A stretch of 40,177 nucleotides of DNA from the IMG/VR virus record IMGVR_UViG_3300042298_001801, positions 1 through 40,177 of that record; one strand, 5' to 3'. Source of the DNA: a virus. Made by a program: the position numbers and the translations under genes. The notes beneath the pieces were generated by a model. The model did not search any database. It worked only from the letters and a program-made list of their open reading frames with translations, and was not told the origin of the DNA. The number at the start of each line of letters is the position of its first letter. Within the stretch, counting starts at the first letter, position 1. This document shows, piece after piece, positions 1 to 40,177 of this stretch.

Positions 1-72
1 TTTCTTCATCCCAAATGCTCATAATTACTTCTGTTGGGTGATGAGGAATCTCAAAGACAAACCCTTCAATAT
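1..72. repeat. Terminal overlap, left copy
   Basis: These 72 bases are identical to 40106-40177. Joining the two copies restores an open leftward reading frame across the edge, so the repeat is best read as the closure overlap of a circular assembly. A true 72-bp packaging repeat lying inside a coding gene is less likely. Confidence 0.95.
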
Positions 73-340
73 CGGCGCAATCTTTGTACTGCGCGTTATC
101 CCACTCCAACTCAGGGAAGAGTTCGGCAAATGTGAAGGTGGTCATATCAGCATAATCCCGCTCAAAAGGATCATTCTGGATAACCTCAGCTTCCATAGCC
201 ATGACGCATAGCGCGACGTAATATCCATCGTCTAAATGAACCGTGCAAATGGTAAGCCCGAAGTTATCTCTATTCACCCCCGCTTTATCCAGCGCACGTT
301 GCACTTTCAGCAGGAGGGCGGCGCGTTCGGTGGGGGTCAT
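1..340 (-). CDS. Unknown early protein, N-terminal part (gene continues at 40105)
   Basis: Function not recognised. The ATG at 340 overlaps the previous stop (TAATG). The frame stays open to base 1 and continues in frame at base 40105, ending with TGA at 40005-40007, for a total of 146 residues. The protein is acidic and looks soluble, with no signal peptide or membrane segment. It begins MTPTERAALLLK, and the part just before the junction has FVFEIPHHPTEV. It belongs to the leftward early block, where stops and starts overlap throughout, which implies one polycistronic message from the promoter near 1664. It is split only because the window was cut here. I am confident that it is a real gene and have no assignment for its role. 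Confidence 0.8.
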   Translation of the reverse strand, partial: MTPTERAALLLKVQRALDKAGVNRDNFGLTICTVHLDDGYYVALCVMAMEAEVIQNDPFERDYADMTTFTFAELFPELEWDNAQYKDCADIEGFVFEIPHHPTEVIMSIWDEE

Positions 341-591
341 TAACTTAACCCTCCGCATAACCGATACTCAATCCTGTAAAGCTGTTCACATACGCCACAC
401 AAAGGATCGGCTTTTTCAATCAGCTTCGCAATTTCTTCTGGTGTTTCCTTATAATTGCGGTCGAAGTTTGGCATTTCCGTGTCAAAAACGATGACGGTTT
501 CGTCGGCTGTGTTAGTGAGAATCAGCTTAATGTAATCCGCGTTAATGTGTACGGATTCGTCGCGAGTGGTTGTCAATTTAATAATCGTCAT
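340..591 (-). CDS. Unknown 83-aa early protein
   Basis: No family recognised. The ATG at 591 is preceded by GGAG about 8 bases upstream, and the TAA overlaps the next start by one base (TAATG). The N-terminus (MTIIKLTTTRDE) resembles that of the gene at 856-1089 (MTTLKLTTQGVT), and both continue with alternating hydrophobic residues typical of beta strands, so the two could be distant paralogues. The C-terminal half is more helical and has two cysteines in CGVC. It is co-transcribed with the rest of the leftward block. Small proteins like this in early phage operons are often host-takeover or anti-defence factors, but nothing in this sequence shows that. Confidence 0.7.
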   Translation of the reverse strand: MTIIKLTTTRDESVHINADYIKLILTNTADETVIVFDTEMPNFDRNYKETPEEIAKLIEKADPLCGVCEQLYRIEYRLCGGLS

Positions 592-595
592 AGTC

Positions 596-859
596 TTATC
601 TCCAAGCCAACCAAGGGTGGTCGGCGTACAATGTCGTGGCGAGAACCGTCAGCGTGGCGAGTGCGAGGAAGACGATCCCTGCGAATAAGGTGTAAGTGCC
701 GAGCTTAGTTCGGCGGGTGCGCTTTAATTGCCCGTAGGCACTCCCGCCGTAGATGTCCGGGCGGTCACTGCATCTTGCGCCGTTGTACTTCCTAGCGGCT
801 TCAATTGCGTCCTTTGGCTTGTGCGCCTTCTTTGCTTCGGAGAGTGGAAGGTCTTTCAC
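596..859 (-). CDS. Small single-pass membrane protein
   Basis: An 87-residue protein started by GTG at 859, whose GTGA overlaps the previous stop. The N-terminal half is hydrophilic and basic (lysines and arginines up to about residue 52). One clear hydrophobic helix spans about residues 53-79, followed by a short tail with two tryptophans. The positive-inside rule predicts the N-terminus in the cytoplasm. Its place in an early leftward block, far from the lysis genes, argues against a holin. Early inner-membrane phage proteins can act in superinfection exclusion, but that is only a possibility here. A 4-base gap separates it from the next gene, whose GGAG lies at its end. Confidence 0.72.
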   Translation of the reverse strand: MKDLPLSEAKKAHKPKDAIEAARKYNGARCSDRPDIYGGSAYGQLKRTRRTKLGTYTLFAGIVFLALATLTVLATTLYADHPWLAWR

Positions 860-1089
860 TTTGCTTCTATCTCCCGTGGCGTCATCCGCTCCCCGTTCAG
901 TTCTCCAACGATTGCCGCTGTAATCCCTGCCCTAGTGAGCGTGTTGCGGAATACATCGCCGCTATGACCCCGTAGAACAATCGTGTATTGCTTGCCCTGG
1001 GCGTCTACTGCCGTCACTTCCTGAACGCGGTTGTGACCAGAGTTGTAATCCTTGGTCACGCCTTGGGTTGTGAGTTTTAGGGTGGTCAT
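856..1089 (-). CDS. Unknown 77-aa early protein
   Basis: No family recognised. The ATG at 1089 overlaps the upstream stop as ATGA, with GAGGTG about 8 bases upstream. The protein is small and probably beta-rich (repeated strand-like stretches such as EVTAVDAQGKQYTIVL), has no membrane segment, and ends with a basic, charged helix. The N-terminus resembles that of the 83-aa product of 340-591. It sits in the middle of the tightly overlapped leftward early block, so it is probably expressed with its neighbours soon after infection. Confidence 0.7.
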   Translation of the reverse strand: MTTLKLTTQGVTKDYNSGHNRVQEVTAVDAQGKQYTIVLRGHSGDVFRNTLTRAGITAAIVGELNGERMTPREIEAK

Positions 1090-1367
1090 AATGGCTTCAC
1101 CTCTAATGTTCCGTCTGTGAAAATGCCCTTTAGAATCGTCTCGTACAGGAATTCCTGAGCGTCACGCGCCTTTGGTGGTCGAAGAGATTCAAATTGCGCG
1201 TAGTGCTTGCCGATCCACACTGAGTAAAGCGTCACGTCGTACTCTTCATCAAATTCAGCGTTTATTTCGTACTTGCCAATCTTGAAGCAAAGTTTGCTCT
1301 TGGAATTGAATCCAAGAACGGAATCTGGGACTTCAATCTCAGGCGTCACTTGTTGGATGTCTTGCAT
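1086..1367 (-). CDS. Unknown 93-aa early protein
   Basis: No family recognised. The ATG at 1367 overlaps the previous stop by one base (TAATG), with GGGAG about 10 bases upstream. The product is acidic and soluble. Aromatic and acidic residues alternate in its middle (EFDEEYDVTLYSVWIGKHY), suggesting a small beta sheet, and a helical segment follows (AQEFLYETILKGIF). It is the second gene of the leftward early unit. Acidic mini-proteins are common among phage host-takeover and DNA-mimic factors, but this is a weak hint and not an assignment. Confidence 0.7.
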   Translation of the reverse strand: MQDIQQVTPEIEVPDSVLGFNSKSKLCFKIGKYEINAEFDEEYDVTLYSVWIGKHYAQFESLRPPKARDAQEFLYETILKGIFTDGTLEVKPL

Positions 1368-1627
1368 TACTTTAAGTCTCCCATATCAATGTAGGCTTGG
1401 ATCATGGCGTCTACCGCGCCTTCGTATTCAATCACGTCTTCAATAGTGTCAGACCAAACTTGACCCGTTGCAGCCGATTCGTCTTGGTAAAACTTGCCGT
1501 CAGATGTTCGCTGGACATAGCCACCCATAGCGCAAGCTCCAGCTAATGCCGTCGGAAAGCTATCCGTCTCGTGGAAGTTGATCCTATTCCCATTGCTACC
1601 AGGGATGATGATTTTGTATTGTTTCAT
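1367..1627 (-). CDS. First gene of leftward early block, unknown 86 aa
   Basis: No family recognised. The ATG at 1627 is preceded by GAGGA (complement of 1634-1638) within a leader ending ACACAATG. A consensus TATAAT lies about 36 bases upstream on the same strand, so this is the promoter-proximal gene of the leftward unit. The protein starts with a strand-like MKQYKIIIPGSNGN. It contains FPTALAGACAMGG and ends in an acidic helical segment. It has no signal peptide and looks globular. The leader is almost identical to that of the exonuclease gene on the opposite strand at 2041-2054. Confidence 0.75.
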   Translation of the reverse strand: MKQYKIIIPGSNGNRINFHETDSFPTALAGACAMGGYVQRTSDGKFYQDESAATGQVWSDTIEDVIEYEGAVDAMIQAYIDMGDLK

Positions 1628-1663
1628 TGTGTTTCCTCGTCGCCGTGTTGCGGCTCACGTTTT

Positions 1664-1669
1664 ATTATA
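1664..1669 (-). promoter_or_regulatory. -10 element of leftward early promoter
   Basis: The complement reads TATAAT, a perfect sigma-70 -10 hexamer, preceded by GC and followed by an A-rich start region about 36 bases before the ATG at 1627. No good TTGACA is present at 16-18 bp, so the promoter may depend on an activator or an extended element. Confidence 0.6.
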
Positions 1670-1676
1670 GCAACGT

Positions 1677-1770
1677 GTTTCCGAAAAATGTAGGCAAAAC
1701 GCGAGATTTTTTGCAAAAAAACTTTTTTCAGGTTCAAAATCAAAAAAGTAGCCGATTTTTGTACGGAAAC
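1677..1770. promoter_or_regulatory. Nested A-tract and inverted-repeat control region
   Basis: This core of the divergent intergenic region contains outer inverted arms GTTTCCG (1677-1683) and CGGAAAC (1764-1770), each with an AAAAAT or ATTTTT block on the inner side. At its centre are a 14-bp palindrome TTTTTTGCAAAAAA (1707-1720) and an overlapping AAAAAA-C-TTTTTT (1716-1728). AGGTTCAAAA (1730-1739) recurs at 10.2-10.4 kb. The layout suggests bent DNA with operator sites shared by the two early promoters. The binding protein is unknown; the HTH product of the adjacent gene at 1798 is one candidate. Confidence 0.55.
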
Positions 1771-1789
1771 TTTGGAAACTGGTTATAAT
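1759..1789 (+). promoter_or_regulatory. Rightward early promoter
   Basis: TATAAT lies at 1784-1789, with a weak -35 (TTGTAC, 1759-1764) at 19 bp. Transcription would start at about 1796, within a couple of bases of the ATG at 1798, so the first message should have almost no 5' leader. The CGGAAAC arm at 1764-1770 lies in the spacer. Confidence 0.6.
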
Positions 1790-1797
1790 AGGTTGTG

Positions 1798-2055
1798 ATG
1801 ACAGACAAAACACTCCCGGCAATGGTCTGGAAAGGGCTTGACGATCTGGTTCAGGTCGAAGTATGGAAGCGCGAAGGATATTCAAGCGACCATATCGCGG
1901 CGGCATACGGATACACGCGCCAGGGTTTGAACAAAAAGATTAAAGCACTTAAAGCAAAAGCCGCCCTGGAACAGAGCGGCGGCATTACCACCGACGAGGA
2001 AGAAGGCGGCAAGCGCAGTCATTCTACCTCCATGACAGACGAGGAAACACAATGA
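1798..2055 (+). CDS. HTH DNA-binding protein, first gene of replication block
   Basis: This 85-residue protein has a likely helix-turn-helix at about residues 22-50 (VWKREGYSSDHIAAAYGYTRQGLNKKIKALKAK), resembling the 'growing pattern, shaky turn, recognition helix' of Xre or resolvase-type HTHs. The tail is short, acidic and probably disordered. I chose ATG 1798; GTG at 1795 is an alternative. The start sits about 9 bases after a TATAAT, so translation is either leaderless or nearly so. It lies next to the operator-like palindromes of the divergent promoter region, which suggests an autoregulator of early transcription. That role is inferred from position. It overlaps the next gene as ATGA. 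Confidence 0.7.
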   Translation: MTDKTLPAMVWKGLDDLVQVEVWKREGYSSDHIAAAYGYTRQGLNKKIKALKAKAALEQSGGITTDEEEGGKRSHSTSMTDEETQ

Positions 2056-2648
2056 ATAATCTATATCCCAAACGCATCCTAGCGATTGACGTTGAAACCA
2101 CGGGCTTAAACAGCCAATACGACTACATTACTCAGATCGGCGCGGTAGTGATGGAGGACGGCAATATCGCTGGAGAGCCGTTCTATACCCGCGTACAACC
2201 GAACCTAGGCAAAGCCAAGATCAGCCTGGAAGCCTTGGCGGTTCAATCGGGGGACATAACCACTCCCGAAGGATTCAAAGCCGCAACCGACCTCATGCAA
2301 GCGTGGGTTGACGCTCCAAGCGCGAAGGACGTTGCCGCGCTATTCGCTACATGGCTCGGTACTACTCCCCCGCCGACGGTTGCTTTTAATGCGGGCTTTG
2401 ACATGGGCTTCCTATCTCAATGGATGTTCCAGCAGAAAGCCTCGTTTGGCAAAACCAATCTAAGCCCTATCACGATATGCCCGATGGTGATGGCGAAAGC
2501 GGTCTACCCTGGCGGCAAGCAATACAACTTGGATGCAGTTCTTATTCTATGCGGTTTACCGCCACGTCCAAAGGCACACGACGCGCTCCAAGACGCGATT
2601 CTAGCTGGACAAGCCTACTTTGTTTTGCGGGAGAAACTTAATGGCTGA
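2052..2648 (+). CDS. DnaQ-like 3'-5' exonuclease (DEDDh)
   Basis: The 198-residue product carries the three exonuclease motifs of the DEDDh family: ExoI IDVETTGL with D13 and E15, ExoII FNAGFDMGFL with D117, and ExoIII HDALQDA with H176 and D181. These residues bind two metal ions and hydrolyse 3' ends of DNA or RNA. No polymerase is fused to it or encoded elsewhere in the phage, so it is not a proofreading domain of a phage enzyme. It may process recombination ends together with the ERF, SSB and RusA proteins encoded just downstream, or act on RNA. GAGGA lies at 2041-2045 and the start is ATG 2052. It overlaps the next gene by 8 bases. Confidence 0.88.
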   Translation: MNNLYPKRILAIDVETTGLNSQYDYITQIGAVVMEDGNIAGEPFYTRVQPNLGKAKISLEALAVQSGDITTPEGFKAATDLMQAWVDAPSAKDVAALFATWLGTTPPPTVAFNAGFDMGFLSQWMFQQKASFGKTNLSPITICPMVMAKAVYPGGKQYNLDAVLILCGLPPRPKAHDALQDAILAGQAYFVLREKLNG

Positions 2649-3321
2649 TCCAAAAGCAGTAACAGAGAAGATTGTTGCGGTGGTTGAACCGTCCAGTCTA
2701 GCCTACAAACTCGGCAAAATCTCTCAGCACATCGGCACGATTGAGAAGAATGGCGAGAACAAGCACTTCAAGTTTATGTACCAAGCGTGGGACGACGTTC
2801 TGCCTCAGCTTCGGGAAGCGTGTACGACGTTTAACGTCTGGATTGTGCCTACGATGCTCGAAACCAAGATGCACACGGGGAACGCGGGGAAGATGTTCTA
2901 TGAAGCCCGTGTAGCCCTTAGAGCCGTGGACATGGTTACAGGTGAATCTGAAACCGTGGAGTGGGTTGGTCTAGCCGATGCAAGCGATGACAAAGCCCCT
3001 CAGAAGTGCGGAACTCAGGCGTATAAGTACGCGGCATTGAAGCTGTTTATGATCCCTGCAAAGGATGATACGGATAGCGACGGACACGCGCCAAAAGCTG
3101 CACAACCAGCGGCTCTTAAGCCTACCGCGCTTGATACGTTTATTACCAAAGCTGGACAACCAGGCGAGGGCGATTTAGAGACGCTTAACAAGCTATGCAC
3201 GGGTAATGACGGAGAGATAGACAAAGCCGCTAGAAAGACGTTTCTAGTTAACGCAATGGCTAAAGGCGTGAAGACATGGGCGGCACTACTTGAAGGAATC
3301 CGAGAAGACAAATTCAGTTAG
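2641..3321 (+). CDS. erf: ERF-family single-strand annealing recombinase
   Basis: This 226-residue protein matches the ERF superfamily pattern: an N-terminal helix with the A.K.L..I...IG..EK.G.N..FKF.YQ..D segment (residues about 20-50), strand-rich core, and the conserved block TVEWVGLADASDDKAPQKCGTQAYKYAALKLFMIPAKDD (about 110-150). ERF proteins anneal complementary single strands during phage recombination and genome circularisation. The start ATG 2641 has GGGAG 8 bases upstream and lies inside the end of the exonuclease gene. The C-terminal third is a variable tail. The exonuclease, ERF, SSB and RusA order forms a complete recombination set. Confidence 0.87.
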   Translation: MADPKAVTEKIVAVVEPSSLAYKLGKISQHIGTIEKNGENKHFKFMYQAWDDVLPQLREACTTFNVWIVPTMLETKMHTGNAGKMFYEARVALRAVDMVTGESETVEWVGLADASDDKAPQKCGTQAYKYAALKLFMIPAKDDTDSDGHAPKAAQPAALKPTALDTFITKAGQPGEGDLETLNKLCTGNDGEIDKAARKTFLVNAMAKGVKTWAALLEGIREDKFS

Positions 3322-3547
3322 GCATGACGGCGCGGATAACGAGTTCATCTACTTTAGCGTGAACTCGGAATCCTTGCCAAACACGACGTATTCGATTCTG
3401 ATTGGACGGCATGACGGAACGGTGTTATGCGATTGCCCCGACGCAAGGTTTAGAACTCTCGTTGGCTACGTTCATAAGGAATCCACGACCTGTAAACACG
3501 TTCGCAGATTGAAGCTGTGGATTGAGGAAAACATAAACAATGATTAA
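3290..3547 (+). CDS. SWIM-type zinc-finger mini-protein
   Basis: The 85-residue frame contains the pattern C47-x-C49-(18)-C68-x-H70, which fits the SWIM zinc finger (CxC...CxH) found in SWI2/SNF2, MuDR and bacterial DNA-associated proteins. A strand-rich segment (TYSILIGRHDGTVLCDCP) precedes it, as is usual for this fold. The start is uncertain. TTG at 3290 would overlap erf by 32 bases and has no good ribosome site, while GTG at 3359 is shorter but keeps the whole finger. The stop overlaps the ssb start. Its position between erf and ssb suggests a role in DNA recombination. A stand-alone SWIM domain is unusual but not unknown. Confidence 0.75.
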   Translation: MKESEKTNSVRHDGADNEFIYFSVNSESLPNTTYSILIGRHDGTVLCDCPDARFRTLVGYVHKESTTCKHVRRLKLWIEENINND

Positions 3548-3929
3548 CAGAGTAGTGATAATTGGACGCCTAACCCGCGATCCTGATATGAAAACCACCA
3601 GCACGGGTAAAGCCGTTGTTGAAATCTCCGTCGCGGTCACTAAGAAGTTTAAGCCCCAAGACGGTTCACCCGATGCGGACTTTTTCCGCGTTCAAGCATG
3701 GGAGAAAACCGCTGAGTACATCAGCAACTATCTCACTAAGGGGCGACTGGTAGCCGTGGATGGGCGTTTAACCACCCGTAAATGGACAAAGGACGGGATT
3801 GAGCGTGAGGTTGTGGAGATTGTCGCTGATTCGGTGCAATCTCTGGATAGCCCAAAGGATGACGCGCCAAAGACGAAAGGTACTTCAAAGGTTGCCGCCG
3901 ACATCGAAGACATCTTCGCAGACGAATAA
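3540..3929 (+). CDS. ssb: Single-stranded DNA-binding protein
   Basis: This is a 129-residue OB-fold SSB starting MINRVVIIGRLTRDPDM, with the typical family features VVEISVAV, FFRVQAWEKTAEYISNYLTKGRLVAVDGRL and W/R residues in strand 4 (residues about 1-105). The C-terminal tail ends in acidic residues DIEDIFADE, a variant of the DDDIPF tip by which SSBs recruit replication and recombination enzymes. It covers single-stranded DNA at the fork and during ERF-mediated annealing. It overlaps the SWIM gene by 8 bases. An A-rich linker (GGAAAAACAACT) leads to the next gene. Confidence 0.93.
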   Translation: MINRVVIIGRLTRDPDMKTTSTGKAVVEISVAVTKKFKPQDGSPDADFFRVQAWEKTAEYISNYLTKGRLVAVDGRLTTRKWTKDGIEREVVEIVADSVQSLDSPKDDAPKTKGTSKVAADIEDIFADE

Positions 3930-3941
3930 GGAAAAACAACT

Positions 3942-4292
3942 ATGTCAAAAAACTTTTACCAAACCCCCGCCGGGATGAAGGCGATTGAAAAATTTATCAC
4001 CATTGAGGCAGATATTCCAGACGCTGACGGCTTTTGGATTCGGCATCATAAAGAGCGTGGAAGTTGGGCTATCTGCGAGGTGGAGATGCTCAACGAAAGC
4101 AGGGCGCACATTACGACTGGCGCACCTAGCAAATACTCCTACGTCTTAAAGCCTATTGACGCGAACAGTGATAAGGTTACTTATACTGGACCGTTTAAGC
4201 AGCTTAAAGAGGCTTCGATTTACCGCAAGGCGTTTCAGCCTAGCGATGATGTTGTGCGGAGTCTGGCGCGGAATCTGGAGGCGGCATCGTGA
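3942..4292 (+). CDS. Unknown 116-aa protein of the replication block
   Basis: No family recognised. The ATG at 3942 follows GGA with 9 bases spacing. The protein looks like a compact alpha/beta fold: an N-terminal helix (TPAGMKAIEKFI), a strand-rich centre with FWIRHHKERGSWAICEVEM, and a C-terminal helix with arginines. No catalytic pattern is obvious. It overlaps the RusA gene (GTGA). Position between ssb and rusA suggests an accessory role in DNA metabolism; this is inference only. Confidence 0.72.
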   Translation: MSKNFYQTPAGMKAIEKFITIEADIPDADGFWIRHHKERGSWAICEVEMLNESRAHITTGAPSKYSYVLKPIDANSDKVTYTGPFKQLKEASIYRKAFQPSDDVVRSLARNLEAAS

Positions 4293-4675
4293 CCACAATT
4301 ACCGTACCCCCACCAAGCCGCGTCTTATCTCCAAACGGGGATAAGCACCATTGGACTAAGGTTAGCAAAGCCAAGAAGGAACACCGTTCGCTCGTTGCTA
4401 TTTTAGCTAAACAACAACAAGCCGCTCCCATATCGGGGGCGGTTGAGATACAAGTAGATTGGTACATGGCGAACAAATCCTTTTATTGCCCGATGGACAA
4501 CCAGAACGCAATTTCCGCATTAAAAGCCGCTATTGATGGCATTGTGGACGCTGGGATCATTGAGGACGATAACCGTAAGATTGTCAAGGCAATCTACCCT
4601 GTTACGCTATACCGAACGCGCAAAGAGCATCAGGGCAGAAGTGAAGTAGTGTTCACGATTCGGAGGGCGGCGTGA
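4289..4675 (+). CDS. rusA: RusA-like Holliday-junction resolvase
   Basis: This 128-residue protein has RusA family hallmarks: an N-terminal strand with PPPSRVLSPNG, then the helical segment MDNQNAISALKAAIDGIVDAGIIEDDNRKIVKAI (about residues 69-102), whose aspartates (in MDNQN, AIDG and the EDD pair) match the metal-binding positions of RusA. RusA dimers cut four-way junctions symmetrically and resolve recombination and replication intermediates before packaging. The start is GTG 4289, overlapping the previous TGA and preceded by GGAGG with 7 bases spacing. It overlaps the next gene in the same way (GTGA). Confidence 0.88.
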   Translation: MTTITVPPPSRVLSPNGDKHHWTKVSKAKKEHRSLVAILAKQQQAAPISGAVEIQVDWYMANKSFYCPMDNQNAISALKAAIDGIVDAGIIEDDNRKIVKAIYPVTLYRTRKEHQGRSEVVFTIRRAA

Positions 4676-5037
4676 GCAATCTTTTTTTTGCCGAGTTTTT
4701 CGGAGTAGGTAATTTAGCTGAGGCGCAAAGGCGTACACAAAGTGAGCAAACTCCTTATGATGACCGTATGCCCGAGACTGACCACTTTGAGAACCACCCT
4801 GTAGGTATTCGGATGTTCGATGCTACGGCGCGTCCTGTTGGTAGACCAAGAGGCAGGGGCGGGGTTCACCGTGTACCTTTGACTGAGTTAGAGCAAAGCA
4901 TCTGGGATCAGGTGCAAGAGGGAATTGCTCCAAGGTTTATTGCCGAGAACCACGGCTTAACTTGGAGCCAAGGACAAAGGGAGATTGTCCGGATTAAGAG
5001 CAAGATGCTCATGCGAGAAAGGAGAGCAAGAAAATGA
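4672..5037 (+). CDS. AT-hook plus HTH putative regulator
   Basis: The 121-residue product has an AT-hook-like patch VGRPRGRGG (residues about 56-64), which in this motif family inserts into the minor groove of AT-rich DNA. A likely helix-turn-helix follows (about 70-110, LTELEQSIWDQVQEGIAPRFIAENHGLTWSQGQREIVRIK), similar to sigma region 4 or LuxR-type HTHs, and the tail is very basic. GTG 4672 has GGAGGG just upstream. It overlaps the sigma-factor gene by 4 bases, so both proteins are probably made together. It could be a co-activator or a modulator of that sigma factor; no partner can be proven from sequence. Confidence 0.65.
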   Translation: MSNLFFAEFFGVGNLAEAQRRTQSEQTPYDDRMPETDHFENHPVGIRMFDATARPVGRPRGRGGVHRVPLTELEQSIWDQVQEGIAPRFIAENHGLTWSQGQREIVRIKSKMLMRERRARK

Positions 5038-5660
5038 AAGATGTTTATATTTCCCGTGAGGAATTGGACGTTCCATGCCCAAGCCCGGAGTATGACGTTG
5101 TGTTTGAGAAGTTAATTACAAAATGGTGGCTTCCGTTAAAGGCTCATGCTTACAAGATAGCAAAAAAATACGAGGTTGCGCGTGAGCTTCATATTGATAC
5201 GATGGCGAAACTTTGGGAGAACCGCTACAAGATTGATCGGCTTTACAATTTCTTTAATTGGGCTAAGACGATGATGGCGCGTTTATACATTGATGAGTTA
5301 AGGAAGTATTGGTATCACCAAAGGAATATCTATACAGATTACAAAACAAGGGATTTGGCATATAGCACGGATGGATCGCAAGAGGGAGAAACAAGCGGTA
5401 TGTCAACATACGGGCTTATTGGAGCCGACTCAGATAAAGGAAATGGGAGCAAATTTGTACAAAACGCCATCTTCGTTACGCAAATTACCAGCGTCCTTAC
5501 TGACGACGAGCGCAATATCCTAAAGGCGATTTACGATGAAGAACTTACAGCAGACGAGGCGGCAGAAAAATTGAATATCACTACTCCAGCACTTAAAAGC
5601 AAACTTTACCGGAGCCTAAGAAAGATGAAGCAAATCAGCGGGGCGGCTGGATATGTTTGA
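5034..5660 (+). CDS. Phage-encoded ECF-like sigma factor
   Basis: This 208-residue protein has the two-domain layout of sigma-70 family group IV factors. Region 2 lies at about residues 23-97, with the -10-binding and core-binding helix FFNWAKTMMARLYIDELRKYW, the counterpart of the usual 'LYRIARNLAIDELRR'. A variable linker covers 98-150. Region 4 lies at about 155-200 (LTDDERNILKAIYDEELTADEAAEKLNITTPALKSKLYRSLRKMK), an HTH that would read the -35 element. There is no region 3 or 1.1. It should bind host core RNA polymerase and direct it to phage promoters. AGGAG lies 8 bases before ATG 5034. Its place in the early block suggests control of late genes (inference). A non-sigma RinA/ArpU-type activator with similar HTH is the main alternative. 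Confidence 0.75.
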   Translation: MKDVYISREELDVPCPSPEYDVVFEKLITKWWLPLKAHAYKIAKKYEVARELHIDTMAKLWENRYKIDRLYNFFNWAKTMMARLYIDELRKYWYHQRNIYTDYKTRDLAYSTDGSQEGETSGMSTYGLIGADSDKGNGSKFVQNAIFVTQITSVLTDDERNILKAIYDEELTADEAAEKLNITTPALKSKLYRSLRKMKQISGAAGYV

Positions 5661-6966
5661 CGAATACATTCCCGTACACTCGAAAGAAGCGGAGATGTGC
5701 GTTCTTGGCTCCATGATGCTATCCGAGAAGGCAATCTCTGAGGTAGGGCAAATCATCACGGCTGAGGACTTTTACCAGCCAAGCCATAAGCTAGTGTTTC
5801 AAGCGATCCAGCAGCTTGCCGCTAAAGGTTCAGCCGCCGACCTGGTAACCGTCCGAAACTCTCTGCAAGAATCGGGCAGTCTCGAAATGTGCGGCGGAGT
5901 GCCGTACTTGGTTGAGGTTGCTAACTCCACACCGAGCGCACTTAACGCCAAAGAGTACGCCGAGATTGTCAAGGAGAAGTCTTTGATGCGAAGCCTTGAA
6001 TCGGCGGGGCAGGAGATAATTAGGCTATCGCGTGATCCAGAGTTAGAGATTCACCAGCGGATAGACCGGGCGTTGGAATTGGTTGCTAACGTATCGAATA
6101 GCCGCGTAGGGATGATTCAACCTGTTTCTATGGCTCAGTGCGTCGCTGATTTTATCGCAAGGACTGATGAGCTTTACGACAACGGGGTAGTCGCTCCTAG
6201 AGTGCGAACAGGATTCTCTGCGCTTGATGCAATCATTGACGGGCTTTACCCAGGTCAATACACCGTTATTGGAGCGCGTATGGCGATGGGTAAGACCGCG
6301 TTTCTAATTAGCATGGCTCTCAATATGGCGCGTGATGGTCACCGGGTGCGTTTCTACTCGCTTGAAATGACCAAGGATCAGATTGTCACCAGGGCGATTA
6401 GCCAAAGAAGCGATGTACCAGCATGGAATATTAAGAACCAGCTAAATGATCGGCAATTCCAAGCCGTAAACGATGCCGCGAACGAAATCCACAATCTGCC
6501 GATTGACTTTGTTGACCCGGATAGTTTGCACGTTGAGCGACTTGTCTCGCAGGTGAAAGGCATACCAGCAAAGGAGCTACCAGAAGTAATCCTGCTGGAC
6601 TACGCTCAACTACTGGAGGCGTCTGGAAAGTTTGGCACGGACGCTGAACGAAAGGCGTTCATATCAAACCAGCTGCGGGGGCTTGCGAAGTCTACAGGTT
6701 GCCACGTAGCGGCATTGGTGCAAATGGGAAGGACTACCACGAATAGGGCAAACAACCGCCCGACACTTGCCGATATTGCGGACTCTGATAGGTTTGCAAG
6801 AGACGCGCACAACGTGATCTTGTTGCACCGTGAAAGCTACTACCGAAATGAAAGCCCGGACGAAGACGAGTTAGAAGCAATCGTTGCGAAAAACCGGGAG
6901 GGCAAAGTAGGCACGGCGCACCTAGCAATGGTGATGAGAACTACTAGGGTAGGCGATCAAGGATGA
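5653..6966 (+). CDS. dnaB: Replicative DNA helicase, DnaB family
   Basis: This is a full-length 437-residue DnaB homologue. The N-terminal helical domain (about 5-110: SKEAEMCVLGSMML, ...DFYQPSHKLVFQAI...) mediates hexamer contacts and primase binding. The RecA-like motor has Walker A GARMAMGKTAF (about 207-217), SLEM, Walker B VILLDYAQLL (about 313-322), and the late DnaB signature with arginines (HRESYY...IVAKNREGKVGTAHLAM). It unwinds DNA ahead of the host polymerase. The phage thus brings its own helicase but no polymerase. It overlaps the sigma gene (8 bases) and the initiator gene (ATGA), keeping helicase and initiator production linked. Confidence 0.95.
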   Translation: MFDEYIPVHSKEAEMCVLGSMMLSEKAISEVGQIITAEDFYQPSHKLVFQAIQQLAAKGSAADLVTVRNSLQESGSLEMCGGVPYLVEVANSTPSALNAKEYAEIVKEKSLMRSLESAGQEIIRLSRDPELEIHQRIDRALELVANVSNSRVGMIQPVSMAQCVADFIARTDELYDNGVVAPRVRTGFSALDAIIDGLYPGQYTVIGARMAMGKTAFLISMALNMARDGHRVRFYSLEMTKDQIVTRAISQRSDVPAWNIKNQLNDRQFQAVNDAANEIHNLPIDFVDPDSLHVERLVSQVKGIPAKELPEVILLDYAQLLEASGKFGTDAERKAFISNQLRGLAKSTGCHVAALVQMGRTTTNRANNRPTLADIADSDRFARDAHNVILLHRESYYRNESPDEDELEAIVAKNREGKVGTAHLAMVMRTTRVGDQG

Positions 6967-7727
6967 GCGAGGTTGAAGTGAAGCGGGAGCCGTTTGTGAT
7001 TATGCCGATTTGGGTTTACAACCTAAAGGCGGGGGCGACGTTCAACCAGGTTTACCTAGCGATCCAAACATTCACCGACGGCAATGGGCAAGGCTTCCCT
7101 ACATGGGAGGCTATTGCCAGCCGTGCCGATGTAACCGAGCGCACGGTTGGACGGGCAATCAAGTTCTTCAAAGATCGTGGGGCGATCACCGTTGAGAACC
7201 AATACCGAAACAATCAACAGGTGCAAAATCTCTACACTTTGCCGATGGACAATCCTCAAAATACACGCCCTGACACTGGAGTCACCCCGTCTATACGCCC
7301 TGACTCCACAGTCACCCCCGCCCTGACTCCACAGTCATACAGAACAAGAACCATAGAACAAGAACCATATAAAGAAAAAGAAAAAATACTAAAAGAAAAA
7401 GAAACCACGCCAAAAACTGAGGCGATTGAAGAGTTTGTCTCCAAGGTCAAGGCTAGTTACCCGCCCCGAACTGGAAACATGGGTTGGAAGTATTTCACTC
7501 AAAGAGCCGCGTCCCATTTTAAGACCGCCAAGAGTAAAGATGATTTTCTCCTAGCTGTGTTGGCATACAAAAAAGAGTGCGCCATGCTTGAAACTAGCCC
7601 GCGACACGTAATGATGCCAGCCACGTTCATAGCCAAGCACTACGACTACATTCCAACACACCAAGAGCAACCAGCGGAACGAAAGGTAATCAAGATTGCC
7701 CCCTGGAAGGAAATAGGAGCGCGATGA
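6963..7727 (+). CDS. Replication initiator (HTH N-terminus, O-like)
   Basis: The 254-residue protein has a winged-helix N-terminus of the HTH_36 type (about residues 8-75: PIWVYNLKAGATFNQVYLAIQTF...FPTWEAIASRADVTERTVGRAIKFFKDRGAI), as in phage and plasmid initiators. A low-complexity linker (about 100-148) follows, then a helical C-terminal domain (about 155-254) that could contact helicase. The linker is encoded by three 18-bp iterons and a long A-rich tract, the arrangement of lambda O and its origin. The predicted role is to bind the iterons, open the A-rich stretch and load the phage DnaB, whose gene overlaps it upstream. The initiator role is inferred from domain, context and DNA repeats together. 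Confidence 0.78.
   Translation: MSEVEVKREPFVIMPIWVYNLKAGATFNQVYLAIQTFTDGNGQGFPTWEAIASRADVTERTVGRAIKFFKDRGAITVENQYRNNQQVQNLYTLPMDNPQNTRPDTGVTPSIRPDSTVTPALTPQSYRTRTIEQEPYKEKEKILKEKETTPKTEAIEEFVSKVKASYPPRTGNMGWKYFTQRAASHFKTAKSKDDFLLAVLAYKKECAMLETSPRHVMMPATFIAKHYDYIPTHQEQPAERKVIKIAPWKEIGAR
7267..7337. repeat. Three 18-bp iterons inside the initiator gene
   Basis: Copies lie at 7267-7284, 7297-7314 and 7320-7337. Copies 2 and 3 are identical (GCCCTGACTCCACAGTCA). Copy 1 differs in its centre (TGAC-ACTGGA-GTCA). Each contains a dyad TGACT-N4-AGTCA or TGAC-N6-GTCA. Start-to-start spacing is 30 and 23 bp. The translated stretch is Pro/Thr/Ser-rich linker, so the DNA rather than the protein is probably what is conserved. 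Confidence 0.8.
7338..7405. other. A-rich tract, putative DNA-unwinding element
   Basis: Directly after the iterons the top strand is almost free of T and very A-rich. It opens with a perfect tandem of the 14-mer AGAACAAGAACCAT (7341-7354, 7355-7368) and continues with repeated AAAGAAAAAGAAA blocks. An AT-rich purine tract next to initiator sites is the classic place for duplex melting. Confidence 0.6.
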
Positions 7728-7828
7728 ATATACCAAAACAGCCCCGCAATTCCACAAAAACCCCGTTTCTAGGCGTTCTGATGCCTTTCCCGTCTCAGAA
7801 CACGGGTGGCAAGGTAGAGGCGGCTTAA
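7724..7828 (+). CDS. Small 34-aa ORF after the initiator
   Basis: ATG 7724 overlaps the initiator stop as ATGA, and AGGAG lies 4-5 bases upstream, which is as good a ribosome site as any in the operon. The product is 34 residues, basic at the N-terminus (MNIPKQPRNSTKTPF), with no recognisable domain. It fills most of the space before the next gene. It is too short to judge by codon use, so it may be a real microprotein or a chance frame. Confidence 0.45.
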   Translation: MNIPKQPRNSTKTPFLGVLMPFPSQNTGGKVEAA

Positions 7829-7862
7829 ACGGCGAAAATAACATAACAAAGGAAAACCAAAA

Positions 7863-8153
7863 ATGACATATCCACCAATCACCGAAGAACAAAAACAGCG
7901 CATCATGGCACTAGCGAGGCACAATAACCCTAAATGGGAGTTTAGAACTACGGACACGGGCTATCGAATCAGTATTGAATCTGAGAGTGAGTATTTTAAG
8001 TTCAACCGTGGTATATCAATACTCGCGGGATACATGAAGATTGCCGAGATTCTTGGATGCAAGAACCTAGACGAAAGCGGTCGAAGTGTCTCTGAGGGTT
8101 GCGATACGTGCGACTTTGGATGGAAATACTCGCTTGACCTGGATGTCTGGTAA
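7863..8153 (+). CDS. Unknown 96-aa protein, last gene of replication block
   Basis: No family recognised. GGA lies 9 bases before ATG 7863. The protein starts with a helical segment (TEEQKQRIMALARHNNPKWEF), has a short beta-like stretch (FRTTDTGYRISIES), then another helix, and ends with CDTCDFGWKYSLDLDVW. The two cysteines in CDTC could form half of a metal site, but no partner pair is present. A hairpin terminator starts 8 bases after the stop, so this is the last gene of the rightward unit. Confidence 0.72.
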   Translation: MTYPPITEEQKQRIMALARHNNPKWEFRTTDTGYRISIESESEYFKFNRGISILAGYMKIAEILGCKNLDESGRSVSEGCDTCDFGWKYSLDLDVW

Positions 8154-8160
8154 AAAGAAA

Positions 8161-8183
8161 ACCCCGCCCTAATTGGGCGAGGT
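8161..8183. terminator. Bidirectional terminator between convergent blocks
   Basis: A 9-bp stem (ACCCCGCCC, 8161-8169, with GGGCGAGGT, 8175-8183; one internal mismatch that becomes a G-U pair on the leftward RNA) has a 5-base loop. Leftward it is followed by a T-rich run (complement of 8148-8160), rightward by CTTTCGTT. It ends both the replication block and the leftward block starting at 10088. Confidence 0.75.
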
Positions 8184-8312
8184 CTTTCGTTGCTTGGCTA
8201 GGAAGCGGGATATTCTAGCAGCTTCCTCGGGGGTGCAAACCCACCAATACTGTTTCGAGCCGGGTGGATGTTTGCGAGGTCTGCCGCGTGGTTTCTTTGG
8301 GGGTTCGGTCAT
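8169..8312 (-). CDS. 47-aa AT-hook microprotein
   Basis: ATG 8312 overlaps the upstream stop as ATGA and the frame runs to TAG at 8169-8171. The product begins MTEPPKKPRGRPRKHPPG: the PRGRPRK core is a textbook AT-hook, which binds the minor groove of AT-rich DNA. It continues with a short helical tail containing WWVCTPEEAARISRFLAKQ. The stop codon lies inside the stem of the convergent terminator. Very small AT-hook proteins could affect DNA bending or host nucleoid proteins; this is inference. The overlap and the motif make it a likely real gene although it is below usual size cut-offs. Confidence 0.65.
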   Translation of the reverse strand: MTEPPKKPRGRPRKHPPGSKQYWWVCTPEEAARISRFLAKQRKTSPN

Positions 8313-8488
8313 TTTTCCCTGTACCCTTCCGCTCGGAGTTGCTTTATCTTGGCTTCGTACTTCTTTTTGTTTTTGAATAGCTCGATTCCATAGAACGGGG
8401 AGCCGTCTTTGTAAAAGTCTTTCCCGTTGTGCGCTGAAATACTGTACTTGCTTGATCCAACGCCGTACATGGTCGTGTAGAGCTTCAT
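8309..8488 (-). CDS. Unknown 59-aa basic protein
   Basis: I place the start at ATG 8488, because GGAGGT lies 6 bases upstream (complement of 8495-8500) in a leader ending ACACAATG. A frame extension to ATG 8515 would cover that ribosome site. The start overlaps the previous stop as ATGA. The protein is basic and lysine-rich in its second half (ELFKNKKKYEAKIKQLRAEGYREK, a charged helix). The first half is strand-like with tyrosines. No family recognised. It lies just upstream of the AT-hook microprotein in the same unit. Confidence 0.7.
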   Translation of the reverse strand: MKLYTTMYGVGSSKYSISAHNGKDFYKDGSPFYGIELFKNKKKYEAKIKQLRAEGYREK

Positions 8489-8883
8489 TGTGTTACCTCC
8501 GCGTTTGGTGACCATGCAACAAGATTACCGTTTGCGCTATCGTTTCCAGCTACCCAAGTGATCCCGTATTCAGATAACTCGTTGCGGTGCGTTTGCATAA
8601 TTGCGGCGCGGTAGTCTTCGTCTCTCATGTGGAATCGGTCAGATCGTCGGTAGCGATTGGCAAAGTCTTCCAGGCTATCTGCTGGTACGCGGTTGCCGCC
8701 AAACAAGACAGCCGGGTGATTTGGGCTTAGGCGTGCGTTTATCATGCCACGGTTTCCGATTTCTTGAATTAGCTTTGCTTTTTGGGCTTTGTAATGATCC
8801 CAGCTAACTGTTTTGGATTGGAAGGACTGGTGAAGGTCTGCGTATTCGGATTGAATTTGGGCTACGGTTCTTAATGTTTGCAT
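8485..8883 (-). CDS. Unknown 132-aa protein
   Basis: No family recognised. ATG 8883 is preceded by AGGA about 9-10 bases upstream and a leader ending CAACACAATG. The N-terminal half is a long helical, probably coiled-coil region (TVAQIQSEYADLHQSFQSKTVSWDHYKAQKAKLIQEIGNRG). The second half is mixed, with RVPADSLEDFANRYRRSDRF and a strand-like C-terminus (GITWVAGNDSANGNLVAW). No membrane segment. It belongs to the second leftward block, co-transcribed with several small proteins of unknown role. Confidence 0.7.
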   Translation of the reverse strand: MQTLRTVAQIQSEYADLHQSFQSKTVSWDHYKAQKAKLIQEIGNRGMINARLSPNHPAVLFGGNRVPADSLEDFANRYRRSDRFHMRDEDYRAAIMQTHRNELSEYGITWVAGNDSANGNLVAWSPNAEVTQ

Positions 8884-8938
8884 TGTGTTGTATCCTGCTA
8901 TGAGTTCGGCATAGCTCCCTAGAATCTCTGGACTCTAG

Positions 8939-8967
8939 GCAACCCTGCCGGGGTTGCTTTGCTTTTA
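8939..8967 (+). terminator. Rightward hairpin with T-rich tail
   Basis: GCAACCC (8939-8945), loop TGCCG, GGGTTGC (8951-8957), then TTTGCTTTT. It is oriented to stop rightward transcripts, although the local genes run left, so it would block read-through or antisense transcription into the leftward block. Confidence 0.5.
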
Positions 8968-9195
8968 ATCTACCGGGGCGTACCCTGGTTTATACATCTT
9001 GACGGGGGGATTCTGCATCTGCAATTTCTTTGCAAGTTCAATCGTGAAGCCTCTCCAGTACGATTTATCTTGATGGCATAGGATATGAGCGTGTCCAGTC
9101 TCCCGGTCTACTAATTCCAGCCACCAGCCGCCATGTTGTTTGCCCATCCACTCAAGTTGCAATACGTGAGTATCGTTCTGCTCAATGATCGTCAT
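8965..9195 (-). CDS. Unknown 76-aa protein
   Basis: No family recognised. ATG 9195 overlaps the previous stop as ATGA, with GGTGGTG shortly upstream. The product is tryptophan- and histidine-rich (LEWMGKQHGGWWLELVDRETGHAHILCHQDKSYWRGF), which suggests a small beta-sheet core, and a helix follows (TIELAKKLQMQ). The stop lies at the end of the rightward hairpin. It is one of five small proteins in the leftward block. Confidence 0.7.
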   Translation of the reverse strand: MTIIEQNDTHVLQLEWMGKQHGGWWLELVDRETGHAHILCHQDKSYWRGFTIELAKKLQMQNPPVKMYKPGYAPVD

Positions 9196-9428
9196 AATTT
9201 CACCACCATCGCGCTAGGGTCTAACCACGGGTTGATACCGTCCGCATCCGTGACTCTAAACCTTTCGAATCCTTGATCTATCGCCCATTTCTTAGCCTCT
9301 TCAAACCGTGACCCGTCGCCTACGGTGATAACATCCTCTGCCCATTCCGGGTCACCCTTTCGGTGTCCCCATAATACGAATTCTTTCATAGTTCCATTGC
9401 CTCCTACTTTTTCGATTGTGTATTTCAT
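9192..9428 (-). CDS. Unknown 78-aa protein
   Basis: I place the start at ATG 9428 (MKYTIEKVGG), because GGAGG lies 8 bases upstream and the start shares a base with the previous stop (TAATG). A longer frame to 9500 would overlap the upstream gene and has no better site. The protein has a strand-like N-terminus, then a beta-alpha-beta-looking stretch (AEDVITVGDGSRFEEAKKWAIDQGFERFRVTDADG). No family recognised and no membrane segment. The layout resembles a tiny ferredoxin-like domain, which is only an impression. Confidence 0.7.
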   Translation of the reverse strand: MKYTIEKVGGNGTMKEFVLWGHRKGDPEWAEDVITVGDGSRFEEAKKWAIDQGFERFRVTDADGINPWLDPSAMVVKL

Positions 9429-9634
9429 TACTTCGATCCTCCATAAACGAAAGCCGCCTTGCACTCCATGAATTGAGTTTGGGTTACCGAAGCTCCACAC
9501 GCTTCACGAATCGCGTTCACGTCGGCAGATCGTCCAGCACCAGGGATGCTGAAGTAATGGCAAGCGACGAAGATGAAGGCTGAGGCTAGGAAGATGCCTA
9601 GCGTGGCGAGTAGAGTTAGTTCTATTTTATTCAT
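9428..9634 (-). CDS. Small membrane-anchored protein, 68 aa
   Basis: One hydrophobic helix occupies residues about 6-28 (ELTLLATLGIFLASAFIFVACHYF), followed by a 40-residue hydrophilic tail with two further cysteines (ACG, MECK) that could form a disulfide outside the membrane. The FVAC segment resembles a lipobox only weakly, since position -3 is F. The leader has AAAGGT before ATG 9634, like the gene at 10088. Orientation is probably tail-out. It is not next to the lysis genes, so exclusion or envelope modification is as plausible as lysis. Confidence 0.68.
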   Translation of the reverse strand: MNKIELTLLATLGIFLASAFIFVACHYFSIPGAGRSADVNAIREACGASVTQTQFMECKAAFVYGGSK

Positions 9635-9701
9635 TTGGTTTTACCTTTGCCTGGCTCTTCAGTTAGGGGCGGCAATCCCTAAGACCCCGAAGGGTTTCGC
9701 C

Positions 9702-10088
9702 TTAGATTCTGGTTAAGTTGTAGCCAATCTCATTCTTGCCGTAGTATGTGCGCTCCAGCAGGTAACCACACTCTTTCAGGGCGTCGCATAGGGAATTGAT
9801 ACCAACTCCAGCGCATGAGCTAATCTTGCCATGCTCAGCCGTGCCACGCTCAAAAAGCCATTTGAGAGAGTAAGCAAGGCAAGCGGAGTGCCTATCATAG
9901 CCGCAACCACTAGCAGAAGCCAGCTTGATACCGCCGATGGTGTAGACCGTGGGGATGTTGCCCCATGTGCGGGATGATGTAAAGACTACGCCAAGCTGAA
10001 TTGTGCCGCCTGACTTTTGGATTAGGTTTTGGGAGAGGAAGAAGTCTTGGATTCGAGATTCGGTTGCGTTGAGTTTTTGTGTTTTCAT
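9702..10088 (-). CDS. First gene of second leftward block, unknown 128 aa
   Basis: No family recognised. ATG 10088 follows AAAGGT with 7 bases spacing. The protein has an N-terminal helix, a strand-rich middle (GTIQLGVVFTSSRTWGNIPTVYTIGG), a segment with cysteines and histidines (SGCGYDRHSACLAYSLKWLFERG), and a C-terminal part with CAGVGINSLCDALKECGY. Five cysteines in so short a cytoplasmic protein are notable and could bind metal, but their spacing fits no common finger. It is promoter-proximal to the leftward block and faces the repeat-rich control region. Confidence 0.7.
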   Translation of the reverse strand: MKTQKLNATESRIQDFFLSQNLIQKSGGTIQLGVVFTSSRTWGNIPTVYTIGGIKLASASGCGYDRHSACLAYSLKWLFERGTAEHGKISSCAGVGINSLCDALKECGYLLERTYYGKNEIGYNLTRI

Positions 10089-10494
10089 TTGGTTTACCTT
10101 TGCGCCGATTGCTCGGCTACATAATCATTATTACATAAATAATTGGAATTGGTAGGGTTGAGGCGCATTTCCATCAAATATGTCATGCGTAGGTTCAAAA
10201 TTGAGGCGTGATTATGGGCAAATCATCAAAAAGATCAAATGTATGCGGTGATTACATTTAACCTATGATAAGATTGTAAACTTAGGTTCAAAAAGTTAGC
10301 CTTGGCTAATTTAGGTTCAAACATATAGGCACAAACTCGCCTCAAAAAACGTTCAGGGGGAAAGGGGGAACGGCCAAAATCGTCAGAAATATCATGCGAT
10401 TTGAACCTACGCCCATCCAAGAAAACAACAAAATCATCAAAAAGATCATGTTTCGCGCATCATGTGGGTATGCTCCGGGCGTCTGGAGAAATAT
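10089..10494. promoter_or_regulatory. Second divergent control region, repeat-rich, about 400 bases without a gene
   Basis: The region between the leftward block and the late block holds TAGGTTCAAA at 10190-10199, 10283-10292 and 10312-10321, and its inverse at 10400-10409. The same AGGTTCAAAA occurs at 1730-1739. There is an 18-bp direct repeat (10220-10237, 10431-10448) and an inverted pair CGTTC/GAACG (10350-10354, 10368-10372) around a G-rich loop. AT-rich stretches near 10120-10140 and 10250-10280 could hold -10 elements, but I see no clear -35/-10 pair. It probably carries late and leftward promoters, perhaps sigma-factor-dependent, and operators. Confidence 0.6.
10220..10448 (+). repeat. 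18-bp direct repeat pair
   Basis: AAATCATCAAAAAGATCA occurs at 10220-10237 and 10431-10448, 211 bp apart, with no mismatch. The second copy lies about 47 bases before the amidase start. Each copy holds a GATC. This spacing and position fit a regulatory protein site or looping element. Confidence 0.8.
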
Positions 10495-11055
10495 ATGCTA
10501 GCGATAGATGCAGGTCACGGGATGATGAATACAGGCATTGGCTATGATCCAGGCGCGACGGCTCGGCACGGCGGCAAAACCTACAAGGAAGCTGATATAG
10601 CCCTGGAGTACGCACTCACGATGAAGCAGGTGTGTATTGACCTTGGGATACCGTACAAGCTGACCAGAAGCGTTAAGCTGCAACCCGCGCCATTGAAGCA
10701 CCGAGTATCCCGTATGAAGGGCGCGACGGCATTGATTAGCTTCCATTGCAACGCAGGAGGCGGTACAGGTACGGAGACGCTATTTGGTAGCTCGAAAGAT
10801 GTTGCCTGGTCTAGATCGGTACAGGAAGCGGCACTAAAGGGCTTGGAGCTTAGGGATCGGGGTATCAAGGACGATTCAACGATTAGGCACGGCAAGTTAG
10901 CGATACTCCAAGGCTCGTTCCCGTCTGCTCTCTTGGAGCTTGGGTTCATTGATAACCGGGATGACGTACACCGGATGACCGAACGGGCAAGGCGTTTGAA
11001 GGTTTGCTACGGCATCGCCACGGCATACATCCGAATATATGGAAACAAAAACTAG
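10495..11055 (+). CDS. Endolysin: N-acetylmuramoyl-L-alanine amidase (Amidase_3)
   Basis: The 186-residue protein is a single Amidase_3 domain. The zinc ligands are H8 in AIDAGHG, E32 in YKEADIA and H84 in ISFHCNA, and the catalytic glutamate is E148 in LLELGFIDN. It cleaves the bond between MurNAc and the stem peptide of peptidoglycan. I chose ATG 10495 because GGAG lies 6 bases upstream; a frame start at 10462 has none and adds residues before the first strand. No signal peptide, so it needs a holin for release. No cell-wall-binding domain is present. It is the first gene of the late block, next to three small membrane-protein candidates. Confidence 0.93.
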   Translation: MLAIDAGHGMMNTGIGYDPGATARHGGKTYKEADIALEYALTMKQVCIDLGIPYKLTRSVKLQPAPLKHRVSRMKGATALISFHCNAGGGTGTETLFGSSKDVAWSRSVQEAALKGLELRDRGIKDDSTIRHGKLAILQGSFPSALLELGFIDNRDDVHRMTERARRLKVCYGIATAYIRIYGNKN

Positions 11056-11224
11056 GGATTTGGCTAATGAAATTCATTATAGGGAAGCACAAAACATTAT
11101 TAGGTGGCACGGCATGAATTACGGCTTATTGGCTCTTGCGGTGTGCTTGGGGACGTTTGTGGCGGATATTCTGAAGATTATGCTTGCGGCGTTCATCGAA
11201 GTGCGGAGCGGTCAAGAGTTGTGA
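11039..11224 (+). CDS. Single-pass membrane protein, holin candidate
   Basis: A 61-residue protein with one long hydrophobic helix (about 28-52, YGLLALAVCLGTFVADILKIMLAAF), a charged N-terminal segment of about 25 residues and a short charged tail. ATG 11039 lies within the end of the amidase gene (17-base overlap). Position, size and topology fit a class III holin or pinholin. Sequence alone cannot separate this from the neighbouring 11506-11703 product as the actual holin. Confidence 0.65.
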   Translation: METKTRDLANEIHYREAQNIIRWHGMNYGLLALAVCLGTFVADILKIMLAAFIEVRSGQEL

Positions 11225-11245
11225 ACGAAAAAGAGGTGATGAGCG

Positions 11246-11509
11246 TTGAGTTTTGATATGTCTGGACTTAATAAGCAGGTGCCGTTATGGGGATTTATTC
11301 TCTCTGTTCTCGTTGCGTTCGGTGGAGCGGCTACGGTTTGGGGGCAATCGAAACAGGAACTGGTTGCGCTCAGGAATGACCTTCAAGCGGCAAAGGTTCA
11401 GATGGAAGAAGAGAGGCGGGAAAGCAACGAGAGGTACAAGGCGATCAGTGACCGATTGGCGTACATCTCCGAAACGGTTTACGAGATTAAAGGAAAAGTG
11501 AACAAATGA
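11246..11509 (+). CDS. Membrane-anchored coiled-coil lysis protein
   Basis: The 87-residue protein has an N-terminal membrane helix (about 12-33, VPLWGFILSVLVAFGGAATVW) followed by a continuous charged coiled coil (about 36-87). The start is TTG 11246, with AGAGGTG 7 bases upstream; the ATG at 11258 is a shorter alternative. The topology fits an inner-membrane spanin (i-spanin) or an XhlA-like lysis accessory. No separate outer-membrane lipoprotein was seen to complete a two-component spanin. It overlaps the next gene as ATGA. Confidence 0.68.
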   Translation: MSFDMSGLNKQVPLWGFILSVLVAFGGAATVWGQSKQELVALRNDLQAAKVQMEEERRESNERYKAISDRLAYISETVYEIKGKVNK

Positions 11510-11703
11510 AAGACAAACTAATTCTTGCAGGTGCTTTAAGCGGGCTATTGGGAGCCGCTAGAGCCGATTACGAAGCGTTCAAGTCATGGAAGAGCGCAAA
11601 GGACGCGTTGACCTATGATTGGAACATTGCGTTCTGGCGATGGTTCCAGGGCGGAATCATTGGAGCGGTTACGGTGGCGGGACTCTTTGAGGTGGCGGCA
11701 TGA
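11506..11703 (+). CDS. Small membrane protein, holin candidate
   Basis: A 65-residue protein with a mildly hydrophobic N-terminus (LILAGALSGLLGAARA) and a stronger C-terminal hydrophobic helix (about 45-64, RWFQGGIIGAVTVAGLFEVA), separated by an amphipathic region. ATG 11506 overlaps the previous stop. Together with 11039-11224 and 11246-11509 it forms a lysis cassette. Which of the two short proteins is the holin and which a modulator cannot be decided here. Confidence 0.62.
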   Translation: MKDKLILAGALSGLLGAARADYEAFKSWKSAKDALTYDWNIAFWRWFQGGIIGAVTVAGLFEVAA

Positions 11704-11885
11704 GCAACCGAATACGCTTTGGCGTTCGCGTCCCCTTCTTCCGTAATGCGGGGGTGTTGGTGTTCCGCAAGGTATCTCCAGCGAATACCCAACGGTTTAG
11801 CGAGTTGGTGGGCTTGGTGCGCTTGCTGCTGAATGAGCAAGGGCAATCCAGCGACTCTATTGTGTTTGAAGTTACTCCGTCATGA
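11700..11885 (+). CDS. Unknown 61-aa protein between lysis and terminase genes
   Basis: No family recognised. ATG 11700 overlaps the previous stop and the end overlaps the next ATG, so it is translated in the operon. The protein is basic at the start (NRIRFGVRVPFFRNAG), continues with a helix (SELVGLVRLLLNEQGQ), and lacks a membrane segment. Short proteins at this spot may help terminase or lysis, but nothing specific is visible. Confidence 0.65.
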   Translation: MSNRIRFGVRVPFFRNAGVLVFRKVSPANTQRFSELVGLVRLLLNEQGQSSDSIVFEVTPS

Positions 11886-12280
11886 GCGAACATCTTCCGG
11901 CGTCCGTAGATATAGCCTCGCTGGTGCAATCACTAGCGGGGTGCGACTATAACCATTTTGACATTGCAGAGATTATCGGGTTGCCCGTGGATCAGATGCG
12001 GCGGGACTATGCGAACCAACTAAAGGCGCGTGAGGTGTTGATTGATGATGCCTACTATTGCGCTCAGAGTCTTGTTAAGCGGCTTCGTCGGCACTTGGAG
12101 GCAGGGACGCATGAATCTATGCCACGGCACGTATTCAACGAGAGTGCCAAATTGGTTGTGGAGACGCTCAAAAGTAAGGGTGGTTGGACGGTTAACCCTG
12201 TGACGGCTACCCTGAACTACGACATGAGTAACCCCGAAGTGGTCAAGGCTTTGAAAATTCTCGGAGTCGAGCTTGGCTAA
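11882..12280 (+). CDS. terS: Terminase small subunit (probable)
   Basis: The 132-residue product sits directly before, and overlaps, the large terminase gene. It begins with an HTH-like segment (HFDIAEIIGLPVDQMRRDYANQL, about 27-50), the usual DNA-recognition module of small terminases, followed by a helical oligomerisation region (about 55-95) and a C-terminal tail with MSNPEVVKALKILGVELG that could dock on the large subunit. Small terminases form rings that select phage DNA for packaging. Assignment rests on position, size and the HTH; sequence identity to known families is not obvious. Confidence 0.68.
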   Translation: MSEHLPASVDIASLVQSLAGCDYNHFDIAEIIGLPVDQMRRDYANQLKAREVLIDDAYYCAQSLVKRLRRHLEAGTHESMPRHVFNESAKLVVETLKSKGGWTVNPVTATLNYDMSNPEVVKALKILGVELG

Positions 12281-13955
12281 ATCGTTGACCTTCCCCAACG
12301 GGAAGAAGTCAATCATTCTCACGGATGCCGAGAAGGAAGCGGCGGCGCGTACATTGCGATTAGCCGAACGCGGCGTATGTCTTTGGGGCAATCAGTTCAA
12401 GGACAATGCGCGGGATGCCTGTAAGTTTATCTTTGGCTACATTCACACGCAAGAGGAAACCACGGGTGCAGAGATGCGGATACCTCGTAAGCGGTATCTG
12501 ATGAACATTGCCCGGAATTGGTACAAGTGCCGCAGATCGGGCAGGACGTTCTACATCCACAAGTCACGGCGTTTGATTGTGTCGTGGTTTGTGCGCTCCC
12601 TAGAGCTATTTGCGGCGGGTTTCAGTAGCGCGGGCTTTGGTATTGCCGCGAAGCACTTCCAGGGCATGAACGGTGCTTGTGCGTTCGTTTGGCGTGTGTA
12701 CTTCCTGTATGAGAGCTTGCGCGTCAATTACCCTGAATGGAACCTAGAGAAATCTAGTCCTCGGGGTGCGGTGCTGAGTAAGGAATTAGACACGCTGATT
12801 CTGCCCAACGGAGCTATTTTCCACGCGCTCAATAGCGATAAGGAAGGCGTTCGCGGTGGCGGTATGTCTTATATCGCTTATGAGGAATTATCGGGGTACT
12901 CCAATCCTGATGCGGTCATTGGGCAGGGTCGAATCATTGTGCAAGGTCCAGCGGGTGAGGTCGGCGGCATGGTTTGCGCCATCTCTAACGCGAGTGCCAA
13001 TCCTGAGTATAAGGCTCAGATCAAGGGTGACCACCAGATCAGACCTGTGGTAGTGCCAGACAAGACGTACAACGCGGATAGCGGCGGTTTGGTGCAAGTG
13101 ATCCACTACAAGGCAGACCCGGCGAAGGATGACGCTTGGGTGACGCTAACAAAGGCTGGAGTACCGCCCCGTGAGTGGGAAGCGGAAATGGAACTCAGCG
13201 ACGAGATACATTCAGGCGATCCCGTCCACGCGCAATTTGAGTACGCGATCCATGCTCCTACATCTGGCAGACATGAGTTATGGAAGATTGACCCTAACGG
13301 CGAACTTATTGGATCGTGGGACTGCTCCACTAGCACGGTTAACTTCTCGTTCGTGCTGAAGCAGATCACAAAGAATCGCCACGGCGAAGATCAGGTGCAA
13401 ACGTTGCTTGGCTATGACTCCGGGGGCGCATCGAACATCTATGCCTTTTGCGAGGGCTTGATGGCTCATTTGCGGCGTAGTTATCCAAGGCTTGAAGGTT
13501 GGCGCATTGAACACTTTGGCGACCCTGCAATGACCGCTCGTAGTGGAAGCGATCCCAACGGACGCACCATGCAGGAGATTATTCGCTCACTTGGCTATAA
13601 CATCAAGGTCGCCCCAACTCAAAACGTGCAAGATCGTCTCAACGGAACGGACAGACTCCAATCTCAGACGTTATCCGATGGCTCCCCGCGTTGGGTAGTC
13701 AATGAGTACGGATGCCCTACGCTTGTTGAGGCTTTGAAGGGCGCGTACTGTTGGCGTGAGATTAAGAATGTGCATACGGGCGGGCAGACGGTGTACAAAG
13801 AGCCAGCGAAAAATGGATTTAGTCACGCTGCGGATGCTAACCAATACGGCGACTTGGTAGCAGATCGAAGGATTAACGCACCAAAACAATCTAGGGAAAC
13901 ATCAGGAGGAATGAAGTTCAATGAGAAAGCGGCATTTGGTAAGCCTAAAAGGTAA
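12273..13955 (+). CDS. terL: Terminase large subunit
   Basis: The 560-residue packaging motor has an ATPase N-terminus with a degenerate Walker A region IHKSRRLIVSWF (about 95-106), a probable Walker B MSYIAYEEL (about 197-205), then a RNase H-like nuclease C-terminus with YDSGGAS (about 380), HFGDPAM (about 414) and HAADANQYG near the end as candidate metal-binding aspartates. It pumps DNA into the procapsid and cuts it. The start is TTG 12273, with GGAG 7 bases upstream. It overlaps the GroES-like gene by 35 bases. Packaging type (pac or cos) cannot be decided by eye, though the circular assembly suits pac-type permutation or terminal redundancy. Confidence 0.88.
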   Translation: MAKSLTFPNGKKSIILTDAEKEAAARTLRLAERGVCLWGNQFKDNARDACKFIFGYIHTQEETTGAEMRIPRKRYLMNIARNWYKCRRSGRTFYIHKSRRLIVSWFVRSLELFAAGFSSAGFGIAAKHFQGMNGACAFVWRVYFLYESLRVNYPEWNLEKSSPRGAVLSKELDTLILPNGAIFHALNSDKEGVRGGGMSYIAYEELSGYSNPDAVIGQGRIIVQGPAGEVGGMVCAISNASANPEYKAQIKGDHQIRPVVVPDKTYNADSGGLVQVIHYKADPAKDDAWVTLTKAGVPPREWEAEMELSDEIHSGDPVHAQFEYAIHAPTSGRHELWKIDPNGELIGSWDCSTSTVNFSFVLKQITKNRHGEDQVQTLLGYDSGGASNIYAFCEGLMAHLRRSYPRLEGWRIEHFGDPAMTARSGSDPNGRTMQEIIRSLGYNIKVAPTQNVQDRLNGTDRLQSQTLSDGSPRWVVNEYGCPTLVEALKGAYCWREIKNVHTGGQTVYKEPAKNGFSHAADANQYGDLVADRRINAPKQSRETSGGMKFNEKAAFGKPKR

Positions 13956-14595
13956 GCGAGTAGCCTATCCACCGATGCAGGGCGTCACGATGGCGCGTGG
14001 CACTATGGCGGTTGCGCTCTATGAAGGCGAGGATACGCAAGGGGCGATCATTCTCACGGACAAGAGCCAGGACAAGGCTATTAGCTGGTTTGGTCGCGTG
14101 GTTGCTGAGAATCATTCAGGATTTAATCTTGGTGATGAAGTAATTACTCTCCCGATGCAAGGCAAGATTTTAGAGCGTTGGAATTATCGTGGTTGCAAGT
14201 ACCCGATAGTCCAGATGTTAGGTATTGAGGTGGACGACTCGGCAGGTGAAGCTGAAGTAAGAAAGCCAGGTATGGAGACTCAAATCGTTATGAAAATTGA
14301 AGAAAAAGGAATCACGCTACCCAAGGGAAAGATTTTAGGCTTTGTGAAGTATCACAACAAGACGGCTGGAGGACTAATTTTGCCAGACCGCGCTAAGAAG
14401 TTTGATTCTACGTGCGTTGTGCTTGCCGTAGGCGAAGGGAGCGAGGTTAAGCCCGGTGATAGGGTGATGTTCTCTGAAAGGGGCGTCATTGAGGCGCATG
14501 GCGATAGCTTCAAACAGTTCTACCCGGAACTAAGCGAAGAGGAAGGACGGTTGATCGTAGTGAATGAGTCGGCACTCTGGGCAATAATTGAATGA
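13921..14595 (+). CDS. Tandem GroES-like co-chaperonin
   Basis: The 224-residue protein contains two GroES-fold copies. Copy 2 (about 130-224) shows KTAGGLIL at 147-154, matching the GroES mobile loop KSAGGIVL, then VVLAVGEGSEVKPGDRVMF, close to the GroES block EVLAVGNG...KVGDIVIF, and the end VVNESALWAIIE, matching MSESDILAIVE. Copy 1 (about 20-112) has TQGAIIL at 39-45 in the loop position and WFGRVVAENHSGFNLGDEVI. GroES loops carry a hydrophobic tripeptide that binds GroEL. The protein probably caps host GroEL to fold capsid protein, as T4 gp31 does. AGGAGGA precedes ATG 13921. It lies between terminase and portal. A tandem GroES is otherwise known from plant Cpn20. Confidence 0.8.
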   Translation: MRKRHLVSLKGKRVAYPPMQGVTMARGTMAVALYEGEDTQGAIILTDKSQDKAISWFGRVVAENHSGFNLGDEVITLPMQGKILERWNYRGCKYPIVQMLGIEVDDSAGEAEVRKPGMETQIVMKIEEKGITLPKGKILGFVKYHNKTAGGLILPDRAKKFDSTCVVLAVGEGSEVKPGDRVMFSERGVIEAHGDSFKQFYPELSEEEGRLIVVNESALWAIIE

Positions 14596-16412
14596 AAGAT
14601 TTTGTAATTGACGTAAACGATAAAAAGGCAGGTACTAAGTTCAACAAGAACGATGAAGTATCAAGGCTAAATCTTGCCCAGCAGATCATTGATTATGCGG
14701 ATAGTGACGAGAGTACGAAGGGAGATTTGCGCCCCGTATGGGATGAAACCACTTCGCACTATTACACGGTTAGCCCTGAGAGACTGATTACGGGACACAT
14801 GGCTTCGCCTAGCAAGATGCCCGTACCTGTTTTGTCTAGCCGAGTAGACGCGATTGTAAACTACATTACGGGTGCGATTACGAACGCATACCCGTACTTT
14901 GTGGGTAACGCTTCGGGTGATGACTATAAGAAAGTCAATCAAGCTGAGGCGATGGTTCAATGGGCTTTAGACCGTGACGGCTTCCCTGCTAAGGCTAGGC
15001 TCTCGGCATGGCAAGCTGTAATGTTCAACAGATCGTATTTCTACGTGACGTTTGGGGCTACGCCTAAGAGTATGCCGGACGCTTTGGAAGGAAGCGCACC
15101 CGTTTCTAATGATCCAGAGTTTGCAGAGTGTGGCGTCCGCGTTAAGGTGATCCACGCTAAGGACTTTATTGCGTACCCGAATAATTGCGAGAGTTTGTCA
15201 GAGTGTGTGTTTGTCGGGTTTAAGGCAGATCGTACACTAAGGCAGATTCGCGCCTTGATGGATCAGGGGTACTTTATTGAGCAGGAACTGATGGAGTCTA
15301 CAAACGCGGGTGAAGACTTCCAGAAGGAAATTGACGCAGGAGGACCATCAATATCATACGAAGACACCGTAGACGAGCCAGTGAAGACCATCATTGGGCT
15401 AGCCAAACTGGATTTGGACAAGAAGGGCAGTTCGTCGTGGTGGGAAGTCGAAGTTTTAGAGTCAAGCCGTCAAACCCTGAGAGTAGTACCTTACACGTAC
15501 CACAGACCATGCTTCTTCGCCCCGACGATTTTACAGCCTTACGGCGAGATATTGACATCAGACTCGGTAGCAAGGAGAATTCTTCCAGCGCACAAGATGA
15601 TTCAGGAAGCGGTGAATCTACAACTGGACGGGATGATGGTGACGACCTTCCCGATGCAATTCTATAACAAGGACAAGGGATTGCCGCTTGAAGTCAATAG
15701 CTACTCTCCGGGGCAACTTGTAGGATGCGAAGGTTTGCCAGAGTTTGTATCGTTCGTAAGCCAATTTAATCCAAGCATGACAGCGGCGATTATTGACATG
15801 GGCAATACGCTTGCCACTCAGGCTGGCTCTATTCCAGACACGGGTACAGGGACGCAATACAACGCTAATTCTACAGCGGCGGCAGTGAACGCAACGGAAA
15901 GCTCGAAAGATGTTTCGGTCAATGCCTACCTTTCCATGTACGCGGGAAGTGAACTCGGTGAAATGGCTGAGTACGTGCGCCATCTTTGCTATGAAAATTA
16001 CGATTTGCTTTATGGCGTCTATGGCGCGGCTTTGCCATGCAAAAGTCAGGACGACTTAGACGTAAAAACCCATTTCACGGTCAATGGTCGCAACGCTGGA
16101 AGTTCTCCACAGAGCCAACTTGCAGGTATTGATGCGATTATGGAAAGGCTTAAATCCGTGGATATGTCAAATCCGGTAGAACGTGCATTGCTAAAAGCAT
16201 TTGTACGCGCCACCAACGTCAGCAACGAACAAGAGGTAATGAATGAGCTTGAACAACTTGAACAGCAGATCACCGAGCAACTCGCCGCCCAAGAGCAAAT
16301 GCAGTCAGGAATGGGCGACATGGCACAAGGGATGCCGCCTGGAATTGATCCAAGTGCTTACGCGGAGGAGGGAGCGATGCCTGGAGGACTTGACGAGTTC
16401 GCAGGGTATTGA
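14592..16412 (+). CDS. Portal protein (podovirus type)
   Basis: The 606-residue product follows the large terminase and the GroES-like protein, and has the usual podovirus portal length. Features are a long helical N-terminus, a central alpha/beta core with KVIHAKDFIAYPNNCESLSECVFVGF (about 180-210), a loop-rich middle and a C-terminal glutamine-rich coiled coil with a flexible Gly/Met/Pro tail. Twelve copies form the ring at the vertex through which DNA passes, and it binds terminase and the tail adaptor. ATG 14592 overlaps the previous stop (ATGA). Confidence 0.87.
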   Translation: MKDFVIDVNDKKAGTKFNKNDEVSRLNLAQQIIDYADSDESTKGDLRPVWDETTSHYYTVSPERLITGHMASPSKMPVPVLSSRVDAIVNYITGAITNAYPYFVGNASGDDYKKVNQAEAMVQWALDRDGFPAKARLSAWQAVMFNRSYFYVTFGATPKSMPDALEGSAPVSNDPEFAECGVRVKVIHAKDFIAYPNNCESLSECVFVGFKADRTLRQIRALMDQGYFIEQELMESTNAGEDFQKEIDAGGPSISYEDTVDEPVKTIIGLAKLDLDKKGSSSWWEVEVLESSRQTLRVVPYTYHRPCFFAPTILQPYGEILTSDSVARRILPAHKMIQEAVNLQLDGMMVTTFPMQFYNKDKGLPLEVNSYSPGQLVGCEGLPEFVSFVSQFNPSMTAAIIDMGNTLATQAGSIPDTGTGTQYNANSTAAAVNATESSKDVSVNAYLSMYAGSELGEMAEYVRHLCYENYDLLYGVYGAALPCKSQDDLDVKTHFTVNGRNAGSSPQSQLAGIDAIMERLKSVDMSNPVERALLKAFVRATNVSNEQEVMNELEQLEQQITEQLAAQEQMQSGMGDMAQGMPPGIDPSAYAEEGAMPGGLDEFAGY

Positions 16413-16413
16413 C

Positions 16414-16512
16414 GTGCCTAAACTTCAGGGCAAGGCAGAGGAATTACGCATTTTGATTACGACACTCCAGACATTAAAAGAAGGGCGTATGCCTTTTGAG
16501 GAAAACCTATGA
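16414..16512 (+). CDS. Small 32-aa ORF between portal and scaffold
   Basis: The frame starting GTG 16414 has AGGG 7 bases upstream and ends in ATGA overlap with the scaffold gene. The product is a single predicted charged helix (KLQGKAEELRILITTLQTLKEGRMPFEENL). A longer frame reaching back into the portal gene (16243) is unlikely. The next gene's GAGGA lies in its last codons, so it could simply be a leader for translational coupling. Confidence 0.45.
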   Translation: MPKLQGKAEELRILITTLQTLKEGRMPFEENL

Positions 16513-17303
16513 CAGACGATCAAGAACTAATCATTGATGACATTGACGAACTAGAGGTTGATTTAGGCGAAGAAGAATCAACCCCCGAACAAGAAGACGC
16601 AGGGGCATCACAAGTGCCGCAAACGCCCGTGCAACAGCCACAGCAGTACGTTTCTGAGGCTGATCGGCTAAGGCAACTAGAAGCTGAGGCAAACCGCATG
16701 GGTTACAGCCTGAGAGAAGCGGCTGAAGAGGAAGAAGAGGAAGATGAGGACGAGTTTTCTTTTGACGATCCTGATATTCGGGAAGTTAAGAAGCACGTCA
16801 AGAAGCAGAGCGCAGATTTAAGTGAATTGCGCGATGAAATCAGGGCAGAGCGCGTGTTTACAAACAACATCGAAAGCCTTGTGAGAGACGCGCAGGAATC
16901 ACTTGCTCAACTTGGGTCAGAGCTTACGGCAGATGGGCGCGACAAGCTGGTTAAGCTGCTTAATCAATCCGATCCTATTGCGCTCCAAAGCTTGATGCAG
17001 GACAACACGCGCAAACTTGCGGTGATTGCAACGGTGATGACTAATCCAGAGTTTTCCAAGACCGCAAAAGGCACTACGAAGGCATACAGCCCCATTGGTA
17101 GGGTGGATGCTCCTGGTATCTCGCGCACACGTAGCGATGCGGCTCCAACAATCCGGATCAGCGACATTGACAAAGATCAGATGGAGTTTATTAAGGCATC
17201 AGCAGAGCGTGACGCTAGGGCAAAAGGTACGACGGTGGACGCTGAGATTAAAGCGGCAGTGAAGGATTACGCGAAACGTGGTCTTTTGACAATGAAGAGG
17301 TAA
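16509..17303 (+). CDS. Capsid scaffolding protein (probable)
   Basis: The 264-residue protein has the composition of phage scaffolds: very acidic N-terminus (about 1-90, including a run of glutamates near residue 75), a coiled-coil centre (about 95-150, DIREVKKHVKKQSADLSELRDEIRAER) and a basic C-terminal helical end (about 220-264) suited to bind capsid protein. It sits between portal and capsid genes. Scaffolds direct procapsid assembly and then leave. GAGGA lies 7 bases before ATG 16509. No family match can be claimed by sequence; assignment is by composition and order. Confidence 0.72.
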   Translation: MTDDQELIIDDIDELEVDLGEEESTPEQEDAGASQVPQTPVQQPQQYVSEADRLRQLEAEANRMGYSLREAAEEEEEEDEDEFSFDDPDIREVKKHVKKQSADLSELRDEIRAERVFTNNIESLVRDAQESLAQLGSELTADGRDKLVKLLNQSDPIALQSLMQDNTRKLAVIATVMTNPEFSKTAKGTTKAYSPIGRVDAPGISRTRSDAAPTIRISDIDKDQMEFIKASAERDARAKGTTVDAEIKAAVKDYAKRGLLTMKR

Positions 17304-17309
17304 GAAACC

Positions 17310-17807
17310 ATGAGAAAAGAAGAAAAGACAGAAGCAGTAGCCGAGTTAGAGGCGACTTTAGGCATTGTTGACACTCCAAAGGCTGAACCAACGGGTACAG
17401 AGCTTGTTGCAGAGGCGTTTTACGAGAGTTTGAGCGACACTAGACCAAGCAACACGACCATCATGGAGTGGGTAAACGAGATCAACCAAAAGCAAGACAA
17501 GATCAAGTTCTGCTATGCCGCAAATACCACTATGGGCGTAGGCGCGGGTGCTGAGGACGGGGTTCAGATGATGCTTAACAAGGGCTACGTCAAGGTATCT
17601 CGCCAGGTGCTAGATGATTTTGGTGCGCCTAAGTGGGATAATCCTTCTATTCACGTTCTTGCGTTACGGAGAGAGCTTGCAGACGCGGAAAGAAGGGAGC
17701 TTAACGAACAGGCAAGGCGTTCGCTTAAACACTTTGGTCAAGGCGGCGTAGAGGGCAAATACGAGCCAGGAGCAGGTGAAACGTTCGTTGTAGGAGCGCA
17801 AAACTAA
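17310..17807 (+). CDS. Unknown 165-aa head-region protein
   Basis: No family recognised. AGAGGT precedes ATG 17310. The N-terminus is helical and acidic (KEEKTEAVAELEATLG), the middle has KIKFCYAANTTMGVGAGAEDGVQMMLNKGYVKVSRQVLDDFG, and the C-terminal helix is charged (ALRRELADAERRELNEQARRSLKHFG). It lies between scaffold and capsid cluster and ends directly before a strong terminator. It may be a structural or assembly factor. Confidence 0.68.
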   Translation: MRKEEKTEAVAELEATLGIVDTPKAEPTGTELVAEAFYESLSDTRPSNTTIMEWVNEINQKQDKIKFCYAANTTMGVGAGAEDGVQMMLNKGYVKVSRQVLDDFGAPKWDNPSIHVLALRRELADAERRELNEQARRSLKHFGQGGVEGKYEPGAGETFVVGAQN

Positions 17808-17813
17808 CAAATT

Positions 17814-17837
17814 GGGGGCAAATAAGCCCCCTTTTTT
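17814..17837 (+). terminator. Intrinsic terminator before capsid genes
   Basis: GGGGGC (17814-17819), loop AAATAA, GCCCCC (17826-17831) and a run of six T. This is an ideal rho-independent terminator. It lies only 7 bases after a stop codon, in the middle of the late block. Confidence 0.9.
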
Positions 17838-17911
17838 GCGTTTGAGACAAAAATTTTGTGCCGTTTGTTACTTAACATAGAGGCTCGGTGCCTCATTAGG
17901 AAAACAAACAC
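17838..17911 (+). promoter_or_regulatory. Capsid-gene leader with stem-loop, putative promoter
   Basis: This 74-base gap follows the terminator and must contain a new promoter if the terminator works. Candidate elements are TTGAGA or TTGTGC and TAACAT (about 17872-17877), but the spacing does not fit sigma-70 well, so a phage sigma promoter is possible. The 5' end of the message would carry a small hairpin GAGGC-TCGGT-GCCTC (17880-17894). AGGA follows, 11 bases before ATG 17912. A 5' hairpin close to the start often stabilises capsid mRNA. Confidence 0.5.
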
Positions 17912-18490
17912 ATGAGCTTACTAGGAACACTAGGCACGTACCGGATTATGAATGGCGCAACGCCGATTATTCGTAATCTTACGGAAGCCGCTTCTCAATC
18001 TTTCAAGGCAGGTCACCCGGTTATTCTTACGTCTAACAAGGTTGCTATTGCTACTACCGCTGGCGCGCTTGTTGACATTGTGCAGTCTGGCACTACATTC
18101 AACTCCACTAACTACGACAACGCAAACATGACCGCAACAACCGTTGTTGGTATTGCGCTTGACGACGCTACAGGCGTAACGGACGCCCCTTGCAGAGTTT
18201 TGATTTGCACCGAAGACGTTGAGCTTTTGGCAAACATTGTTCATAAGACTGTCGCGAGTGGCGTTACCGCTACTACACAGATTGGTCAAACGCTTGGGCT
18301 TATGCTCGGAACGTTTACCACTACTACTGCTGATGCGGCTGGGGAAACCTACACTGCAAAGCGCACACTTGCCGCCGCGTTTGATACCACGGGCGACTTT
18401 GTTATCACAGAGGTTCCTAAGTCTGGAGTTCTCTTTGGTCAGGTCTGGGGCAAGATCGTATCCGGTTCACGAGGACCACTCGCAAGTTAA
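17912..18490 (+). CDS. Capsid decoration or head-fibre protein (probable)
   Basis: The 192-residue protein is rich in Thr, Ala, Val and Gly, with predicted beta strands throughout and almost no charged helix, as in head decoration proteins. It directly precedes the major capsid gene and shares its strong codon bias. ATG 17912 has AGGA at 11 bases. I recognise no specific family. Alternatives are a maturation protease (no catalytic pattern visible) or a second capsid protein. Confidence 0.6.
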   Translation: MSLLGTLGTYRIMNGATPIIRNLTEAASQSFKAGHPVILTSNKVAIATTAGALVDIVQSGTTFNSTNYDNANMTATTVVGIALDDATGVTDAPCRVLICTEDVELLANIVHKTVASGVTATTQIGQTLGLMLGTFTTTTADAAGETYTAKRTLAAAFDTTGDFVITEVPKSGVLFGQVWGKIVSGSRGPLAS

Positions 18491-18503
18491 GGAGATATAG
18501 ACA

Positions 18504-19454
18504 ATGCCAATTACAGCAACTAACGCACCATTACTTATTGATCGAATCAATAAGGTCATTCTTGAACAAGAAGCGAGTATCAATAAGCTCGCCCCGACCA
18601 TCTTCTCAGGCGAGTACAACAAGGAAAGTTCGCAAGACTTCATCCGTGGCGTATCGTCCATGCCTACCCCATCGCTGATTGGCGTTTCCGGTACTTCCGG
18701 TATCGTCAACGCAGTGAGTCCTCACACTCTCACAATCACCTCCGACAAGTACGGTTCGTCCTACCGAATCGGTGAATCGTTTGAGTATTGGGATAGCCGA
18801 AAGGAAGACGTTGCCGCAATGATGGCAAAGGGCTTCCTTCGCTCCTGGGTTGACCTTGAAGAAACCATTGCTGCTAACGTGTTGAATCTTGGATTTACTA
18901 CAGGCGCAAGCGGTGGAACAAAGGTTCTGGAAGCTACCACTTCCATTGCCCTGTTCAGCGCATCGCACACTCAGCGAGACGGTTCTACAGTAAGCAACAC
19001 AGGTACAGCGGCTCTTAGCCTTGACGCTCTTCAAACAGCGGTTATTGCGGCTCAGTACGCAAAGGACTACGACGGACGACCTTGGATTAGCATGGGCGGC
19101 GTGACACTTCACGTTGGCACTGCTCTTTCCATGCTTGCAACTCGGATCGTTGGTTCGACAATGGACCCGAACACTGCAAACAACAGCACCAACCCGATCA
19201 AGAAGAATGGCGTAAGCCCTTACAACGGATTTGTCACTGGTGTTGTGGTTAACCCTCGCATCACTGGTAGCAACTGGTTCTTGCTCCCAACCGACAAGAG
19301 CGACCGTGCGATTATGAAGGTTAAGGACTTTGACACTGGCATCGTCTACGACCGAACTAAGGCTGGCGACAACGGAGATCACATCTTTGACCGCCGCGCA
19401 CACATGGACGTGTTTGTTTCGCAATGGCAAAACACCTACGGTAGCGACGCATAA
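18504..19454 (+). CDS. Major capsid protein (HK97-type fold)
   Basis: This 316-residue product is in the usual place and size for a podovirus major capsid protein. The sequence resembles the compact HK97-like class: an N-terminal helical arm, a P-domain-like part with WDSRKEDVAAMMAKGFLRSW, and an A-domain-like end with GVVVNPRITGSNWFLLPTDKSDRAIMKVKDFDTG. Codon use is strongly biased and the gene has a good AGGAG site, as expected for the most abundant protein. It is a likely client of host GroEL with the phage GroES-like protein. The long open frame on the opposite strand (18606-19430) is a by-product of that codon bias. Confidence 0.86.
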   Translation: MPITATNAPLLIDRINKVILEQEASINKLAPTIFSGEYNKESSQDFIRGVSSMPTPSLIGVSGTSGIVNAVSPHTLTITSDKYGSSYRIGESFEYWDSRKEDVAAMMAKGFLRSWVDLEETIAANVLNLGFTTGASGGTKVLEATTSIALFSASHTQRDGSTVSNTGTAALSLDALQTAVIAAQYAKDYDGRPWISMGGVTLHVGTALSMLATRIVGSTMDPNTANNSTNPIKKNGVSPYNGFVTGVVVNPRITGSNWFLLPTDKSDRAIMKVKDFDTGIVYDRTKAGDNGDHIFDRRAHMDVFVSQWQNTYGSDA

Positions 19455-19466
19455 GGAGAAAAAGGT

Positions 19467-19961
19467 ATGCCTTCAAATTCTTCTTTGCGATTTGACGGAC
19501 TGGGTCTAACCAACCCAGTCAAAGACATTACGGTTGGTACTGCATTTGTCGGGACAACCAACCTTGCGCCTAACGGTATGGAATTCTTTTCCAGAACCGT
19601 GACAATCACTTCGGCGGCGGCGGCAACTCCGGTTTCTATCATTGCTGATGCAGAGGTTGGAACGGGTCGCAAGGTCTATGTCCAGCAAGTTATTGCCACC
19701 GTTGGCGGTGCTACGGCGTGGTCAACTACAGCTAACGTTAAGGTTCAAGATACCAACAGTTCGGCTGTTGACTTCTTCACTATGCTTGTTGCGGCTCTTG
19801 GGTCAAACGCTCGGGCTGTCTTTGGAAGTGCAAACACAACCATCGAAACAGCGGCAGGATCAATGACTGGCGGCACTGCTGGTAAGGGGCTTCAAGTTGT
19901 CGGTAACGCCAACGGTGCAGGCTCCACTCTTACGGTTACGGTAACAGGGTTCATCGGCTAA
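19467..19961 (+). CDS. Beta-rich head protein, unknown (164 aa)
   Basis: The protein is rich in Ala, Thr, Val and Gly and looks all-beta. GGAG and AAGGT precede ATG 19467. It follows the capsid gene directly, the usual place for a cement or decoration protein. Length and composition are near those of trimeric cement proteins, but no family signature is seen. Its stop overlaps the next start by one base (TAATG). Confidence 0.65.
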   Translation: MPSNSSLRFDGLGLTNPVKDITVGTAFVGTTNLAPNGMEFFSRTVTITSAAAATPVSIIADAEVGTGRKVYVQQVIATVGGATAWSTTANVKVQDTNSSAVDFFTMLVAALGSNARAVFGSANTTIETAAGSMTGGTAGKGLQVVGNANGAGSTLTVTVTGFIG

Positions 19962-20674
19962 TGCTATTTTCGGAAGTTCAGACTGAGGTTCAAGCTGGTC
20001 ATTCCGGCATTGACCAAACAACGGCAAGGTTCTTTATCCAAGAGAGCCTTAACGACTTGTGTTCTGAACTTCCACTAGCATTATCGTCTTGTTCATTGAT
20101 CGTCACGTCTGGCACTGGGGAGTACAGCATTGCCGCTGGCTCCCCGTTTTATCTTCTCGGTAGTGCAACGGCTACATCTTCGCTTCAAATTGATAGGCTT
20201 AACTCTGTATTCTATGTTCAGTCTTCTACAAGCGCGTATGAGCTAAAGCCAACCACCACAGAAATTCTTGATGCAATTTATCCTGGTTGGAGGTACGAAT
20301 CTACCTCACTTCCAACGCATTACTACATTGACCGCACATCCGCTGGTGTACCTGTTATTGGGTTTTATCCTGTCCCTGGTACAACATCTAGCCCCGCCAA
20401 TGGCACGGGCTTCCCACGGGTTGATATGCGGTTCAGAACGCGCATAACGGCAACCTACGGTGGTAGCGATGCGGTTCCAGATTCTTTCCCGTACCCTATG
20501 GCGATTGTCTATGGTGCGCTTTACCGTATTGTTGGCAGAGAGACGGATTCAGGCTTGGAGAACAAGTGGCTCCGTATGTACCGTGCTGAGATTGGGAAGA
20601 TTCAGTCCTCAGTGCTTAAAGAGAGCCAAGATTTGCCCCGCGTACAATCCTCAGTGCGGGGGTTTAGCCTTTGA
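19961..20674 (+). CDS. Head-tail adaptor (tail tubular A-like)
   Basis: The 237-residue product fits the adaptor placed between portal and nozzle in short-tailed phages (T7 gp11, P22 gp4-like). The N-terminal helices (EVQTEVQAGHSGIDQTTARFFIQESLNDLCSELPLAL) resemble the adaptor helical bundle, and a beta domain and a C-terminal helix follow (ENKWLRMYRAEIGKIQSSVLKE). It would form a 12-fold ring under the portal and bind the nozzle encoded next. ATG 19961 overlaps the previous stop. The name is by analogy in position and layout. Confidence 0.72.
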   Translation: MLFSEVQTEVQAGHSGIDQTTARFFIQESLNDLCSELPLALSSCSLIVTSGTGEYSIAAGSPFYLLGSATATSSLQIDRLNSVFYVQSSTSAYELKPTTTEILDAIYPGWRYESTSLPTHYYIDRTSAGVPVIGFYPVPGTTSSPANGTGFPRVDMRFRTRITATYGGSDAVPDSFPYPMAIVYGALYRIVGRETDSGLENKWLRMYRAEIGKIQSSVLKESQDLPRVQSSVRGFSL

Positions 20675-23196
20675 GTACGCCCGTCGTATTGTTCAAGGCT
20701 GGTGAAGTGCCATGCCAGGGTCAGTATTCAAGTATTGATCCTATTGCGCTTCAGAACGGGCAATGGGCTAAGATCACCAACATTCGCACGGACGATGCAA
20801 CCATGCGGGTTCGACCTCCTGCGACCTTGCAACTGGACAATACAGGGCTTGACACGGATAGTACGGTTGTTGGCTCTTATTTTAGTTTCAACACTAACCA
20901 GCAGATTCTAGCGGTATGGGATGCTTCGGACGCGAGGGTAAAGATTTGGCGCGATAACGCGGGTACGTATTCCGAAATGACCGACGCATCTTCACGGTTT
21001 ACGACCAACGCACCTGTTAGCTTTGTTGAAGTGCAAGAAGGTTATACGGCTGGTATGCCTAACGGTCCTGTGCTTGCGCTTGTTGCTCAAAACGGGTACG
21101 AAGCTCCACGGATTATTAGGCGCGTGAGTATTTCGTACACAAGCCCGTTCTCGGTAGTAGATACGTTAACCCCTCCTACTGCTGATCTATGCACGGCAGA
21201 ACCTTACGGCGACACAACTTGGAAGATTGGGGATAGGGTTGCTGGAAATCTCTCAGTAAGCGATGCTGACGTTACGGCGTCCATTGGAACACTTACGGGT
21301 ATTGGGACATACGTTTCGTTTAACTACACAACCGCAACGGACGTAAACGACTACGGGCGAATCACTTTTGCTGGTAGTGCCGCGAGTACCAATAGCCAAC
21401 TCCAGATTATCTACAATTCAACCCTAAGAGACATTTGGGAGCGCGTATCGGTGGCTATCAATGTTGGAGGTACAAAATACTACCTTCACTTGGCAGGAAC
21501 AACTGAGCCAATTTACGATGATGTTGGTAACGGGTATTCGTGCGTTGCTTTTGATTGCCGCTTCGTTCGCACAGGAACAGGAATCACAACCCAAAGTGCT
21601 TTAAGTAGCCTTGCTAACATGGGAACGACGCTTGACTTTGAATGGACGGGCGCGTTACCTGCATCGGGCGCGGTGGTGCTGAACATCTTTGGCGTCTTGC
21701 CTACAGGTTCTATTCCGTTCGGAGTTCAGTTTGCAAGTTCATATTTTATCCAAGAGACGCGGCAAGAATCCCCCAGCGTGGTTCATAAGTCGCTGTTTCC
21801 TCCTACGCTTGCGGCGACGGGTGGATGCCCTGTTCCAGACGTTCGCTTTGGATCGGTGGAAGGATTCACGTATTCGTATTCACTAAAAGTAGGTGGCGGC
21901 GGCGCGTCTACGTTTACCCGGTATTTCTGCCTTCCGTGGGTGGATGAATCAGGCGATGGCACGTTTAGGCTTGCCCGTGGGGTTGGCAGTCTTGCAAATG
22001 CGGGTTCAGGTTCGACTACTGACTTTCTGCTATGTCAGCGCGGCACGATTGCAGGGACGTACTCTTTTGATAACCTTGACCCGTGGGAAGACATTGCCCC
22101 AAGTTCGCTCCAAATCCCTATTCCAACGGGATACGCGCAGCTTTTTTCAAATGACCGTCTCTTTATCTCAGGCAACAAGTCAAGTTCCAACCCTGGCAAA
22201 CTGTACTTCTCGCAAAAGAGTTACCCATTTAGGTTTAGCGAACTGGTAGACGTTCAAGACGGAGTAGCAGATAGCCTCAGTTCAGGCGCAACTAAGCTCA
22301 ACAGTCCCGTTCAAGCACTTGCATCCATGAGCGCAAGCGTTCTTGGTGCTGATCCCGTAATGATCCTTACGTCTGACGCGCTATTTTCCACGGACGGAGT
22401 AACTGCAACATCACTTTCAAGCCCTCGCAAGGTAGCTCCGCACGGCACATTAAGCCCAAGATCAGTAACTGTGTACGAAGGCAATATGTACTGGCTTGAC
22501 AACGAACGGCAATTTAGGTCGCTTGGCGGTTTGGTTGGTGGGCTAGGCGTTCGGCGCGTTGAGGACGTGTTCACGGGTATCAGTGGATCAGACCTTGCAA
22601 ACGTTGAAGGCTTTACGTTTAGAGATAGGCTTTATTTGGCGTACAAGCCCTCTGGAGGCTCGGCAAACACTAGGGCGATGGTATATGACCAGCGCACCGG
22701 GATTTGGGTTCAGGACACTTTAGGTGGCTCACTTGATTTTAAGAGATTCCAACGAATCAGATCAAGCGGTGCAGACCTTATGACGTTTGTTACAACTGAT
22801 GGGAATGTTTATGAATACGAAGGAACGCAAACGGGCAACGAGGCGGGTAGTGCTATTAGCGTTAACCTGTGGTCACGCGCTCTATCTAACCCTACCTTAC
22901 AGGCAATCAGATTTTCACATCCAACAATTTACAGCGACCAGATTCCAAGTGCCGTCTGGGACTTCTCTTTGTTCAGCCATAGACTATCCACAACCGCAGC
23001 AGGAAAAATTGATATGGACTATGGATCAGAGAAGTCTTGGACGGTGGGACGAGGAACGGCTGAAAATCAACGTGTCGGAATGTCTGACTCAGCAGTGCAA
23101 CTCAGAATTGAAGGCACTGCACCGGGCGGGGCAAAGATTTACTTTATCTCGATTGACAGAGAAGAACAAGGGGATCGGAAGGTGAAACGTGGCTGA
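20671..23196 (+). CDS. Tail nozzle protein (tail tubular B-like)
   Basis: The 841-residue, beta-rich protein begins with GEVPCQGQYSSIDPIALQNGQWAKITNIRTDDATMRVRPP, which resembles the start of T7 gp12-like nozzle and stabilisation proteins (a 'list of things that are set to zero, then a beta-propeller' layout). The C-terminal half contains propeller-like repeats with aromatic-Asp blades (SVTVYEGNMYWLDNERQF, FRDRLYLAYKPSGG). Six copies would form the DNA exit nozzle. TTG 20671 overlaps the previous stop as TTGA, with GGGGGT upstream. Confidence 0.8.
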   Translation: MSTPVVLFKAGEVPCQGQYSSIDPIALQNGQWAKITNIRTDDATMRVRPPATLQLDNTGLDTDSTVVGSYFSFNTNQQILAVWDASDARVKIWRDNAGTYSEMTDASSRFTTNAPVSFVEVQEGYTAGMPNGPVLALVAQNGYEAPRIIRRVSISYTSPFSVVDTLTPPTADLCTAEPYGDTTWKIGDRVAGNLSVSDADVTASIGTLTGIGTYVSFNYTTATDVNDYGRITFAGSAASTNSQLQIIYNSTLRDIWERVSVAINVGGTKYYLHLAGTTEPIYDDVGNGYSCVAFDCRFVRTGTGITTQSALSSLANMGTTLDFEWTGALPASGAVVLNIFGVLPTGSIPFGVQFASSYFIQETRQESPSVVHKSLFPPTLAATGGCPVPDVRFGSVEGFTYSYSLKVGGGGASTFTRYFCLPWVDESGDGTFRLARGVGSLANAGSGSTTDFLLCQRGTIAGTYSFDNLDPWEDIAPSSLQIPIPTGYAQLFSNDRLFISGNKSSSNPGKLYFSQKSYPFRFSELVDVQDGVADSLSSGATKLNSPVQALASMSASVLGADPVMILTSDALFSTDGVTATSLSSPRKVAPHGTLSPRSVTVYEGNMYWLDNERQFRSLGGLVGGLGVRRVEDVFTGISGSDLANVEGFTFRDRLYLAYKPSGGSANTRAMVYDQRTGIWVQDTLGGSLDFKRFQRIRSSGADLMTFVTTDGNVYEYEGTQTGNEAGSAISVNLWSRALSNPTLQAIRFSHPTIYSDQIPSAVWDFSLFSHRLSTTAAGKIDMDYGSEKSWTVGRGTAENQRVGMSDSAVQLRIEGTAPGGAKIYFISIDREEQGDRKVKRG

Positions 23197-23677
23197 TGGA
23201 ACTGGTTCTGATCGTATTGTTAATAGCGTCGCGAGTATTGCTACGCGCCTTCGGGATGTAGAAACGATAAAGAAGGTTAAGCCTAATACGACGCCTCCTG
23301 GCAATACGTCGGGGACGATCACAATGCTTGACGCTCCGGTCACCGTTGTAAGTTTAGCAAACTCTGACGAGTTCACTTGGCAAACGGCGAACGCTTGGGA
23401 CACCATTTCATCAAACCCAAAAGCAGTATGGCTTTCGGTTTATTGCACAAGGTCAAATGCTACAACCGCTGGGAGTGTAACCGTAGAAATAAGGCGCGAT
23501 AACCTTTTAATTACTCCGACCTACACGGTCTTGTATTGCGAACTTCTTCCGGTTATTTCTCGTGTGCTAGTTCCATTATCGCAATCTGGCACTTTTGAAT
23601 ACCAGATGACATTTCCAGGGGCGACGGCTACAAGACGTTGGGATTTAGTTATTGCCGTTGAAGGCTTCCTAGTGTAA
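23189..23677 (+). CDS. Unknown tail-region protein (162 aa)
   Basis: No family recognised. GTG 23189 overlaps the nozzle stop by 8 bases. A short N-terminal helix (SDRIVNSVASIATRLRDVETIKK) precedes a beta-sandwich-like domain (about 55-162). Such helix-plus-beta proteins next to nozzle genes often form small fibres or adaptors that attach the tail fibres. This remains an inference. Confidence 0.65.
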   Translation: MADGTGSDRIVNSVASIATRLRDVETIKKVKPNTTPPGNTSGTITMLDAPVTVVSLANSDEFTWQTANAWDTISSNPKAVWLSVYCTRSNATTAGSVTVEIRRDNLLITPTYTVLYCELLPVISRVLVPLSQSGTFEYQMTFPGATATRRWDLVIAVEGFLV

Positions 23678-23741
23678 CGGGACGTTTTTAGCCTACGGCT
23701 TGTTGGAATAGGTACAGATTTACAAAAGGGAGCATTAACAC

Positions 23742-24464
23742 ATGGCAACAATTCAGGACATTATAGCGCAAGCGCAACAGCAAGCCGCATCTCAGCAACA
23801 GGTGGATGCACTTGTAAATACTCAACAAAACATTGGCGCAGACGGTTACATGAACCCTAGAAGCTACGCCAATAGCCTTGGTCGTAAGTTTAAGTTTGAG
23901 TCATCCAAGCGGGGCGCACTACTTGAACCGGGATATTTCAACGACGTTCTGTTTAGCCAAAGCGAACTTGCACCAGCACAGCGCGATATTCTGCGGCAAC
24001 TGCTGATGATGAACCAAGCTGGCAACATCTACGGACGTGTAGACGACTTCCGCAACCGTGCAATGTCATCCGCTGAAAAGCAAGGTTCACGCAACGCTCG
24101 AAACATTGGCTCGGGCTATGGTAAGGGCATGGGTGATGCGTTGCGGCTTGACGCTTCCAACCGTGGCACAAGCATGGCAAACAACTTCATGCGCGATCAG
24201 CTTTCTGGCGAAGGTCGTATGCGCACTGCATCGGGCTTGCTTGGTCAGATCAACAGCTATAACCCGATGGGTTACAATATGTTCATGCAGAACGTGGGGA
24301 CTAAACCGCAAGAGCAACGCGGTACAAGTGGGTTAAACACGCTTTTGGGCATTGCTTCTACTGTTGCGCCGTACTACGCCGCCGGGATGTTTGGCGGTGG
24401 TGGTGGTGGCGGCGGTGGTGGTGGGGTTGGCGCACCTGCAAACACTGGGCAAGGGTGGGCTTAA
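23742..24464 (+). CDS. Internal virion (ejection) protein, gp14-like
   Basis: The 240-residue product is the first of three proteins whose order and relative size match T7 gp14-gp15-gp16. It starts with a glutamine-rich helix (IQDIIAQAQQQAASQQQ), continues as a helical protein and ends with a hydrophobic stretch (LLGIASTVAPYYAAGMF) and a run of eleven glycines (DNA 24394-24426). T7 gp14 forms the outer-membrane channel. Glycine and hydrophobic C-terminus would suit membrane insertion. GGGAG lies 10 bases before ATG 23742. The name rests on synteny, not on a motif. Confidence 0.6.
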   Translation: MATIQDIIAQAQQQAASQQQVDALVNTQQNIGADGYMNPRSYANSLGRKFKFESSKRGALLEPGYFNDVLFSQSELAPAQRDILRQLLMMNQAGNIYGRVDDFRNRAMSSAEKQGSRNARNIGSGYGKGMGDALRLDASNRGTSMANNFMRDQLSGEGRMRTASGLLGQINSYNPMGYNMFMQNVGTKPQEQRGTSGLNTLLGIASTVAPYYAAGMFGGGGGGGGGGGVGAPANTGQGWA

Positions 24465-24467
24465 ATA

Positions 24468-26519
24468 ATGGCACTGCAACCAAACTACTCCGCAATCTGG
24501 AATCTACTTAACCCGCAACCCAATCCGTCTGCGGGTATTAAGCGTTACAAAGACCGTCCTGAGTTTGTTTCTATGAACCCAGTAATGGACGCTACAAACC
24601 CAGTAGTTGACGCTACAACGACCACAGAGACGGTTCAGCCGTCATTCCAGCCAAGTATTGCGGGATTGTTTGGAGAAACCATAGGACGCGCCGCAACAAA
24701 CGAGAAATCACAGTTTGCGCGTCAAGATCAGGCTATCACGGTTGGTCGTGACATGGAGGCTAAGAAGCTTGAAGCCGAACGTAAGCGACGTGCTAGGCAA
24801 GAAGAGTTTGGCAAGAAGGCTGAGGACATTCGTAAGAAACCCAAGGTCACTAAGAACGAGGCGTTAATCAGTGGATTGATTGCGCTACTTGGCGCGGCTG
24901 GTGGTGCTACCAATTCACAGGAAGCACTTCAGAACTACCTTGGGGGGATGACCAACAAGCGCACGGACGAGCAGAACGCAGAACTCACGGCACTAGAGCG
25001 TCAGATGCAATCCGAACTTGGCATGATGGACGATCAGGCTAGTCAGGAGCAACTTCAGGGCAAATACAAGCTCCAAGACATTGAGAAGTTCATGGGTCGC
25101 GCTGAATATTACGACAAGGGCTTTAAGGGTGTTGATAAGGTTCGCGCTGATAAGAAGGAAGAGGCAAAGGTTAAGGCTGAAAAACTTGCTGAAGGTCGCT
25201 TAGGCAACATTGGCGAAGCGATTATGAAGGCTAAAAACCCTGCCGAAGCTGAGTCATGGATTGGCAAATACAACGACGAGGCAATTAAGCAAGGTAAGCC
25301 ACCGATTGACGACGCACAGCGGTTTGTCATCATGGAGTCTGTCAATCAGCAGACATTGGCTAACGCGAACGAGATTGCTTACTTCAAAGCCGCTTACGAC
25401 CCTATTGATAAGACAATTAAGAGGTACGCAGGTGCAAAAATGCCAGAAGCAGTTGCGGCTGACCTGCAAGCAAGAATCAATGCTCTCAATACTTGGGGCG
25501 CACCTCGTGGCTTAATGCTTCCTGCTATTGATCCAAACGCTACTCCCGAATGGGAAATGAAGACAGAGAAGGCGTTGCGAGAAGCTAATATGTGGGACGT
25601 TGACCTTGAGAACAAGAAGCAAGAGGGCATCAACAAGAAACTTACAGCGGAAAAAACTCGCCGTGACATTGAAGTTGTAAACCAAAAGATCAGGCAAGGT
25701 AAAGCCACACCTGGAGACTTAATCTACAAGAGTTTTCTTCAAGGTGAACCTGTATCTCCAGAGGAAGTTAAAACCTACCTTAAAGATAAGGCTAAGGTGC
25801 TTGACAATAGCTTTGAAACGGCTGGCTCTCATGACAAAAAATGGGCTGGTTTAGCGGTTGTCAACATCCGCACTCAGCTTGACGAAATGGCGGCGTTTCT
25901 TGGTCCAGACCATCCAGCAGTAATACAGGCGTTTCGGCGTTCTGCGGCTCAGGGCTACCTTGATCCAAAGTACAAGGACATGGATCACGCGGCTTTTTCA
26001 AAGCACTGGAAAACAGGTAAAGCCATTTTCGATCAGTACGGTCAAAAAAAAAAGTCAGTAAGTAGCATTGCTGGCATGGAAGCTATCAACGGCTACCAGA
26101 AAGTAGAGCGAAACGGTAAGCAAGTGATTCGCACGGGCAACGGTATGGAGTACCCGTTAGGCGTACCTTACGCTTGGGGCGGCGAATCTACCAAGGGCGC
26201 GGATTGTTCGGGCATCGTCTGTATGTCCATGTCTAAGAGCGGCATTAAAGTGCCTCGCACTACAGCGGCTGGACTGTTTTCAAACAAAGATTTCTTTGAC
26301 GTTACGGGGCAGATGTACAACCCAGACGATCTTCTTTTCTTTGATACGGCGTCCACTCATGGTAAGGGCGGCGTGGATCACGTTGCGGTATACATTGGAA
26401 ATGGGATGATGTTCCATGCTCCAAGCAAAGGTAAACCGTCACAAATTATAAGCGTAGACAAGTACCTGAAATCGGGTGCTAAATTCCTCGGAGCCAGAAG
26501 GCATACTAAACTAAAATGA
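24468..26519 (+). CDS. Ejection protein with C-terminal NlpC/P60 peptidase
   Basis: The 683-residue protein has a long helical, charged body (about 1-520) and a C-terminal NlpC/P60 (C40) domain (about 555-683). The catalytic residues are C580 in ADCSGIV, H638 in VDHVAVYIG and, as the third residue, H650 in FHAPS. C40 enzymes cut peptidoglycan stem peptides, so this protein would open the wall during DNA injection. It takes the gp15 position in the ejection set. A ten-A run (26044-26053) lies just before the enzyme domain. ATG 24468 follows a weak site; the stop overlaps the next gene as ATGA. Confidence 0.85.
   Translation: MALQPNYSAIWNLLNPQPNPSAGIKRYKDRPEFVSMNPVMDATNPVVDATTTTETVQPSFQPSIAGLFGETIGRAATNEKSQFARQDQAITVGRDMEAKKLEAERKRRARQEEFGKKAEDIRKKPKVTKNEALISGLIALLGAAGGATNSQEALQNYLGGMTNKRTDEQNAELTALERQMQSELGMMDDQASQEQLQGKYKLQDIEKFMGRAEYYDKGFKGVDKVRADKKEEAKVKAEKLAEGRLGNIGEAIMKAKNPAEAESWIGKYNDEAIKQGKPPIDDAQRFVIMESVNQQTLANANEIAYFKAAYDPIDKTIKRYAGAKMPEAVAADLQARINALNTWGAPRGLMLPAIDPNATPEWEMKTEKALREANMWDVDLENKKQEGINKKLTAEKTRRDIEVVNQKIRQGKATPGDLIYKSFLQGEPVSPEEVKTYLKDKAKVLDNSFETAGSHDKKWAGLAVVNIRTQLDEMAAFLGPDHPAVIQAFRRSAAQGYLDPKYKDMDHAAFSKHWKTGKAIFDQYGQKKKSVSSIAGMEAINGYQKVERNGKQVIRTGNGMEYPLGVPYAWGGESTKGADCSGIVCMSMSKSGIKVPRTTAAGLFSNKDFFDVTGQMYNPDDLLFFDTASTHGKGGVDHVAVYIGNGMMFHAPSKGKPSQIISVDKYLKSGAKFLGARRHTKLK
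26044..26053 (+). other. A10 homopolymer at a domain border
   Basis: Ten A in frame as CAA AAA AAA AAG (residues 526-529). Loss of one A gives TAA within a few codons, and gain of one gives TAG within a few codons. Both lead to a protein of about 530 residues without the NlpC/P60 domain. Confidence 0.85.
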
Positions 26520-29500
26520 GTCAAACCCCATTTGAAAAGACGTTCGGGCTAAACGTGCCTAAAGTGAAAGAGGTTAAGCCAACCGCGCCTACCACAAAGC
26601 CAAAAGCGCAAGACGACGGGTTTAAGAAGCTGCTCAAAAAGAACGAGGCTGATAAGAAGAAAGGCGAGGCTACGTTACCTAAGAGCAAGGATGTTAGACC
26701 TAGCCGTAAGGATTTTCAAGACTCCACGCCCCAAATGAAGGCGTCTAACAATCGCGGATCAAAAACTCCTGCGGTTGATATGCTTAAACAAGTAAATAGC
26801 ACAGGAGCGGTTAACCCAAGTAGCTTTGCCGATACATTCACGGGCAGAAACATTCGGTTTGGTCAGCCTATTACTCCTGAATCCGGGTGGACGCTAAACC
26901 GCCAAATTGCAGAAGGTGGCAGAAGCACCATCGAAGCAGAAATGCACTCCTGGGACATTAAAAACTTTGGCGTAGCTACGTTTGGTGACGTAAACAACGT
27001 ACCAAAAGACAAACGGGCATTGTGGCAAGCACGGCAAGCGCACCAAGCGAGAGCGCAGCGCATTTTGGACGGTGGGGTTGATCCTGCTCCTGTACGCGAC
27101 CCTGCTAACTACCCTGGAATTGACGAAACCCTTTTAAGTTCACTTTCTGCCAAGCCACCGATGTCATACGCAGACACCGCACGGGCAACGGTGAAGGCTC
27201 AACAAGAAGCGCAAAGATATTTACAGTCTGATGCGGAAACGCGATCTAACCAAGACCTTGTAAAACTGTTTGGGGATAGGTCAAGACGTGGGTCAACTTT
27301 CGATCCAAGAGTAGACGCAGGTACTAGACGCCAAATTGGAAGTAATCAAATGGATGCGGTTGCTAGTCCATTTGAAGCTGAAAACAACGATCCAATCTCT
27401 CGCGCTATAGGTATGGCTGGCGTTCAATCAGTTAGCCCACTTACAGGACTTACTATGAGCATTGCCAACGCTGGCGACGTACTCCAAGGGCGTGAACCAC
27501 GGGGAACGAGAGATATTGCGTCCTTTTTAGCTAAAACAACTCCTGGCATCGAAGGCATGAGCGATGCAGAACTTTACGGACGTGCGGCAGCATCTCCACT
27601 TACGCGATTCTTCCAAGAACCCGTATCTTTTGCTCGTGCTGGAACGGGCGATACAAGAATGTCCGACGAGCTTTCAGGGCTTGGCGCGGGTGCAGAGTTC
27701 ATTGGCAACATCATCCCGCAAATGGCGGCTGGGGCGGCAACGGGCGGTGCTTCACTTGCTGGAAAGGTTGCGGCTGGAGTTTCGCTGGACTTGATCCCGA
27801 TTGCTCAGATGGTTCAGGACATGGGCGGGATTGAAAACCTTCCAGCGATGGGACGGCAGCTTGTTGAAACAGCGTTTAATCCTAACGCTCCCGAAGGTGC
27901 AAGGGTTAACGCTATCGGGATGTTGACGCTACTTGGGTTTGGGGCTACTGCTGGAGTTACCGCTAAGGTAAATAAAATTCGCGGCAAGGTTGCGCCTACT
28001 TCAAGCCTTGGTGATTTGTCAGAGCTTATAGGGAATCAACCTAAAACCAAATGGAACCCAGGGCGATATGAAAAAGTTGTTGACCCGCGCACTGGAAAAG
28101 TTAGCGAAGTGTTTGTCCCTGCGGAATCAGAAGTTAAAGCCCCAGTAAATGCAAAGCCAAAGGTCCAAGCTAATAATCGGCAAGGCAACCCTAACTTGGT
28201 ACGCCGTGAACTGGGTATTCCACCAGAGACTTCCACAACCTTGACGGCTTCTTCAAATATCAATGACTCTACCTTGCTGGATGATTGGAGAGGATACATG
28301 GATTCCTTTGAGCTTCCGCGATCTCAAAAGGGATCGGGTAACGCCCTTTCTGACAATGAAATAAAAGCAAAAAACAAAGAGTTTGCTGAACGGTTTGCTA
28401 TTGAATTGTTGCGGCAAGAAGCAAATGGGATCAAATGGGATGATGTGAGTGATGTGTTTGGCGAAAGAATGTCTGGGATGTCCCAGAAAGACATTTTAGG
28501 GGGCAGGCTTCAACTTATTAAAAGGGCTGATGCCCTTGGTGTTGACCTAAGCGGCAGTATGCAAGCCAAAGCGCAAAGAATTTTGGATGCGCTAGGGCTA
28601 AATAAGCCAGACGAAAACTTACCGACGCCAACATTCCGTAAACCACGACCACGCATTGATTTAGGTGATGCGGATGTTATCCCAACCCCAGAGGAATCGT
28701 TTGAAATTACAGGGAAAACTCTTGCAGACCCAGAAATCGTTAAACAGGTTTATGCAATTAGATCAGCAGACCCATCAATGGGACCAGGGGCTATTGCTAA
28801 AAAGCTCGGACTAGATATCGAAGATGTTCAAAATGCCTTTGATGACATTAACGCTCAAAAATCCCGAAATTTGCGGGATGAATATGATAGGCTAGGCGAA
28901 AAGGCTTCGCCTGAAGCGATGACCGAAGCTCTGAATGCGGCAGAGCGTGACATAGCTCTCGCCCGAGTTGCGTACCAATCCGGTGACATTGAACTTGGAG
29001 AAATGAATAAGCAGGTTGCCGATGCGACCGCCAGGGTAGACAAAATCAACGCTCAGAAAGCGTCCGCAAAACCAGAACCCGCCCAGGCTCCGAAGGCTAA
29101 CGAAAACTTACCGACGCCAACATTCCGCAAGACACGACCACGCATTGATTTAGGTGATGCGGATGTTATTGCTCCAGAGGCAAAGCCCCAACCACGCGCT
29201 CAGTTTAGCGATGCGGATGTTTTACCGACGTCAACCCGAACAAGGGCTAGAAGGGGCGTAGAACAGCCGGAAGTGGCAAAGGTTGAGCCGACCCCAATAG
29301 CAAGCCCGACCCGTGCTAAAAGCAAACCTAAAGCTGAGCCGCAAGCAGAATGGGAGCCAATGATCCAAAAGCGTTACGAGGACATGGTTGACGCTGAAAT
29401 TAAGTTGCGTAAAGAGGCGTCTGACACTGTAGACAAAAAATCTGCTGACCCAAGATTGTCTAAGTTTGAGGATACACTAAACACTTCTCCAGATCGTAAA

Positions 29501-32500
29501 AATCCTGACGTGTACGTTCCAGGTAAGTCAGGGTATGAAGTTACACGAAGCGAATGGGTAGGATTGCAACCAGAGGCGTACCAAGAAAGGGCGTCAAATG
29601 GTCACAGGTCGTCAGTTGAATCAAGATTGCGCCAAGGTTTACCAGTGCCATCTAAGGTGTTAGCTGATTACCCTGATCTTGTCAAAAAGTACATCAACGA
29701 AAAGTATAGGAAGCCAGCCCAGCCCCAATCGTTCGGTGATGCGGACGTATTACCAAAGCCACGGGCTAAGAAGAGTGAGGCGAAGGTTAAGCTAAGCAAG
29801 GCTAAACCTGTACTTGAAGAAGGGCAAGGTGGCGTTCCATACTACCAAAAGCTCGGGGCAATGGACGCCGCTGATCCAGCAAGAAAGCGGATGCGCGCAG
29901 TCCCAAACAACTACAAATTGGCGTACTCAGTGGCATGGTATAACGCAAAGCGATCATTGCGGGAATCCGCTCAACCAACCCCTAAACCAACTCAAACCCG
30001 CGCCTCCTTCACGCCAAAAGAGGCAACGGGATACGCTTCTGGTGATACCCCTAACTTGGTGGGGATGGCGAAGGGCAAGCCTCCGGTTAAACCTATTTTG
30101 TCCAAACCGGATACCCAAAAAACTTTCACGGCAATCTACAACGGAAAGGAAGTTGAGGTAGATGATTTTAAGAGAGCCGCGCAACGTGTGGCTGATAACC
30201 TGTCTACGGGCGATCATGGGTATGTCCGCGATCCTAAAGGCAAGTTGTACGAGATTGCTACCGATAAGCGTAGCGCAATCCCAGTAGAAAAGATTCGGAC
30301 TAAGCAAGAGCGCGATATTGCAAGGCTTGAAGAGCAATTAGGCAAAGCTAAGTCTGATGCTGAACGGGCTTCAATTCAAAGCCGCATTGACGCTACCAAA
30401 TCCCCCCAAGCACCACCCGCCGCACCAGCAAAGGGCGTTGAGGCTAAGGGGAAAGAGCCGTGGGAGATGAGCGCAAAGTCCAAGGAGTGGAACGAGTTTG
30501 GCGTTACAAACGCTGACCGCGCCGCGTTTGGGTTTGCGGCAGATGACATAAAGCAAATTGATCCCAAAAAGGTTCTGACAAAATACAAGGCAGACCAGGC
30601 TCAAGTTCTTAATGAAATAAAGCAGAGCGGGTTAAGTAAGCAAGAATGGGCAAAAACTATTAAGCTGGATGAACCTATTCAATTACTTTTTGAAAAAGGC
30701 AAGTTCTTCATTGACGATGGACACCACCGAGCAGAAGCCGCTAGAATTCTAGGCAAGAATCTAAATGTAGATAGTGTCAAGATTGTGGATAAGCCGCACA
30801 GGGTAATAGTCGAACGCGCCCTCAAGGAAGGCAAGCCCGTACCCGCCGAGGTGTTAGCCGATTACCCTGATTTGGTTGCTAAGGTAAAGCCTGACGAATT
30901 GCCGGGGGATGTTGCGCCGGAAGCAAGCCCGGTTAAGGGTAAAGAACCTTGGGAGCAACCTGGAGGAAAAGATGTTTTAGCAGATGCGTATATGGCTGAG
31001 GCTGATCGTCTTGCAAGAGGGCAGTTTGGCAAGCCTCTAAATGATTCATGGACGACTGTAGATGGTCAGCCAAAGCTTGTGAAAGGCATCCCCGATTATG
31101 ATAAACCCGAATTGGTGCGAAGAGCCGCAGACGCAATACGCGCAAAACTTGCTCGCGGAGAAGAGCCTGAACTGCTTGAAAGAATTAAAAAGGCTGCATT
31201 AGACACTTCTAGAAAAACTCTTGAAGTAAAGCTAGTTGCTGGAGGCAAAGCGACCCCAGAAGAAATAATTGCTCATCCAGATTTGGTAGCTAAATACGCT
31301 CCGGATCAATTAAAGCCAACCGCACGTCAAGCCAAAGGCGTTGCTGACGTAAGCGATAGGCTAAAAAGCACAACTGACAACGCTTTTGAGGGGGCGGTAA
31401 ACGTAGCGAGAGAAAGGCTTGATAAGCTGAACAGGCAAAAGAAAATCTTCCTGCAAACTTACAAAGCCGACGGTGGCGACCATTTAGCCAAACTCAAATT
31501 GGACACTGCTATTGGCAATGCTCGGAATGATTTAGACGCTGAGGTTAGAAATTACAACAAGCGCAACGCTGAGTTAGGATTGCCGCCAATTAAAGCACCA
31601 GCGGCAGGTAAAACCGTCGTTACTCCACGTCAAGCCAAAGGCACAAAACTTAAAGAGACATTCCAGAAGTTCAAGGACACGGACGTTATCATTGGAATTA
31701 AACACCCACGCAAAAATAAAAAATTGACTGGCTCCGTCGCACGTATCAACCCCGAGAAAGTGAAGCTATTGCGCCAGCTTGCAAAGGACGCGGCAGAATA
31801 CGGGATCGCAACGCTTGACGAGTTTGTAGATTACGTCGGCGGCATGGTGGATAGTGCGTCGGACCAGACCAAGAAGATATTCAGGGTTGCGGCAAAGCAG
31901 GTTTGGGAGGCTGAGAAGGGTAAGGCGGCTCCGGTTGCTGAGGCTACAAGCCCTAAAGGGGCTACCGGGCTTGCTAACCGGGTAAATGATGCTGAGGCTG
32001 CTACAGGATCACTCAGCGCGTCACCTAAAGGCAAAGGGGTTAAGAAAGGCACTGGTCAGGCTGAAGGCAAAAGGCAAGTGCAAGCCGGAGAAGTAAACCC
32101 GTCGGTGGTTGCTAACGACATAGCCCAAAAGCAACGTGCGTTTGCTAACGAAGTTGAGGTTGGCGTTCTCATGGAAGGGAAGCGGCAACTGGTTAATGCC
32201 CGTGATTCCGCTCGTGCGGCATGGGATAAAGCTATTGATAGTAAAGGCGACACAACCTTTGCCAAACAAGAGTTTGATAAGGCTCAGGCAGAGCTTGATG
32301 ACTTTGTAGGCAAGGTGCAGACAGCCAAGACCAAGACCTCAGATGCGTTTAGAGCGTTGCAGGAAGGCACTCGGCTAGAGGATGGATCGTTTGACGACAT
32401 TCTCGACCACTACGCCCGGAAGAACAACAAGAAGCGCAGCGACCTAGACCTAAATTCCAAGGACTTGGTTGAGCTTAAAAAGGTTGTTGAGGCTCGGGAT

Positions 32501-34690
32501 TCTACAATCAAAAAACTTGAAGAAATGATTGCAAAGAAGGAGTCGGCTAAGGTTGAGTCTGGGCTTGCGATTGCTCGTGGTCAGGCGCGTAGCCGTGGAC
32601 CTCGCACCAGAGAGGCTATCCGTACAGATATGGATGCGGCTAAGGCTAGACTGAAAGAGTCTGTCAAGAAGAGCTTGATGGCTAATTCAAGTGTTGCTGG
32701 TTCAGGTTTTGGTGCGCTCGGAGGCAACTTCCAAGCACTAGCAAAGAACGCTCCAGAAGTGGTCAAGGCAATTAAGGACATTGTGGTTCTGACCATTGAA
32801 GACTTAAACGTTCAGCGGCTAGATAAGACGTTTTACGATGCTGTCCGCAAAGAGTCTGAAATGGATTTGTCGGACTCTGACATTCGTTCAGTAATGGCTG
32901 GGTTTTACAATGAAAAAGTTGTGCCAATAAGCGAGATTAGACAACGAGTTGCTAAGTTAAAGTCGCTGGCACGGGCAGAAGAAACATTGAAGCGGACGTT
33001 ATCGGGTGAAAACATTCCGGTTCGCAAACGCGCCGCGCTAACCGCTGAATTTGAAGAAGTGCAAAAGGAAATTGCTTCAATTCGCAAAACAACAAACCTA
33101 CAAGGCTCAATTAAAGACCTTGAAGGGCAACTTGCTTCTGGTAAATTTACTGTTAACCCGCCGAGAGAAGTAAGGGAATTGACCATTGAGCAAGCCAAAC
33201 TTCAAAAACGAGTAGACGATTTGCGTAAACGAATCAAGATGATGGTTAAGCTCAATGAGCCTAAAACTTCTGCTGATAAACTTGCTGACTTTGTTGGAGC
33301 AAGCGTTCTGTCAAACCCAGTAGCCCGTGCCTTTGACCTTGCCGCTAACACCGTCAAGCTAGGGTCGTATCTTGCCACAAACGGGCTTCGAGTGCCTATG
33401 CACGTTGCTATGGATCGCTTATTCCTAAAAGGCGTCTCTGGTGGTGGCGAAAGGTTAATCACCATTCGCAAACTCAGAAGAGCAATGGAAGGCTACGGCG
33501 CGTCTGTTAGAGAGGAATCAAGCCAGAACATGAAGGGCATGGACCCTGATAGCGCATCAAAGTACGGACGTGGTTCGTTTGTAGCCCGTGCTACAGGGAT
33601 GACTGATATTCCGTTCAAAGAGTTTTACAACCGCCTTGCCTTAGACGATATGGCGTCTGCGATTGCAGAAAAGGAGCTTGGCAGACGCGCTCCAAAGGCA
33701 GACCTAGACTACCGAATCAGGGAGCTAATCCAAAATCCTACGGATGAGATGGTAGCCGTTGCACACGATTGGGCTTTGCGGCAGACGTTCAACATTGATA
33801 ACGTGTTTGGAAAGTTGCAACGAAACATTGTCACTTCGCTTGAAGAGCTTGGCAGGGCGGGCGGTGGCGAGGCTGGAAAAGCGTATGGCAAAGTTGCAGG
33901 AATTATTTTAGAAACGCCTTTCAGGTTTTCTAAAGTGATTGGAAACGTTGCTTTAGATAGGTTGAACAGCAACCCGGTAGCCGCCGCTGTTGAATCTAGT
34001 ATGAGGCTTGCTTCAATGGGAAAATATGGTTATTCTCCAAAACAAGCTCGTCTGATTGCTGATATTGCGGCAAAGGGATTAACGGGCATGGCTCTTACTT
34101 ATGCTGGTCAATATGCTTATGAAAACGGAGCTTACGATCCTGAGTTAATCAAAACCGAAGGCGGGACGATGTTCTTTGACTTTGGCAAGATTGCTCAGAT
34201 TGGAGGTCCACTGGCTCCATTTATGTTCGGGGCGGCAATGCGAAAGATTGAAGACCTTGACTTGACAGAAAAGCAAAAGTCCGCACTACGATTCAAGATG
34301 ACGGTTGACATTTTAGCCGATCAACCTACGTTTTCGGGGGCTAAACGTGTTTCGCAAGCATTGGAAGGCGAAAAGGGAGCGGAGAAATTTGCGGGGCAAG
34401 TAAGTTCTACCCTTGTACCGTTCTCTGGGTTCCTTGGAGAATGGGCTAGGCAGCAAGACTCTTACAAGACAAAGCAGGAATACCAAAAAGAGCGGCGCGT
34501 AAAATCTGATAGCTTTACCGACGAGTTCAAAAAGAAAATTCCGTGGCTTCGTGAGACATTGCCTGATGCAAAGTTTACTAAGGTAGGCAAAAGTGGTAAG
34601 TCGTCTAGCCAATCTGCATCACCAACGCCCACCGACTTCTCCAACATGACCAACGAGGAACTCATGCGGATGTCTGGCGGCACGAACTGA
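26516..34690 (+). CDS. Giant ejection / polyvalent protein, gp16-like
   Basis: At 2724 residues this is the largest product, taking a fifth of the genome. It occupies the gp16 place. Layout: charged N-terminus, hydrophobic helical part (about 300-490, membrane-active like), repeat-rich linker (about 690-1080), a ParB-like core with FIDDGHHRAEAARILGK (about 1397-1413), DYPDLV repeats (near 1041, 1439, 1575), long coiled coils (about 1700-2250) and a C-terminal helical part with two hydrophobic stretches (about 2261-2305, 2515-2540). The domain mix resembles the 'polyvalent proteins' that phages inject with their DNA. Likely roles are DNA ejection channel and protection of incoming DNA. No DarB helicase or methylase, nor a N4-type polymerase motif, was seen. 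ATG 26516 overlaps the previous stop. Confidence 0.78.
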   Translation: MSQTPFEKTFGLNVPKVKEVKPTAPTTKPKAQDDGFKKLLKKNEADKKKGEATLPKSKDVRPSRKDFQDSTPQMKASNNRGSKTPAVDMLKQVNSTGAVNPSSFADTFTGRNIRFGQPITPESGWTLNRQIAEGGRSTIEAEMHSWDIKNFGVATFGDVNNVPKDKRALWQARQAHQARAQRILDGGVDPAPVRDPANYPGIDETLLSSLSAKPPMSYADTARATVKAQQEAQRYLQSDAETRSNQDLVKLFGDRSRRGSTFDPRVDAGTRRQIGSNQMDAVASPFEAENNDPISRAIGMAGVQSVSPLTGLTMSIANAGDVLQGREPRGTRDIASFLAKTTPGIEGMSDAELYGRAAASPLTRFFQEPVSFARAGTGDTRMSDELSGLGAGAEFIGNIIPQMAAGAATGGASLAGKVAAGVSLDLIPIAQMVQDMGGIENLPAMGRQLVETAFNPNAPEGARVNAIGMLTLLGFGATAGVTAKVNKIRGKVAPTSSLGDLSELIGNQPKTKWNPGRYEKVVDPRTGKVSEVFVPAESEVKAPVNAKPKVQANNRQGNPNLVRRELGIPPETSTTLTASSNINDSTLLDDWRGYMDSFELPRSQKGSGNALSDNEIKAKNKEFAERFAIELLRQEANGIKWDDVSDVFGERMSGMSQKDILGGRLQLIKRADALGVDLSGSMQAKAQRILDALGLNKPDENLPTPTFRKPRPRIDLGDADVIPTPEESFEITGKTLADPEIVKQVYAIRSADPSMGPGAIAKKLGLDIEDVQNAFDDINAQKSRNLRDEYDRLGEKASPEAMTEALNAAERDIALARVAYQSGDIELGEMNKQVADATARVDKINAQKASAKPEPAQAPKANENLPTPTFRKTRPRIDLGDADVIAPEAKPQPRAQFSDADVLPTSTRTRARRGVEQPEVAKVEPTPIASPTRAKSKPKAEPQAEWEPMIQKRYEDMVDAEIKLRKEASDTVDKKSADPRLSKFEDTLNTSPDRKNPDVYVPGKSGYEVTRSEWVGLQPEAYQERASNGHRSSVESRLRQGLPVPSKVLADYPDLVKKYINEKYRKPAQPQSFGDADVLPKPRAKKSEAKVKLSKAKPVLEEGQGGVPYYQKLGAMDAADPARKRMRAVPNNYKLAYSVAWYNAKRSLRESAQPTPKPTQTRASFTPKEATGYASGDTPNLVGMAKGKPPVKPILSKPDTQKTFTAIYNGKEVEVDDFKRAAQRVADNLSTGDHGYVRDPKGKLYEIATDKRSAIPVEKIRTKQERDIARLEEQLGKAKSDAERASIQSRIDATKSPQAPPAAPAKGVEAKGKEPWEMSAKSKEWNEFGVTNADRAAFGFAADDIKQIDPKKVLTKYKADQAQVLNEIKQSGLSKQEWAKTIKLDEPIQLLFEKGKFFIDDGHHRAEAARILGKNLNVDSVKIVDKPHRVIVERALKEGKPVPAEVLADYPDLVAKVKPDELPGDVAPEASPVKGKEPWEQPGGKDVLADAYMAEADRLARGQFGKPLNDSWTTVDGQPKLVKGIPDYDKPELVRRAADAIRAKLARGEEPELLERIKKAALDTSRKTLEVKLVAGGKATPEEIIAHPDLVAKYAPDQLKPTARQAKGVADVSDRLKSTTDNAFEGAVNVARERLDKLNRQKKIFLQTYKADGGDHLAKLKLDTAIGNARNDLDAEVRNYNKRNAELGLPPIKAPAAGKTVVTPRQAKGTKLKETFQKFKDTDVIIGIKHPRKNKKLTGSVARINPEKVKLLRQLAKDAAEYGIATLDEFVDYVGGMVDSASDQTKKIFRVAAKQVWEAEKGKAAPVAEATSPKGATGLANRVNDAEAATGSLSASPKGKGVKKGTGQAEGKRQVQAGEVNPSVVANDIAQKQRAFANEVEVGVLMEGKRQLVNARDSARAAWDKAIDSKGDTTFAKQEFDKAQAELDDFVGKVQTAKTKTSDAFRALQEGTRLEDGSFDDILDHYARKNNKKRSDLDLNSKDLVELKKVVEARDSTIKKLEEMIAKKESAKVESGLAIARGQARSRGPRTREAIRTDMDAAKARLKESVKKSLMANSSVAGSGFGALGGNFQALAKNAPEVVKAIKDIVVLTIEDLNVQRLDKTFYDAVRKESEMDLSDSDIRSVMAGFYNEKVVPISEIRQRVAKLKSLARAEETLKRTLSGENIPVRKRAALTAEFEEVQKEIASIRKTTNLQGSIKDLEGQLASGKFTVNPPREVRELTIEQAKLQKRVDDLRKRIKMMVKLNEPKTSADKLADFVGASVLSNPVARAFDLAANTVKLGSYLATNGLRVPMHVAMDRLFLKGVSGGGERLITIRKLRRAMEGYGASVREESSQNMKGMDPDSASKYGRGSFVARATGMTDIPFKEFYNRLALDDMASAIAEKELGRRAPKADLDYRIRELIQNPTDEMVAVAHDWALRQTFNIDNVFGKLQRNIVTSLEELGRAGGGEAGKAYGKVAGIILETPFRFSKVIGNVALDRLNSNPVAAAVESSMRLASMGKYGYSPKQARLIADIAAKGLTGMALTYAGQYAYENGAYDPELIKTEGGTMFFDFGKIAQIGGPLAPFMFGAAMRKIEDLDLTEKQKSALRFKMTVDILADQPTFSGAKRVSQALEGEKGAEKFAGQVSSTLVPFSGFLGEWARQQDSYKTKQEYQKERRVKSDSFTDEFKKKIPWLRETLPDAKFTKVGKSGKSSSQSASPTPTDFSNMTNEELMRMSGGTN
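28611..28680 (+). repeat. 70-bp in-gene repeat, copy 1
   Basis: 67 of 70 bases match 29100-29169. Both encode ENLPTPTFRKxRPRIDLGDADVI. The near-identity at DNA level, including third positions, indicates a recent duplication inside the giant gene. Confidence 0.9.
29100..29169 (+). repeat. 70-bp in-gene repeat, copy 2
   Basis: Second copy of the repeat at 28611-28680, with three mismatches. Two shorter protein echoes follow (FSDADVLPTS near residue 898 and FGDADVLPKP near residue 1072). Confidence 0.9.
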
Positions 34691-34727
34691 AAGAGACGAA
34701 AACGCGGTTAATCTTGTTAGGTTTATT

Positions 34728-35099
34728 ATGAGTTACATTGTTGACCGCATCTTAAATTCGCCTGAAACTATTGCCGTACCATCGTCCGCAAGTGATCCTA
34801 TTAACTTATGGTCAAGCATTGCCGCACTTCCTGCAACGTCGCTTCAAGACCTTGTTGTGTACTTGCATAATCCAGCAGGATCAGGCGCAAATCTTTACGT
34901 TGGTCTATTTAAGGAAGATACAGCAGTTACAGCAACAGTGGTTAGCATATCTGAAGGGCTTACATTTACGGTTGTACCTGGCGATACATTCCCGCTAGGG
35001 ATTCGGCGCGGTGCTGGTGAAATCTTCCTTACGGGCAATGGAGCCGCAATCAACATTGAAGTCACTATTGCATCCGTCACAGGAGTTCAAGCTTGCTAG
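34728..35099 (+). CDS. Unknown beta-rich tail protein (123 aa)
   Basis: No family recognised. Composition is beta-rich with many Ser, Thr, Val and Ala and no charged helix, typical of fibre or spike base domains. TTAGG lies 9 bases before ATG 34728. The stop overlaps the following SGNH gene by 7 bases, and that gene's AGGAG lies inside this one, so the two are translationally coupled. A tail-spike attachment or capping role is likely by position. Confidence 0.65.
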   Translation: MSYIVDRILNSPETIAVPSSASDPINLWSSIAALPATSLQDLVVYLHNPAGSGANLYVGLFKEDTAVTATVVSISEGLTFTVVPGDTFPLGIRRGAGEIFLTGNGAAINIEVTIASVTGVQAC

Positions 35100-36430
35100 G
35101 TAATAGCCTTGGCTCAGTGGTTAAGTCTAGCCAGTCGTACCTTGATCCAATACCAGGCGTAACAAACCAAAACGCGATTCACAGACTAAGCCAATTTCAG
35201 TCAGAAATTACTTCTACCGGAATTGACATTGTAGCGTTTGGGGACTCTATTCTTGGCACGATTCCAAATATAGCAGGTAGCGAGGCTCGTAACTATTACA
35301 GCATGATCGCGGTAGCGCGTCGCATTTTACAACAACGGCTTAACCCTGCATCTGTACCTGGCGGCATGGGCTTTGTTCACCTTACCAACGGTAGCTCGTT
35401 TGCCAGGAACGCTGACCCAATTAACTCGGCTGACCCTCTTACGGCAACGGATACGTACACCAACGGGGCAAGCGCGGACGGGGTAGGCGGTCGAATGACT
35501 CAGGTGAAGTCTGGTGCTACACGTTACTTTGGCGCGCTTCTGCGTGGCGATACGACGCCTACATCTAACTACCTTCCATCGGACAAAACAAGAATCAAAT
35601 CGTTTAGGGTGATTGCTCGGATTTACTCTGGTGGTCCAACGGTTCGGGTAGACGCGGCGGTAGCATCGTGGGCGGCTGCTGGTGCTGGATCGGTAACAGG
35701 TACGTTTGACACTAACAACGCTACTACAATTTATGGCGCAAAGTCTGGGGTTTTTACACTAGCCTCCGACACTGTTCACAACCGTATCATTGCTCGTGGC
35801 GGGGCGGCTGGTAACGACGCTTACATTGATGGCTATTTTCTTTACAACCTTGACCAATCTAGCGGCATCCGCGTCTCTGAAATTGGCAATCCTGGTGCTA
35901 AGTGGTCTGACTGGTCGGCAAACTCACTTACTGCAACCATTGGATCGTCTGCCACAAGGGCAAATCACTACCTTGCAAACCCGAGAGTAGCAATCCTTAG
36001 CTCGCTTATTAACGATGGCAACAACTACCCGACTACTTCTGTTGCGACGTTCAAGGCAAACGCCCGGAACGTTATCCAAAAGTGCGTAGACGAGGGCATG
36101 AACGTGATCTACGTTATCCCGCCTAAGCCTATTATTTCGGCGTTCTACGACATCGCAGGGGATGCGGGGCTTTCGGTCTATACCAACGGCTATTTGCCTA
36201 TGGTTGCGGCTGTGAGAGAGCTTGTTGCAGAGTTTCCTTCTAGGCTTACGATCCTTGATCTTGGGTTTATGAACGACTATGCCGCTTATGCTGATGTTGC
36301 AACAAAGAACGTAGCAAACGGCATTACCGAAAGTACAAGCACATTGGTTCACCTTGGAATACCGGGGCATAATTTAGCAGGAAAAGCTCTTGCAGATTTG
36401 ATCTATCGTGGATTAACTCTTTCTGTTTAA
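35093..36430 (+). CDS. Tail spike with SGNH hydrolase domain
   Basis: The 445-residue protein carries SGNH/GDSL blocks: block I VAFGDSIL with nucleophile S52, block III SSLINDGNN with N307, and block V STLVHLGIPGH with H420. The usual Asp three positions before the His is replaced by Thr. A beta-rich stretch of about 170 residues is inserted between blocks I and III. SGNH tail enzymes remove acetyl or other ester groups from host surface glycans, so it is probably the receptor-degrading spike. TTG 35093 with AGGAG at 7 bases is the start. Confidence 0.8.
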   Translation: MLGNSLGSVVKSSQSYLDPIPGVTNQNAIHRLSQFQSEITSTGIDIVAFGDSILGTIPNIAGSEARNYYSMIAVARRILQQRLNPASVPGGMGFVHLTNGSSFARNADPINSADPLTATDTYTNGASADGVGGRMTQVKSGATRYFGALLRGDTTPTSNYLPSDKTRIKSFRVIARIYSGGPTVRVDAAVASWAAAGAGSVTGTFDTNNATTIYGAKSGVFTLASDTVHNRIIARGGAAGNDAYIDGYFLYNLDQSSGIRVSEIGNPGAKWSDWSANSLTATIGSSATRANHYLANPRVAILSSLINDGNNYPTTSVATFKANARNVIQKCVDEGMNVIYVIPPKPIISAFYDIAGDAGLSVYTNGYLPMVAAVRELVAEFPSRLTILDLGFMNDYAAYADVATKNVANGITESTSTLVHLGIPGHNLAGKALADLIYRGLTLSV

Positions 36431-36489
36431 TGCAGGGCTTGCTTTTATTGTGCATAATCCGGTATGAACGTTGTACGTAGGAATGAACC

Positions 36490-37317
36490 ATGAAAGGAAT
36501 GTTCTGGGAAGACGGCATACTGAAAATCTCATTTGTAACCGATGAACATTTTCCTGTTCAGAGTGACGAAGCTATTGAGTGGCGGTTTGAGCAAATCGAA
36601 CAGTTCAAGCCGCACATTGTTTGGTTTGGTGGCGACGTTTACGACGGTGAGGCTTGGAGCCGTTGGGATCAAAAGAATTGGTCGCAATACGAAGAGTACG
36701 TCAAAACCGCCGAATACTTCCAGCGGTACAACGACATGGACTTCATTAAAAAGAAGGTGTGGATGTACGGCAACCACGAACATAACCGGACGCAACCGGG
36801 ACGCCTTAAAAAGTCTCAGTTAGAGCTTCTTGATTGGGAGTCGTTCGCTCCACCAGGTAAGTTAGCACTAAGGGATGTCGTTCAGGATTGGCGCATTATT
36901 AAGGATTATGGGTCTGATGTTTATAGAAGCATCGGACCCATTGCCTTTACGCATGGCACACGGCTAGGATTAAAAGCTGCTGAGGGCGAAGCTGATTACT
37001 TTGCTCCACACATGGGGCTATGTTTATCGGGGCATACGCACAAGCCCGTACCCGTCACTAGGGCAATGCGAAACGGAGGCGTTCCTGCTGATTACTGGTT
37101 TGCAAACGCTGGTACGGCAATGTGTCCCAAACTTGCTGACTACATGGGCAGGGCTAACCGTCAGGGATGGGGTTGCGGCATCGTAAACATCGAAGTCCAT
37201 TCCAAGGACGCCACGCTTTACAGTGAAGGTCGCAAAGTGTTCAGGACAAAGATTTGGGAAGCTGAAACTAAGATCAGGGGCATTTACCGGGACGTGATCC
37301 ACGGAAGGGTATCATGA
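36490..37317 (+). CDS. Calcineurin-like metallophosphoesterase
   Basis: The 275-residue enzyme has all five motifs of the family: DxH in TDEHF (D18, H20), GDxxD in GGDVYDG (D49, D52), GNHE in YGNHEHNR (N95, H96, E97), a histidine in FTHGTRLG, and GHTHKP. Two metal ions activate water to hydrolyse phosphomonoesters or diesters. Substrate is unknown; nucleic acid, nucleotide or phosphoglycan are possible. Its place between spike and beta-helix genes suits either a tail enzyme or a late-expressed nucleotide enzyme. AGGA lies a few bases before the ATG at 36490. It overlaps the next gene as ATGA. Confidence 0.88.
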   Translation: MKGMFWEDGILKISFVTDEHFPVQSDEAIEWRFEQIEQFKPHIVWFGGDVYDGEAWSRWDQKNWSQYEEYVKTAEYFQRYNDMDFIKKKVWMYGNHEHNRTQPGRLKKSQLELLDWESFAPPGKLALRDVVQDWRIIKDYGSDVYRSIGPIAFTHGTRLGLKAAEGEADYFAPHMGLCLSGHTHKPVPVTRAMRNGGVPADYWFANAGTAMCPKLADYMGRANRQGWGCGIVNIEVHSKDATLYSEGRKVFRTKIWEAETKIRGIYRDVIHGRVS

Positions 37318-38051
37318 AAACAATGAAAACAATTACCGTAAGAGAAGCCAACAGCCGCATCGCTCGGTATCGTGGCTTTCTAGGCTTAGAGATACCCGAG
37401 CTTATTGTACCGACGCCTGATCCTGTAGGTTGGTCTGACAAAGAGATTCTAGTGCCGTGTGGCTTTACAGGGTCGCTCTACTTCCAAACTGAAGGCGTCA
37501 ACGTGTCCATTGGTTCATCGTTCCGCAAGGGGCATAAGAAGGACGAAGAAGGCAAGCCGTACCTTGATGGGCTGATTCTTGAAGCGGTTGTTGAGCGTGG
37601 CATGGTCTTTGCTCAGAATGTCAGCCACTCCTTCTTTGATATTATCGTTAGGGGGTGCGAGGAAATAGGCACGGGAATCAAGCTCCAAGATTGCCAGAGT
37701 TTGGCTCTGTGCGCCACGCTGACGAACATCGGCATCCAAGACCCATATCTGACAGGGCAAGGGTACGGCGTGATCGTACAGGACTGCGAGGCTTGCATCA
37801 TCTCGGACGTGCAGGTGAGCGGGGCGCGGTATGGTGTTTCTCTCACGGGGTCGAGCGAGGCGATGCAGATCGTCAACGTGTTTGGTCATGTCCTGGTCGC
37901 TCATGTAGACTTCCATTCTGGCGAGCATCTGCGCCCGATCGTCGCTGGTGTTGCTTCGGTGAAAGACGGCAACGAGACGTTCGGCGGTGGATCGGTGGAT
38001 GGGCAATTCTACGGGGTTGAGGAATTGCGGCGGGTTGAGAAGGTTGGCTGA
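37314..38051 (+). CDS. Beta-helix protein, tail-associated (probable)
   Basis: The 245-residue product shows the regular short-strand pattern of right-handed parallel beta-helices (SFFDIIVRGCEEIGTGIKLQDCQSLALCATLTNIGIQ, VIVQDCEACIISDVQVSGARYGVSLTG), as found in spikes and pectate-lyase-like proteins. The first 100 residues have the phage's normal base composition. From about 37620 the DNA becomes clearly GC-richer with many G/C third positions, which points to acquisition of the 3' half by recombination. It is the last gene of the late block and may bind or cut a host glycan. Confidence 0.7.
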   Translation: MKTMKTITVREANSRIARYRGFLGLEIPELIVPTPDPVGWSDKEILVPCGFTGSLYFQTEGVNVSIGSSFRKGHKKDEEGKPYLDGLILEAVVERGMVFAQNVSHSFFDIIVRGCEEIGTGIKLQDCQSLALCATLTNIGIQDPYLTGQGYGVIVQDCEACIISDVQVSGARYGVSLTGSSEAMQIVNVFGHVLVAHVDFHSGEHLRPIVAGVASVKDGNETFGGGSVDGQFYGVEELRRVEKVG

Positions 38052-38053
38052 TT

Positions 38054-38124
38054 TGTACGGAAGGTGACCGCAAACCGTCCTTCTTCCGTACATTCTAGCC
38101 ATAATCGCCTCAGCACTTGAGGCG
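38054..38124. repeat. Inverted repeats between convergent late and early blocks
   Basis: The first pair is TGTACGGAAG (38054-38063) and CTTCCGTACA (38083-38092), with a 19-base spacer. The second is CGCCTCA (38106-38112) and TGAGGCG (38118-38124), with a 5-base loop. No T-run follows either, so they are not classic intrinsic terminators, but they lie exactly where transcription of the two blocks meets. The first arm shares TTTGTACGGAA with the early promoter region at 1758-1768. Confidence 0.6.
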
Positions 38125-38143
38125 AATCGCGGGGTTAATCGCC

Positions 38144-38410
38144 TCAGTCATTTTGCACCTTCGTTTTGAATTTTACGTTGTATTCGCTCAGTTCTTCAAA
38201 AGTCCGAATATCGCTTAGGTCTAGGTCCTTAGCGGAATCTTCAATGACTTCATGCGTAATCACATACTGAGTGCAAGCGCAAACGCTCAGCAATGATTCT
38301 ATGATTTTCTTAGGGTAAAGCCCTTCGCCGTGGTACAAAGTTCGACCCCATGCAAAGATTGCGAACCCTTGGGTTTCGTGTTGTACAATTATAATTTCGT
38401 CGTCATTCAT
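38144..38410 (-). CDS. Last gene of leftward early block, unknown 88 aa
   Basis: No family recognised. ATG 38410 lies after an A-rich leader (AGAGAAAAAAGAACA) with no strong ribosome site. The protein is acidic (MNDDEIIIVQHETQGFAIFAWG), with a helical middle (PKKIIESLLSVCACTQYVIT) and a charged C-terminus. It is separated from its upstream neighbour by a gap containing a stable hairpin, so its expression may be set independently from the rest of the block. Confidence 0.66.
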   Translation of the reverse strand: MNDDEIIIVQHETQGFAIFAWGRTLYHGEGLYPKKIIESLLSVCACTQYVITHEVIEDSAKDLDLSDIRTFEELSEYNVKFKTKVQND

Positions 38411-38427
38411 TGTTCTTTTTTCTCTGT

Positions 38428-38443
38428 GGGGGATTGCTCCCCC
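38428..38443 (-). other. RNA stem-loop with GNRA-type loop
   Basis: On the leftward RNA the sequence folds as GGGGGA-GCAA-UCCCCC, a 6-bp GC-rich stem with a GCAA tetraloop. It is followed by an A-rich leader, not a U-run, so it is not a terminator. It may protect the 3' or 5' end of processed message. Confidence 0.6.
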
Positions 38444-38458
38444 GGTTGGTGCGGTGGG

Positions 38459-38821
38459 TTAGGCTGGTTGCTTGGATTCAAGGGCTTTGATTCGGTTCTT
38501 TAGCTCTTCAATCTCAATCTTGGCTACGTCCTGGTCGTATTTCATCAGCCGAATTTGAACGTAGAGCGGGTGCTTCATTTCGTACATCTTGCCTGGATCA
38601 ACCTTGTCTGGGGTGGTCAGTACGCAAGTGTAGGAATCGGAAGCCACATCATAATCAACTTGTCGAAACAGGAACGGGCTTCTTAGCTTAAATTCCTCAA
38701 TGATGTCACTGCTTACTTGGAATGGTTCGGACGGGGCTGGGAACGCAATCCAATCGCTCTCATGCTCCATGCGCTGAATGATTGGTTGTTGTGATGCTGG
38801 TTTAGTTTCTGTAATGCTCAT
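38459..38821 (-). CDS. Unknown 120-aa early protein
   Basis: I place the start at ATG 38821, with GAGAG about 8 bases upstream; a TTG 30 bases before it would extend the protein by ten residues. No family recognised. The N-terminal 70 residues are mixed (ESDWIAFPAPSEPFQVSSDIIEEFKLRSPFLFRQVDYDVASDSYTCVL), and the end is a charged coiled coil (KYDQDVAKIEIEELKNRIKALESK), so it probably forms dimers. About 100 bases without a gene separate it from the methyltransferase upstream. Confidence 0.68.
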   Translation of the reverse strand: MSITETKPASQQPIIQRMEHESDWIAFPAPSEPFQVSSDIIEEFKLRSPFLFRQVDYDVASDSYTCVLTTPDKVDPGKMYEMKHPLYVQIRLMKYDQDVAKIEIEELKNRIKALESKQPA

Positions 38822-38918
38822 AAGTGTATTCTCTCGTCGGTCGTGGGGCAAAAGCCCATGTCAAATGTCCACCTGTGGGGGTGGGGGTGGGTAAATCTGC
38901 GGTGCTGAATTGCATGAG

Positions 38919-39608
38919 TTAGGCTGATTCCTCCATGAACAGGGAATCTTGCCCTAGTCGTTGCACTGCAATCTCGCAATACTTTTCCTCGCGTTCGATA
39001 CCGATAGCCCGTTTACCTTGGAGTTTTGCCGCTACCAGCGTGGTTCCCGATCCCATGAATGGGTCTAGGATTGTATCGCCCCCAAACTGCTGAATAAACG
39101 ATGTAAATAACTTTACGGGCTTTGATGTTGGGTGCCCGGATTGCTCAGTGTTAAATTGCCACACAGCCCTTTTGCCGCCTCCGTCCCAAGGGCGTTTGTT
39201 ATTTCTCATAATGCAAACTGATTCCCAGCCCGTCGCTGGCTTATCGCCCGTAAATTGAGGTGCTGAATTGGGTTTAACCCAGACCCCAAACTGCATAAAT
39301 TCAAACCCAGTAGGAGGATCTGTTTCGCAACTAAACGTATGCTCTCGTGCCATCGTCGCAACAAACCAGCCATCTAGCGGTAATTTTTCAATGACGGCGC
39401 GAATGTCATCTAGTGAAATGCTGTCAAAATCAACCAAGGCTTTCGGGTTATTACTGTTTCGTGTTCTAGCCCCTTTATGAACTTGGTCTGAATAAGGCGG
39501 GTCAGTAAGAACCAGATCAACCTTTGGCAAGTGTGGCAATATGTCTCGGCAGTCAGCGTGATAAATCGTGATGCCTGCGTGTTCGTAGTACGGTTTTGGT
39601 AGACTCAC
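38919..39608 (-). CDS. Solitary DNA methyltransferase (beta class)
   Basis: The 229-residue enzyme has the catalytic motif DPPY (36-39, LTDPPYSD) near its start and the AdoMet-binding motif DPFMGSG (182-188) near its end. The order IV-TRD-X-I defines the beta class, which methylates N6 of adenine or N4 of cytosine. There is no restriction enzyme next to it, so it is an orphan that can mask phage DNA from host restriction or mark it for timing of replication. GTG 39608 overlaps the previous stop as GTGA, after a G-rich ribosome site. Its recognition sequence cannot be read from the protein. Confidence 0.93.
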   Translation of the reverse strand: MSLPKPYYEHAGITIYHADCRDILPHLPKVDLVLTDPPYSDQVHKGARTRNSNNPKALVDFDSISLDDIRAVIEKLPLDGWFVATMAREHTFSCETDPPTGFEFMQFGVWVKPNSAPQFTGDKPATGWESVCIMRNNKRPWDGGGKRAVWQFNTEQSGHPTSKPVKLFTSFIQQFGGDTILDPFMGSGTTLVAAKLQGKRAIGIEREEKYCEIAVQRLGQDSLFMEESA

Positions 39609-39823
39609 GCCTCTTCCCCCTTCCAGCCGATTGACCGGGCGAGTTGCTCTATATTTGCGTGAGAGTAATACTGAGCGTCATAGCCTATCAGTTCATCATC
39701 ATGGGAAACAGTCCAGCATCCAATTTCTGACTTACCTGCATAATCAGCCGTGACATTGTTGATTGATAGCGTCGTGTTCTCCATCAAGAACTTTGCCGCC
39801 GCTAGTGTGCTTTTCGGGGTCAT
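39605..39823 (-). CDS. Unknown 72-aa early protein
   Basis: No family recognised. ATG 39823 overlaps the previous stop as ATGA and its stop overlaps the methyltransferase start. The product starts with a helix (STLAAAKFLMENT), has a strand-like middle (KSEIGCWTVSHDDELIGYDAQYY) and a short C-terminal helix. Its tight coupling with the methyltransferase suggests a linked function or simply an operon neighbour. Confidence 0.68.
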   Translation of the reverse strand: MTPKSTLAAAKFLMENTTLSINNVTADYAGKSEIGCWTVSHDDELIGYDAQYYSHANIEQLARSIGWKGEEA

Positions 39824-40008
39824 TGATCCAGCCCTGCCTTCTTCCGAGCGGCTTTCATGCCTTCGGGAGTGTCGGGGAAGATAAGCCCAAGCCTGTAGTC
39901 GTCTAATTTAAGTTCGGTTTCTTCCCATTTTATAGCGACCACTGCTTGAGCGGATCGGATCACGCAAAGAACCTGATCTCCGATTGTCGGCTTCCATCGC
40001 TCACTCAC
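39820..40008 (-). CDS. Unknown 62-aa early protein
   Basis: No family recognised. GTG 40008 overlaps the stop of the gene that spans the window edge (GTGA). The protein is beta-like at the start (PTIGDQVLCVIRSAQAVVAIKWEETELKLDDYRLGLIF) and ends in a basic helix (GMKAARKKAGLDQ). It may be a small SH3-like or Tudor-like barrel, judging from strand spacing only. Confidence 0.66.
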   Translation of the reverse strand: MSERWKPTIGDQVLCVIRSAQAVVAIKWEETELKLDDYRLGLIFPDTPEGMKAARKKAGLDQ

Positions 40009-40177
40009 AGCTCCCTCCCGGCTTCTGCCAACAAGTCAGCGATTGACTGGGCGGCGCGTTTGGCTCGTTCGGGGGTGCGGAAGTTGAGTTCAATGGCTTG
40101 ATCCCTTTCTTCATCCCAAATGCTCATAATTACTTCTGTTGGGTGATGAGGAATCTCAAAGACAAACCCTTCAATAT
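40005..40177 (-). CDS. Unknown early protein, C-terminal part (gene starts at 340)
   Basis: This is the other end of the gene described at 1-340. The stop is TGA at 40005-40007, overlapping the next GTG. In the circular molecule the frame passes from base 1 to base 40105 without interruption, giving a helical C-terminal stretch (PERAKRAAQSIADLLAEAGREL). Bases 40106-40177 duplicate the window start and are not extra coding sequence. Confidence 0.8.
   Translation of the reverse strand, partial: IEGFVFEIPHHPTEVIMSIWDEERDQAIELNFRTPERAKRAAQSIADLLAEAGREL
40106..40177. repeat. Terminal overlap, right copy
   Basis: Identical over 72 bases to 1-72. It marks the closure point of the circle; unit length is therefore 40105 bp. 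Confidence 0.95.

Follow-up and report, generated by a model that had tools for sequence, protein, structure and literature searches.

We found that the 406-base gap at 10089-10494 of this viral genome carries a 16-bp palindrome, CATSA-N6-TSATG, at four sites. This palindrome, which the preliminary description of the region had missed, is the strongest conserved putative operator of the gap. With a probability of roughly 0.6, we consider the gap to be a divergent promoter/operator region in which a dimeric regulator, acting on the palindromes, would switch transcription from leftward to rightward late genes. This kind of control region is well known, and the present gap is a new example of it.

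The window, that is, the whole stretch of DNA analysed, is a virus record of 40,177 bases. The record is probably circular, because its two ends share the same 72 bases. According to a hand-picked gene list, the gap is the longest in the window. It had been described as the only one longer than 300 bases, which holds except for the sole other such stretch, 1-339, which arises from the record ends. By gene direction in the hand-picked list of open reading frames, there are two divergent gaps, 1628-1794 (hereafter, the early gap) and 10089-10494. The early gap separates the leftward from the rightward early block; the longer gap lies between a leftward block (8309-10088) and a rightward late block, and so occupies the position, between divergent transcription units, of a phage divergent operator region.

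10089-10494, no strand: intergenic control region between divergent genes, the leftward 9702-10088 and the rightward endolysin gene 10495-11055

The endolysin, an Amidase_3 match, opens the late block, which also encodes a putative small and a large terminase, a head-tail adaptor, and virion proteins. The large terminase was so called because of its distant similarity to TerL of BcepC6B and Pmp11 (33% and 32% identity over a quarter of its length), and the putative small terminase was assigned by position, the gap being 1.4 kb upstream of its gene. In named phages, no match was found for the DNA of 9600-11100, the portal-like protein, or the protein of 9702-10088, and no relative of the terminase or of the 9702-10088 protein was found in genome contigs. 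The predicted structure of the latter protein had a mean pLDDT of 57.7 and was not used. Neither an integrase nor a CI-type repressor was found among the proteins searched, which covered a subset of the small open reading frames.

Some other elements were observed in these surroundings. A hairpin, GCCGA-TTGC-TCGGC, is present at 10104-10117 beside the leftward start. In the early gap, TATAAT (region 1784-1798) ends 5 bases before GTG 1795 and 8 bases before ATG 1798; with this spacing, the early mRNA transcribed rightward may lack a leader. The hairpin CGCCTCA-GCAC-TTGAGGCG is found at 38106-38124, between the converging late and leftward blocks, and it contains TTGAGGCG, a sequence that occurs three times in the gap.

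The preliminary description had listed four copies of a 10-mer, one of them inverted, and an 18-bp perfect direct repeat in the gap, with a fifth copy in the early region. All of these are present at the positions claimed; the fifth is AGGTTCAAAA at 1730-1739. Exact TAGGTTCAAA occurs four times in the window, always in the gap. The repeats are as follows.

10190-10199, plus strand: TAGGTTCAAA box E1, left arm of a 13-bp inverted repeat; kept in the relative
10283-10292, plus strand: TAGGTTCAAA box E2, in the exchangeable middle; absent from the relative
10312-10321, plus strand: TAGGTTCAAA box E3, in the exchangeable middle; its 13-mer ATTTAGGTTCAAA recurs in a second phage (phage 2, below)
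10400-10409, minus strand: TAGGTTCAAA box E4, an inverted copy that forms the right arm of the same 13-bp repeat; kept in the relative
10220-10237 and 10431-10448: 18-bp direct repeat AAATCATCAAAAAGATCA
10158-10165, plus strand: TTGAGGCG, copy 1
10201-10208, plus strand: TTGAGGCG, copy 2
10338-10345, minus strand: TTGAGGCG, copy 3, inverted
1729-1738, plus strand: CAGGTTCAAA box in the early divergent gap, overlapping AGGTTCAAAA

As chance controls, we used 2000 dinucleotide shuffles of the gap and 780 other 406-base windows of the genome. Any 10-mer with at least four copies, counted over both strands, was obtained in 3 of the 2000 shuffles and in none of the genome windows. The inverted repeat is perfect, with arms at 10187-10199 and 10400-10412; one of at least 13 bases was seen in 4/2000 shuffles and 0/780 windows. 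Direct repeats of at least 18 bases appeared in no shuffle and in seven windows, all of which overlapped the iterons of the O-like gene. Three copies of TTGAGGCG were not reached in 20000 shuffles. When one mismatch was allowed, AGGTTCAAA was not enriched over the whole window (18 observed, 13.0 expected).

Viral contigs were probed with protein and DNA sequences, and one close relative was obtained, in IMGVR_UViG_3300042509_001467. Its DNA has a mean identity of 93.5% over 9630-17908, and its gap is 395 bases long, as compared with 406 in the window, a difference of 11 bases. The two gaps consist of nearly constant flanks around a replaced middle.

10145-10230, no strand: left flank, 86 bases identical in the relative
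10231-10325, no strand: exchangeable middle, unrelated sequence in the relative
10326-10420, no strand: right flank, 95 bases identical in the relative

A further run of 36 bases (10426-10461) is also identical. The flank identity by itself is only moderate evidence for function and counts for less than deep conservation would, because the relative is a close one and the coding DNA to the left (9630-10029, in 40-base bins) is also 97-100% identical; the adjoining leftward gene is 98% identical. The relative's version of the hairpin at 10104-10117 is CCCGA-TCTC-TCGGG, a paired change. The identical right flank includes a CGTTC-AGGGGGAAAGGGGG-AACG stretch at 10350-10371.

In the relative, the outer inverted pair of TAGGTTCAAA and the three copies of TTGAGGCG are retained, but the two inner TAGGTTCAAA copies and the 18-bp repeat are lost; the relative's middle contains AAAACG-type repeats where the window's contains the two inner boxes. 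The longest direct repeat in the relative's gap is 11 bases, which was equalled by 88/1000 shuffles, and no 10-mer exceeds two copies, a level that 337/1000 shuffles match. Much of the original list of repeats is private to the window genome, because the repeats in the relative's gap are near the shuffle level. The earlier suggestion of operators in a late control region is supported by the position, the clustering, and the retention of the outer copies, but the 18-bp repeat is not conserved.

Scanning of viral contigs with the pattern TAGGTTCAAA-N{180,210}-TTTGAACCTA gave the relative and one further contig, L016. L016 was rejected as another relative; the match sits inside an open frame, and neither blastn nor tblastx showed the piece compared to resemble the window.

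The palindrome sites lie in the identical runs, except that site B extends into the middle.

10172-10187, no strand: palindrome site A, CATCAAATATGTCATG, perfect; kept in the relative
10224-10239, no strand: palindrome site B, a half site (left) in the window; the relative has the perfect CATCAAATCTGTCATG
10381-10396, no strand: palindrome site C, CGTCAGAAATATCATG, one mismatch
10435-10450, no strand: palindrome site D, CATCAAAAAGATCATG, perfect

In the case of site B, the replaced middle of the relative supplies the right half, giving CATCAAATCTGTCATG. Perfect matches to CATSA-N6-TSATG occur at two places in the 40,177-base window and at three in the relative's 80,667-base record, and all of them are confined to this gap; several palindromic copies are thus confined to the region, on which the motif was itself defined. 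With one mismatch, there are six further matches besides site C in the window and nine in the relative's record. The clustering was not reproduced in any of 2000 shuffles, a control that is not independent, as the motif was read off this very region. The spacing is 52 bases between A and B and 54 between C and D; B and C are 157 bases apart in the window versus 146 in the relative. The last difference is about one helical turn, which could be luck.

A scan of viral contigs for paired palindromes gave 45 stretches, one of which was the relative. The 44 others look like chance, 41 of them lying in open frames of at least 100 codons, so that the palindrome gains no support from a wider family. 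Some of these frames carried at least three sites and were of low complexity in appearance. The three outside such frames were L023, L031, and L053, and L023 and L053 are the same sequence.

The exact AGGTTCAAA box is also restricted in its distribution: five of five copies in the window and four of four in the relative's record lie within divergent gaps. One of these four belongs to a second, distant phage. Two phages seem to be joined in the relative's record, either by assembly or as a real cointegrate; its 10-50 kb part has an early block running leftward and another block running rightward, and L065 and L066 (G001:C1:10001-50000) contain a second large terminase gene and a second portal-like gene. 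The divergent gap of this phage 2 (L065:18730-19609, 880 bases) has only short stretches in common with the window. Among these is TTTTGAACCTAAAT, 13 nt identical to box E3; the 10-mer was produced in 45/20000 shuffles of the 880-base gap. A palindrome, TGTA-N9-TACA, is common to the exchangeable middle and the phage 2 gap, with a weak match (blastn E 0.04-0.15). In phage 2, there are also a G-rich counterpart of the 10350-10371 stretch (GGGGGTACGGGGGACGAG at L065:19102, five mismatches) and, near L065 position 3890, a copy of the 38106-38124 hairpin with one change. A tblastn search with the sigma factor of the window gave no homologue in the 40 kb of phage 2 (L065 and L066), in a record shared with a sigma-bearing phage. 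The AGGTTCAAA box is probably a regulatory site read by a shared factor, because it recurs in divergent gaps of both phages, and no sigma homologue was found in phage 2. For three TAGGTTCAAA boxes, the distance from the box end to a following -10-like hexamer is 60, 58, and 60 nt, and the phage 2 box ends 82 nt before TAGACA-17-TATATT; this spacing is a lead only, as it was noticed post hoc and each box of the window and of phage 2 offers one to six hexamers.

Candidate promoters and a candidate regulator can be placed on this arrangement.

10211-10238, minus strand: candidate leftward sigma-70-like promoter, TTGATC-16-CATAAT, with site B covering the -35
10469-10474, plus strand: candidate rightward -10, TATGCT, without a -35 and next to site D
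4672-5037, plus strand: candidate regulator of 121 aa, with a GRPRGRGG stretch and a predicted C-terminal trihelical HTH
5034-5660, plus strand: sigma-70/ECF-family sigma factor, in the replication block; 62% identical in the relative

At the same leftward promoter position, the relative has ATGACA-16-CATAAT. For the rightward TATGCT, the best -35 match is 2/6, and site D adjoins the place where a -35 would lie. We infer both promoters from such matches, whose counts are at background in the window's gap, the early gap, the relative, and phage 2. The gene of the candidate regulator is directly upstream of the sigma gene, and its protein is 93% identical in the relative. Its trihelical C-terminus is predicted confidently (pLDDT about 93-94, residues 71-110), and the best PDB matches are HTH domains of response regulators, KorA, and ArdK, with E 0.17 or worse.

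We propose that palindromes A-D are bound by a dimeric DNA-binding protein of the phage, for which the HTH protein of 4672-5037 is a plausible candidate. Its binding to A and B would close the leftward promoter, the one with its -35 under B; from C and D, the protein would act on a weak rightward late promoter, opening or timing it. A second factor, of the phage or the host, may bind the non-palindromic TAGGTTCAAA boxes upstream of the promoters in both divergent gaps. As a bolder and rather unlikely elaboration, the gap could be a modular cassette: constant operator arms would hold the helical register, while the promoter-bearing core with its own repeats is swapped, and unrelated phages of one host would have the TAGGTTCAAA factor in common. 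If this were true, a phage could reset the switch without changing its regulator.

The preliminary description had also suggested sites for the phage sigma factor, and the repeats would then be promoters or recognition elements of that factor. The phage does encode a factor of the sigma-70/ECF type, as do phiEco32 and 7-11 with their own sigma of the sigma-70 family. PMC8948821 describes bipartite late promoters read by a phage sigma in 7-11, treats 7-11 together with Cronobacter phage GAP52, and gives the consensus promoters tAATGTAtA and GTAAtg-(16)-aCTA for phiEco32 and 7-11; GAP52 has a weak homologue of the present sigma (23.9% identity, E 1e-3). However, a common promoter element upstream of the late genes was not found here: in a coarse search, no 4+4-base bipartite motif was common to at least three of the five late gaps tested, and the 16 such pairs recurring twice, a high number, were nevertheless matched by one of 50 mononucleotide shuffles. 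Unlike in phiEco32 and 7-11, the two consensus elements are not found as a set; the only match in the gap is an unconvincing AATGTAT at 10238, in the exchangeable middle. Moreover, AGGTTCAAA is present in the early gap and recurs in phage 2, in which no sigma homologue was found. We therefore consider sigma sites unlikely.

About as unlikely is a cos or pac packaging site with the repeats as binding sites of the small terminase. A large, repeat-rich gap upstream of the endolysin and terminase genes would suit such a site, and the putative small terminase is identical at 131 of 132 residues in the relative, matching the identical flanks. The presence of AGGTTCAAA in the early divergent gap argues against it, and the 72-base closure of the record fits any circularly assembled genome and gives no sign of ends.

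A structured RNA or leader formed on the minus strand from the nested inverted repeats is still less probable. Minus-strand folding exceeded that of shuffled sequences in the window (z -2.53, 0/100) and the relative (z -2.09, 2/100), with no excess on the plus strand (z -0.23, 37/100, and z -0.10, 41/100, respectively). However, the inverted E boxes alone account for much of the minus-strand folding, the paired flanks are identical and hence without covariation, and the gap had no Rfam match.

A second replication origin, with the repeats as iterons, had been left open; the gap is indeed repeat-rich and partly AT-rich, and its middle has direct repeats in both phages. The lambda origin has its iterons inside the initiator gene, with an A-rich tract after them. 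The O-like gene of the window has this layout at 7266-7415, with a purine-rich tract at 7371-7415 following three dyad iterons of the TGACTCCACAGTCA type at 7266-7337, and the gap does not. The relative's initiator has diverged (51% identity) and its three iterons are different (GTGTATCT type), with the same tract and layout. A second origin is very unlikely, because the lambda-type layout is found in the O-like gene. A site of recombination or attachment, which constant flanks around a middle exchanged in the relative might suggest, is extremely improbable, with no integrase among the proteins searched (again a subset of the small open reading frames).

Returning to the divergent operator region, its closest model is that of the lambda operators, a divergent early/late control region with dimeric regulators. 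As in lambda, palindromes are clustered between divergent units, one of them here over a candidate -35; unlike in lambda, no CI/Cro-type gene was found here, and there are four spaced palindromes and two other repeat families. The T4 MotA box is likewise short and non-palindromic and precedes a -10, at about 12 nt, whereas three of the boxes here lie 58-60 nt, and that of phage 2 82 nt, before -10-like hexamers.

If our reading is right, the cis elements of an early-to-late switch are named for an uncharacterised lineage of sigma-bearing phages, and a testable candidate regulator is provided. The box common to two distant phages would indicate a host or shared factor that is needed for late transcription.
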